DNA of 41,457 nt from a virus, in IMG/VR virus record IMGVR_UViG_3300027759_000169, positions 1-41,457 of that record, one strand, 5' to 3'. The position numbers were made by a program, and so were the translations under genes. Shown here in pieces: positions 1 to 41,457 of this stretch. The notes below the pieces were generated by a model, which worked only from the letters and a program-made list of their open reading frames with translations, searched no databases and was not told where the DNA came from. Every line of letters starts with the position of its first letter. Positions within the stretch are counted from its first letter, which is position 1.

Positions 1-806
1 GCAATTGCATCCGCAGTCACAGTATCAATACTTCCATCTTCGTTGGTAATGTCCGCAGTCTGATTAATAACACTTTTTCCTGTTGACGGGTCAACAGCAA
101 GTGTAAAGAATTGTCGAGTTTCGTATCCGCTTAGTGGCGCATTAGCTTCAGCTTCGTCTAGTATTCCTTGATTAACTTGTAAATCTTTAGCACGGGTACT
201 AAGCAAATCTTGTAATGTAGTTGAACTACCTTCGCTAATTGGCTGTGCAAAAATATCTTTATATTGTTGACTATCAACAATTTTTTTAACTTTAAGTCTA
301 TACAAATGCGGGTACCACGTAGCACTAAAACCTTCGCTAGCACGGCCTACATCTTCAATTACATAATAACGAGGTAAACTTACATCATAATCGTTAAATG
401 CAAACTCGTCACGCAAGTGTGGTAACTCAATTACATCTCCGCTCATGGGTTTACGACCAATATATTTGATAAAATCGTTAATGTGTACAGTCATGTACAG
501 CGTATCGTTATCAATGAACAAGCCAAATTGGCTTAAATTAAAATCTACGTTTTGTACATTATAAATTCCACGAAGTTTATACACACTGGAATCGTATTTT
601 CTATCGCGATTTTCCAACAGCAATAAATCTTGGATTTGGGTAAAATCTTTAGCGGTTATATTACCGTTAGAATCGGTAGTTTGCGTACCTATATATTTGT
701 GCAAGTATACGTCTGTACCGCCAACCTGAAACATTTCAGAAATCTGGCGATCCATAAATTTATAATCTTGCCCACGTTCGGGTTTATACAGTGATAGTCT
801 TGGCAT
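1..806 (-). CDS. 14: Neck protein gp14-like, C-terminus beyond window
   Basis: Open reading frame on the minus strand starting at the ATG whose complement is 804-806 and still open at position 1 (268 complete codons seen; T4 gp14 is about 256 residues). The N-terminus reads MPRLSLYKPERGQDYKFMDR and continues with GGTDVYLHKY, the layout I associate with T4-like gp14 neck proteins, which join the filled head to the tail. Divergence from the gp13-like gene across 42 bases supports the assignment, because gp13 and gp14 act together. The start is set by a GATAAATA late-type octamer only 4 bases upstream, with no Shine-Dalgarno sequence. Family assignment is from recalled similarity, not a search. 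The last third is unverified because it runs off the window. Confidence 0.72.
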   Translation of the reverse strand, partial: MPRLSLYKPERGQDYKFMDRQISEMFQVGGTDVYLHKYIGTQTTDSNGNITAKDFTQIQDLLLLENRDRKYDSSVYKLRGIYNVQNVDFNLSQFGLFIDNDTLYMTVHINDFIKYIGRKPMSGDVIELPHLRDEFAFNDYDVSLPRYYVIEDVGRASEGFSATWYPHLYRLKVKKIVDSQQYKDIFAQPISEGSSTTLQDLLSTRAKDLQVNQGILDEAEANAPLSGYETRQFFTLAVDPSTGKSVINQTADITNEDGSIDTVTADAI

Positions 807-809
807 ATG

Positions 810-831
810 ATATTTATCGTAAGATAAATAT
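810..831. promoter_or_regulatory. Divergent pair of T4-late-type promoters forming a palindrome
   Basis: The octamer GATAAATA occurs on the plus strand at 823-830 and on the minus strand at 811-818, separated by gtaa, making a 9-bp perfect inverted repeat. It resembles the T4 late promoter consensus TATAAATA. The minus copy lies 4 bases from the gp14 start codon. The plus copy lies 18 bases from the gp13 ATG at 849, which has its own GGAGA site at 836-840. Confidence 0.65.
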
Positions 832-848
832 GAGTGGAGAATCCAATT

Positions 849-1625
849 ATGTCAGATACATCTGTTAGTACCAGCTTATTAGAGCGAAATAAAGTGTTCG
901 ATTACGTGCGAGATATGCTGGGTGACGGCATGATCGAAGTAGAACTTGATCCTAAACATTACGAAACAGCACTGAATCGTGCTATAACTAAGTTACGCCA
1001 ACGCAGTAGCAATGCTGTAGAAGAAAGTTATTTGTTTATCGAACTAACAGTAGATCAAAACGAGTACAGATTACCTGATGAAGTTATCCTAGTACAAAGC
1101 GCATTTCGCAGAAGTATTGGAAGTAGAACAGGTATGGGTGCAGGTGGCACATTGTTTGAACCGTTTAACTTGGCTTATACAAATACCTACTTAATGAATG
1201 GTAGCCAGTTGGGTGGGCTTGCCACTTATGAATTATATGCAGGTTATCAAAAACTAATAGGTCGTATGTTTGGCAGTTTTATAGAGTTTAATTGGAATCC
1301 AACTAAACACATGCTGACACTTTTACAACGTCCGTTTGCCACAGGCGAACAGGTTATGTTAAAAACACAAAATTATCGACCGGATTTTGTACTGCTACAA
1401 GATATCTACGCCAAACAATGGTTGTATGATTATACATTGGCTGTTTGTAAACTAATGTTAGGCGAAGCTCGCAGTAAATTTGGACAGATTGCCGGCCCAA
1501 GTAGCGGCATTCAACTAAATGGCGCCGCACTTAAGACAGAAGGCACCACAGAAATCACTCAATTAGAAAAAGATATTGGAGATATGATCCCTGGCGGCAC
1601 CCCAATGACCTTTGTTATTGGCTAA
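849..1625 (+). CDS. 13: Neck protein gp13-like
   Basis: A 258-residue protein (T4 gp13 is about 309). It is predicted to form, with gp14, the neck that closes the head and docks the tail. Visible features are an N-terminal helix-rich segment (VFDYVRDMLGDGMIEVELD), a central aromatic region, and a C-terminal GEARSKFGQIAGPSSGIQLNG followed by a charged helix and a short hydrophobic tail, the pattern of T4-like neck proteins. A GTG at 834 would extend the frame by five residues, but the ATG at 849 has GGAGA eight bases upstream and is preferred. It is transcribed from the late-type motif at 823-830. Assignment is by remembered family pattern and by the neighbouring gp14-like gene. Confidence 0.72.
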   Translation: MSDTSVSTSLLERNKVFDYVRDMLGDGMIEVELDPKHYETALNRAITKLRQRSSNAVEESYLFIELTVDQNEYRLPDEVILVQSAFRRSIGSRTGMGAGGTLFEPFNLAYTNTYLMNGSQLGGLATYELYAGYQKLIGRMFGSFIEFNWNPTKHMLTLLQRPFATGEQVMLKTQNYRPDFVLLQDIYAKQWLYDYTLAVCKLMLGEARSKFGQIAGPSSGIQLNGAALKTEGTTEITQLEKDIGDMIPGGTPMTFVIG

Positions 1626-1632
1626 AAAACTC

Positions 1633-1661
1633 TTGACTCTGTAATAAAACTGTTATATACT
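1633..1661 (+). promoter_or_regulatory. Sigma70-like early promoter for dNMP kinase
   Basis: TTGACT (1633-1638), 17-bp spacer, TATACT (1656-1661). The predicted transcript starts about 15 bases before the ATG at 1684 and carries an AGGAG ribosome-binding site. It matches the host housekeeping consensus, which suits an early nucleotide-metabolism gene lying between late genes. Confidence 0.75.
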
Positions 1662-1683
1662 AGTAGTTCATTAGGAGACTTCT

Positions 1684-2367
1684 ATGATTATTGGCGTATG
1701 CGGTTTTATCGGATCTGGCAAGGACACAGTTGCTGATTATCTTACAAATTTCCATGAATTTAGACGTGAAAGTTTTGCCAATAGTTTAAAAGATGCTGTT
1801 GCCCATGTGTTTGGCTGGGACAGAACCATGCTGGAAGGCCGCACCAAACAAGCACGTGAATGGCGAGAGCAAGTGGACCCATGGTGGAGCACACGATTAG
1901 GCATGCCCGACCTCACTCCTAGATTAATGCTTCAGCTATGGGGTACTGAAGTATGTCGTCGAGCATTTCACGATGACATTTGGATTGCTAGCCTAGAAAA
2001 TAAACTTCGTAATAGTACCGATGACATTGTTATCAGCGACTGCCGCTTTCCTAACGAGATTAAGTCCATTAAAGATGCCGGTGGAATCATTGTATGGGTC
2101 AAACGTGGTGAATTACCTGAGTGGTACGACTGGGCAGTTAGCGCAAACGCAGGAGATGTAGCTAACTTTACATGGGCAACTAGCAAATCAAAGCTAGAAA
2201 AAGTAGGCATTCATGCTAGCGAAACTGCTTGGGTTGGTACTAAATTTGATGCTGAATTAGATAACAACGGCACCATTGACGACCTGTTTGAACAAGTTAG
2301 AGGTCTGGTACAAGATCCCCTTGCCTCCATTGAATCCCTTCCTTATGTAACACTCTCTGACAATTAG
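1684..2367 (+). CDS. 1: Deoxynucleoside monophosphate kinase (gp1)
   Basis: A 227-residue enzyme (T4 gp1 is 241) that phosphorylates dNMPs to dNDPs to feed phage DNA synthesis. The P-loop GFIGSGKDT is at residues 7-15, followed by the family-typical ADYL and SFANSLKDAV segments. LMLQLWGTEVCR and the DIW segment lie in the middle, and VISDCRFPNE with an IVWVKR strand lies further on. The start is supported by AGGAG seven bases upstream and a sigma70-like promoter at 1633-1661, so it is probably early although surrounded by late genes. The last 71 bases overlap the opposing HNH-type gene in antisense. Function is confident from motif order and length. Confidence 0.9.
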   Translation: MIIGVCGFIGSGKDTVADYLTNFHEFRRESFANSLKDAVAHVFGWDRTMLEGRTKQAREWREQVDPWWSTRLGMPDLTPRLMLQLWGTEVCRRAFHDDIWIASLENKLRNSTDDIVISDCRFPNEIKSIKDAGGIIVWVKRGELPEWYDWAVSANAGDVANFTWATSKSKLEKVGIHASETAWVGTKFDAELDNNGTIDDLFEQVRGLVQDPLASIESLPYVTLSDN

Positions 2368-2623
2368 CACATACTGTTTTAAGATTAGTATGTCGGCAAT
2401 TGTTTAAATCACCATCTACGTGAAACACCGTGAACACTTCTTTATGCAGTGATTTAAATCCACACTTGTCGCAAGTAGTTTTTAATTTATAGCCAGCATG
2501 TTGCCAACGTGCTATTCTTACTCCTCGTAGACAAGCACCGCACACTTTTCTATAGTGTGCTACACCTTCTTTATAATAATTAACAGCTACAGGGCCACGG
2601 CCGCATGTACATAATGGTCTCAT
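2297..2623 (-). CDS. HNH-type zinc-binding endonuclease
   Basis: A 108-residue minus-strand protein. It has paired cysteines at residues 5/7 with 28/31 and at 51/54 with 85/88, and an HNH-like core HVDGDLNNCRHTNL (His68, Asp70, Asn74, Asn80). This is the layout of small free-standing HNH nucleases and of a conserved protein I recall from marine T4-like phages. Its role (DNA nicking, homing, or help in packaging) is not established. It converges on the dNMP kinase and overlaps its 3' end by 71 bases. The ATG has no Shine-Dalgarno but sits 4 bases after a CTTAAATA late-type octamer. Confidence 0.75.
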   Translation of the reverse strand: MRPLCTCGRGPVAVNYYKEGVAHYRKVCGACLRGVRIARWQHAGYKLKTTCDKCGFKSLHKEVFTVFHVDGDLNNCRHTNLKTVCANCQRVLHKEGIQWRQGDLVPDL

Positions 2624-2627
2624 ATTT

Positions 2628-2635
2628 TATTTAAG
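2628..2635 (-). promoter_or_regulatory. Late-type promoter motif for the HNH gene
   Basis: CTTAAATA on the minus strand, four bases (aaat) before the ATG at 2623-2621. The spacing matches several other late genes in the window and would give a leaderless transcript. Confidence 0.4.
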
Positions 2636-2687
2636 CCTTTTCTGTGCCTTTTTCTGGCTGTATACTAGCTCAAATTTGTAATTAATC

Positions 2688-2695
2688 TATAAATA
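2688..2695 (+). promoter_or_regulatory. T4 late promoter for tail sheath
   Basis: An exact TATAAATA, 33 bases upstream of the sheath ATG. The leader carries CCGGAGAG as ribosome-binding site. This is the best match to the T4 late consensus in the window. Confidence 0.75.
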
Positions 2696-2728
2696 CAATT
2701 GAACTTGTATTCACCGGAGAGTTAAACA

Positions 2729-5700
2729 ATGGCACAATTAAACAGCCCAGGCGTAGCGGTTACTGTAATAGACGAAAGTTTCTATACTCCTGCCGCACCA
2801 GGTACAACACCTTTAATTATCGTAGCAACTGAGCAAGATAAAGCAAACTCAGCAGGTACTGGTACAGCACCAGGAACACTAAAAGCAAATGCAGGCAAAG
2901 TCTATTTGATGACTAGCCAGATGGATTTAGGCAGTACTTTTGGTACACCTATGTTTGAAACAGATGCTAGCAACAACCCAGTTCATGCTGGTGAAAAGAA
3001 TGAATATGGGCTTCAAGCGGCTTATAGCTATCTTGGAGTTAGCAGTCGCGCATACGTGGTACGTGCAGACGTAGATTTAGGAGCATTGGCTCCAAAAACC
3101 ACAGCCCCAGCAGGCGCTCCAGTGAACGGTGCATGGTGGTTTGACACAGCAGATTCTGTATATGGTATTTTTGAATGGAACGGCACCAAGCAAACTCCGT
3201 CATCCGGCGATGTAGCCCAATCATTTACAAACAAAACCCCAATAATTATCAGCGCCACTAATCAACAAGTTGGCGGCACAAGCGGTGGCAATCCACTAGC
3301 AAGTATCGGAGCCATTGGCAGTTATGCTCTTGTAACAACAGCATCTCCATATAAATTATTCTTTAAAAATTATCAAGGTACATGGGTACAAGTTGGTAGT
3401 AATTTATGGACAAAATCTTGGCCAACTATATCAGGCTCTGCTCCAACTGCTATTGATACAGCCGCAACAATTTTGATTAAAACAAGCCCAACAGGAGCTC
3501 AATCAGCTACTGTTACTGCTAGTGTGGCTAACATTACTAACGTAACTGTTACAGCCGCAAGTACTACTACACTTACAAATAGTGGAACAAACGGTTTAGC
3601 TGTGGGCGATATTGTTTATTTTAGTGCCGCATCAGGTGGCATCCAAACAGCAATTACAACTGCAAACAGTACAAAAAATTATACATATTTTTATGTAATT
3701 GCCGGTGTTACTTCAGGAACTTTTTCAATTAGTGCAACCAAAGGCGGAACAGCAATTTCGTTTGGTACAACTGGTACAGCTACAGTACAAGTTACAAGCA
3801 CAGCAACCAACGTGTTTACATCTACTGCGGCTAGCGGTTTAGTTCCAGGAGATGCAATCACTTTTCCATCACTAAACCCTGTTACTGGTTTGAGTCAAAC
3901 TGCTATTGGTGGCATTACACTAGGTACTCCTTACTATGTGGTTCAGACTAATGGTAATAATTTTAGTATCAGTGCTTCAGTTGTAACTGCTGGTGGAGTT
4001 AACTATGCCCAAGAACCTAAACAATTAACAGTTGGTTCAGGATCTATGGTTGGTCTAGAGACTGAATCACAGTTGCCGCTTACTGGAACACAAATTGCTT
4101 CAGTTAGTGCAATAGTGACCACTATTAATAACAACGGTAGTCCGGTAGTTCAAGGCTTAACAGCCGCAGTGGGCCCAAGCGGAGAATTGCAATTATTTAC
4201 AGACGGTACCATTAATAAAATTAATATTAGTAGTACAGGCGGCGCCACACCTCCAATAACTCCAGTGAGTACACCAGCAACAGTTAGTTCACTAGGCATT
4301 ATCGAAGGCGACTATTATGCACCTGCATTGGCGATGAGTCCGCATACTAGCGTTCCATTGTTCAAAGCTACAAATAGTGATACAAACAGTGGCGGTCGTC
4401 CAACTGGATCTGTATGGGTTAAAACTACGGACGCTAATTTAGGCGCAAGTTATACTGTGTATAATTATAGCACAACTACAAATTCGTTTGCTTTAATAAA
4501 TTCACCGTTGTACGCAAATAATCAAACAGCATTGTATAATTTAGATATTGCTGGCGGTGGAACAAATCTTCCAGTAGGCACAGCATACGTTAAATTTAAT
4601 GATGCTGAACAAACATTCTGGGAAGCATCACAATCAAGTTCAGGTACAGCCGCTCAACGTGGAGTACCAGCACTGGCAACATTTAACTTGTATACTCGTG
4701 TTAATGTAGGCCCTACAACAATTACAAGTAGCATTGTTGGAACAAGTACATTTACAAATGCAACTGCTTATACATTTAGTATGGTTGAAAGTTTAATAAG
4801 TAGTGCAAGTTTAAGCAGTGCTAAAACAATTAGTTTTACAGGGACTGGAACAACTGCTGATGCCACTACTATTGCTGGACTAATTAACTCAGCTGGTTTT
4901 GTAAATATCACTGCTAGTGTTAATTCAAGTAACCAAATTTTAATTAATCATAAACTAGGCGGCGATATTCGTTTTGCTAACGGTACTGCAACACCATTGG
5001 GTAATTTGTTTACCGCTGGTACAACAGTGAACTTGTATGCGTCACCTGCAGGCGACACAACGTATGCATTTGGTATAGCAAGTAACTGGAAAGCAGTTTC
5101 ATTACTAGCGGCTGGTTTAACAACTGGCGCAACTCCTCCATCGACAACAACAGCTGATGGTGCTATTTGGTATAATGCAAGTGTTTCCGAAGTTGATATT
5201 CTTATTAACACTGGATCTGCATGGACTGGATACAAAAATGTGGTATCAACTGCTGATGCTAAAGGTCCAATTATTAGTTCTACTAAGCCAACTATTCAAA
5301 CAGACGGCTCAACAGCACTGGTAACTGGAGACTTATGGATTGATACTAGCGATTTAGAAAATTACCCAACAATGTGGCGTTATAATGCTAGTACTAAAAA
5401 GTGGGTACAGATTGATACCAGTGACCAAACAAGCGAACTTGGTATTGTATTTGCTGATGCTCGTCAAGGCACAAGTGGTGGATCAGCTACTATTGCTCCG
5501 CAAGGATCTATCGTAGAACTACTAACTAGTTCTTATGTTGACTTTGATGCTCCGGATCCGTTACTATACCCAACAGGTATGTTGTTATGGAATACTCGTC
5601 GCAGTACATTTAACGTAAAACAATTTAAACAAAATTATATTGATATCACAGTTAAAAATTATCGTCAATCAGCGCCAGCAGGCACTGATCAAGCAAATTA

Positions 5701-6709
5701 TTATCCACATCGCTGGGTAAGCATTGCGGCAAATCAGCCAAACGGCGCAGGTACATTTGGACGTAAGGCTCAACGTGCTGTAGTTACACAAGCATTACAA
5801 GCATTAATTAACAGCAATCAAGCTATTCGCGATGAAGATTCATTATTGTATAACTTGTTAGCTTGCCCAGGATATCCTGAAACAGTTAACGAATTAATTG
5901 CATTGAATTATGACAGATCATTGGCCAGTTTCATCGTTGCAGACACACCAGCTCGCTTGTCAAGCGATGCTACAAGTTTAAGTAACTGGGGAAATAACAG
6001 TAAAGGTGCAGTTGATAACAATGAAGACGGCCTAGTAAGTACAGATCCGTATTGCGCTTTCTACTATCCATGGGGTTATTCAAGTGACAACTTAGGCAAC
6101 AACATTGTTGTTCCTCCAAGTCACATGATGTTACGTACTATTGCTCTAAGCGACAACGTTTCGTATCCATGGTTTGCCCCGGCTGGAACACGCCGTGGCG
6201 GTATTACCAACGCAAGTGCAGTAGGTTATGTAGATGCACAAACTGGAGAATTCCAATCAGTAGCATTGAACACTGGGCAACGCGATACATTGGCTAGCAT
6301 ACATGTTAACCCAATTACGTTTATTAGTGGTGCTGGATTAGTTGCTTATGGACAATACACACGTCAATTGGCCGCAAGTAGTTTAGATCGTATCAACGTA
6401 GCTCGTTTAGTTGTATATCTACGTAGACAGTTTAGTCAGTTGGCTAAACCATATGTATTTGAACCGAACGATACAGTTACACGTAACGAAATTAAACAAG
6501 CCGCAGAAAGCCTATTGTTAGAATTAGTGGGTCAACGTGCTATCTATGACTATCTAGTAGTTTGTGACGGAACTAATAACACACCAGCTCGTATCGATCG
6601 TAGCGAACTATATCTTGATGTAGCGATTGAACCAGTTAAAGCGGCAGAATTTATTTACATTCCATTAAGACTTGAAAATACTGGCGCTATCAAAGGTCTT
6701 GGACAATAA
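2729..6709 (+). CDS. 18: Tail sheath protein gp18, with a very large insertion
   Basis: A 1326-residue contractile sheath subunit, about twice the 659 residues of T4 gp18. The N-terminus (AQLNSPGVAVTVIDESFY) and the last 400-odd residues are sheath-like. Near the C-terminus are YLRRQFSQLAKPYVFEPND, a TRNEIKQAAESLL helix, and an LYLDVAIEPVKAAEFIYIPL strand. Residues about 125-900 are a Thr/Ser/Gly/Ala-rich insertion with repeated modules. Four are of the type G-x-x-W-x-D-T (near 133, 556, 808 and 865) and two of the type GL-x-x-GD-x-I-x-F with a YYV strand (near 286 and 369). The insertion probably decorates the outside of the sheath. GGAG precedes the ATG and the tube gene follows by 12 bases. 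Confidence 0.92.
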   Translation: MAQLNSPGVAVTVIDESFYTPAAPGTTPLIIVATEQDKANSAGTGTAPGTLKANAGKVYLMTSQMDLGSTFGTPMFETDASNNPVHAGEKNEYGLQAAYSYLGVSSRAYVVRADVDLGALAPKTTAPAGAPVNGAWWFDTADSVYGIFEWNGTKQTPSSGDVAQSFTNKTPIIISATNQQVGGTSGGNPLASIGAIGSYALVTTASPYKLFFKNYQGTWVQVGSNLWTKSWPTISGSAPTAIDTAATILIKTSPTGAQSATVTASVANITNVTVTAASTTTLTNSGTNGLAVGDIVYFSAASGGIQTAITTANSTKNYTYFYVIAGVTSGTFSISATKGGTAISFGTTGTATVQVTSTATNVFTSTAASGLVPGDAITFPSLNPVTGLSQTAIGGITLGTPYYVVQTNGNNFSISASVVTAGGVNYAQEPKQLTVGSGSMVGLETESQLPLTGTQIASVSAIVTTINNNGSPVVQGLTAAVGPSGELQLFTDGTINKINISSTGGATPPITPVSTPATVSSLGIIEGDYYAPALAMSPHTSVPLFKATNSDTNSGGRPTGSVWVKTTDANLGASYTVYNYSTTTNSFALINSPLYANNQTALYNLDIAGGGTNLPVGTAYVKFNDAEQTFWEASQSSSGTAAQRGVPALATFNLYTRVNVGPTTITSSIVGTSTFTNATAYTFSMVESLISSASLSSAKTISFTGTGTTADATTIAGLINSAGFVNITASVNSSNQILINHKLGGDIRFANGTATPLGNLFTAGTTVNLYASPAGDTTYAFGIASNWKAVSLLAAGLTTGATPPSTTTADGAIWYNASVSEVDILINTGSAWTGYKNVVSTADAKGPIISSTKPTIQTDGSTALVTGDLWIDTSDLENYPTMWRYNASTKKWVQIDTSDQTSELGIVFADARQGTSGGSATIAPQGSIVELLTSSYVDFDAPDPLLYPTGMLLWNTRRSTFNVKQFKQNYIDITVKNYRQSAPAGTDQANYYPHRWVSIAANQPNGAGTFGRKAQRAVVTQALQALINSNQAIRDEDSLLYNLLACPGYPETVNELIALNYDRSLASFIVADTPARLSSDATSLSNWGNNSKGAVDNNEDGLVSTDPYCAFYYPWGYSSDNLGNNIVVPPSHMMLRTIALSDNVSYPWFAPAGTRRGGITNASAVGYVDAQTGEFQSVALNTGQRDTLASIHVNPITFISGAGLVAYGQYTRQLAASSLDRINVARLVVYLRRQFSQLAKPYVFEPNDTVTRNEIKQAAESLLLELVGQRAIYDYLVVCDGTNNTPARIDRSELYLDVAIEPVKAAEFIYIPLRLENTGAIKGLGQ

Positions 6710-6721
6710 CGGAGAAAACAC

Positions 6722-7357
6722 ATGGCAATCGCAACATTAGCTAATTTTACAGTACCATTAGCATCAGATCAAAGCGCAACATCGCAAGGCATGTTGATGC
6801 CAAAGCTCAAGTACAGATTCCGTCTGTCATTTGAAAACTTTGGCGTTAGCACACCTACAACTGAGCTAACAAAGCAAGTGATATCTGCCGCTCGTCCTAA
6901 TGTGCAGTTTGAAGATCAAACTATTCACATTTACAACAGCCAGATTCATTATGCAGGTAAACCAAAATGGCAAACAATTACAGTTAAACTACGTGATGAC
7001 AGCACAGGTGCTGTTAGCAAATTAGTTGGCGAACAAATGCAGAAACAGTTTGATTTCTATGAGCAATCTAGCGCGGCAAGTGGTTTAGATTATAAGTTTG
7101 TATTACGTATTGAAATGCTTGACGGCGGCAATGGCGGAAGTACAGTTAACGTGCTTGAAACATGGGAATGTTATGGCGTTTATGTTCAACAAGTTAACTA
7201 TGAAGCATTAGATTATAGTCAACAAGGTCCTGCAGAAATTACATTGACACTACAAATGGATAATGCTGTACAAACACCAAGCGGTTCGGGTGTTGGATCA
7301 GCTGTAAATATTAGACCAACAGTAGGCGGCACGCTAGCAACTGGCGGCGGTAGATAA
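6722..7357 (+). CDS. 19: Tail tube protein gp19
   Basis: A 211-residue protein (T4 gp19 is 163) that forms the inner tube through which DNA passes. It shows the tube beta-barrel pattern: FRLSFENFG, then TKQVISAARPNVQFEDQTIHIYNSQIHYAGKPKWQTITVKLRDD in successive segments, a long helix VGEQMQKQFDFYEQ, and VLETWECYGVYVQQVNYEALDY near the end. A Gly/Ser/Thr-rich tail follows residue 185. The ATG has GGAGAAAACAC upstream and lies 12 bases after the sheath, so the two are co-transcribed. A strong terminator follows the stop codon. The sheath-tube order is that of T4. Confidence 0.92.
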   Translation: MAIATLANFTVPLASDQSATSQGMLMPKLKYRFRLSFENFGVSTPTTELTKQVISAARPNVQFEDQTIHIYNSQIHYAGKPKWQTITVKLRDDSTGAVSKLVGEQMQKQFDFYEQSSAASGLDYKFVLRIEMLDGGNGGSTVNVLETWECYGVYVQQVNYEALDYSQQGPAEITLTLQMDNAVQTPSGSGVGSAVNIRPTVGGTLATGGGR

Positions 7358-7360
7358 TAA

Positions 7361-7383
7361 AAACCCGCTAAGGCGGGTTTTTT
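7361..7383 (+). terminator. Intrinsic terminator after tail tube gene
   Basis: AAACCCGC (7361-7368), loop taag, GCGGGTTT (7373-7380), continuing into a T run to 7383. It starts three bases after the gp19 stop and ends 17 bases before the next ATG. Confidence 0.9.
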
Positions 7384-7387
7384 AATG

Positions 7388-7395
7388 GCTAAATA
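7388..7395 (+). promoter_or_regulatory. Late-type promoter motif between terminator and ATG
   Basis: GCTAAATA, with five bases to the ATG at 7401 and no Shine-Dalgarno. With a terminator immediately upstream, transcription of the next gene has to start here or read through the terminator. Confidence 0.55.
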
Positions 7396-7400
7396 TTTAC

Positions 7401-8414
7401 ATGGCCAATCAAAACAATAAACTTCTTGCAAATAACTCGGGCACTGCGACCTTACGAGATTGGCAACACGCCGCCCGTATGTTCACGGACAGTAATCAAA
7501 TTTACGGTCCTAAACAAAAGTTCCTATTCCACGTGGTATTTCAGATTAATAAAACTACGTTAAAAAATATATCACTTGGAACAACATATAGTACGCAAAT
7601 TAACATGCTAGTTAAAAGCGTAAGTTTGCCTAAATTTACTGTAACTTCAGATGTTGCTAATCAATATAATCGCAAGAAAAATATTCAACAAAAAATTGCG
7701 TATGAAGCAATCACACTTAAATTCCATGATGATAATTTGGGATTAATTAATCAACTTTGGCAAAATTATTATAGTTATTATTATGCAGATCCGTTAAGTG
7801 CCAGTGTTCCTGGTGCGTTTAATCGCACAGCAATAAAAAAATTCAATTATATCAGAACATCATACGGTTTAGACAACGGTTCTAACGCACCGTTTTTTGA
7901 TCATATTACAATTTATCAACTAGCACAGGGTCAATATGTTAGTTATAAATTAATTAATCCTATTTTTACTGGCTGGAATCATAATGGATTAGACTATGCT
8001 GGTAAAGAAACGCACGACAACGATTGTACCATACAATATGAAGCTGTAGAGTACGGCAACGGAAAAATTGAAGCAGGTACTCCAGAAGGTTTTGGTTTAC
8101 AAAATTACGACCAAACACCAAGTCCGTTAACCCATGCAGGACAAACCAATGCTACAATAGCTGACATTAGCACCACTGCATCATTGGAAGATATTAATAC
8201 CATCCCTAATAATAAATCAAGCATTATTAACAATGCTATACAAACAGTAAATAACTACCAAAATACTAAAACTCCTACAACAGATACTACCAATGCAGTG
8301 AATTTAACTGCTACCAATACCCAAAGTACCAATAGTACAGGTGTTACTTTTGCAGGCACAACAACCACTGCAAGTAACAAAACTGTAGCCAAACAACGAA
8401 ATACAAGGGCATAA
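7401..8414 (+). CDS. Second tail-tube-fold protein (tube or baseplate-tube junction)
   Basis: A 337-residue protein. Residues about 40-215 follow the same strand order as gp19: FLFHVVFQI, INMLVKSVSLPKFTV, QYNRKKNIQQKIAYEAITLKFHDD and LWQNYYSYYY. A Thr/Asn-rich low-complexity tail follows from about 250. It is probably a structural protein related to the tail tube, for example the initiator or cap that joins tube to baseplate (the gp48/gp54 role in T4). That exact role is inference. It directly follows the gp19 terminator and has its own late-type motif five bases before the ATG. The next gene begins at the base after its stop codon. Confidence 0.68.
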   Translation: MANQNNKLLANNSGTATLRDWQHAARMFTDSNQIYGPKQKFLFHVVFQINKTTLKNISLGTTYSTQINMLVKSVSLPKFTVTSDVANQYNRKKNIQQKIAYEAITLKFHDDNLGLINQLWQNYYSYYYADPLSASVPGAFNRTAIKKFNYIRTSYGLDNGSNAPFFDHITIYQLAQGQYVSYKLINPIFTGWNHNGLDYAGKETHDNDCTIQYEAVEYGNGKIEAGTPEGFGLQNYDQTPSPLTHAGQTNATIADISTTASLEDINTIPNNKSSIINNAIQTVNNYQNTKTPTTDTTNAVNLTATNTQSTNSTGVTFAGTTTTASNKTVAKQRNTRA

Positions 8415-8789
8415 ATGAACGCAATTAACTTACCAACACCACATCTATCTAATGATAGTGCTGAACCAGTCAAACAATTCTTTGACAAATTTTACACCAA
8501 GTCTGTTAGTTTTCCAGCCGCTCAGATAGATGCAGTTGTTAGTTTTTTTCTTAAAAGAGATTTTAACGAAGACGGCGCACGTAGTACTGCAATAGTACTG
8601 CTGAATCAAGCACGTATTGACAACGTAGATGTATTTCAGATATTAGATACTATGAAAAGTTTAACTGATTTACAAATGAGTCAGGTAGTAGCTCAGATAC
8701 TAAATGGATATAGAGAAAATACTAGTTTATTAGGGTATCGAGTGGCTAATATAGAAAACCCTTACGAAGCACGTAATATATTGTTATGA
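8415..8789 (+). CDS. Conserved T4-like phage protein of unknown function
   Basis: A 124-residue protein with an ATG directly following the upstream stop codon (translational coupling). It is mostly helical by appearance: VKQFFDKFY, an AAQIDAVVSFFLKRDF helix, DVFQILDTMKSL and a C-terminal NPYEARNILL. I recall similar small proteins (ending in a -RNIL/-RNVL motif) between tube-type and gp4 genes in cyanophage-like T4 relatives. No function is known to me. Position suggests a tail or head-completion role. It overlaps the gp4 gene by four bases (ATGA). Confidence 0.7.
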   Translation: MNAINLPTPHLSNDSAEPVKQFFDKFYTKSVSFPAAQIDAVVSFFLKRDFNEDGARSTAIVLLNQARIDNVDVFQILDTMKSLTDLQMSQVVAQILNGYRENTSLLGYRVANIENPYEARNILL

Positions 8790-9223
8790 GTTTAAAGTTT
8801 GCCAAGGGTAAATTTACAATGACCCATCCTGAAAAGTATGTTGGCCTTACTACTCCAACGTACCGTAGTAGTTGGGAATTGAGTTTTATGAGATTTTGTG
8901 ACACTAATGTTAGTATACAAAAATGGGCTAGCGAAGCTGTTAAAATACCGTATAGAGATCCGTTGACTGGTAAGCAGACAGTTTATGTCCCAGATTTTTT
9001 TATACAATATGTAGATAAAAAAGGTACAATGCTTGTTGAATTAATCGAAGTCAAACCTGCAAGTCAGATGATTTTAGAACGTGTAGGTAAGAACAAATAT
9101 AATCAAGCACAATATATTAAAAATCAAGCCAAATGGGCCAGTGCTAATGCTTGGTGTAAACAGCAGGGAATTAAGTTTCGTGTATTAAATGAAAATGATT
9201 TATTCCACCAAGGCAACGCATAA
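8786..9223 (+). CDS. 4: Head completion protein gp4 (nuclease fold)
   Basis: A 145-residue protein (T4 gp4 is 150), required in T4 to complete DNA-filled heads before tail joining. It shows the restriction-endonuclease-like signature of the family: Glu31 in SSWELSF, Asp70 in YVPDFF, and Glu88-x-Lys90 in IEVKPA. A helix with repeated Asn/Gln/Lys follows, then a final FRVLNENDLF strand-helix. It starts inside the preceding gene (ATGA overlap), so translation is coupled. The catalytic triad looks intact, so a trimming activity on DNA ends is plausible but not shown here. Confidence 0.88.
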   Translation: MSLKFAKGKFTMTHPEKYVGLTTPTYRSSWELSFMRFCDTNVSIQKWASEAVKIPYRDPLTGKQTVYVPDFFIQYVDKKGTMLVELIEVKPASQMILERVGKNKYNQAQYIKNQAKWASANAWCKQQGIKFRVLNENDLFHQGNA

Positions 9224-9231
9224 GTAATATT

Positions 9232-9708
9232 ATGAAGAAACTTGAAGAGATACTAAATTTGCCGGAAAGTAAAAAACTTGTAAAAGCTGAAGAAATTCGT
9301 GCTACACCAGTTGATCCACAGCCGTTCCTACGTAGCATGGAAGAGTTTGATAAAATTTCAGCTAGTTTACCAGCAGTAAAAGGTCTAGGTGATGCGGCAG
9401 ATTCTGAATTTGATGCACTAGCACAGCGGGCTACAGATGCTTACGATGATTTAATGGATTTAGGCATGAATGTTGAAGCACGTTACAGCAGTAGGATTTT
9501 TGAAGTAGCTGGCGGCATGCTTAAAAACGCAATTGATGCTAAATCGGCCAAAATTGACAAAAAACTTAAGATGATAGAGTTACAACTTAAGAAACAGAAA
9601 TTGGATCAAGATTCTGCAAATAGTGACGAAGGAATCAGCTTACAGGGCGATGGAGTTATTATAACGGACCGCAATAGCTTGATTGAAAAATTAAAGAAAA
9701 TGAAATAA
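9232..9708 (+). CDS. 16: Probable terminase small subunit (gp16-like)
   Basis: A 158-residue protein, close to T4 gp16 (164). It has an N-terminal leader with acidic and proline residues, then DSEFDALAQRATDAYDDLMDLGMNVEARYSSRIFEVAGGMLKNAIDAKSAKIDKKLKMIELQLKKQK in consecutive segments (two long helices predicted to form a coiled-coil hairpin). The tail contains GVIITDRNSLIEKL. This architecture matches small terminases, which recognise DNA ends and stimulate gp17. Its place between gp4 and the large terminase cluster agrees. A weak late-type motif CATAAGTA (9219-9226) ends five bases before the ATG and there is no clear Shine-Dalgarno sequence. The assignment could fail on a profile search. 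Confidence 0.68.
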   Translation: MKKLEEILNLPESKKLVKAEEIRATPVDPQPFLRSMEEFDKISASLPAVKGLGDAADSEFDALAQRATDAYDDLMDLGMNVEARYSSRIFEVAGGMLKNAIDAKSAKIDKKLKMIELQLKKQKLDQDSANSDEGISLQGDGVIITDRNSLIEKLKKMK

Positions 9709-9711
9709 ATA
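9704..9711 (+). promoter_or_regulatory. Late-type promoter motif before tagged protein 1
   Basis: AATAAATA, overlapping the gp16 stop codon. It lies four bases before an ATG at 9716 and sixteen before the preferred ATG at 9728. Confidence 0.5.
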
Positions 9712-9727
9712 CTAGATGGAAACCACT

Positions 9728-10336
9728 ATGAAATCATTTAAAGAATACTTAACAGAAAGCAAAAAGATCTACGAATTTAAGGTCAAAATTGCCGGCGATT
9801 TGCCACCAGGATTTGAAAACGATGTTAAACTTGGATTAGACAAGTTTGATGTACAAAGCATCAGCAAGCCTAAGCGTACACCTATCCAAGAAAGTCCAAT
9901 TGATTTTCCCAATGTTAAGTTTAGTGAAGTTTCGGTATTTGAAGTAGCATTGAATTACCCAACAACAAGTCAAGTAGTTAAAGAAGCACTTGCACAAGCT
10001 ATACGTGTTAATGAAAGTAAAATTTTAGTTCGTACACTGAGCGAAGAAGCAGAAGCAGTATTAAATGCATCTAGCATGAGAGTTCCAGACGGCAAGAAAT
10101 CTTTATTAAATACCCCTGAGCTAGAACAAATTCCAGGCGCACAAGAACTAGTTGGTGAAAAACGTGCAATGAGTTTCTTGAAAGATTTAAATGCAAATAA
10201 ACATGATTTAGAAGAAGTAACTGGCATAAATGACCAGTTATTTGTTAAAGGTAAACAAGCAACCGCCCAGCCTATGCAAGAGACTAATAGTCCTGCATCA
10301 ACAGGTCCTATTAGTGGCAAAGGAAAAGCAAAATGA
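9728..10336 (+). CDS. Putative internal head protein with capsid-targeting-like tag
   Basis: A 202-residue protein starting MKSFKEYLTESKK. This aligns residue for residue with the T4 capsid-targeting sequence MKTYQEFIAEA of internal proteins, including Glu10 of the gp21 protease motif (I/L)-x-E followed by a small residue. That alignment decides the start at 9728 over an in-frame ATG at 9716. The rest is a mixed globular segment (KVKIAGDLPPGFENDVKLGLDKFDV, EVALNYPTTSQVVKEAL) and a low-complexity Ser/Gly/Lys tail. I know no family for it. It overlaps the next gene by four bases. Packaging into the prohead and cleavage after Glu10 are inferred. Confidence 0.68.
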   Translation: MKSFKEYLTESKKIYEFKVKIAGDLPPGFENDVKLGLDKFDVQSISKPKRTPIQESPIDFPNVKFSEVSVFEVALNYPTTSQVVKEALAQAIRVNESKILVRTLSEEAEAVLNASSMRVPDGKKSLLNTPELEQIPGAQELVGEKRAMSFLKDLNANKHDLEEVTGINDQLFVKGKQATAQPMQETNSPASTGPISGKGKAK

Positions 10337-11151
10337 ACTTTCAAGAATTAGCAAGAAAAATACGTAGGATTGATGAAGGTGCAGTAGCTGAATGCGGGGA
10401 TATGATGGGTGGCCATATGCCAACACCAATGCCGCAACAAGACACTGTTAGCATGAATGTTAGCATGAACGCTACTGGCAAAGGCGGTATTCGTGATTTG
10501 ATGCAAGTGTTACAAAATATTGAAGACGGTGTTACACAACACAGCAGTAGTCCTTCTATTGTTGATATTACTCCGTCAGATATGCATTTAGATTTAGAGC
10601 CTGATACAGATGACAGCATGATGGGCGGTGAAATAGAAATTGAACCTGAATTTAGTGATGAAGAAGGCCCAGAAGAAATTGTATTTGGTGGCGAAGAAGA
10701 GCCAGAAGCTAGTTTTGATGAACCGGAGGCTGAATTAGATGCACAAGCACAAGGCGGCAAAGGAATTGATCCAAGAATTCAACATGCAATTGCACCTGTA
10801 GTACAAGCAGTTGGTCTAGCACACGCTTTAGGTAAGGATCCATCTAAAGTATTTGGGTCTGATAAGGTAACAGACGAGGACGACATGCCAATGCCGTCAG
10901 ATACAGATTCAGCAATGCCAGACAGCGGTGGAGAAGAAGCACTTACGTCTGAAGAATTTGCAAATCGTCCAAATACCAAATATCAAAGCACAAACTACAT
11001 GACTAAAACTTTGGCACAAGGCGCCGATGAACCACAACGCATGACTAAACACGGGTATCGTAATGGTGATAATCCTTTAGCTATGAAAGAAGGCTTGCAA
11101 GGACGCCTAGCTCAGTTATATAAGCAAGTTAAATTAAGAGAAAGCAAATAA
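10333..11151 (+). CDS. Acidic putative internal head protein, tagged
   Basis: A 272-residue, Met- and acid-rich protein. The N-terminus MNFQELARKIRRIDEGAV is an amphipathic helix ending in I-D-E before Gly, a fit to the T4 prohead protease consensus (cut after Glu15). Residues about 90-130 are strongly acidic (EIEIEPEFSDEEGPEE), and a globular piece follows (DPRIQHAIAPVVQAVGLAHAL). The C-terminus is GLQGRLAQLYKQVKLRESK, a basic amphipathic helix. I recall related proteins in uncultured marine T4-like phages but no function. It lies in an operon with 9728-10336 (four-base overlap), and a terminator follows. A scaffold-like role is an alternative because of the acidity. Confidence 0.66.
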   Translation: MNFQELARKIRRIDEGAVAECGDMMGGHMPTPMPQQDTVSMNVSMNATGKGGIRDLMQVLQNIEDGVTQHSSSPSIVDITPSDMHLDLEPDTDDSMMGGEIEIEPEFSDEEGPEEIVFGGEEEPEASFDEPEAELDAQAQGGKGIDPRIQHAIAPVVQAVGLAHALGKDPSKVFGSDKVTDEDDMPMPSDTDSAMPDSGGEEALTSEEFANRPNTKYQSTNYMTKTLAQGADEPQRMTKHGYRNGDNPLAMKEGLQGRLAQLYKQVKLRESK

Positions 11152-11170
11152 TTCGTCAGCAGTATCAAAA

Positions 11171-11194
11171 AAGGCTCTTCGGAGCCTTTTTTTT
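11171..11194 (+). terminator. Intrinsic terminator with UUCG loop
   Basis: AAGGCTC (11171-11177), ttcg loop, GAGCCTT (11182-11188), then T to 11194. It closes the operon of tagged proteins and lies 14 bases before the terminase ATG. Confidence 0.92.
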
Positions 11195-11195
11195 A

Positions 11196-11203
11196 TGTAA
11201 ATA
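11196..11203 (+). promoter_or_regulatory. Late-type promoter motif for large terminase
   Basis: TGTAAATA, five bases from the ATG at 11209, immediately after the terminator T run. There is no Shine-Dalgarno, so a leaderless terminase mRNA is predicted. Confidence 0.55.
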
Positions 11204-11208
11204 ACGTT

Positions 11209-12801
11209 ATGGCAAAATCATTAGACGGCGTCTTAACTAAAAAAGCGCATAAGCAAGAACGATTCACGGAAGAGCAAATCAACGATTTGTTAATGTGTTC
11301 CGACCCCGAAGCAGGATATCATCACTTCTCTAAGAACTTCTTTCACATTCAACATCCTGTTAAAGGTAAGGTAAAATTTGAACCGTATAACTATCAAGAA
11401 CGACTGTTAAATGCTTATCATGATTTTCGATTTAACATTAACATGCTACCGCGTCAAAGTGGCAAGACAACTTGTGCGTCAGCATACCTGTTGTGGTTTG
11501 CTATGTTTCACCCAGATCAAACTATTCTTGTGGCCGCGCACAAATACACAGGCGCTCAAGAAATTATGCAACGTATCCGCTATGGATACGAACTATGTCC
11601 AGATCATATTAGATGCGGTGTAGTAAGTTACAATAAAGGGAGTATAGATTTTGACAACGGATCACGAATTGTTTCAGCTACTACTACTGGCAACACCGGT
11701 CGTGGTATGTCCATATCCTTACTATATTGCGATGAGTTTGCTTTCGTACAACCTAACATTGCTGAAGAATTTTGGACTTCAATATCGCCAACACTAGCAA
11801 CTGGTGGACGTGCGATTATTACATCAACTCCAAACTCAGACGAAGATACATTTGCACTTATCTGGAAAGAAAGTAAAGACCTGTTTGACGAGTACGGTAA
11901 CGAAAAAACAAACGGGCTTGGCCGCAACGGATTTCATGGATTCCGTGCTGAGTGGTACGAACATCCGGATCGAGATGACGAATGGAAACGAGTTGAAATG
12001 GGTCGTATTGGCGAAGAACGATTCCGACGTGAATATGGTTGCGAATTCTTAGTTTATGATGAAACACTTATCAGCAGTCTAAAACTAGCAGAGCTGGTAG
12101 GCCGAGATCCTAAACACAAAATGGGACAAGTTCGATGGTACAAAGAACCTGAACCCGGCCACTTATACGCTATTGCACTAGATCCCAGCTTAGGAACAGG
12201 CGGCGACTTTGGCGCAATACAGGTATTTGAATTGCCTAGCTTTACACAGATAGGCGAATGGCAACATAATATTACTCCGGTAGAAGGGCAAGTTAGAATA
12301 TTGCGTGAAATTTTAAGGTATATTCAAGAGAAGATAGGCGAAAATAACAATAACAGTATATACTGGAGTGTGGAAAACAACACAGTAGGAGAAAGTGCAT
12401 TGATTTGTATTGCTGACCAGGGAGAGGAAAGTTTTCCTGGATTATTTGTTAGCGAACCTGTGCGTAAGGGCAATGTACGTAAATTCCGCAAAGGATTTAA
12501 TACTACATTTGGCAACAAGATTTCAGCTTGCGCCCGCTTGAAATTCTTAATTGAAACAGATAAAATGAAGATTTTTAGTAAGCAAACTATCAGCGAACTT
12601 AAAGGGTTTATAGCCCACGGTACTACTTTTAAAGCTAAAGTAGGACTACACGACGACCTAGTTTCCAGCTTGTTATTGATTGTACGTTTAAGTGCAGTAC
12701 TAGCAGATTGGGACATTAGGGTGTTTGACAGCATCAGTACAGGTGACGAATTCCAAGAAGATTACGAACCTCCGATGCCTATTTTTATATCAGGGCTGTG
12801 A
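11209..12801 (+). CDS. 17: Terminase large subunit gp17 (packaging ATPase/nuclease)
   Basis: A 530-residue DNA-packaging motor (T4 gp17 is 610). The ATPase domain has a Walker A-type PRQSGKTT at residues 81-88 and Walker B LLYCDEF with Asp175/Glu176, followed by the ITSTPNS coupling segment near 204-210. The C-terminal RNase H-fold nuclease shows the first catalytic Asp in ALDPSLGTGGDFG (Asp325) and a late GLHDDLVSSL motif supplying the last acidic pair. It acts at the portal to drive ATP-dependent packaging and headful cutting. It is unusual in lying between two groups of putative internal head proteins, not next to gp18. Its stop codon overlaps the promoter octamer of the next gene. Confidence 0.96.
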   Translation: MAKSLDGVLTKKAHKQERFTEEQINDLLMCSDPEAGYHHFSKNFFHIQHPVKGKVKFEPYNYQERLLNAYHDFRFNINMLPRQSGKTTCASAYLLWFAMFHPDQTILVAAHKYTGAQEIMQRIRYGYELCPDHIRCGVVSYNKGSIDFDNGSRIVSATTTGNTGRGMSISLLYCDEFAFVQPNIAEEFWTSISPTLATGGRAIITSTPNSDEDTFALIWKESKDLFDEYGNEKTNGLGRNGFHGFRAEWYEHPDRDDEWKRVEMGRIGEERFRREYGCEFLVYDETLISSLKLAELVGRDPKHKMGQVRWYKEPEPGHLYAIALDPSLGTGGDFGAIQVFELPSFTQIGEWQHNITPVEGQVRILREILRYIQEKIGENNNNSIYWSVENNTVGESALICIADQGEESFPGLFVSEPVRKGNVRKFRKGFNTTFGNKISACARLKFLIETDKMKIFSKQTISELKGFIAHGTTFKAKVGLHDDLVSSLLLIVRLSAVLADWDIRVFDSISTGDEFQEDYEPPMPIFISGL

Positions 12802-12807
12802 TAAATA
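12800..12807 (+). promoter_or_regulatory. Late-type promoter motif, leaderless arrangement
   Basis: GATAAATA overlapping the terminase TGA. The 15 bases from here through the ATG at 12812 are identical to those at the gp14 start on the minus strand. Confidence 0.6.
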
Positions 12808-12811
12808 TCAT

Positions 12812-15040
12812 ATGGAACCAAATTTAGATCAAGTAGCAAAAGAGCTGTACGGCAAAATACAAACACGCTTCCCCGACATTAAAATGGCGGATGAAAAAGC
12901 CCAAGTATTGAGCAAAAAAGAAGACATTCCAAAAGCCCGTTTCTTTGAATTTGAATACAAAGAAGGCGGTGAAGCACTAGGAACTATATCTATTAATTTA
13001 GATGCAGAAGATGGCATAGTAATTCAAATCAGCGGAGATTTAACCAACGATGAAGAAGAAACTACTGAGCACGGTGCATATAAATTTATCAAAAGTTTTA
13101 GAAATTTTGCTAGATCACACATGTTAAAATACGAAATTAACAATATGGGCAAGAGTAGTTTAGATAAAAGAGATTACGAATTCCATGCAAAACGCGGAGA
13201 AGAACCAATGACGGAAAGTAAAATGTGGGGTACCTCAAAAGTGAGTTACCAGGACCTAGGAGAAACTCGTATTGTTGTTCGCCACAGCAAACCTGTTAAT
13301 TACGACTTGGCCGCAGGACGTACAATGCACATTGATGCAATCTATATTGAAAACGCAGGCGGCGAACGTTTCCGTTATCCAGTACGTCATTTAAATGGTG
13401 CTCGCGCAATGGCTCAGCATATTGCTCATGGTGGCAATCCTTACGATGCTATTGGTCAACACGTTGTTAGTCTAAGCGAAGAACTAAGTAAATTGCGCAT
13501 GTTTAAAGGTTATGTTAGCCGTACTCCAGTTGTATCAGAATCAATGAGCGCAGTTAACGATAAAGTTATTGAACGTATTGATCAAGTTAAAAAAGAAATT
13601 CATCAGTTACAACAATCTAAACACTACGAAACATTTGCAGAAAGTTTTAGTCCTTACGAAGCTAAAGAAATCCCAGAAGAAATTATGTTAGATTGGGTTG
13701 ACCGTTTAACAGTGCGTAGCTTCAAAGAAGAATTAAAAGATGTGTTCCCGTACATTTATAAACTAGTAGACGAAAGTGAAATTCCAACTAAAGAATTAGA
13801 TCCAGATGATTTATTAGATGAAGCAGGTAGCCCAGCACAACAAGCCGCTATTGCTATTGCTAAAAAGAAAGCAAAAAAAGTATCCGAATCTCCGGAAGAT
13901 CAATTTGAAAATTTTCTAGACACCATTGTTGCAGAAACACAAGGTGCTGATGTTCTTCATGGTAATCAAGATGCAGTACAAGAACTTAAAGACGAAATTG
14001 CCAAGGGTGAACTAAAAGGCGATTTAAATCAATCCAGCGTTGTTGGTAACTTTATCAATGATGATGAGCTACTAGATATATTAGATAAGACCAGTGGCAA
14101 CGTTGATGCATGGCCAGTTGTAAAAGCATGGTTGGATCAAAAAGATCCAGATCTAGCTAACGAATTGTTTGCTGATTATAACGCATCTGGTGCTGGCGAA
14201 GAAGCCGCTCCTGTACCTCCTCCACCAGAAGGCAAAGAAGCCGCTCCTGTACCTCCTCCACCAGAAGGCGAAGAAGCCGCTCCTGTACCTCCTCCACCCG
14301 CTCCGATGGCAGAAAGCGATGATGTTGCTCCGTGGTACAAAGATAAAGCCGAACAAGATGCCGATAAACATAAACAAACTTTTAAAAAGCCAGCACAAGC
14401 AGGCAAAGGTATGGATCGTGCAAGAGCATTAGCACAACTAGCATTAAAGAAAGGTGCTAAATCAGATACTAAGATTGGCAACAAGACGTTGCACGATGTT
14501 ATGTTAGAACTTGGCATGGATCCAGAAGATCCAGCGGCCAAAGAAATTGCTCCGCCAGCCGAACCTGCCGGAGATAGTTTTGAGGATATGATGGCATTTG
14601 CCAGCGGCTTCTACAATAAAGAAGAACATAATTTTACCCGCGGCGTAACCGATTTAGAAACAAAACTAATGAAACAATTTCCAGGTGCAAATCCTAGAGA
14701 TATGCAACGTGTAGTTATGGCGGCTCGCAAAATAGATCCTCCGAGCAGTGTACACAAACAAGAACACGATAGAATGCTTAAATTGGCAGGTGTTGGCCAC
14801 GATGCTGAAGTTGACGAAGCACTTCCATTAGATCAATTAAGACAAGCGGCCGGGTATGACGCTTCGAAAGATGTAGTATCACAACAATTAGCAAAGTTAG
14901 GGCCATTAGGTAAGAAGCCAGTGACTCCATTACAACCAGGCCAAAAAATTGGTGTGTTAAAACCTACAATGGAATCAAGCACCCGCGAAAGCATTAACGA
15001 AAGTTTATCTATCATTAGAAAATTATCAGGATTAAAGTAA
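12812..15040 (+). CDS. Large conserved virion-associated protein, unknown function
   Basis: A 742-residue protein. The frame could open at 12725 inside the terminase gene, but the ATG at 12812 sits exactly four bases after a late promoter motif and is preferred. Residues 1-110 are a mixed alpha/beta domain (KARFFEFEYKEGGEALGTISI). Residues about 140-240 hold a segment I recall as conserved in marine T4-like phages (SKMWGTSKVSYQDLGETRIVV, AAGRTMHIDAIYIENAGGERF, GGNPYDAIGQHVVSLSEEL). A proline-rich linker with three 12-residue repeats (about 464-496) precedes a helical C-terminal part ending RESINESLSIIRKLSGLK. It lacks the N-terminal tag of its neighbours. Context suggests a head or internal protein; the activity is unknown. 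Confidence 0.72.
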   Translation: MEPNLDQVAKELYGKIQTRFPDIKMADEKAQVLSKKEDIPKARFFEFEYKEGGEALGTISINLDAEDGIVIQISGDLTNDEEETTEHGAYKFIKSFRNFARSHMLKYEINNMGKSSLDKRDYEFHAKRGEEPMTESKMWGTSKVSYQDLGETRIVVRHSKPVNYDLAAGRTMHIDAIYIENAGGERFRYPVRHLNGARAMAQHIAHGGNPYDAIGQHVVSLSEELSKLRMFKGYVSRTPVVSESMSAVNDKVIERIDQVKKEIHQLQQSKHYETFAESFSPYEAKEIPEEIMLDWVDRLTVRSFKEELKDVFPYIYKLVDESEIPTKELDPDDLLDEAGSPAQQAAIAIAKKKAKKVSESPEDQFENFLDTIVAETQGADVLHGNQDAVQELKDEIAKGELKGDLNQSSVVGNFINDDELLDILDKTSGNVDAWPVVKAWLDQKDPDLANELFADYNASGAGEEAAPVPPPPEGKEAAPVPPPPEGEEAAPVPPPPAPMAESDDVAPWYKDKAEQDADKHKQTFKKPAQAGKGMDRARALAQLALKKGAKSDTKIGNKTLHDVMLELGMDPEDPAAKEIAPPAEPAGDSFEDMMAFASGFYNKEEHNFTRGVTDLETKLMKQFPGANPRDMQRVVMAARKIDPPSSVHKQEHDRMLKLAGVGHDAEVDEALPLDQLRQAAGYDASKDVVSQQLAKLGPLGKKPVTPLQPGQKIGVLKPTMESSTRESINESLSIIRKLSGLK
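14201..14300 (+). repeat. 36-bp tandem repeat, about 2.8 copies, in coding sequence
   Basis: Units at 14201-14236 and 14237-14272 and a partial third from 14273 encode EAAPVPPPPEG(K/E). The copies are almost identical at DNA level, which suggests recent slippage or recombination. They form a stiff Pro-rich linker. Confidence 0.9.
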
Positions 15041-15049
15041 GGATATACT

Positions 15050-17386
15050 ATGAACGAACTACACGATCTATTAGCAAAGATTAAAAAAATTGAAGAAGCC
15101 GACGTGCAGACAGCTCCAGCGGCACAACCTGCGGTAGCAACAGCGGCACAACCTGCGGCCGCTCCACAACAAGTACCTGCTCCTGAAACAGGTGATCAGA
15201 CTTATACTCGTCGACAAAATGCAGATAAAGCTAAAGCCATTCTTAAAAATTCAGTTAAAAAAGCAAATGACTTGTTTATGGTTAACGGTTACTATATTGA
15301 AGACGGCGGCAAAACAGGTACATTGTTGCACCATATGATGGCAAATAGTAAAGGCGGTGGCGCGAACGATCAAGGCACAGTAGTTACTACTAAAGATATT
15401 GGCTTTGGCCAAGGTAAAGAGTTTGCTGATCAGCTTACCAGCATTGGACTAAAAATTACACCACAGGTAATTCAAAACCCTGGTATTTTTGGATGGAAGT
15501 GGACGCAAAGCGAAAAAACAGTTCTTACTGTTAACTTAGATGATTTAAGAAAGATTGCCGAAGGTAAGCCGCCAATGATGGACGCTCCGCCTCCGCCAGC
15601 GCCAGCGCCAGTTGTCCAAGTAGCGCCGCCAGCACAGAACGATCAACAAGTTGCTACTAACGGAGCAGATCCAAAAGATATTGCAGAACTAAAAGATATC
15701 CTTACAAAATTAGGAGCAACAATTCCTAGTAAATTTTCTATCTCGTCTGCGCCTAATAACTTAGGGCCTCGTCAATCCGGCCTTGGCGGCAGTCTTTACG
15801 AAGGCATCAAATTTAAATCGTCAATTGGTCGTTCATTGCTAGCAGAACTTGATGCGGCACCAACAATAAGTCAAACCAACCAAGCAGTAGTACAAGCTAT
15901 TGCGCCAGCATCTGCAACAGCTCCTAAACTAAATGTAAATGCTAGATGTAAAATGTGTAGTATTCCTTACAAGGACCACTTTAACTTTGAACCCGAAGGC
16001 GATCCAAACGGAAAAGTAACAAGTACTAAATTTAGACACCCGGCAAGTCCAACAAATCAGTTTTTTCCAGGACTAACTACTGAAGCCGCACCTGCGGATC
16101 CTGCACAAAGCAACACATTGCCGCCACCTGCCGCAGGCCAACTGTCTCCTGACGAAAGAACAAAACTTATAGCACGAGCTAAAACATTGTATGACAAACT
16201 GTTGCCTTACAAAGACAATTTAGAAGTTAGTCCATTACTAGCCGCATATCTTACAGCCCAAAAAGAAGCACCTGCTCCTGCAGATCCAGAAGTACGACCG
16301 GTGCCAACTGTGCGTATAGAGCCAAATAAGATACCAGATCCAAGTGATAAACCTCCAGTGGAAGTAGTACCGCCTAGAGATAAACCTCCAGTGGAAGTAG
16401 TACCGCCTAGAAAACGAGAAAACGATCAAGAAAAAACAACCGAGTATCCTGCAAGCTGGATGAAAGTTCCAATCGAATTGGCCCATCAAAACAATCAAGG
16501 TTTAAGCCCGTTTGCTGGAACTGGTGCTGGTGGAGTCTATGTGTTAGGAAAAGGTACTCCAGAGCAAGCATTTGGCTATCACGACAATAGATCTAACACC
16601 CTTGTGATATTAAAACCTAATACAAAAGGTCAAGAAGATAAACGCTATGCACCGATACCCTGGGGAGACAAACGTTTTCCTTGGGTCGATAGTCGTGGAG
16701 GTGTAACTCGAGTACAAGCCGCCACTGGTAGTAATGTCTATATAGTTAAGGCAGGCGATACTCTAACACTAAAACGTAAAGATCTTGAAGCCGCTAATCC
16801 TCAGATCAAAAATTTTAATAAAATTAATCCAGGCGATAGAATTAATTTACCAGGTGCTGGCAACGTATCTACAAACGAAAAATTACCTATTCCTCCAGAA
16901 AACTCAGACAAGCGCACTATTATCAGTTATATAAATCAAGAAGTTCCTAATGCAAAATATCATGATTACTTCTGGGTCAATGGCCGCAGATGGAGATTAG
17001 TTGCCGATGGTAAAGGAACAAACAGATATATTTGGACAGAAGATAATCCTGTGAATACTTTATTTGGACAGGATGCTGATCGCACAACAAACAAATATAC
17101 TGGCCCAGATGAAAGTAAGGAAGTTGGCCAGCCACAAGCAGTTACTCCACAGAAAGAGGACGATGCTTTGAGATACGCCATTCAAAGCCACATCAACATG
17201 GGCTCACCTGATTCTAGTCCAACAGCTAAAACAGTTATTAAAATGGCTGATTGGTACAGAAAACATCCAGACGAACTTCAAAAGAAGATGAAAGAAATTG
17301 GCTTAAAACCAATGGCTGTGAAAGAAGGTGTTGGATTTGCCAACGATGAATTGAACAGAATTATGAGTTTGGTACACCACAGATAA
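15050..17386 (+). CDS. Large tagged protein with zinc-ribbon-like motif and LysM-like domain
   Basis: A 778-residue protein. The N-terminus MNELHDLLAKIKKIEEADVQ is an amphipathic helix ending in I-E-E before Ala (gp21-type site after Glu16), followed by an Ala/Pro-rich linker. Near residues 300-335 a CKMC pair with downstream His (KDHFNFEP, FRHPAS) may bind zinc. Residues 563-601 resemble a LysM fold (VYIVKAGDTL, LEAANPQI, INPGDRINLP), which binds peptidoglycan. Two DKPPVEVVPPR repeats lie near 433-454. The C-terminal helix KEGVGFANDELNRIMSLVHHR resembles the ends of its neighbours. The ATG has AAGGA nine bases upstream. It could be an internal protein ejected into the host, or a baseplate LysM protein; the tag favours the former. 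Confidence 0.68.
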   Translation: MNELHDLLAKIKKIEEADVQTAPAAQPAVATAAQPAAAPQQVPAPETGDQTYTRRQNADKAKAILKNSVKKANDLFMVNGYYIEDGGKTGTLLHHMMANSKGGGANDQGTVVTTKDIGFGQGKEFADQLTSIGLKITPQVIQNPGIFGWKWTQSEKTVLTVNLDDLRKIAEGKPPMMDAPPPPAPAPVVQVAPPAQNDQQVATNGADPKDIAELKDILTKLGATIPSKFSISSAPNNLGPRQSGLGGSLYEGIKFKSSIGRSLLAELDAAPTISQTNQAVVQAIAPASATAPKLNVNARCKMCSIPYKDHFNFEPEGDPNGKVTSTKFRHPASPTNQFFPGLTTEAAPADPAQSNTLPPPAAGQLSPDERTKLIARAKTLYDKLLPYKDNLEVSPLLAAYLTAQKEAPAPADPEVRPVPTVRIEPNKIPDPSDKPPVEVVPPRDKPPVEVVPPRKRENDQEKTTEYPASWMKVPIELAHQNNQGLSPFAGTGAGGVYVLGKGTPEQAFGYHDNRSNTLVILKPNTKGQEDKRYAPIPWGDKRFPWVDSRGGVTRVQAATGSNVYIVKAGDTLTLKRKDLEAANPQIKNFNKINPGDRINLPGAGNVSTNEKLPIPPENSDKRTIISYINQEVPNAKYHDYFWVNGRRWRLVADGKGTNRYIWTEDNPVNTLFGQDADRTTNKYTGPDESKEVGQPQAVTPQKEDDALRYAIQSHINMGSPDSSPTAKTVIKMADWYRKHPDELQKKMKEIGLKPMAVKEGVGFANDELNRIMSLVHHR
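16346..16411 (+). repeat. 33-bp perfect tandem duplication
   Basis: Two adjacent copies (16346-16378, 16379-16411) encode DKPPVEVVPPR twice in a proline-rich linker. Confidence 0.9.
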
Positions 17387-17395
17387 AGAAATACC

Positions 17396-17743
17396 ATGAA
17401 AACTCTTCGCGATTATATAAATCTGATAGAAGATGCCCAAGCGCCAGTTCAAGCACCTGCAGATCCAAATAAACTGCTGGTGTTTATTAATTTTGCCAGC
17501 GGCCAGGGCAACAAACAGTATGATTTAACAAGCATCATGCAAAAAAATGGTTGGGTTGGAACTCCTGCGCAAGTTATTAATCAAGCTGAAAAATGGTTAA
17601 GTGATTTTTTAAGACAACGCGGCGATCAGTGGACTGGCGCAAGCTGGTCCTATAAAGGCCAACTATTGAGAGCAAGCCAAGTTGGAGATGCTGGCGCCGC
17701 TGACGAGTGGGCCGATGAAATTAAAAACTCATTTAGAAAATAA
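17396..17743 (+). CDS. Small putative internal head protein, tagged
   Basis: A 115-residue protein. The start MKTLRDYINLIEDAQAP is close to the T4 capsid-targeting sequence (MKT, aromatic at 7, Ile at 8) and contains L-I-E before Asp (cut after Glu12 predicted). After a Pro/Ala linker comes a compact domain, LLVFINFASGQGNKQYDLTSIMQKNGW, a VINQAEKWLSDFLRQRG helix and WSYKGQLLRASQVGDAGAADEWADEI. I do not recognise the fold. It follows the LysM-like gene by nine bases and is the last gene of this late block before the gp32 promoter. It may be packaged as a small internal protein like T4 IPI-IPIII, which counter host defences; that is speculation. Confidence 0.64.
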   Translation: MKTLRDYINLIEDAQAPVQAPADPNKLLVFINFASGQGNKQYDLTSIMQKNGWVGTPAQVINQAEKWLSDFLRQRGDQWTGASWSYKGQLLRASQVGDAGAADEWADEIKNSFRK

Positions 17744-17779
17744 TTGAGTAAAATACTCATATTTAGAGCATAATTTCTC

Positions 17780-17808
17780 TTGCTTTACTAAATAAAAGTG
17801 CGTATACT
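17780..17808 (+). promoter_or_regulatory. Sigma70-like promoter for the gp32-uvsX block
   Basis: TTGCTT (17780-17785), 17-bp spacer, TATACT (17803-17808). It gives a leader of about 80 bases before gp32, with an AGGAG site. The -10 box lies inside a 12-bp inverted repeat. Confidence 0.65.
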
Positions 17809-17827
17809 ATGTATATGCACTTTTTGT
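17796..17827 (+). promoter_or_regulatory. Inverted repeat overlapping the -10 box (operator or terminator)
   Basis: AAGTGCGTATAC, tat, GTATATGCACTT (17796-17822) pairs over 12 positions with one G-T mismatch and is followed by a T run. It may terminate the upstream late operon, act as a repressor site on the gp32 promoter, or do both. The rest of 17744-17894 is AT-rich leader with no gene. Confidence 0.6.
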
Positions 17828-17894
17828 TTTATCAAGGTGGTAAAACAATAATAGGCACAAAAAGCAAACTAAGGCTATTAATAGGAGAACAATT

Positions 17895-18869
17895 ATGGCA
17901 TCTTTAGCAGAAATCCGAGCAAAACTAAAAGCATCTGAACAAAAAGGTTCAGGAGAACGTACAGGTGGTGATAAGTCAATTTATCCATTCTGGAATCTCA
18001 AAGAAGGTGGCGAATCTACACTTAGATTTTTACCAGACGGTAACACCGACAACACTTTTTTCTGGGTAGAACGAGCAATGATTAAATTGCCATTCGCTGG
18101 AATCAAAGGTGAATCAGAAAGCAAACCAATCACAGTACAAGTACCATGCGTAGAAATGTATGGCGACACTTGCCCAATCTTGGCAGAAGTACGTGCATGG
18201 TTCAAAGATCCGGCACTAGAAGACATGGGTCGTAAGTACTGGAAAAAGCGTAGTTATATTTTCCAAGGTTTCGTTGCAGAAGACGGACTTGGCGAACAAG
18301 CTAGCGACAGGCCAGAAAATCCAATTCGTCGTTTCATCATTGGTCCACAGATTTTTACAAGTATCCGTGCGGCACTTGTTGATCCAGAATTGGAAGATTT
18401 GCCAACTGACTTGGTACATGGTCTAGACTATCGTATGAAGAAAGGTAGCAAAGGCGGATATGCTGACTACTCAACATCAAGTTGGGCACGTCGTGAACGT
18501 CCACTGAGTGACGATGAACATGCGGCTATCAAGCAACATGGCTTGTTTAACTTGAGTGACTTCTTGCCTAAGAAGCCCGGCGAAGTTGAATTGAAAGTTA
18601 TGAAAGAAATGTTTGAAGCTTCAGTCGACGGCGAACCATATGACATGGAACGTTGGGGACAGTATTTCAAACCAGCTGGGATGAGCCAAAACACTGGCGA
18701 TCCTAAAGCAACTCCAAAAGCCGCACCTGCACCAGCGGCATCACATGATGAAGATGACACACCTGCTCCAGTAGCCAAGGCCGCACCAGCGCCAACAGCA
18801 TCTGATTCAGCAGGCGGCGACTCACGTGCCCAAGATATCTTGGCAATGATTCGTAATCGTCAGAAGTAA
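17895..18869 (+). CDS. 32: Single-stranded DNA-binding protein gp32
   Basis: A 324-residue protein (T4 gp32 is 301) that coats ssDNA in replication, recombination and repair. The basic N-terminal cooperativity region (ASLAEIRAKLKASEQKGSG) precedes the core IYPFWNLKEGG, LRFLPDGN and FFWVERA. A Cys85/Cys93 pair lies in PCVEMYGDTCPI, and KYWKKRSYIFQGFV follows. The Pro/Ala-rich linker from about 268 and the final RAQDILAMIRNRQK form the partner-binding tail. T4 gp32 holds zinc through CPxC, but here the last Cys is missing, so the zinc site is incomplete. AGGAG precedes the ATG. It has its own promoter, and the long AT-rich leader could allow autogenous translational control as in T4. Confidence 0.94.
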   Translation: MASLAEIRAKLKASEQKGSGERTGGDKSIYPFWNLKEGGESTLRFLPDGNTDNTFFWVERAMIKLPFAGIKGESESKPITVQVPCVEMYGDTCPILAEVRAWFKDPALEDMGRKYWKKRSYIFQGFVAEDGLGEQASDRPENPIRRFIIGPQIFTSIRAALVDPELEDLPTDLVHGLDYRMKKGSKGGYADYSTSSWARRERPLSDDEHAAIKQHGLFNLSDFLPKKPGEVELKVMKEMFEASVDGEPYDMERWGQYFKPAGMSQNTGDPKATPKAAPAPAASHDEDDTPAPVAKAAPAPTASDSAGGDSRAQDILAMIRNRQK

Positions 18870-18873
18870 AAAT

Positions 18874-18893
18874 AAGGGGACTTCGGTCCCCTT
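18874..18893 (+). terminator. Stable UUCG hairpin between gp32 and uvsX
   Basis: AAGGGGAC, ttcg, GTCCCCTT: a perfect 8-bp stem with a UUCG loop, five bases after the gp32 stop. No T run follows, so it is more likely a partial terminator or an mRNA 3' end stabiliser that keeps gp32 above UvsX. Confidence 0.6.
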
Positions 18894-18917
18894 ACATCAT
18901 CATAGGAGAATTAACTT

Positions 18918-19979
18918 ATGGCTACAAAAGCCTTCGATTTATCAAAATTTAGAAAGACCTTGACCAAGAGTATTGACGGTCTGGGAGTAGGATTTAATGA
19001 TCCTACAGATTGGGTTAGTACAGGTAACTTCACACTTAACTACCTAATTAGCGGTGATTTTAACAAAGGTATTCCTTTGGGTAAGGTTACTGTATTTGCT
19101 GGAGAGTCTGGCGCAGGTAAAAGTTTTATCTGTTCAGGTAATCTAGTACGTAACGCACAAGCACAAGGCATTTATGTTATCTTGATTGATACAGAAAATG
19201 CGCTAGATGAAAAATGGTTACACGCACTTGGTGTAGACACTAGCGAAGATAAACTTCTTAAACTCAACATGGCTATGATTGATGATGTGGCAAAAACCAT
19301 TCATGAATTTATGAAAGAGTACAAAGAAATGGCAGAACGTCCTAAAGTCCTATTTGTCATAGACTCATTGGGTATGTTGCTTACCCCTACCGACATTAAT
19401 CAGTTCCAAGCTGGTGACATGAAGGGGGATATGGGTCGTAAGCCAAAAGCATTAACCTCATTAGTTCGTAACTGTGTTAACATGTTTGGTAGTTACAATG
19501 TTGGAATGGTTTGTACAAATCACACATACGCAAGCCAAGATATGTTTGATCCAGATGACAAGATTAGTGGTGGACAAGGTTTTGTTTACGCTTCTAGTAT
19601 TGTTGTTGCTATGAAAAAACTCAAACTTAAAGAGGATGAGGACGGCAATAAAGTATCAGACGTTATGGGTATTCGTGCTAGTTGCAAGATTATGAAAACT
19701 CGTTACAGTAAACCGTTTGAAACTGTACAGATTAAAATTCCATATGAAACAGGTATGAATCCTTATTCAGGAATGGTGGATATGTGCGAGAAAGCTGGCT
19801 TGCTAAAACAAGAAGGCAACAGGCTCAAATGGATTGATCCAGAGACTGGTGAGGAATTCAAATTCTATCGTAAAGAATGGAAAGATGATAAATTAGATAT
19901 GATAATGGCAAAATTCCATATCAAACCTGAAATAACAACAACTACCATTCCTGAGGAGACGGACGAAAATGTTGAATGA
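18918..19979 (+). CDS. uvsX: UvsX recombinase (RecA family)
   Basis: A 353-residue strand-exchange protein (T4 UvsX is 391). It has Walker A GESGAGKS at residues 62-69, catalytic-region DTENALDEKW near 91-100 and Walker B VLFVIDS with Asp149. A DNA-binding loop region follows (FQAGDMKGDMGRKPKAL), then CTNHTYASQDMFDPDDKISGGQG. It pairs homologous DNA for recombination-dependent replication with gp32 and a UvsY-type mediator. AGGAG lies eight bases before the ATG. The last 11 bases overlap the next small acidic gene. The C-terminus is acidic, as in RecA proteins. Confidence 0.96.
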   Translation: MATKAFDLSKFRKTLTKSIDGLGVGFNDPTDWVSTGNFTLNYLISGDFNKGIPLGKVTVFAGESGAGKSFICSGNLVRNAQAQGIYVILIDTENALDEKWLHALGVDTSEDKLLKLNMAMIDDVAKTIHEFMKEYKEMAERPKVLFVIDSLGMLLTPTDINQFQAGDMKGDMGRKPKALTSLVRNCVNMFGSYNVGMVCTNHTYASQDMFDPDDKISGGQGFVYASSIVVAMKKLKLKEDEDGNKVSDVMGIRASCKIMKTRYSKPFETVQIKIPYETGMNPYSGMVDMCEKAGLLKQEGNRLKWIDPETGEEFKFYRKEWKDDKLDMIMAKFHIKPEITTTTIPEETDENVE

Positions 19980-20199
19980 AACACAAATAGCTGATGTATG
20001 GATTCTATTCAGTGAGTTTATTGATAAGAAAAATCACGAAGCAGTAGCAGAGCGGTATGTAGATTTACTAGCAGACTTTGGTGTTGGAGATCGTGTACTT
20101 GAAGGTGCTACTGGCGTTGACAGTACTCTCGATGATGCTATTGAGTATTATTTGGATGAAGATTCAGACGAAGATAATGACTATAAAGAGTTAGAATAA
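19969..20199 (+). CDS. Small acidic protein downstream of uvsX
   Basis: A 76-residue protein. A helical N-terminus (NETQIADVWILFSEFIDKKNHEAVAERYVDLLADFG) is followed by a very acidic tail, DDAIEYYLDEDSDEDNDYKELE. It overlaps the uvsX end by 11 bases with GAGGAGA upstream of its ATG, so it is co-translated with uvsX. I recall similar short acidic proteins next to uvsX in marine T4-like phages, without a known function. The acidic tail could mimic DNA or bind recombination partners; that is inference. Confidence 0.7.
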   Translation: MLNETQIADVWILFSEFIDKKNHEAVAERYVDLLADFGVGDRVLEGATGVDSTLDDAIEYYLDEDSDEDNDYKELE

Positions 20200-20200
20200 C

Positions 20201-20653
20201 ATGTGGTACGCCAAGGTTAGTAAAGACATTTCTTATATTCCAGATGCCGTGGCATATTTTAACGATGAGTTAATTGGAGCACGTCAAGACACGAATATTA
20301 AAGGCAATATTGAAAAGGCGGCCGCTTCCATGCCTGGTATTGTTGAACAACGATTCAGTCAACTACAAGAAATTGAAGCTATCCTTGAGTACTTGCATAT
20401 TGAACTTAGGCGTTTAAAAAGTCAACACTTTCGTAAATATTTAGAAAACTATCAACGAGCTTTATCTTCTAGGGACTGTGAAAAGTTTGTAGAAGGTGAA
20501 GCTGACGTTGTAGACTTTGAAAAGATCATCAACGAATTTGCCTTGTTGCGTAACAAATGGCTTGGCATTACTAAAGGCCTGGACGTTAAACAGTGGCAAT
20601 TGAGTAACGTAATTAAATTGCGTACTGCTGGTATGGAAGATGCTACACTATGA
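20201..20653 (+). CDS. Possible UvsY-like recombination mediator
   Basis: A 150-residue, largely helical protein (T4 UvsY is 137). A central basic helix pair (ILEYLHIELRRLKSQHFRKYLENYQRAL) and the end, WLGITKGLDVKQWQLSNVIKLRTAGMED, recall the UvsY layout. In UvsY a C-terminal segment with a conserved helix supports hexamer formation and loading of UvsX onto gp32-covered DNA. Position two genes after uvsX in the same operon agrees. Sequence identity to T4 UvsY is not evident by eye, so this is a contextual call and gives no gene symbol. The ATG starts one base after the previous stop. Confidence 0.5.
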   Translation: MWYAKVSKDISYIPDAVAYFNDELIGARQDTNIKGNIEKAAASMPGIVEQRFSQLQEIEAILEYLHIELRRLKSQHFRKYLENYQRALSSRDCEKFVEGEADVVDFEKIINEFALLRNKWLGITKGLDVKQWQLSNVIKLRTAGMEDATL

Positions 20654-21405
20654 AGATAGTATTAGTAACTGGCGGATTTGATCCGCTACATAGCGGACAT
20701 ATTGCTTATTTTAAGGAAGCAAGAACGCTAGGCGACATGCTAATTGTTGGACTTAATAGCGATGCTTGGCTAGAGCGTAAGAAAGGACGAGCATTTATGT
20801 CCTGGAATGAAAGATTGTGTATCGTCAATAATCTGTCTATGGTAGACGAAGTATACACATTCGACGATGAAGATAATTCCGCAAAACATTTTATTCAGCA
20901 AGTAAAAGCGCACTTTCCAGACGGTGAATTGATCTTTGCCAACGGTGGAGATCGCAATGCATCTAATATACCTGAAATAACAGTTCCTAATGTATTATTT
21001 AAATTTGGAATTGGCGGAACAAACAAAGCCAACAGCTCAAGTTGGATTTTGGACGAATGGAAAGCACCAAAGACTGAACGTCCCTGGGGATATTATCGTG
21101 TACTGCATGAAGTAAACGGTACTAAAGTTAAAGAACTTACAATCAATCCTGGATGTAGTTTAAGTTTACAAAAACACAAATTTAGGCATGAATTTTGGCA
21201 TATTACTTCTGGTAAGTGTGCAGTAGAGCAACGCATGCCTGGCGGATACGGGTTACCAACCATCGAATTATCCGCACATAGCCAATTATCTGTACCGCTT
21301 AATGATTGGCATCGAATTTATAATCCATTTGATGAGCCATGCAAAATTGTAGAAATACAATACGGCAAATATTGCTCAGAAGACGATATAGAACGTCAAG
21401 ATTAA
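20650..21405 (+). CDS. Cytidylyltransferase / mannose-6-phosphate isomerase-type cupin fusion
   Basis: A 251-residue two-domain protein. Residues 1-135 are a nucleotidyltransferase of the RfaE/TagD type: GGFDPLHSGH with His14/His17, LNSDAWLERKKGR and a WNER motif. Such enzymes join CTP or ATP to a sugar or polyol phosphate. Residues about 143-245 are a cupin like type II mannose-6-phosphate isomerases (ERPWGYYRVL, SLSLQKHKFRHEFWHITSGKC, WHRIYNPFDEPCKIVEIQYG). It overlaps the UvsY-like gene by four bases and sits in a recombination operon. Likely role: alter host surface sugars (LPS/capsule) or make a sugar nucleotide for phage DNA or protein modification. The substrate cannot be read from sequence. 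Confidence 0.82.
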   Translation: MKIVLVTGGFDPLHSGHIAYFKEARTLGDMLIVGLNSDAWLERKKGRAFMSWNERLCIVNNLSMVDEVYTFDDEDNSAKHFIQQVKAHFPDGELIFANGGDRNASNIPEITVPNVLFKFGIGGTNKANSSSWILDEWKAPKTERPWGYYRVLHEVNGTKVKELTINPGCSLSLQKHKFRHEFWHITSGKCAVEQRMPGGYGLPTIELSAHSQLSVPLNDWHRIYNPFDEPCKIVEIQYGKYCSEDDIERQD

Positions 21406-21422
21406 ATTATTCAGTAAAAAGG

Positions 21423-21450
21423 TTGACTTATAAAATCTTTACTGTATAAT
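21423..21450 (+). promoter_or_regulatory. Sigma70-like promoter with leaderless spacing
   Basis: TTGACT (21423-21428), 16-bp spacer, TATAAT (21445-21450). Only seven bases separate the -10 box from the ATG at 21458, and there is no Shine-Dalgarno. Confidence 0.75.
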
Positions 21451-21457
21451 ATAAAGT

Positions 21458-22669
21458 ATGACAACTGTAGACAACTTACTTTTAAAAATAACTTCGCATA
21501 CATCTCCAACAATAGAAGAATATCTTCCAGCACGAGATTCCAAAGTACTGCGTAGTTTGACTAGTGCTGTATCTAGCCCAGTTTTTATCACCGAAAATCA
21601 AAGTCGTTTATTGTTAAAATTACTTACTCAATACAGTAATAAATTTTTAACCATCGAACCACAGATTGAAAGTATCTTAATTTCTCCTAGTTGGTCTAAA
21701 AGATTTCGTGCAGTAGATACTACTAAAAAAGTCTATATAAAAACCGTAAAAGACAAAGAACCAGCAATTTTTATTGAATTTGCACCCAATGGCACTATAC
21801 GAAAAGTTTTGCAATCCATTGGAAAATTTGTAGAAGGTGGTGTTACTGTAAACAGCACTAAACTAATTAGTGTAGAACTAGCTGAAAAAAACATTGTTGG
21901 CATTGTGGATTTACTTAAACCGCACAAATTTGAATTTGACCAAAAAATCACCGATTTTTACGAAATTATCAAGAAATGGCAATTTGCTACCGAATGCAAA
22001 AAATTCTTTTTTAACGAAGAAATGTATCCGCTGATACAAACAGCACTAATAAATGATATAGGTCACAATAATTTATCTAACGAATTGTTAATTCAAGACC
22101 GTAAAACAAGATACCACTATTTGACCAAAAAAATCGAAGAAAATGCCGAAAATTTAACAAATTTTATAGTGAGCAGAACACAGCAAAAAATATGGATTAA
22201 CTCAAATACTCATTCATTGGGAGATGTAATTGGTAGTTTAAAAGAACTTAATCGTCTTCCAATGCTGGTTATATTTGATAGTCATAGCGCAGAGTCATGT
22301 GCTAAGAATTTACAAAATCTTCACATTTCTTTGGAAAAAAATGAAATTTCTAAAGGTGTTGGAATTTATTTTAGATTGCAAAATGATACAAACGGAAAAA
22401 TCTTTAATTCATTTATACAAGACAATCACTACAATTCACCGTTGAATAACGACACTATTGTTGCTGGAATACAAACAGGAAAATTACCCAAATTCTTTCT
22501 AAAAGATTGCAATTGGGCACCAAAAAGTGTTATAGTGTTAGGTAGTAACTTGCGTCACAGCAAGTCGGCTGTATATAGTAATCGATGCGATTTAATTATT
22601 TCATACTCGGATAAGCCAAGTATATTTGACAATAACACAGGATGGGCGACTAGTACATGGGCATTGTAA
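21458..22669 (+). CDS. 403-residue unknown protein upstream of uvsW
   Basis: I do not recognise a known domain. There is no Walker A motif, zinc motif, signal peptide or transmembrane segment. It appears alpha/beta: an N-terminal helical part and a basic middle (RFRAVDTTKKVYIKTVKDKEPAIFIEF). The second half has Rossmann-like alternation (LPMLVIFDSHSAESCAKNL, KSVIVLGSNLRHSKSAVYSNRCDLIISYSD). It has a dedicated strong promoter and ends with a 13-base overlap into uvsW, so the two are probably made together. I have seen similar proteins beside uvsW in uncultured T4-like phages. A replication or recombination partner of UvsW is the simplest inference. Confidence 0.72.
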   Translation: MTTVDNLLLKITSHTSPTIEEYLPARDSKVLRSLTSAVSSPVFITENQSRLLLKLLTQYSNKFLTIEPQIESILISPSWSKRFRAVDTTKKVYIKTVKDKEPAIFIEFAPNGTIRKVLQSIGKFVEGGVTVNSTKLISVELAEKNIVGIVDLLKPHKFEFDQKITDFYEIIKKWQFATECKKFFFNEEMYPLIQTALINDIGHNNLSNELLIQDRKTRYHYLTKKIEENAENLTNFIVSRTQQKIWINSNTHSLGDVIGSLKELNRLPMLVIFDSHSAESCAKNLQNLHISLEKNEISKGVGIYFRLQNDTNGKIFNSFIQDNHYNSPLNNDTIVAGIQTGKLPKFFLKDCNWAPKSVIVLGSNLRHSKSAVYSNRCDLIISYSDKPSIFDNNTGWATSTWAL

Positions 22670-24120
22670 AATTAGTCATTAAAGATGAAGTTAATATCAA
22701 GATTGAAGGTCTTGAGTTAGACGCACGAAAGAAGTTAGCAAACGCATTTAAATTTTTTGCACCGTATGCAAGGTACCATCCAGCATATAAACTTGGTCGT
22801 TGGGACGGAACAGTCAGTTTGTTTGGCCTTGGTGGCAATGGCTATTTGAATCAACTAGAAAAAGTCATGCAAATACTACATAGTATGGGCATCTCTTTGG
22901 AAGAAGTAGAAGATTTGCGTGATCCAATTAAGTTAGCGTTTCCAGAAGTTACTGAAGATTTTTGGGGTGAACGCTGTTGGCCACCAGGTCATCAACAAGC
23001 AGGCCAACCTATCAAGTTACGTGACTATCAACTTGATGTAATTAACAACTTTCTTAAAAATCCCCAGGCATTGCAAGAAGTAGCAACTGGCGCAGGCAAG
23101 ACAATTATCACTGCGACCTTGAGTAAGCTATGTGAAAACTTTGGTCGAACCATTACAATAGTACCTAACAAATCATTAGTTGAACAAACAGAAGAAGACT
23201 TTATTAATTGTGGTTTAGACGTAGGAGTTTACTATGGCGACAGGAAGGATCTTAATAAAACGCATACGATTTGCACGTGGCAGAGCCTTAATATTCTGGA
23301 TAAGAAATCAAAGAATCAAGAACACGAAATTGTAACACTGGCAGAATTCCTTGACGGTGTTAAATGTGTTATTGTTGACGAAGTACACATGGCCAAAGCA
23401 GAAGTACTGAAAAATTTACTTACACAAAACCTATGTAATGCTCCAATTCGCTGGGGACTAACAGGAACTGTACCAAAAGAAGCACACGAATTTGAAGCTA
23501 TCTTTGCAAGTCTTGGACCAGTTATTCACAGCATACAAGCACACGAGCTACAAACTAAAGGTGTGCTAAGTGACTGTCATGTCAAAGTTGTACAACTGAT
23601 GGACTTGAAAGAATTTAGTAGCTATCCGGAAGAATTAAAGTATCTTGTCACAGACGAAGACAGGATGATATATCTTAGTAAATTAATTAAAACAATATCT
23701 CAATCGGGTAACACATTAGTTCTAGTTAATAGAATCGATTCAGGCAAATTTTTAATTAATGAAATTCCAGAAGCAGTTTTTATCTCAGGTGAAGTAAAGA
23801 CTAAAGATAGAAAAGAAGAGTATGACGAAATTAAAACGAATGATAACAAGATTATTGTGGCGACTTTTGGTGTGGCCGCTGTTGGTATTAATATCCCTAG
23901 GATTTTTAATATGGTTCTTCTTGAACCCGGAAAGAGCTTTGTTCGCGTTATACAATCAATTGGACGAGGTATTCGGAAAGCAGAAGACAAGGATTTCGTC
24001 CAGATTTGGGATATAACTAGCACTTGCAAATATGCTAAACGACATCTTACAGAGCGTAAGAAATTTTACAAGGACGCCAAATATCCGTTTACTATTGAAA
24101 AAACGGATTGGCAACGATAA
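22657..24120 (+). CDS. uvsW: UvsW helicase (SF2, branch migration)
   Basis: A 487-residue helicase, near the length of T4 UvsW. After an N-terminal DNA-binding domain (YARYHPAYKLGRWDGTVSLF) come the helicase motifs: LRDYQ at 121-125, ATGAGKT at 143-149, DEVH at 241-244, LTGT near 263, TFGVAAVGIN and QSIGRGIRK near the end. UvsW unwinds branched DNA and R-loops and in T4 switches origin use to recombination-dependent replication. It overlaps the preceding unknown gene by 13 bases, and its TAA overlaps the next ATG. Confidence 0.94.
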   Translation: MGIVKLVIKDEVNIKIEGLELDARKKLANAFKFFAPYARYHPAYKLGRWDGTVSLFGLGGNGYLNQLEKVMQILHSMGISLEEVEDLRDPIKLAFPEVTEDFWGERCWPPGHQQAGQPIKLRDYQLDVINNFLKNPQALQEVATGAGKTIITATLSKLCENFGRTITIVPNKSLVEQTEEDFINCGLDVGVYYGDRKDLNKTHTICTWQSLNILDKKSKNQEHEIVTLAEFLDGVKCVIVDEVHMAKAEVLKNLLTQNLCNAPIRWGLTGTVPKEAHEFEAIFASLGPVIHSIQAHELQTKGVLSDCHVKVVQLMDLKEFSSYPEELKYLVTDEDRMIYLSKLIKTISQSGNTLVLVNRIDSGKFLINEIPEAVFISGEVKTKDRKEEYDEIKTNDNKIIVATFGVAAVGINIPRIFNMVLLEPGKSFVRVIQSIGRGIRKAEDKDFVQIWDITSTCKYAKRHLTERKKFYKDAKYPFTIEKTDWQR

Positions 24121-24827
24121 TGTTTTTTAATAAAAAGAAAAAAATAATATTAGAAGCATACGCACCAATAGGCCAATTAATAGACTTATTTCCTATTACC
24201 AAGACTGCTAGTACTCTTCCATCTTGGTATAATTCTTTGCCGGCAAAGGCCGACGGAAAACGCACCGTCAAACAATGTCCCGGGCTTACAGATCTTTATA
24301 ATAATGGATTTACAATACCAGCATGGGCAGATTACGAAGTATTAGTAAATGCCGATAATACAGGACATATTAAATCTGGTATGGGCAAAAGGTACGGCGA
24401 GCATTCAACCGGGCATGATTTACCTGTACAAGCACCGGGTGCTTGGCCCGATTATATAAACGTAAAATATCACAATCCATGGTGGATATGGTGCTCTGAA
24501 CCAATTGAATGGTTATGGGTACAACCAGTATGGTCACAGACAGACCCACAAGAATTTACATTGATTCCGGCTATTACGGAATTTAAATATCAATATCAGG
24601 CTAACATTAATACACTAATCAAAAAACCAAAAGAATCAAAATTAATAACAATTAAAGGTGGAACACCTTTGGCGCAGTTAGTGCCCCTAATAGAAAGGGA
24701 TTGGGATCTAAAACTTGATGTTATGACGCCGGATATATTTGCAAAGAAATTTGATAGATGGGATTTCTCACTTAGTCAAAATACTGGATATAACAAAATC
24801 AAGTCTATTATAAACAGGAATACATAA
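24120..24827 (+). CDS. Tryptophan-rich conserved protein of unknown function
   Basis: A 235-residue protein. An in-frame TTG at 24108 exists, but the ATG at 24120 overlapping the uvsW stop (TAATG) is preferred. A lysine-rich start (FFNKKKKIILEAY) precedes PIGQLIDLFPITK. The middle is very rich in Trp (PWWIWCSEPIEWLWVQPVW, residues about 120-138). Near 170-190 is KLITIKGGTPLAQLVPLIERDW, a GTP-x-AQ-x-P signature I associate with uncharacterised DUF6065-type proteins (weak recall). No catalytic motif can be named. It is translationally coupled to uvsW, so expressed early. Confidence 0.65.
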   Translation: MFFNKKKKIILEAYAPIGQLIDLFPITKTASTLPSWYNSLPAKADGKRTVKQCPGLTDLYNNGFTIPAWADYEVLVNADNTGHIKSGMGKRYGEHSTGHDLPVQAPGAWPDYINVKYHNPWWIWCSEPIEWLWVQPVWSQTDPQEFTLIPAITEFKYQYQANINTLIKKPKESKLITIKGGTPLAQLVPLIERDWDLKLDVMTPDIFAKKFDRWDFSLSQNTGYNKIKSIINRNT

Positions 24828-24832
24828 GGAAT

Positions 24833-25339
24833 ATGCAAATATTAACGTTAGAGAATAAAACATTTTTACTGGATAATCTTCCAGAAGAAGTGGATGAAGA
24901 GTGTAGATTTGCTGTATTAGACAATAGTGATGCCAAAGAACCAGATTTTTTCTTTATGCCATTGATATTTTTAGAATCATTTAATGCACCTGCAATGGTA
25001 CTTAATATAGGCGGTCAACAGGTTACTATGCCAATTGATTGGCACATAGCAGTAGGTGATAGCAGTAGTGGTTGTGATATTGAAATTTTACCATTAACTA
25101 GTTTAAATGATAGAGGGTTTGAAGCACTAATTTTTAATCCGCTTAGTAGCTTTAGAGTAGAATTTAAGAAAATTGAAATTGTAAATTTTTATAATGACGT
25201 TAAATGGTATTTTCCAAAGATGAAAAATAACCAACTACTTGCTACACCGTTAGGCTTAGGCGACAAACCTGATTGTGCTTATTTCTGCAAAGAGATTAGC
25301 CGTCAAAGTGAAATTATTGACTTGAGTAAGATATTATAA
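24833..25339 (+). CDS. Conserved T4-like phage protein of unknown function
   Basis: A 168-residue protein, predicted beta-rich, with an acidic N-terminal third. Distinct segments are MPIDWHIAVGDSSSGCDIEILPLTSLNDRGFEALIFNPLSSF (in parts), DVKWYFPKMKNNQLLATPLG and CAYFCKEISRQSEIIDLS. I recall relatives in cyanophage-type T4-like genomes near uvsW, without an assigned function. AAGGAAT lies upstream of the ATG. The next gene begins one base after its stop, so they form a unit. Confidence 0.66.
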   Translation: MQILTLENKTFLLDNLPEEVDEECRFAVLDNSDAKEPDFFFMPLIFLESFNAPAMVLNIGGQQVTMPIDWHIAVGDSSSGCDIEILPLTSLNDRGFEALIFNPLSSFRVEFKKIEIVNFYNDVKWYFPKMKNNQLLATPLGLGDKPDCAYFCKEISRQSEIIDLSKIL

Positions 25340-25340
25340 A

Positions 25341-25625
25341 ATGGGCAATCTTAAACCTGGAGCAACTTACATTTACGAACGCAATGGCGATGAAGTATAT
25401 GCCCGCGAGTTTGGAGAAACTGATCGAAAATTAATTGGCTACAAATACGAAATGGAAGGCACGCCAGATCCTCGTACAAGCGATGGTCGACCATTAATTG
25501 AGCACATCCGAGAAGATAAACTTTGGGGCGCAATTCGAAGAGAAGCAAAAACCAATATCACTTTACAAAGGGCCTTGGATCGTGCTATAATGATATACAA
25601 ATTAAGCAAGGACAAAATACAATGA
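25341..25625 (+). CDS. Small conserved protein of unknown function
   Basis: A 94-residue protein. Its first half is strand-like with a charged turn (GATYIYERNGDEVYAREFGE) and its second half helical (HIREDKLWGAIRREAKTNITLQRALDRAIMIYKLSK). The second half resembles a segment I recall in short cyanophage proteins. There is no catalytic motif. It ends in an ATGA overlap with the following oxygenase gene and also contains a probable internal promoter (25562-25591). Confidence 0.62.
   Translation: MGNLKPGATYIYERNGDEVYAREFGETDRKLIGYKYEMEGTPDPRTSDGRPLIEHIREDKLWGAIRREAKTNITLQRALDRAIMIYKLSKDKIQ
25562..25591 (+). promoter_or_regulatory. Possible internal sigma70-like promoter
   Basis: TTTACA (25562-25567), 18-bp spacer, TATAAT (25586-25591), about 30 bases before the oxygenase ATG at 25622. 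Being inside a gene in AT-rich DNA, it could be chance. Confidence 0.35.
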
Positions 25626-26263
25626 AATATGCATTTTTTAATCCGCTAATTATGGGTATTGATTCGATATCTGATGATATGTTTGAAAGAATTAAAAAGT
25701 TAGCTGAAAAACTCCACGAGCGAACTGATCTTAATGATGCTGGAAATAATGAGCTAAGTGTGCGTGGAGGCCAACAAATACAAGTGTTGCCTAACGATGC
25801 TAGTATCAATGTTGATTGGTTAATTGAATTTTTAGAAGAACAATTAACCCAGTATCTACAACAGGTAAAAACACAAAGTATGTTACCCGATATGGAATAT
25901 GTCAAAGTTAAAGTTACTAGCATCTGGACTATTAAACAAAACTCCGGCGAATATCAAGCTATGCATAATCATCCAGCAGGGCACTTGTCAGGCAATATGT
26001 ATATAGAAACACCTGCATTAGCTGAAGATAGTACAAATATTGACGGTAATATTTTGTTTAAATTTCCTATAGAAAAAGATGTAACCAAGTTTATTTTGCA
26101 AGACGGTTGGTGCTATAGGCCAGAAGCTAAAAATATTTTAATCTTTCCAAGTTATGTTTCACATTTAGTGTATCCTTGGAAAGGCACTGGTAATAGAACT
26201 GTAATGGCATTTGATGCAGTATTAATTCCAAAGGCGTTAGATGGCACAAAAACTAGCAATTAA
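25622..26263 (+). CDS. 2OG-Fe(II) oxygenase family protein 1
   Basis: A 213-residue protein of the phage 2OG-FeII_Oxy_5-like group. The iron site is suggested by MHNHPAGHLSGNMYIE (His115, His117) and a distal His181 in IFPSYVSHLVYPW; Arg192 in GTGNRTVMAFD is placed to bind 2-oxoglutarate. The start at 25622 overlaps the previous stop (ATGA). A longer in-frame opening inside the upstream gene is unlikely. Such enzymes hydroxylate proteins or nucleic acids; the substrate here is unknown. A second, divergent copy lies at 27406-28035. It overlaps the next gene by 23 bases. Confidence 0.8.
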   Translation: MKYAFFNPLIMGIDSISDDMFERIKKLAEKLHERTDLNDAGNNELSVRGGQQIQVLPNDASINVDWLIEFLEEQLTQYLQQVKTQSMLPDMEYVKVKVTSIWTIKQNSGEYQAMHNHPAGHLSGNMYIETPALAEDSTNIDGNILFKFPIEKDVTKFILQDGWCYRPEAKNILIFPSYVSHLVYPWKGTGNRTVMAFDAVLIPKALDGTKTSN

Positions 26264-26723
26264 AGAAGTAATGGCGGCCGTGGATAGCGGCTACATTGGC
26301 TTATGGGATGAACTTGATGACGAACAACGCAAGGCCCTGAAGAGCGAATTCTTTATCATGAATCGTTATATTAGTAACGTAAAGACCAGCGACAAATATT
26401 TACAACAGCATTATATATTAACTGTTAACGAATACTTTAATAAACACTGGAATTTGTTACAAAAGCATCCTAAGCTCTTATGGATGCTGTTGGCCATGTG
26501 TGGACATGAAAGTAAAAAGATCCATTATCACGAATGGATTGGCTTTAAAAAGAAGCCAGGGAACAGTTCAGATAAGAAGGTAAAATTTTTATTAGATTTA
26601 TACCCTGCAAAAAAACAAGTAGATTGCGAATTACTTGCAGAATTAATGAGTGATGCAGAATTTAAAGAGTTAGCTATAATGCACGGTATGGAAGATGCAG
26701 AGGTTAAAAAATTATTAAAATGA
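26241..26723 (+). CDS. Conserved replication-block protein, possibly clamp-loader small subunit
   Basis: A 160-residue helical protein. The pattern FFIMNRYISNVK, VNEYFNKHW, then HPKLLWMLLAMCG, HEWIGFKKK, LLDLYPAKK and a final ELAIMHGMEDAEVKKLLK resembles the layout of gp62-type clamp-loader small subunits of T4-like phages (an Asn-Arg-x-hydrophobic-Ser motif, a Trp followed by Lys residues, then two helices). The similarity is weak, and the large subunit gp44 is not in this window, so this is only a suggestion. It overlaps both neighbours, which indicates a tightly packed early operon. Confidence 0.4.
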   Translation: MAQKLAIKEVMAAVDSGYIGLWDELDDEQRKALKSEFFIMNRYISNVKTSDKYLQQHYILTVNEYFNKHWNLLQKHPKLLWMLLAMCGHESKKIHYHEWIGFKKKPGNSSDKKVKFLLDLYPAKKQVDCELLAELMSDAEFKELAIMHGMEDAEVKKLLK

Positions 26724-27409
26724 CATTAGCGGCAACTCACTACGTTTGTCAATATTGTTCAAACACGTTTTCAAAAGAAAAAACGTTAATGGTGCATCTG
26801 TGCGAACAAAAACGCAGAGCATTGGCTAAAACTGAAAAACATGTTGTCATGGGTTACGATGCTTTTAATAGATTCTTTAAAATGAGTCAAAATTTAAAAG
26901 GTAACAAGTCATACGATGAGTTTGCCAAAAGTCCTTACTATAATGCATTTGTTAAGTTTGGCAGTTTTGTCAGCAATGTAAACCCATTGTATCCTGATAG
27001 ATTTATTGATTATGTTATTACCAGCGGTGTTAAATTAGATCATTGGTGTAGAGATGAATTATACGAAAAATATGTAGCAAACCTTATTCGTGTAGAAACG
27101 GTAGAAACAGCATTACAGCGAAGTATTGGGCACATGATGACATGGGCAGATGATCATAAGAGTCAGTGGAATCATTATTTTTTATATGTAAGTTTAAATC
27201 GTGCTAGCTTTGATATCCGTGATGGAAAGATAAGTCCTTGGATATTATTGAACAGTAAAAATGGCAAAGAAATGCTATCAAAGTTTAGTGATGAACAATT
27301 AGAAGCAGTTGGCCCAACAATAGATCCACAATTTTGGATGAAGAAATTTAAATCATTGCCTGCCGATGTAGAGTTAGTTAGACAAGTTATTAAGGAATCA
27401 AACATATGA
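26720..27409 (+). CDS. C2HC zinc-finger protein conserved in T4-like phages
   Basis: A 229-residue protein starting with a zinc finger, Cys10-x2-Cys13-x12-His26-x-Cys28 (CQYCSNTF, LMVHLCEQKRR). The body has conserved-looking blocks YDEFAKSPYYNAFVKFG, KLDHWCRDELYEKYV, ISPWILLNSKNGKEML and IDPQFWMKKF. I recall clear relatives of the same length and order in cyanophages, of unknown function. The finger and the position among replication genes suggest nucleic-acid binding. ATGA overlaps join it to genes on both sides. Confidence 0.75.
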   Translation: MTLAATHYVCQYCSNTFSKEKTLMVHLCEQKRRALAKTEKHVVMGYDAFNRFFKMSQNLKGNKSYDEFAKSPYYNAFVKFGSFVSNVNPLYPDRFIDYVITSGVKLDHWCRDELYEKYVANLIRVETVETALQRSIGHMMTWADDHKSQWNHYFLYVSLNRASFDIRDGKISPWILLNSKNGKEMLSKFSDEQLEAVGPTIDPQFWMKKFKSLPADVELVRQVIKESNI

Positions 27410-28035
27410 AAACAGAATTAAATGTGTTAGATCAAACAAATATTTTACTTGTTAAAGGTGCATTTAGCGAAGAAGAATGCGTAGAAATTGCAGATGCTAT
27501 TTTAAAATATAAAGATAATCCAGCGGATAAAGATACAATTGCTATTAATAACGGACTTTGGTCTGGGCATCCACATCAACATAATGGGTTTGCATTACCA
27601 TTGACTCAAATAATAATAGCTAAACTTAAAGACGCTTGTAGTTTGTATTATGATTCAATGGCAACTCCGTCAAACATAACTCGTACCAGAGAACACAAAT
27701 CGATTAGCAGAGAAGAATGGGATATGATGATGTGGGCTGGTGTTACTCCGCCAGGTTCAGAAAACAGAGAACATACGCATACAAATTCTTTCATTTCAGG
27801 AACTGTATACTTCCAAGCAGAAGGTACAGGCACAATTGAATTTATGCCTTATAATTATGTTTATAGAACTATGTTACCTCAGTGGCCATACTACGGGACT
27901 GCAACATATGAACCAGAAGACGGCGATATATTGTTATTTCCGTCATACTTATTGCACAAAGTAGAACGTAATACTAGCGAATTTGAACGTGTAAATATTT
28001 CTTTTAATGTTATACCTATGATAGGACCAGCGTAA
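27406..28035 (+). CDS. 2OG-Fe(II) oxygenase family protein 2
   Basis: A 209-residue protein with REHTHTNSFISGTVYFQ (His123, His125), GDILLFPSYLLHKVERN (His184) and Arg195 in ERVNISFNV, the iron and 2-oxoglutarate ligands expected of the 2OG-FeII_Oxy_5-like group. It resembles the protein at 25622-26263 in motif order but is divergent in the first 100 residues. It overlaps the zinc-finger gene by four bases and its stop overlaps the next ATG. The substrate is unknown. Two related oxygenases in one operon may act on different targets. Confidence 0.8.
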   Translation: MKTELNVLDQTNILLVKGAFSEEECVEIADAILKYKDNPADKDTIAINNGLWSGHPHQHNGFALPLTQIIIAKLKDACSLYYDSMATPSNITRTREHKSISREEWDMMMWAGVTPPGSENREHTHTNSFISGTVYFQAEGTGTIEFMPYNYVYRTMLPQWPYYGTATYEPEDGDILLFPSYLLHKVERNTSEFERVNISFNVIPMIGPA

Positions 28036-28613
28036 TGCCAGATATTGATATAGACTTTTTAGATCGTACCAATGCTTTAAGCATTTTAAAGCATGTACCT
28101 GCGGCCATTGAAGATAATGGAACTTTTAAAAAGCACAATACTGGAGTGTATTGTACTTCAATCCCGTATAATCCGCTTACTGGTATGAGTACTATAGACT
28201 ACAAGCAAGCAGAAGAACGTGGATACTTTAAGATAGATTTCTTAAATGTTAGTATCTATAAAGGTGTACGAGATGAGACACACCTTACACAACTTATGGA
28301 GACAGAACCACTATGGGACCTACTGGAACAGGACGACTTCTCGAATCTACTCTTTCACGTGAATGGACACGGGCACGTATTGAGGAAGATGAAGCCAAAA
28401 AATATAGAAGAGCTCGCGGCGTGTCTGGCAATCATCCGTCCCGCCAAGAAACATTTATTAGGGAAACCGTGGTCAGAAGTACTGTTAGATGTATGGACGA
28501 AACCAACGACTGAGGAATATTATTTTAAGAAGGCACATGCGGTGGCCTATGCTATGGCTATTGTTGTGCAAATGAATTTAATTTGCGAATCTATTAGTTA
28601 CGAGTACACTTAA
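28035..28613 (+). CDS. Mini DnaE-like protein (DNA polymerase III alpha fragment family)
   Basis: A 192-residue protein. It starts at MPDIDIDFLDR, the catalytic Asp motif of bacterial DNA polymerase III alpha subunits (PD-x-D-x-DF), and continues with KIDFL, ELAACLAIIRPAKK and YYFKKAHAVAYAMAIVVQMN. These parallel DnaE motifs (KFDFLG; ALIRPG; FNKSHAVAYA). The PHP domain, most of the palm and the beta-binding tail are absent, so it is not a complete polymerase; DnaE is about 1160 residues. I recall similar 190-residue proteins in cyanophages. The role is unknown: a clamp or primer interaction is possible. It converges with the next minus-strand gene (four-base overlap). Confidence 0.78.
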   Translation: MPDIDIDFLDRTNALSILKHVPAAIEDNGTFKKHNTGVYCTSIPYNPLTGMSTIDYKQAEERGYFKIDFLNVSIYKGVRDETHLTQLMETEPLWDLLEQDDFSNLLFHVNGHGHVLRKMKPKNIEELAACLAIIRPAKKHLLGKPWSEVLLDVWTKPTTEEYYFKKAHAVAYAMAIVVQMNLICESISYEYT

Positions 28614-28984
28614 CGTACTTTGCGTACTAACTGTACTGACTTGCGTTTAACCCGTTTCATAGTTAAATTCATTAGATTAACAACGGGTCCAAGTACAACT
28701 CGGGCATCTTTACTATTGAATGTTTTAATAGCATAAGCAAACGGGTATATTTGATCTCTGCAAAATATATTAATAGGAAATTGACGGTTCGATTCCCACC
28801 ACCAAGTTTCTCCTATTTCTAAAAATATTGCACGTTCCTCCGGAGTATGTATGGCATTAAGGTCGTAAAAGCTGGTTACATATTGATCCTGATTTATTAT
28901 GATCCCGATGTATTCCAGTTCACCGTAGTTTAATACACTGATAAAGGGTAGTTTTTGTTCTATGTTATCTCTTAGTTTTGCCAT
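28610..28984 (-). CDS. Conserved T4-like phage protein of unknown function
   Basis: A 124-residue minus-strand protein. The frame extends to 29041, but the start MAKLRDNIEQKLPFISVLNYG at 28984 fits relatives I recall from cyanophages. These share GIIINQDQYVTSFYD, GETWWWESNRQFPINIF and a basic end, MKRVKRKSVQLVRKVR. There is no catalytic motif. TATACT on the minus strand (28996-28991) lies six bases before the ATG without a Shine-Dalgarno, again a leaderless layout, although the -35 is weak. It is the only minus-strand gene in the central 35 kb and may be expressed at a different time. Confidence 0.7.
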   Translation of the reverse strand: MAKLRDNIEQKLPFISVLNYGELEYIGIIINQDQYVTSFYDLNAIHTPEERAIFLEIGETWWWESNRQFPINIFCRDQIYPFAYAIKTFNSKDARVVLGPVVNLMNLTMKRVKRKSVQLVRKVR

Positions 28985-28989
28985 AAATA
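28982..28989 (+). promoter_or_regulatory. Late-type promoter motif
   Basis: CATAAATA, 21 bases before the ATG at 29011, overlapping the start codon of the divergent gene. An AAGG at 28997-29000 serves as ribosome-binding site. Confidence 0.55.
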
Positions 28990-29010
28990 TAGTATAAAGG
29001 TCCTGCGACA

Positions 29011-29832
29011 ATGCAAAAAATCTCAACGTATTTATATCCAAATAGAATTGAACTATTGGCTGATTTGGCAGGTTTCACTGTGGAGTATACAAACGTGTAT
29101 CAAAGAAACATAAAAATTTATGCTGGTATAGATAATACCCTAGAGTTTGACATTAAGAACGCTGACCAGAAGCGTATTGACTTATCTACTCTTACACAAA
29201 TTAAATTAAACATTATGGATGCAAGCGGGCAAGCATTGCCAAATAGTCCATACACAGTAACTCCTACATTGCCTCAGACTACCTACAAAGGCTTGGCATC
29301 AGTTATTCTTCCGCAAGAAGATTTAGATGAATTAGATCACCAGTTTTTATCATTTAGCGTATCGGGCATACAAGCTGGCAAGGAAGTTATGCTATACGGT
29401 GATACTAGATTTGGTGCTGTTGGCAAAATGGAACTTGTCGGCGATGCAATGCCAACAATTAAAGACGAGCAAGTAGTGACTAGTTTTTATAAAAATTTAC
29501 AGTACGGTACTGATATGATGGAATATTTCCATAGCAGTGCAATACCTTTGAGATTCTATGAAGCTATTGCTAGTACAGAATCGAGTGTAGAATTTAGATT
29601 CGACCAACTAATTGGAACTGTAAAAGTTGAAGTTACCAAAGATGCAAGTATTAGCTCAGAGACTTTTACGCTTCGTGGCACTGTGTTAGATACATTTGTA
29701 GTCAATTCTGCAACTGCTTATATGCTCAAAAACTATCAAAACATGGAAGATTATACCTACATGCGTGTAACTTTTAATCGTACAGACGTACAAGCAACAA
29801 CTGGCACAATTACCAAAGTAACTGTATCATAA
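29011..29832 (+). CDS. Probable virion structural protein
   Basis: A 273-residue protein. The N-terminus QKISTYLYPNRIELLADLAGFTVEYTNVYQR precedes NTLEFDIKNADQKRIDLS and a beta-rich body, with a second beta domain from about 195 (VEFRFDQLIGTVKVEVTKD). I recall very similar N-termini in structural proteins of marine T4-like phages. A fibre or baseplate part is likely, because the DIKNADQ-type domain resembles the N-terminal domain of baseplate upper proteins. A late-type promoter upstream supports a virion role, although the neighbours on both sides are replication genes. The exact role is not known. Confidence 0.66.
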   Translation: MQKISTYLYPNRIELLADLAGFTVEYTNVYQRNIKIYAGIDNTLEFDIKNADQKRIDLSTLTQIKLNIMDASGQALPNSPYTVTPTLPQTTYKGLASVILPQEDLDELDHQFLSFSVSGIQAGKEVMLYGDTRFGAVGKMELVGDAMPTIKDEQVVTSFYKNLQYGTDMMEYFHSSAIPLRFYEAIASTESSVEFRFDQLIGTVKVEVTKDASISSETFTLRGTVLDTFVVNSATAYMLKNYQNMEDYTYMRVTFNRTDVQATTGTITKVTVS

Positions 29833-29835
29833 AGG

Positions 29836-29864
29836 TTGACCTGCTGTAATTAACCTGTTATACT
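29836..29864 (+). promoter_or_regulatory. Sigma70-like promoter with leaderless spacing (primase)
   Basis: TTGACC (29836-29841), 17-bp spacer, TATACT (29859-29864). Seven bases lead to the ATG at 29872, with no Shine-Dalgarno. Confidence 0.75.
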
Positions 29865-29871
29865 ACTCTAT

Positions 29872-30882
29872 ATGAGTATAATCACGGACACTATCAACAG
29901 CTATCTTCCTGCAAAACGGAAGCAAACTCCTAGTGGTTGGATTAGTTTTAATGCTGTATGTTGCGATGATAAACGCCAACGAGGCGGCCTTATATTCAAC
30001 GCAGGCAATGCCGTAAGCTATCATTGTTTCAATTGCGGATTCAAAGCCAGCTGGCAACCTGGTAGACTTATAAGCCAAAAAATGAACAAGTTCATGCGAG
30101 ATTTAGGCATGGGCGATGATACCATTGGACAATTACGATTAGAAGCATTAAAGTTAAATGAAGACTCTAATACCGAAGTACGTAGTATAGTTCCAACGTT
30201 TGATGCCAGAGCGTTACCTATAGACGCTATTAGTTTTGAAGAATTAGATACATTCTTAAAACTTCCAGACGGAGATTACGCAGTTCCAACAAAATTCACT
30301 GAAGCATACGCATACCTAGTTGAAAGAAAAATTGACCCGTGGGCATATCCGTTCTACTGGACTAGCAAGGTGGGATTTAATAATAGAATTATTATTCCGT
30401 TTTTATACAAAGGCGAAATAGTAGGTTGGACTGCCCGTGCTTTTAACGATGCAAAGCCTAAATATCTAAGTGAACAGCAACCTGGTTATGTGTTTAATTT
30501 AGATGCACAGCATAACAATAGACAATTCGTAATTGTTTGTGAAGGGCCGTTTGATGCGATAAGTATTGACGGATGTGCGTTATTGGGCGCAGAAGTTAAA
30601 GATAGCCAAAATTGGCTACTCAAGCAATTAAATAAAGAAATTGTACTGGTTCCAGATAAAGATAAAGCTGGACTACTAACACTAGAACAAGCATTAGATT
30701 ATGGATGGAGTGTCAGTATGCCAGATTGGCCTGATGATGTTAAAGATGTAAATGATGCAATTATAAAGTTAGGACGATTAGCTACACTATATAAAATAGC
30801 ACAAGCAAAAGAAGCTAATCCCCTTAAAATACAATTGAAAGCTAAAAAATGGTTTAAGGAAACGCATGAAAAAACTAATTGA
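29872..30882 (+). CDS. 61: DNA primase gp61
   Basis: A 336-residue primase (T4 gp61 is 342) that makes RNA primers on the lagging strand with gp41. The zinc ribbon is Cys30/Cys31 with His51, Cys52 and Cys55 (YHCFNCGFK). The toprim domain has Glu224 in VCEGPFDA and Asp262/Asp264 in VPDKDKAG. RIIIPFLYKGEIVGWTAR is the primase core strand pair. A sigma70-like promoter ends seven bases before the ATG and there is no ribosome-binding site, so the mRNA is probably leaderless. The last 17 bases overlap the next microprotein gene. Confidence 0.93.
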   Translation: MSIITDTINSYLPAKRKQTPSGWISFNAVCCDDKRQRGGLIFNAGNAVSYHCFNCGFKASWQPGRLISQKMNKFMRDLGMGDDTIGQLRLEALKLNEDSNTEVRSIVPTFDARALPIDAISFEELDTFLKLPDGDYAVPTKFTEAYAYLVERKIDPWAYPFYWTSKVGFNNRIIIPFLYKGEIVGWTARAFNDAKPKYLSEQQPGYVFNLDAQHNNRQFVIVCEGPFDAISIDGCALLGAEVKDSQNWLLKQLNKEIVLVPDKDKAGLLTLEQALDYGWSVSMPDWPDDVKDVNDAIIKLGRLATLYKIAQAKEANPLKIQLKAKKWFKETHEKTN

Positions 30883-30979
30883 AATTTTACTGTGGCCGTT
30901 GCATAAATGGCAAGCTGAGAGAGCATTTAAGAAACGTTTAGAGGAACTACGGAAACGAGATCCGTTTATATACAAATGA
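30866..30979 (+). CDS. 37-residue basic microprotein
   Basis: A short frame encoding MKKLIEILLWPLHKWQAERA followed by a basic helix, with the end KRDPFIYK. It starts inside the primase gene with AAGGA at the right distance and ends in an ATGA overlap with the methyltransferase. I recall similarly short proteins ending in RKRDPFIY in cyanophage-like genomes, so it is likely real. The sequence suggests a single amphipathic helix, possibly membrane- or protein-binding. Function is unknown. Confidence 0.65.
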   Translation: MKKLIEILLWPLHKWQAERAFKKRLEELRKRDPFIYK

Positions 30980-31674
30980 AACCAATTAATATTAATTATG
31001 TTTGGAAAATTAACGACATAGACGTATACTATACTAACGAGACTAATGGCGGCGGCGAAGCATTTGCTGAAGATTATTGTAATATTGTTGATGGTCTATA
31101 CGGTGATCGAGTATTTGAAAATGCTCTCGAATGGTGTTCAGGTCCAGGATTTATAGGTTATGCACTGCTAGCAACAGGACTATGTAATCGTATTACGTTT
31201 AATGATATCCATCAGCCTGCACTAGATATGGCAGAACTTACTAAATCAAAAAATACTTTATTCTCTGATAAAATTTCAATATACCAAGGGTCGACCTTAG
31301 AAAGTATACCCGAGTCTGAAAAATTTGATTTGGTAGTAGCAAATCCTCCACACTATCTATCTAAATATCTTGCATCGCAAAGTCTAGGGTTTGATAAATT
31401 AGGAATGCAGATAGGGCCACGTAATGCAGAAATACTAATAGACGAAAATTGGAAAGCTCACACAGATTTTTACAAACATATTAAAAAACGATTGGCACCC
31501 AATGGAATAATTTTAATACAAGAAAATCAAGCTGGGTCTGCAAAACGTGCCGGAAACTTTATGCATATGGTAGAAAATGCTGGGCTTAAAATAATTAGAG
31601 AAATTAGTTCTTTAAAGCACTATGATACAAACACAGCTATGCAGATATATTATATAGAGGTTACTCATAGATGA
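30976..31674 (+). CDS. SAM-dependent methyltransferase, NPPH type
   Basis: A 232-residue class I methyltransferase. The SAM-binding motif is LEWCSGPGFIGYALL (about 51-65), an acidic residue follows at NDIHQPAL, and motif IV is VVANPPHY (NPPH at 123-126). NPP(Y/F/H) motifs act on amino groups (adenine N6, cytosine N4, or Gln in PrmC/HemK). The N-terminal 45 residues are not a recognisable target-recognition domain, and no restriction partner is present. It may be a DNA modification enzyme, an RNA enzyme or a PrmC-like protein methylase. Four-base overlaps join it to genes on both sides. Confidence 0.8.
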   Translation: MKPININYVWKINDIDVYYTNETNGGGEAFAEDYCNIVDGLYGDRVFENALEWCSGPGFIGYALLATGLCNRITFNDIHQPALDMAELTKSKNTLFSDKISIYQGSTLESIPESEKFDLVVANPPHYLSKYLASQSLGFDKLGMQIGPRNAEILIDENWKAHTDFYKHIKKRLAPNGIILIQENQAGSAKRAGNFMHMVENAGLKIIREISSLKHYDTNTAMQIYYIEVTHR

Positions 31675-32624
31675 TTTGCTGGGGAGTCAATGCACTAAAT
31701 CATGGTAGTAGTATTGCTGTTTTTAAAGACGGCAACTATATTAACAATGTTATATCTGATAACGATGAAATATCGCCAGATATGTATAAAAACTTTCTAG
31801 AGTATCACGGAACTCCTGATAGAATTTTTTGGTATGAAAATCCATGGTTTAAGAAAGCAAGACAGCTATATGCAGGCCAATATACTACTGCAATAGATTT
31901 GTCAGTACTGCCCGCCCGCAAACTTAAAAAATGGGGGTTAGGGTATGCCAGCTTAACTTACACTAAACATCATGCTAGCCATGCGGCCGCAGGATATTAT
32001 ACAAGTCCGTTTAATCACTGTGCTATTGTTGTACTAGACGCTATCGGCGAGTTTGAATGTGCTACTATTTGGGAAGGTAAGCATGGCGAAATGACTAGAG
32101 TGTGGAGTAAAAGTTATCCACATAGTTTAGGATTGTTTTACAGTGCGTTCACAAAGATGCTAGGATTACAGCCTATTAGAGATGAATACATATTACAACA
32201 AATGGCCACACTGGGCGACCCTAGTAGATTTAGAAAAGACATAGATACTTACTTTAAAGGCGGCACGGTTGAGCTTGCCTACAATTTTCATAGAGGTGTA
32301 CAGAATTGGGATATTGGAGGCTGGACAGTACCAGACCAGTGTAACCTTGCGGCCGCAGTTCAAGAGCGTTTTGAAATTGAAATTAGTAAAGTAATGCGTT
32401 TAGCTAAACGATTAACTAACGCAGATTGTTTAGTATATATGGGCGGATGTGCTATGAACAGTGCCGCTAACAAGAATGCAGTTGAACCCGTATTTAAATA
32501 TCGTTGGAGTTTACCAAATCCTGGAGATCCGAGCAGTAGTATTGGTGCAGTTGCGTATCACACCAAACAACGTATATGGAGAAATGACTGGGCTCCAGTC
32601 AAACATATTGCGATTAACGTATAA
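31671..32624 (+). CDS. Carbamoyltransferase, N-terminal domain only (NodU/CmcH family)
   Basis: A 317-residue protein matching the ASKHA-fold N-terminal half of NodU/TobZ-type O-carbamoyltransferases: WGVNALNHGSSIAVF, KHHASHAAAGYY (metal-binding His100/101/104), AIVVLDAIGEFE, SLGLFYSAFTKMLG and VYMGGCAMNSAANKN, ending in PGDPSSSIGAV. The family is usually about 550 residues with a C-terminal YrdC-like carbamoyl-adenylate domain, which is absent here. The next gene, gp41, begins 17 bases later, so there is no room for it. The protein may need a partner or have another function. Overlap with the methyltransferase gene (ATGA) suggests a joint modification pathway. Confidence 0.82.
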   Translation: MICWGVNALNHGSSIAVFKDGNYINNVISDNDEISPDMYKNFLEYHGTPDRIFWYENPWFKKARQLYAGQYTTAIDLSVLPARKLKKWGLGYASLTYTKHHASHAAAGYYTSPFNHCAIVVLDAIGEFECATIWEGKHGEMTRVWSKSYPHSLGLFYSAFTKMLGLQPIRDEYILQQMATLGDPSRFRKDIDTYFKGGTVELAYNFHRGVQNWDIGGWTVPDQCNLAAAVQERFEIEISKVMRLAKRLTNADCLVYMGGCAMNSAANKNAVEPVFKYRWSLPNPGDPSSSIGAVAYHTKQRIWRNDWAPVKHIAINV

Positions 32625-32636
32625 AGAGTGTATAAT
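32608..32636 (+). promoter_or_regulatory. Sigma70-like promoter with leaderless spacing (gp41)
   Basis: TTGCGA (32608-32613), 17-bp spacer, TATAAT (32631-32636). Five bases lead to the ATG at 32642. The -35 and spacer lie in the end of the preceding gene. Confidence 0.7.
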
Positions 32637-32641
32637 AATTT

Positions 32642-34096
32642 ATGAGTGAAAAACAAGAAAATAAAGCAAGACAGAACGTTGATTATGGATATGATATTCA
32701 GCGTGTATATTTAGAAATGATGCTGGCAGATGCAGGTACTTTTGTGCGTTGCCAAAGTATTTTTGATAGCAAACTATTTGATCGTCGTTTGCAAGAAGCG
32801 GCAGAATTCTTAACTGCGTATGTAAGTGATAATAATGTATTACCTACACCCGACATTATTAATGCGGCAACTGGTAGCACATTAAAGGCCGCAACTGATT
32901 TGCGTGAAGAACACTTTGAATGGCTAATGAATGACTTTGAAACATTTATTAGACATAAAGGTCTTGAGCGAGCTATTCTTGAAAGTGCTGACTTGTTGGA
33001 AAAAGGTGAGTACGGTCCAGTAGAAGAAAAGATTAAACAAGCAGTACAAGTTGGTTTACAACGTGACATGGGTACGGATTATTTTAAAGATCCCCGTGCT
33101 CGACTAATGGCTATTAAGGATAAAAATGGACAAATTTCGACAGGTTGGAAAAACGTTGATGACAAGTTATTTGGAGGATTTAACCGTGGTGAACTCAATA
33201 TCTGGGCTGGCGGTAGCGGTGCTGGTAAATCCTTATTCTTGGCTAATCTTGGTGTCAATTATGCTCTCGCTGGACTTAATGTAATTTACTTAACATTAGA
33301 ACTGAGTGAGGAACTAGTTAGTATGCGTGTAGATGCTATGGTAACCGGCATACCTACAAGAGAGATTTTCAAGAACATCGATGATGTTGAAATGAAAGTT
33401 AAAATGATTGGTAAGAAATCCGGGCAGTTACAAGTTAAGTATATGCCTAGCGGTAAAACAGCCAATGACATTCGTGCTTATTTGAAAGAGTATGAAATTA
33501 AAATGGGTCGTAAGGTTGACGTGCTATTAGTTGACTACATGGACTTGTTAATGCCACTAAGTAAAAAAATTAGTGCTGAAAACTTGTTCGTCAAGGACAA
33601 ATATGTCTCCGAAGAACTGCGAAATTTAGCAGTGGAAAAGAACTGTGTGTTTGTAACGGCCGCACAGTTGAATCGTGGAGCAGTTGAAGAAGTAGAGTTT
33701 GACCATAGTCATATCTCGGGTGGATTAAGTAAGATTCAGACAGCGGATAATGTGTTTGGTATCTTTACTAGCAGGGCAATGCGTGAGCGTGGACGCTATC
33801 AAATTCAACTAATGAAAACACGTAGTAGCAGTGGTGTTGGTATGAAAATTGATTTGGATTTTAACGTGGATACTCTTAGAATTACAGACTGTTTAGAAGA
33901 TGATACGCAAGTAGCTATGCGTAGTACTGGCAGTAGTTTTATTGACAGTTTAAAGCAAAAAACTACAGTAACTAGCGCAGAAGTACCTACAGATCCAAGC
34001 CAAGGCAAACCTATTGGCAAAGTAACTGCCCAAGTTGAAAGCAGTAAATTACGGGAACTTTTAAATAAAATTCCTGGAGATTCAGACGACTTTTAA
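32642..34096 (+). CDS. 41: Replicative DNA helicase gp41 (DnaB-like)
   Basis: A 484-residue hexameric 5'-3' helicase (T4 gp41 is 475). The N-terminal helical domain spans about 1-150. The RecA-type core has Walker A GGSGAGKS at residues 190-197, Walker B VDVLLVDYMDLL, and VTAAQLNRG and QLMKTRSSSGVG motifs as in DnaB. A low-complexity C-terminal tail ends in acidic residues (GDSDDF). It works with the primase at 29872-30882 in the primosome. A sigma70-like -10 box ends five bases before the ATG with no ribosome-binding site. Confidence 0.95.
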   Translation: MSEKQENKARQNVDYGYDIQRVYLEMMLADAGTFVRCQSIFDSKLFDRRLQEAAEFLTAYVSDNNVLPTPDIINAATGSTLKAATDLREEHFEWLMNDFETFIRHKGLERAILESADLLEKGEYGPVEEKIKQAVQVGLQRDMGTDYFKDPRARLMAIKDKNGQISTGWKNVDDKLFGGFNRGELNIWAGGSGAGKSLFLANLGVNYALAGLNVIYLTLELSEELVSMRVDAMVTGIPTREIFKNIDDVEMKVKMIGKKSGQLQVKYMPSGKTANDIRAYLKEYEIKMGRKVDVLLVDYMDLLMPLSKKISAENLFVKDKYVSEELRNLAVEKNCVFVTAAQLNRGAVEEVEFDHSHISGGLSKIQTADNVFGIFTSRAMRERGRYQIQLMKTRSSSGVGMKIDLDFNVDTLRITDCLEDDTQVAMRSTGSSFIDSLKQKTTVTSAEVPTDPSQGKPIGKVTAQVESSKLRELLNKIPGDSDDF

Positions 34097-34129
34097 CTAA
34101 ATATATTATGAACCAGAGCCGTGTTTTCG

Positions 34130-34137
34130 AATAAATA
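34130..34137 (+). promoter_or_regulatory. Late-type promoter motif for tagged protein 5
   Basis: AATAAATA, 19 bases before the ATG at 34157, with AGAGAGA as ribosome-binding site. A second, weaker ACTAAATA overlaps the gp41 stop at 34096-34103. Confidence 0.6.
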
Positions 34138-34156
34138 CGTAAAGAGAGATTAAACT

Positions 34157-34708
34157 ATGTCAACAACACCAAACATATTACGCAAGTATTTAGATATTTT
34201 AGAGGCAGAAACTGACTCTAAACCTGTAGCAGATATGCCAACTTCTGGCCCAAGCGATACTACTGATATGCCCAGTTCGGATAAAATTCAAATTGCTCCG
34301 CCAAAGGGTGAAGGATCAATCCAAGCTGTTATTTCAGCAGTTAAAGATTTTCAACAAGCAACTGGAGATTTGCCAGCAGATGGTATTTTGCGCCCAACTA
34401 CATTAGCCAAATTGCTAAGTCAAAGCGGACGTATGGGCAGAGAAGAAGCAGAAAAATTAGCAAAGGGCGGCGAATCAAATAAAGAAGCTACTCCAATTGC
34501 TGAAAATATTGAAGCCGGAGATCGTCATCAGGTATTGCTACACAAAGCGGCCTTACATGAAGGTTATTCACAAGGTCTTCGCGGACATGAATGCATGTGC
34601 CCACATTCAGTTGGAACCGGCGAACACAGCTATCACTTACATGGACACGGTCTAGGAATAAAAGAATGTGGCGGTGTTTGGACAAAACCAATGCCGGGCG
34701 CAATGTAA
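34157..34708 (+). CDS. Tagged protein with peptidoglycan-binding-like and Cys/His-rich domains
   Basis: A 183-residue protein. The start MSTTPNILRKYLDILEAETD is an amphipathic helix with I-L-E before Ala (gp21-type cut after Glu16). Residues about 53-88 (SIQAVISAVKDFQQATGDLP, ADGILRPTTLAKLL) resemble a PG_binding_1 domain: a helix, then DG-x-x-x-x-x-T-x-x-x-L. Residues 144-171 are rich in metal ligands (HECMCPH, then HSYHLHGHGLGIKEC). It has its own late promoter and a strong terminator, so it is a single-gene unit. Likely a virion protein that touches the cell wall. No catalytic residue for wall cleavage is seen. Confidence 0.7.
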   Translation: MSTTPNILRKYLDILEAETDSKPVADMPTSGPSDTTDMPSSDKIQIAPPKGEGSIQAVISAVKDFQQATGDLPADGILRPTTLAKLLSQSGRMGREEAEKLAKGGESNKEATPIAENIEAGDRHQVLLHKAALHEGYSQGLRGHECMCPHSVGTGEHSYHLHGHGLGIKECGGVWTKPMPGAM

Positions 34709-34721
34709 TTATACACAATTT

Positions 34722-34749
34722 AAAGAGCCACTTTTGAGTGGCTTTTTTT
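34722..34749 (+). terminator. Intrinsic terminator
   Basis: AGCCAC (34726-34731), ttttga loop, GTGGCT (34738-34743) and a run of T. The stem can extend with flanking A-T pairs. Confidence 0.9.
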
Positions 34750-34773
34750 ATGACCTCAACACTATGATTTTTA

Positions 34774-34781
34774 GGTAAATA
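34774..34781 (+). promoter_or_regulatory. Late-type promoter motif for the fibre cluster
   Basis: GGTAAATA, 24 bases before the ATG at 34806; ACAGGA serves as ribosome-binding site. It is the first start signal after the terminator. Confidence 0.5.
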
Positions 34782-34805
34782 TAGTACTAGACAACAGGAA
34801 TCGAC

Positions 34806-35579
34806 ATGGCTTCATTGATTAAGTTACGCAGAGATACCGCGGCCAATTGGACGCAAGTAAATCCAACATTAGCATCCGGAGAACCCGGATTAGAAACTGA
34901 TACACGTAGAATAAAATACGGCGACGGGTCCACATCATGGAATACCTTGAACTATGCTGGCGCAAGCGGAACATCTACGGTTGATGTAGCATCTACATCC
35001 GTGTCAGGTACCGTTAAAGTAGACGGTGAAACTATTACTATTAATTCTGGTGTTATTAGTGCTAGACAGCTTGCGGGTGGTGGCACAGGAAGTGGTACAG
35101 TTGCAGTTGGTACAGCAGGATCCCTTGCTTACTATACTAATTCAACTAATGCAGTTGATGATGCGGCTGGATTAACTTGGGATAATGTTAATTCTATATT
35201 CTCAGTAGCAGGCACAACAGTATTACAACAAACTGTTGAAGCATTCAATACTAAAACTGCCGCTACAGGCATAATGACACACGATTTTTTAACGGGTGCC
35301 ATTTGGTATCATTCTAATGTAACTTCAGGATTTACGGCCAATTTTACAAATATACCAACTGCAAACGGCAAAGTTATTGTAGTAACATTAATTATAGTGC
35401 AAGGAGCAACTGCCTATGTGCCAAGCGCAATACAAATTAACGGAGTAGCTCAAACAGTTAATTGGTTAAACACATCTGCTCCTGCTGGCAATGCTAGCAA
35501 AATAGATGTTATTTCATATACATTGTTAAGAGTTAATAGTAGCTGGATTGCTACTGGTAGCCTAAGCACATACGGATAA
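34806..35579 (+). CDS. Tail fibre-type protein
   Basis: A 257-residue protein. The N-terminus is a typical phage fibre/adhesin entry module (LIKLRRDTAANWTQVNPTLA, then GEPGLETDTRRIKYGDGSTSWNTL), which attaches fibre parts to the virion. The body is Gly/Thr/Ser/Val-rich and beta-strand-like. The end (QINGVAQTVNWLNTSAPAGN, SYTLLRVNSSWIATGS) suits a small receptor-binding or trimerisation head. The target is unknown. It is first in a cluster of four fibre or baseplate genes with gaps of 4-20 bases. Confidence 0.78.
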   Translation: MASLIKLRRDTAANWTQVNPTLASGEPGLETDTRRIKYGDGSTSWNTLNYAGASGTSTVDVASTSVSGTVKVDGETITINSGVISARQLAGGGTGSGTVAVGTAGSLAYYTNSTNAVDDAAGLTWDNVNSIFSVAGTTVLQQTVEAFNTKTAATGIMTHDFLTGAIWYHSNVTSGFTANFTNIPTANGKVIVVTLIIVQGATAYVPSAIQINGVAQTVNWLNTSAPAGNASKIDVISYTLLRVNSSWIATGSLSTYG

Positions 35580-35583
35580 TCAT

Positions 35584-36588
35584 ATGCCACGCATTGGTTC
35601 AATATCTGGCAGAAGTTTAGCAAACACCGCAACTAGAAGAACATTTGATGTATATTCTTTTACTGGGGCAAATATAAGTGCAAGTGCAACTGCATTACAG
35701 TTGGGCGGGCCTGGTCGTGTTGCTAATTCTAGTACATGGACATTTAACGGTAGTAATGTTACATTTGTAGGCACAGGACTTCCTTATCATAGTTATGGAT
35801 CAGACGATACTGCCAGCGTGGCAGTAGTTCAAAATTATATTAAAACCTGGACATACCGAGGCGGCACTACTATTGAAGGTACAAACATAGCAACCGGCGT
35901 AGGACTAATTGGTATATGGTTAAATGGTGTAGCTATGTATAATCCAAGCGCACAAGGACTTGCGCCTAGCGGCCCTAATTTACTAGCACCAACTTGGGAA
36001 TATAACGCGGCCAGTCAATCTGGAAGAGACTTAGGTTATACGTTTGGAGAAGATTTAGCTGGTGGACATGCGGCTCCTTCAGATCAATATCATTATCATG
36101 ACGGTTCGTTTTTAAATGCCTGGCTATCCGGTGCGGGATATAAATCTGGAACATTTGGCCAAACAGGTGTTGCTGAAGCTACTGTAATTAAATATTTAAT
36201 CAGCGGATTAACTCATCCAAGCGGTCATAGCAAGATATTAGGCATTAGTGCTGATGGTTATCCAGTATATGGACCTTTTGGATTTGTTAGAGCTGTTGAT
36301 GCTTCTAGTGGTATCAAACGAATGGTCTCCGGTTATACTTTAAATTCTCCAACTACTCGAGAAGGCACGGAAGCAAGTAATATTACTGCATATCCAATGG
36401 GTATTTTTATCGAAGATTATAGTTTTACAGCTAGCGGTGATTTGGATCAACATAATGGAAGATTTTGTGTTACACCCGATTACCCTAACGGAACTTATGC
36501 ATATTTTATAACATTAAACTCAGCGTTATCACCTGTGTATCCTTATATAATTGGCAACACATACTTTGGTCCGCCCGCATTATTGTAA
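35584..36588 (+). CDS. YHYH-domain protein, putative adhesin
   Basis: A 334-residue protein. An N-terminal beta-rich part (about 1-90) precedes a YHYH-type domain: SDQYHYHDGSFL near 177-188, HSKILGISADGYPVYGPFGF near 215-234, and LDQHNGRFCVTPDYPNGTYAYFIT near 292-315. The YHYH domain is found in secreted and surface bacterial proteins and is uncharacterised; the His cluster may bind metal. Placement between fibre genes suggests a host-recognition part of the tail. It starts four bases after the previous stop without a clear ribosome-binding site (coupled translation). Confidence 0.82.
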   Translation: MPRIGSISGRSLANTATRRTFDVYSFTGANISASATALQLGGPGRVANSSTWTFNGSNVTFVGTGLPYHSYGSDDTASVAVVQNYIKTWTYRGGTTIEGTNIATGVGLIGIWLNGVAMYNPSAQGLAPSGPNLLAPTWEYNAASQSGRDLGYTFGEDLAGGHAAPSDQYHYHDGSFLNAWLSGAGYKSGTFGQTGVAEATVIKYLISGLTHPSGHSKILGISADGYPVYGPFGFVRAVDASSGIKRMVSGYTLNSPTTREGTEASNITAYPMGIFIEDYSFTASGDLDQHNGRFCVTPDYPNGTYAYFITLNSALSPVYPYIIGNTYFGPPALL

Positions 36589-36591
36589 ATA
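36584..36591 (+). promoter_or_regulatory. Late-type promoter motif
   Basis: TGTAAATA overlapping the stop of the YHYH gene; AAGGA follows and the ATG is at 36608. Confidence 0.5.
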
Positions 36592-36607
36592 CTAAAAGGA
36601 CAAGAAA

Positions 36608-37309
36608 ATGTTACCAGCAAGAGCACTTAGATTAGAACGTTATGACGCAGTTTCATTAGAACGTCAGGCCTTTCTAAACGGCGAAATTTTTTATGATGGT
36701 TCAAACAATACACTAAGATTATTTGATGGTAAAACGGCAGGCGGTAGATCGCTAGCAACTCAATCGTGGACTACTACAAATTTTGCAAGTTTAACCGCGG
36801 TTACTACTAATAATGCAACAATAAATTCAGCTATCGCGCTCAAAGCACCTATAGCAAGCCCAACTTTTACAGGAACTGTAACCGGTACATTTAGCGGCAA
36901 TGTAACTGGTAATGTAACTGGTAATGTAACTGGTAATGTAACTGGTAATGTAACTGGTAATGTAACTGGTAACTTAACAGGTACTGCATCAACTGCTACT
37001 TTAGCTACTTCTGCTAGTACCTCTGTTAAATTAACAAATGCAAGAACAATTAACGGAGTTAGTTTTGACGGTACTGGAAATATTATAGTTACCGCAGATG
37101 CAACCACATTATCTGGTACTGAATTAAATGCTACAGTAGTAACAAGCAGTATAACATCTACGGGTATATTAAATACATTAGAAGTTTCTGGCAATATACA
37201 AGCCAACTCTAATGTAGCAATAAGTACATTACCAACACTACCAATACACGCAACAAACAAGAAATACGTAGACGCAAGAGCATTAGCAATGTCTATCGCA
37301 ATGAGCTAA
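36608..37309 (+). CDS. Tail fibre-type protein with GNVT repeats
   Basis: A 233-residue protein. The N-terminal module LNGEIFYDGSNNTLRLFDGKTAGGRSLAT is common in phage fibres. Next comes SPTFTGTVTGTFSGNVT leading into seven GN(V/L)T tetrapeptides (about 97-124), a shaft-like repeat. After it are TLATSASTSVKLTNARTINGVSFDGTGNI, another common fibre module, and a short C-terminal helix (KKYVDARALAMSIAMS). It is short for a fibre and lacks an evident receptor-binding head, so it may be an adaptor for a longer partner. It lies 16 bases before the giant structural gene. Confidence 0.8.
   Translation: MLPARALRLERYDAVSLERQAFLNGEIFYDGSNNTLRLFDGKTAGGRSLATQSWTTTNFASLTAVTTNNATINSAIALKAPIASPTFTGTVTGTFSGNVTGNVTGNVTGNVTGNVTGNVTGNLTGTASTATLATSASTSVKLTNARTINGVSFDGTGNIIVTADATTLSGTELNATVVTSSITSTGILNTLEVSGNIQANSNVAISTLPTLPIHATNKKYVDARALAMSIAMS
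36896..36979 (+). repeat. 12-bp tandem repeat, seven copies
   Basis: GGTAATGTAACT-type units encode GNVT six times and GNLT once. Near-identity of the DNA copies marks it as a slippage-prone array, so fibre length may vary. Confidence 0.92.
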
Positions 37310-37325
37310 TCAAGGATTAAACTAA

Positions 37326-40300
37326 ATGGCAAAGAAACAAATATCGACGTACAAGTATATACCTGGAGCAATTCCTCCAGCATATGGACAGTACCCTAAA
37401 GCTGTGGCATTGTTGACTGCAAACAGAACATTCTTAATAGAAGAAATTAGTGCATACATACAACAACAAGTAACTGCCAACGTTGCCAACTCTGGTAGCC
37501 CGTTTTACGGATATGTTTACGATTCAACACGCATTCTTAAATGCAAACGTGATGTTGGTTATTTGCTGGACGGTATTATTTACGATATGACCTACGGCGG
37601 CAATAGCGGTAGCTATCAAATTGCCAATCGTTATTATGTGCAAGGTGTGTTGCAAATTGTTAGCCCACAGGTAGAAGTAATTACACAAACTTGGTTGTTA
37701 GGTAAAATCACAACAAACATTTTAACCAATACCACCTATGTCAAAGTCAATACCAGTGCTAGTCAAACTGTCATTACCGGCAATGCAGGTGAAACTGGGT
37801 CTGCCGCACAAACCACTACCTTATTCAACATAACTATCAATGCTATTAACTCTGGATTAAGTTCTATACCAACACCAGTATTACCAAACACACAATCTAG
37901 TGGATTGATGCCAAAAACTGTAGCGTTGTTAGAAGCCAACAAACGATATATTCAAGAAGAAACAATTGCATACATCGCATACAATGCGACCAACAACATT
38001 GCTCCATACGCATTTTATACTTACAATGCAGAAAAATGTCGACGAGATGTTAGCTATGTGTTAGAAGGCTATATCACTGACTTAAAACACGGCGGCAACA
38101 GACAGACTATTTTTAATGCTACTTACTATTGGTTGAACGGTGTGCCACAAGTTGACGGCGATCGACTGCCTGAAGTATTTGCCCATACATTTATCAAAGG
38201 TCTAATTCAAAACTATATTTTAGCCGGCATTGCCTTTAGCAGTAGACAAACTGCCATAGCTCAAGTTGTTGATAGCGGCAATCCAGCTGAAGTATTTGGA
38301 AGTACAATTGTTGCACTAGTATCTGATATTGTTATTGATGTCATTAAAGTTGGGCTTGCACTTGTACCTACTAAACTTTCCAATCGTGGATCCGTTAAAT
38401 TTCCAGGATTTTATAAACTCAAAGACATTTTATTAATTACCAACACTAGCCGTAATGTTATTTTATATAACTTTGCAGATCCTACATACAAGGCAGAAAT
38501 AACATATACTGAAACTTATGATAGTGATTTTCCAGCGGCCTTGTATGGAAATGATCGTGTGACCACAATTACATTTGATGCCAACACTACAGATCATATG
38601 GTCACTGATAATATTCAAATATTTGTAGAAGGTGCCGAACAGATTGTTCGTTTGAATCGTATTGGTACGGACGCAATGGAGCGTATGAAAGTTGGTATTC
38701 CACAAAGCATGTTAGACGCTGACTTTGAATACGGACTACAACCAACCAAGTGGCAAGCACTTGCTATGATGCGTAACTATCCAGCTATCTATGAAATTCC
38801 AGGTAGTGACTTAGCAGTTATCAGTGTAACAACAGATGCTAGCTCAGGAACCGGCGGGTCAGGCGCAAGTTTAATAACGGTTACTACACAAAGCTCACAT
38901 GGACTAAATCCTGGCGATGCTATCACAATTAAAGCTCTTGCTAATTCAGTATCAGGTTTTAGTCGTTCGGAAGGTAGTTTCTTGTTGGCCAGCGCCAGCG
39001 GTAATACCATGACTTATTACGCTAAATCTAAAGTAGGTACTAGTAACGGCCAACAACTATCCAGCACATATACACAATTACGTAAAGGTAACTTTTATAC
39101 TGGTGCGGCAATTGGCAATCCTCAATTTTCAGTATTTTCTTCTGGTGTAGCTGGTACAATTACAACCAGTTTAATATCTGCATCAGGCACTGATACTATT
39201 GGTTTTACAGGCACTGTGCCACCGGTAGGTGCTCCATTAACAGGCACTGGCATTCCTAGCGGAGCACAGATTACAGCCGTTACTGGGCCAGGCGGCACAG
39301 CGGCCAGCACAACATTATCAGCTAATGCCGCAATTGGAGCTACTAGTTTTAATGTCACCAGTACAACAGGTATTAGTCAAGGTCTAGTGTTTGATCGTGG
39401 TGATGGACAGGCAGTATTGGTCACTGACGTTACTAGCAACACCATTACCATACAAAATCCTCTTACCAGCGCAATAGTAGGAACTAGTGCTAGCGTACTT
39501 GGAGTGACACAGACCAGCACTACTGGTTCAGGTACCGGAGGTATATTTACAATATCTCGTAGCGGATCAACCTATACCACAGTTGCTACTACACCAGGCA
39601 CAGGCTATGTTGCTGGCAACACAATTACATTTGCAGGCAGTGGACTTGGCGGCAATAACACCAACAATGCCATAGCTACTGTGGGTGCGGCAAGTCCAGC
39701 AAGAACAGTATCTTCACTTGATTTTGCAACAGGCACGGGTGGCTCTGGATATGTTACCGCTACGGGAGTTCCAACCACTGTTACTGCGTTGGGTAGTGGT
39801 TCAACTGGCGCAGGTACAGGACTTACTGTTGATATCACAGCTAGTGGTGGCGCAGTTGATACATTTGCAGTTAATACTGTTGGTTCTGGATATTATGTAG
39901 GCGATACTATTACTGTACAGCTAAAAGCAGTAGCAACAGTCAACACCATTGTTCCAGGTAATGGATATACCACTGCTTCTGGTGTTACAACATCGGGCGG
40001 TTCTGGTACTGGATTAACTGTTGATATTACCGTTGTAAATGGCACTCCAGCTACGTTAACCCTTACAAACGCTGGTACAGGCTACTCTACTGCTTCTGGT
40101 GTTGTAACCTCAGGTGGTTCTGGTACTGGATTAACATTGAATATCACACAAACTGGCGGAATAATTGACACCGCAGTAATAAATGTAGCTGGTACTGGAT
40201 ATTTAAATAACGAGGTAATAACAATTACTGGCGGTGGCGGCAATGCTTCAGTAACAATAAATTCCGTAATTGATGGGAAAGTTAATAGTGTTACAGTCAA

Positions 40301-41457
40301 TAATCCTGGCCGTGGATACAATATAAGTAATGTGATTACAGTGGTACAAGGCGCCAATACAAACAGCACATTTACTGTGGCAACGTTAACTGGTATAACT
40401 TCAACAGTTCAAATATTAGCAGTTAATCCAGGCGGCGTAATTCAATCAATCAGCGGCACCACAGGTACGCCAATTACTGCACCCACAAAGAATTTTATCA
40501 GCGCATTCACTATGAGTGATGTGACTACTAGTCAAATTGCCAGCGGCAATACCGGAATTACATACACAAGTATTGCAACTATTCAAGTAACGTTTGCTAG
40601 CAATCACGGATTTGTTCCGGGCAATACTATCACCGTTAGCATTACCAGCGCAGACACTGGTGCGCAGTTGGCCGCGGGCCCGTTCTTTGTTGAACAAGTT
40701 CCTGATCCAACTAGATTACGATACACAGCCCGTTCAGCAGGCACAATTAATAATACATTGACTGGAGTCATATATGGCCGACCAGACAGCTTCTTTGTAC
40801 ATAGACCATTTGACGGAGGTGTACAGTTAGGTACAGCAAGTCCAAGTCACGGTGCTACTGCAATTCGTATGAGTAAGAAATACATTCGTTACCAATCAGG
40901 TAAGGGCGTTATGTACAACACAGGTGCGTTGTTTGCTCCAAGTTATGACCTGCGTAGTCTAGTAGCGGCCGCAACAACAGTTGGTAGTATTATAACTATT
41001 ACAACAGACGATACCGATCACGGCTTACAAGTTGGCGGCGTTGTTATTATCAGTGGTGTACAAACTTCGGGATTTAATGGCACATATACTGTGACTGATA
41101 TCAGTACAGAGCGTGTGTTTAGAGTGCTTGCACAAACTACTCTAGGTAATACCAATGCCGTATTAAGTAGTCCATGTATCATGAGTGTTAAAAACTGGCA
41201 TGGATCAACCATTCGTTCAGGTATATTTGATGACCAAAACGGTATGTTTTGGCAATATGACGGACAACGTATGGCTGTTGTCCGTCGCTCTAGTACTCAG
41301 CAACTTGCTGGTACTATCAGTATTCCAGCTAACAGTAATACAGTAACTGGCGATAACACCCGCTTTACACAACAATTAGCCGCAGGTGATCGTATTGTTA
41401 TTCGCGGTATGACTCACATTGTAAGTGTTGTAACCAGCGATACAATTATATCAGTAA
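37326..41457 (+). CDS. Giant virion structural protein (tail/baseplate), C-terminus beyond window
   Basis: The frame is open from the ATG at 37326 to the window end (1377 codons). The N-terminus (AKKQISTYKYIPGAIPPAYG) leads into two copies of a domain: PKAVALLTANRTFLIEEISAYI with CKRDVGYLLDG and GGNSG (from residue 24), then PKTVALLEANKRYIQEETIAYI with CRRDVSYVLEG and GGNRQ (from residue 196). Next is MLDADFEYGLQPTKWQALAM, a signature I recall from large structural proteins of cyanophage-like T4 relatives. Gly-rich beta repeats and an IRYQSGKGVMYNTGALFAPSYD block follow. The visible end, FTQQLAAGDRIVIRGMTHIV, belongs to the same family. Probably a baseplate or fibre-base component. GGATTAAACTAA upstream gives only a weak ribosome-binding site. 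Confidence 0.8.
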   Translation, partial: MAKKQISTYKYIPGAIPPAYGQYPKAVALLTANRTFLIEEISAYIQQQVTANVANSGSPFYGYVYDSTRILKCKRDVGYLLDGIIYDMTYGGNSGSYQIANRYYVQGVLQIVSPQVEVITQTWLLGKITTNILTNTTYVKVNTSASQTVITGNAGETGSAAQTTTLFNITINAINSGLSSIPTPVLPNTQSSGLMPKTVALLEANKRYIQEETIAYIAYNATNNIAPYAFYTYNAEKCRRDVSYVLEGYITDLKHGGNRQTIFNATYYWLNGVPQVDGDRLPEVFAHTFIKGLIQNYILAGIAFSSRQTAIAQVVDSGNPAEVFGSTIVALVSDIVIDVIKVGLALVPTKLSNRGSVKFPGFYKLKDILLITNTSRNVILYNFADPTYKAEITYTETYDSDFPAALYGNDRVTTITFDANTTDHMVTDNIQIFVEGAEQIVRLNRIGTDAMERMKVGIPQSMLDADFEYGLQPTKWQALAMMRNYPAIYEIPGSDLAVISVTTDASSGTGGSGASLITVTTQSSHGLNPGDAITIKALANSVSGFSRSEGSFLLASASGNTMTYYAKSKVGTSNGQQLSSTYTQLRKGNFYTGAAIGNPQFSVFSSGVAGTITTSLISASGTDTIGFTGTVPPVGAPLTGTGIPSGAQITAVTGPGGTAASTTLSANAAIGATSFNVTSTTGISQGLVFDRGDGQAVLVTDVTSNTITIQNPLTSAIVGTSASVLGVTQTSTTGSGTGGIFTISRSGSTYTTVATTPGTGYVAGNTITFAGSGLGGNNTNNAIATVGAASPARTVSSLDFATGTGGSGYVTATGVPTTVTALGSGSTGAGTGLTVDITASGGAVDTFAVNTVGSGYYVGDTITVQLKAVATVNTIVPGNGYTTASGVTTSGGSGTGLTVDITVVNGTPATLTLTNAGTGYSTASGVVTSGGSGTGLTLNITQTGGIIDTAVINVAGTGYLNNEVITITGGGGNASVTINSVIDGKVNSVTVNNPGRGYNISNVITVVQGANTNSTFTVATLTGITSTVQILAVNPGGVIQSISGTTGTPITAPTKNFISAFTMSDVTTSQIASGNTGITYTSIATIQVTFASNHGFVPGNTITVSITSADTGAQLAAGPFFVEQVPDPTRLRYTARSAGTINNTLTGVIYGRPDSFFVHRPFDGGVQLGTASPSHGATAIRMSKKYIRYQSGKGVMYNTGALFAPSYDLRSLVAAATTVGSIITITTDDTDHGLQVGGVVIISGVQTSGFNGTYTVTDISTERVFRVLAQTTLGNTNAVLSSPCIMSVKNWHGSTIRSGIFDDQNGMFWQYDGQRMAVVRRSSTQQLAGTISIPANSNTVTGDNTRFTQQLAAGDRIVIRGMTHIVSVVTSDTIISV
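39590..40440 (+). repeat. Glycine-rich G-x-GY repeat region in the giant structural gene
   Basis: About eight degenerate modules of 30-45 residues contain G(T/S/N/R)GY, often followed by NTIT or DTIT (PGTGYVAGNTITF, VGSGYYVGDTITV, PGNGYTTASGV, AGTGYSTASGV, AGTGYLNNEVITI, PGRGYNISNVITV). A 20-base segment beginning GGTTCTGGTACTGG is identical at 39999 and 40116. Confidence 0.8.

Follow-up and report, generated by a model that had tools for sequence, protein, structure and literature searches.

What are the short N-terminal segments that recur, on otherwise dissimilar proteins, around the terminase gene of this virus? In phage T4, the internal proteins IPI-III and Alt carry a capsid-targeting sequence that is cut by gp21 (Peptidase_S77). 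A preliminary description of the 41,457-base virus fragment analyzed here (the window) had claimed five N-termini of this kind, and all were found as written: MKSFKEYLTE/S at 9728 (protein A), MNFQELARKIRRIDE/G at 10333 (protein B), MNELHDLLAKIKKIEE/A at 15050 (protein C), MKTLRDYINLIE/D at 17396 (protein E), and MSTTPNILRKYLDILE/A at 34157 (protein D), with the slash marking the predicted cut and all five genes and tags on the plus strand. The bodies behind the segments had been described as unlike one another, and BLAST matches between different families were indeed found at tag level only. We consider it likely that the segments target proteins to the capsid as in T4, that a gp21-like protease removes them, and that the bodies are head cargo that can be exchanged.

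The large terminase subunit of the window (gp17-like; 11209..12801, plus strand; PF03237, PF17289) is 54% identical to that of the Pseudomonas jumbo phage PA5oct, followed by those of Sinorhizobium phage Phosso, Serratia BF, and Escherichia 121Q-like phages. Between 8.4 and 19.9 kb, gene order is the same as in PA5oct gp285-gp276: a small structural protein, a head-completion protein, a small-terminase-like protein, A (9728), B (10333), the large terminase, a protein that we call F (12812), and then gp32-like and UvsX-like proteins. Conservation was assessed in a sample of 63 IMG/VR loci with relatives of 9728, where the neighboring genes were also read; where records lack annotation, gene starts were set by a simple purpose-made caller, and as homologues share ancestry, the family counts given below are not independent events. 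Elsewhere in the window, the tail sheath (2729-6709) has 1,326 aa and contains Ser/Thr/Gly-rich stretches in its middle; that of PA5oct has 879 aa. By reading the sequence, we also noted an apparent fusion of cytidylyltransferase-like and cupin-like domains (20650-21405) and a carbamoyltransferase-like protein of 317 aa (31671-32624); its positional counterpart in locus L104 (2984-4456) is far longer (490 aa).

Of the 41 window proteins, 9 have Glu at position 8-20 as the end of an (I/L)xE motif whose next residue is small or acidic; internal windows predict 2.7 (z 4.3). Because (I/L)xK was likewise raised, about 2-fold, in the same small set, and because a look-alike N-terminus occurs at 9232, the pattern count alone is weak to moderate evidence for tags; conservation, which is decisive, was therefore tested. 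By chance, short N-terminal (I/L)xE patterns occur in roughly 7-13% of proteins. Raw pattern counting was dropped as sole evidence, the loose motif marking 11/60 MS-detected and 18/91 undetected PA5oct proteins. The look-alike, MKKLEEILNLPE/S, begins a terminase-small-subunit-like protein (9232..9708, plus strand; PHROG 445). It was rejected as a sixth tag and is probably not one, judging from the replacement of Glu by Asp in loci L041 and L058 (LPDSK); its PA5oct counterpart was not MS-detected.

Protein A (9728..10336; 202 aa; PHROG 14802, head and packaging) consists of the tag (9728..9757, predicted cut after Glu10), a ferredoxin-like domain at about residues 15-103, and a variable C-terminus. 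There is an in-frame ATG upstream, at 9716, but 9728 is likely the start since the codons preceding MKSF are not conserved in relatives. Glu10 was invariant in 37/37 diverse homologues and encoded by both GAA and GAG, with synonymous codon changes, and the tag occurs as 18 distinct DNA sequences; positions P2 and P1' varied, and the family variants LTE, LIE, LME, ITE, and LAE all preserve (I/L)xE. In the predicted structure (mean pLDDT 65), a helix at residues 4-10 lies ahead of the ferredoxin-like domain; a fold search returned ferredoxin-like folds and no convincing solved relative. The residues after the tag are as conserved as the tag, and the segment could thus be simply part of the fold. 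The preliminary description had proposed a search for the tags across relatives, and they are conserved in the 9728, 10333, and 15050 families; however, the site Glu is lost in the 9728 orthologues of PA5oct (YYDA/S) and Phosso (YLSS/V). The PA5oct orthologue, gp282, is listed by ESI-MS/MS in virions despite this loss.

Protein B (10333..11151), with 272 aa and an acidic body, has its tag at 10333..10377 and a predicted cut after Glu15. The family consensus is MN(F/L)xxLxxK(I/L)xxI(D/E)E, with G, N, or S as the next residue, and (I/L)xE was found in 34/35 unique N-termini, with 2.3 expected, whereas the downstream 12812 family, serving as a control, had it in 0/17. Glu15/16 was kept in 37/43 distinct N-termini, and in four of the six exceptions an (I/L)xE at position 21 stands in for the lost site: in L016, L018, L020, and L021, Glu15 is changed to Ala, Gly, or Ser, and the position 21 sites read LKE, LME, LME, and LTE. 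Because these four are related, the replacements may represent one event. The C-terminal module is exchanged among relatives, which range from 88 to 661 aa. Loss of tags from conserved bodies would have spoken against the tag reading; the reverse was found for the 10333 and 15050 families.

Protein C (15050..17386), of 778 aa, carries its tag at 15050..15097 with a predicted cut after Glu16; (I/L)xE was present in 6/6 unique family N-termini, against 0.1 expected. By BLAST segments, the first 18 and the last about 30 residues are conserved and the middle is not. This protein has a weak endolysin-type match (PHROG 380, E 0.007) and a LysM-like segment at residues 554-626. LysM/peptidoglycan-binding segments recur in C-type and 34157-type proteins, with E values of 0.005 in window 34157, 1.3e-6 for the LysM of the positional counterpart in L067, 2.5e-5 in L105, and 1.3e-4 in L006, several of the matches falling below curated cut-offs; such segments would fit action at the cell wall during delivery. 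Two further features of these proteins were noted. Proline-rich tandem repeats occur within the 12812-15040 and 15050-17386 proteins (EAAPVPPPPEG-type, three copies; DKPPVEVVPPR, two copies). A Cys-containing module, CKMCxxxYKDHFNFEPxGDPNGKVTSTKFRH, is 70% identical between residues 286-342 of the 15050-17386 protein and L105:5013-6908, two proteins that are both tagged and otherwise different.

Protein D (34157..34708), of 183 aa, has a Cys/His-rich C-terminus and a weak peptidoglycan-binding match (PF01471, E 0.0047, below cut-off). Its tag spans 34157..34204, with a predicted cut after Glu16. The homologue in L104, 68% identical, reads ILRKYLDMLNE/D, a one-residue shift after which the (I/L)xE rule still holds. 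In L067, the 413-aa protein at the 15050 position begins with a 34157-type tag, NILRRYMDILAE/R, and has only residues 1-31 in common with 34157 by BLAST. Tag swaps between unrelated bodies are thus seen both here and in the exchanged bodies of B and C. For protein E (17396..17743; 115 aa), the tag (17396..17431, predicted cut after Glu12) was assigned from sequence only and is seen only in near-identical relatives (98% identity).

The preliminary description had placed the genes of the tagged cohort around the terminase gene and had proposed a search for the gp21 gene outside the window. The large neighbor at 12812-15040 has no N-terminal tag. The S77 protease (PF03420) was absent from the 41-kb window, and a Peptidase_S77 gene was identified in PA5oct, 121Q, Phosso, Atu_ph07, and the relatives G001, G002, and G004; of the relatives searched, only a 108-kb fragment gave no PF03420 match. 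The S77 genes lie near those for scaffold and capsid proteins, an arrangement also seen in T4. Scaffold proteins of five relatives contain 18-24 (I/L)xE sites, versus 6-9 in shuffles, which compares with 16 versus 5.7 for T4 gp22, and they themselves begin with such a tag (ILNE/Q, LLKE/S, ALFE/N, ELLE/S, KLLE/G). Furthermore, the major capsid proteins of G001, G002, G004, and PA5oct show (Y/F)LxE just ahead of the conserved core (KYLME/S, RYLAE/N, RFLVE/N), where T4 gp23 has FLTE65/A. An (I/L)xE protease specificity is therefore visible in the sequences of this lineage. The tagged bodies do not share the (I/L)xE richness of the scaffolds; depletion of the motif in them was not significant.

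The claimed resemblance between the 9728 tag and the T4 tag MKTYQEFIAE was borne out, only 7 of 246,125 internal 9-mers scoring better. We also ranked 252 T4 proteins with a matrix trained only on tags of the lineage of the window phage; IPIII came first and IPII fifth, these names being assigned from the MKTYQEFIAE start and length. A closely similar matrix gave scores of 8 or more to 13 N-termini in G001, a 345-kb relative, where 2.6 were expected; in PA5oct, 11 N-termini scored high, against an expectation of 2.75. The highest score in PA5oct went to gp223, MNDSIKKYISIAE/A (L098:35980-36528), an MS-detected Fe/Mn superoxide dismutase. MS detection in PA5oct showed no significant association with tag score (best Fisher p 0.19), with MS flags that cover replication and metabolic enzymes and many non-head proteins.

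Other tagged candidates were noted in relatives. In G001, all on the minus strand, these are an Fe/Mn superoxide dismutase with a capsid-type tag, MYNFIRYVSLNE/G (L090:5190-5750), a protein with a phage lysozyme domain (PF18013) after MRANEFTIKE/D (L093:19192-19950), and one with a HELVH zinc-peptidase-like motif after MKIKELLTE/S (L096:13904-14314). Cyanophage P-SSM2 (L138-L150) encodes proteins of 86, 424, and 573 aa, with stops at 100529, 159417, and 171458 of the record; the N-termini are MKSFKQFLEE/A, MKSFSQFLTE/T, and MKSLSQFIIE/T. As this is nearly the tag seen here, T4-related phages probably use it generally.

Protein F (12812..15040, plus strand; about 742 aa; PHROG 13484, head and packaging) ends in SINE/SLSIIRKLSGLK, which resembles the scaffold C-termini ELRRLAGIK, ELKRLAGLK, and DIRKLAGLKI. 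Scored with a matrix derived solely from scaffold C-termini, it came first of the non-scaffold proteins in a set of 1,559 drawn from seven genomes or fragments. The conserved C-terminus of 15050 was considered as a second scaffold mimic and is unsupported, ranking 148 of 1,559; only 12812 passes. Scaffold-like LAG motifs, N-terminal or internal, were present in PA5oct gp281, PA5oct gp249, and 121Q gp560. A hydrophobic-x-E-(S/N/G) site right before a C-terminal helix was found in 17/26 B, 4/6 C, and 8/16 F proteins, where 2.5, 0.1, and 2.8 were expected. A two-ended loading code is a tentative reading that we find rather doubtful: cargo would mimic the scaffold N-terminally, by the helix and (I/L)xE, and some cargo also C-terminally, by a site and a LAG-type amphipathic helix like those of the scaffold and of 12812-15040, and the head core would accept exchangeable middles such as the peptidoglycan-binding, LysM, lysozyme, and superoxide dismutase bodies of relatives.

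The sequences show that tags are conserved while bodies change, that one tag can sit on different bodies, and that relatives have the protease and signs of its specificity; loading, cleavage, head location, and ejection of the tagged proteins are inferred. A newly made protein would join the prohead scaffold core through its tag, a short amphipathic helix ending in (I/L)-x-E. Inside the closed prohead, Peptidase_S77 would be activated, the scaffold destroyed, and the major capsid protein trimmed; the same specificity would clip the tags, leaving the bodies in the head as internal cargo, some of which, those with LysM or peptidoglycan-binding segments, would probably be delivered with the DNA to the cell envelope. 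We propose that the bodies of the 10333 and 15050 families can be exchanged because the tag alone suffices for loading. The internal-protein reading of the preliminary description is supported in part, as regards T4-type tag behavior, the (I/L)xE site, S77 in relatives, and the scaffold and capsid sites. It had further called the set unusually large, which is not established: phiKZ and 201phi2-1 each have 19 processed head proteins (PMC5694885).

The best-surviving alternative, possible in our view though clearly less probable than cargo, is that the tags send these proteins to the prohead core for head assembly, as minor core or scaffold-like components, with no delivery to the host. Their genes flank the terminase and carry PHROG labels of head and packaging, the C-terminus of 12812 is scaffold-like, and cleavage in T4 extends to the core proteins gp67, gp68, and gp22 (PMC5694885). 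However, bodies without (I/L)xE richness would survive cleavage, and delivered cargo fits better with the free exchange of B and C bodies and with the LysM/peptidoglycan-binding segments of several relatives.

Peptidoglycan-binding domains are common among tail proteins. Their presence here, and the listing by MS in virions of PA5oct gp282 and gp281, which have no (I/L)xE near the start, could mean that the tagged proteins are external or neck/tail virion proteins whose N-terminal helices serve ordinary interactions and have nothing to do with the protease. We regard this as improbable, given the strong (I/L)xE bias, the presence of another (I/L)xE where the usual site is lost, the one-residue shift of the 34157 type that preserves the motif, and the ranking of the T4 internal proteins. 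Chance, by which short amphipathic N-termini would luckily end in (I/L)xE, can account for the background frequency of the pattern, the look-alike at 9232, and about 2-3 of the 13 high-scoring G001 N-termini, and is possible for 17396 alone, but it is disfavored for 9728, 10333, and 15050 by family-level conservation and is very improbable for the cohort.

Targeting sequences as we read them agree with those of T4 internal proteins and Alt in being short, amphipathic N-terminal segments that end in (I/L)xE on unrelated bodies; the T4 internal proteins are likewise diverse, with the tag alone conserved (PMC3012670). Relatives of the window phage also share with T4 the S77 protease, an (I/L)xE-rich scaffold, and the equivalent capsid-protein site. 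Unlike in T4, there are two tag lengths (10 and 12-16 residues), the cargo reaches 778 aa and includes LysM and peptidoglycan-binding segments, and the genes lie around the terminase. Many head proteins of phiKZ and SPN3US also lose N-terminal propeptides in the prohead, and their giant heads contain an inner body (PMC10052503, PMC5694885), but the protease, gp175/gp245 (MEROPS S80), has another specificity, e.g., SQE or (S/A/G)xE sites, and the propeptides are mostly far longer (111-254 residues, two of 20-24). DarB of phage P1 similarly has an N-terminal address able to carry a reporter into the head (PMC9024508), although with another protease and head system. The relatives 121Q/phAPEC6 have homologues of 9728, the scaffold, and the protease in common with this lineage, and an inner body of 91 x 18 nm was seen in their heads by cryo-EM (PMC7247149). 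We found no description of such a cohort for this lineage in the open-access literature. Compared with known tags, the longer tags, the large exchangeable cargo, and the scaffold-like C-terminal signal on a neighbor are new here.

A tag that can be read from sequence would allow candidate head cargo of large T4-related phages to be listed from genomes alone. It also suggests new tags with which proteins could be loaded into large phage heads, and a two-ended code, if true, would mean that T4-related jumbo phages widely possess a modular system for delivery.
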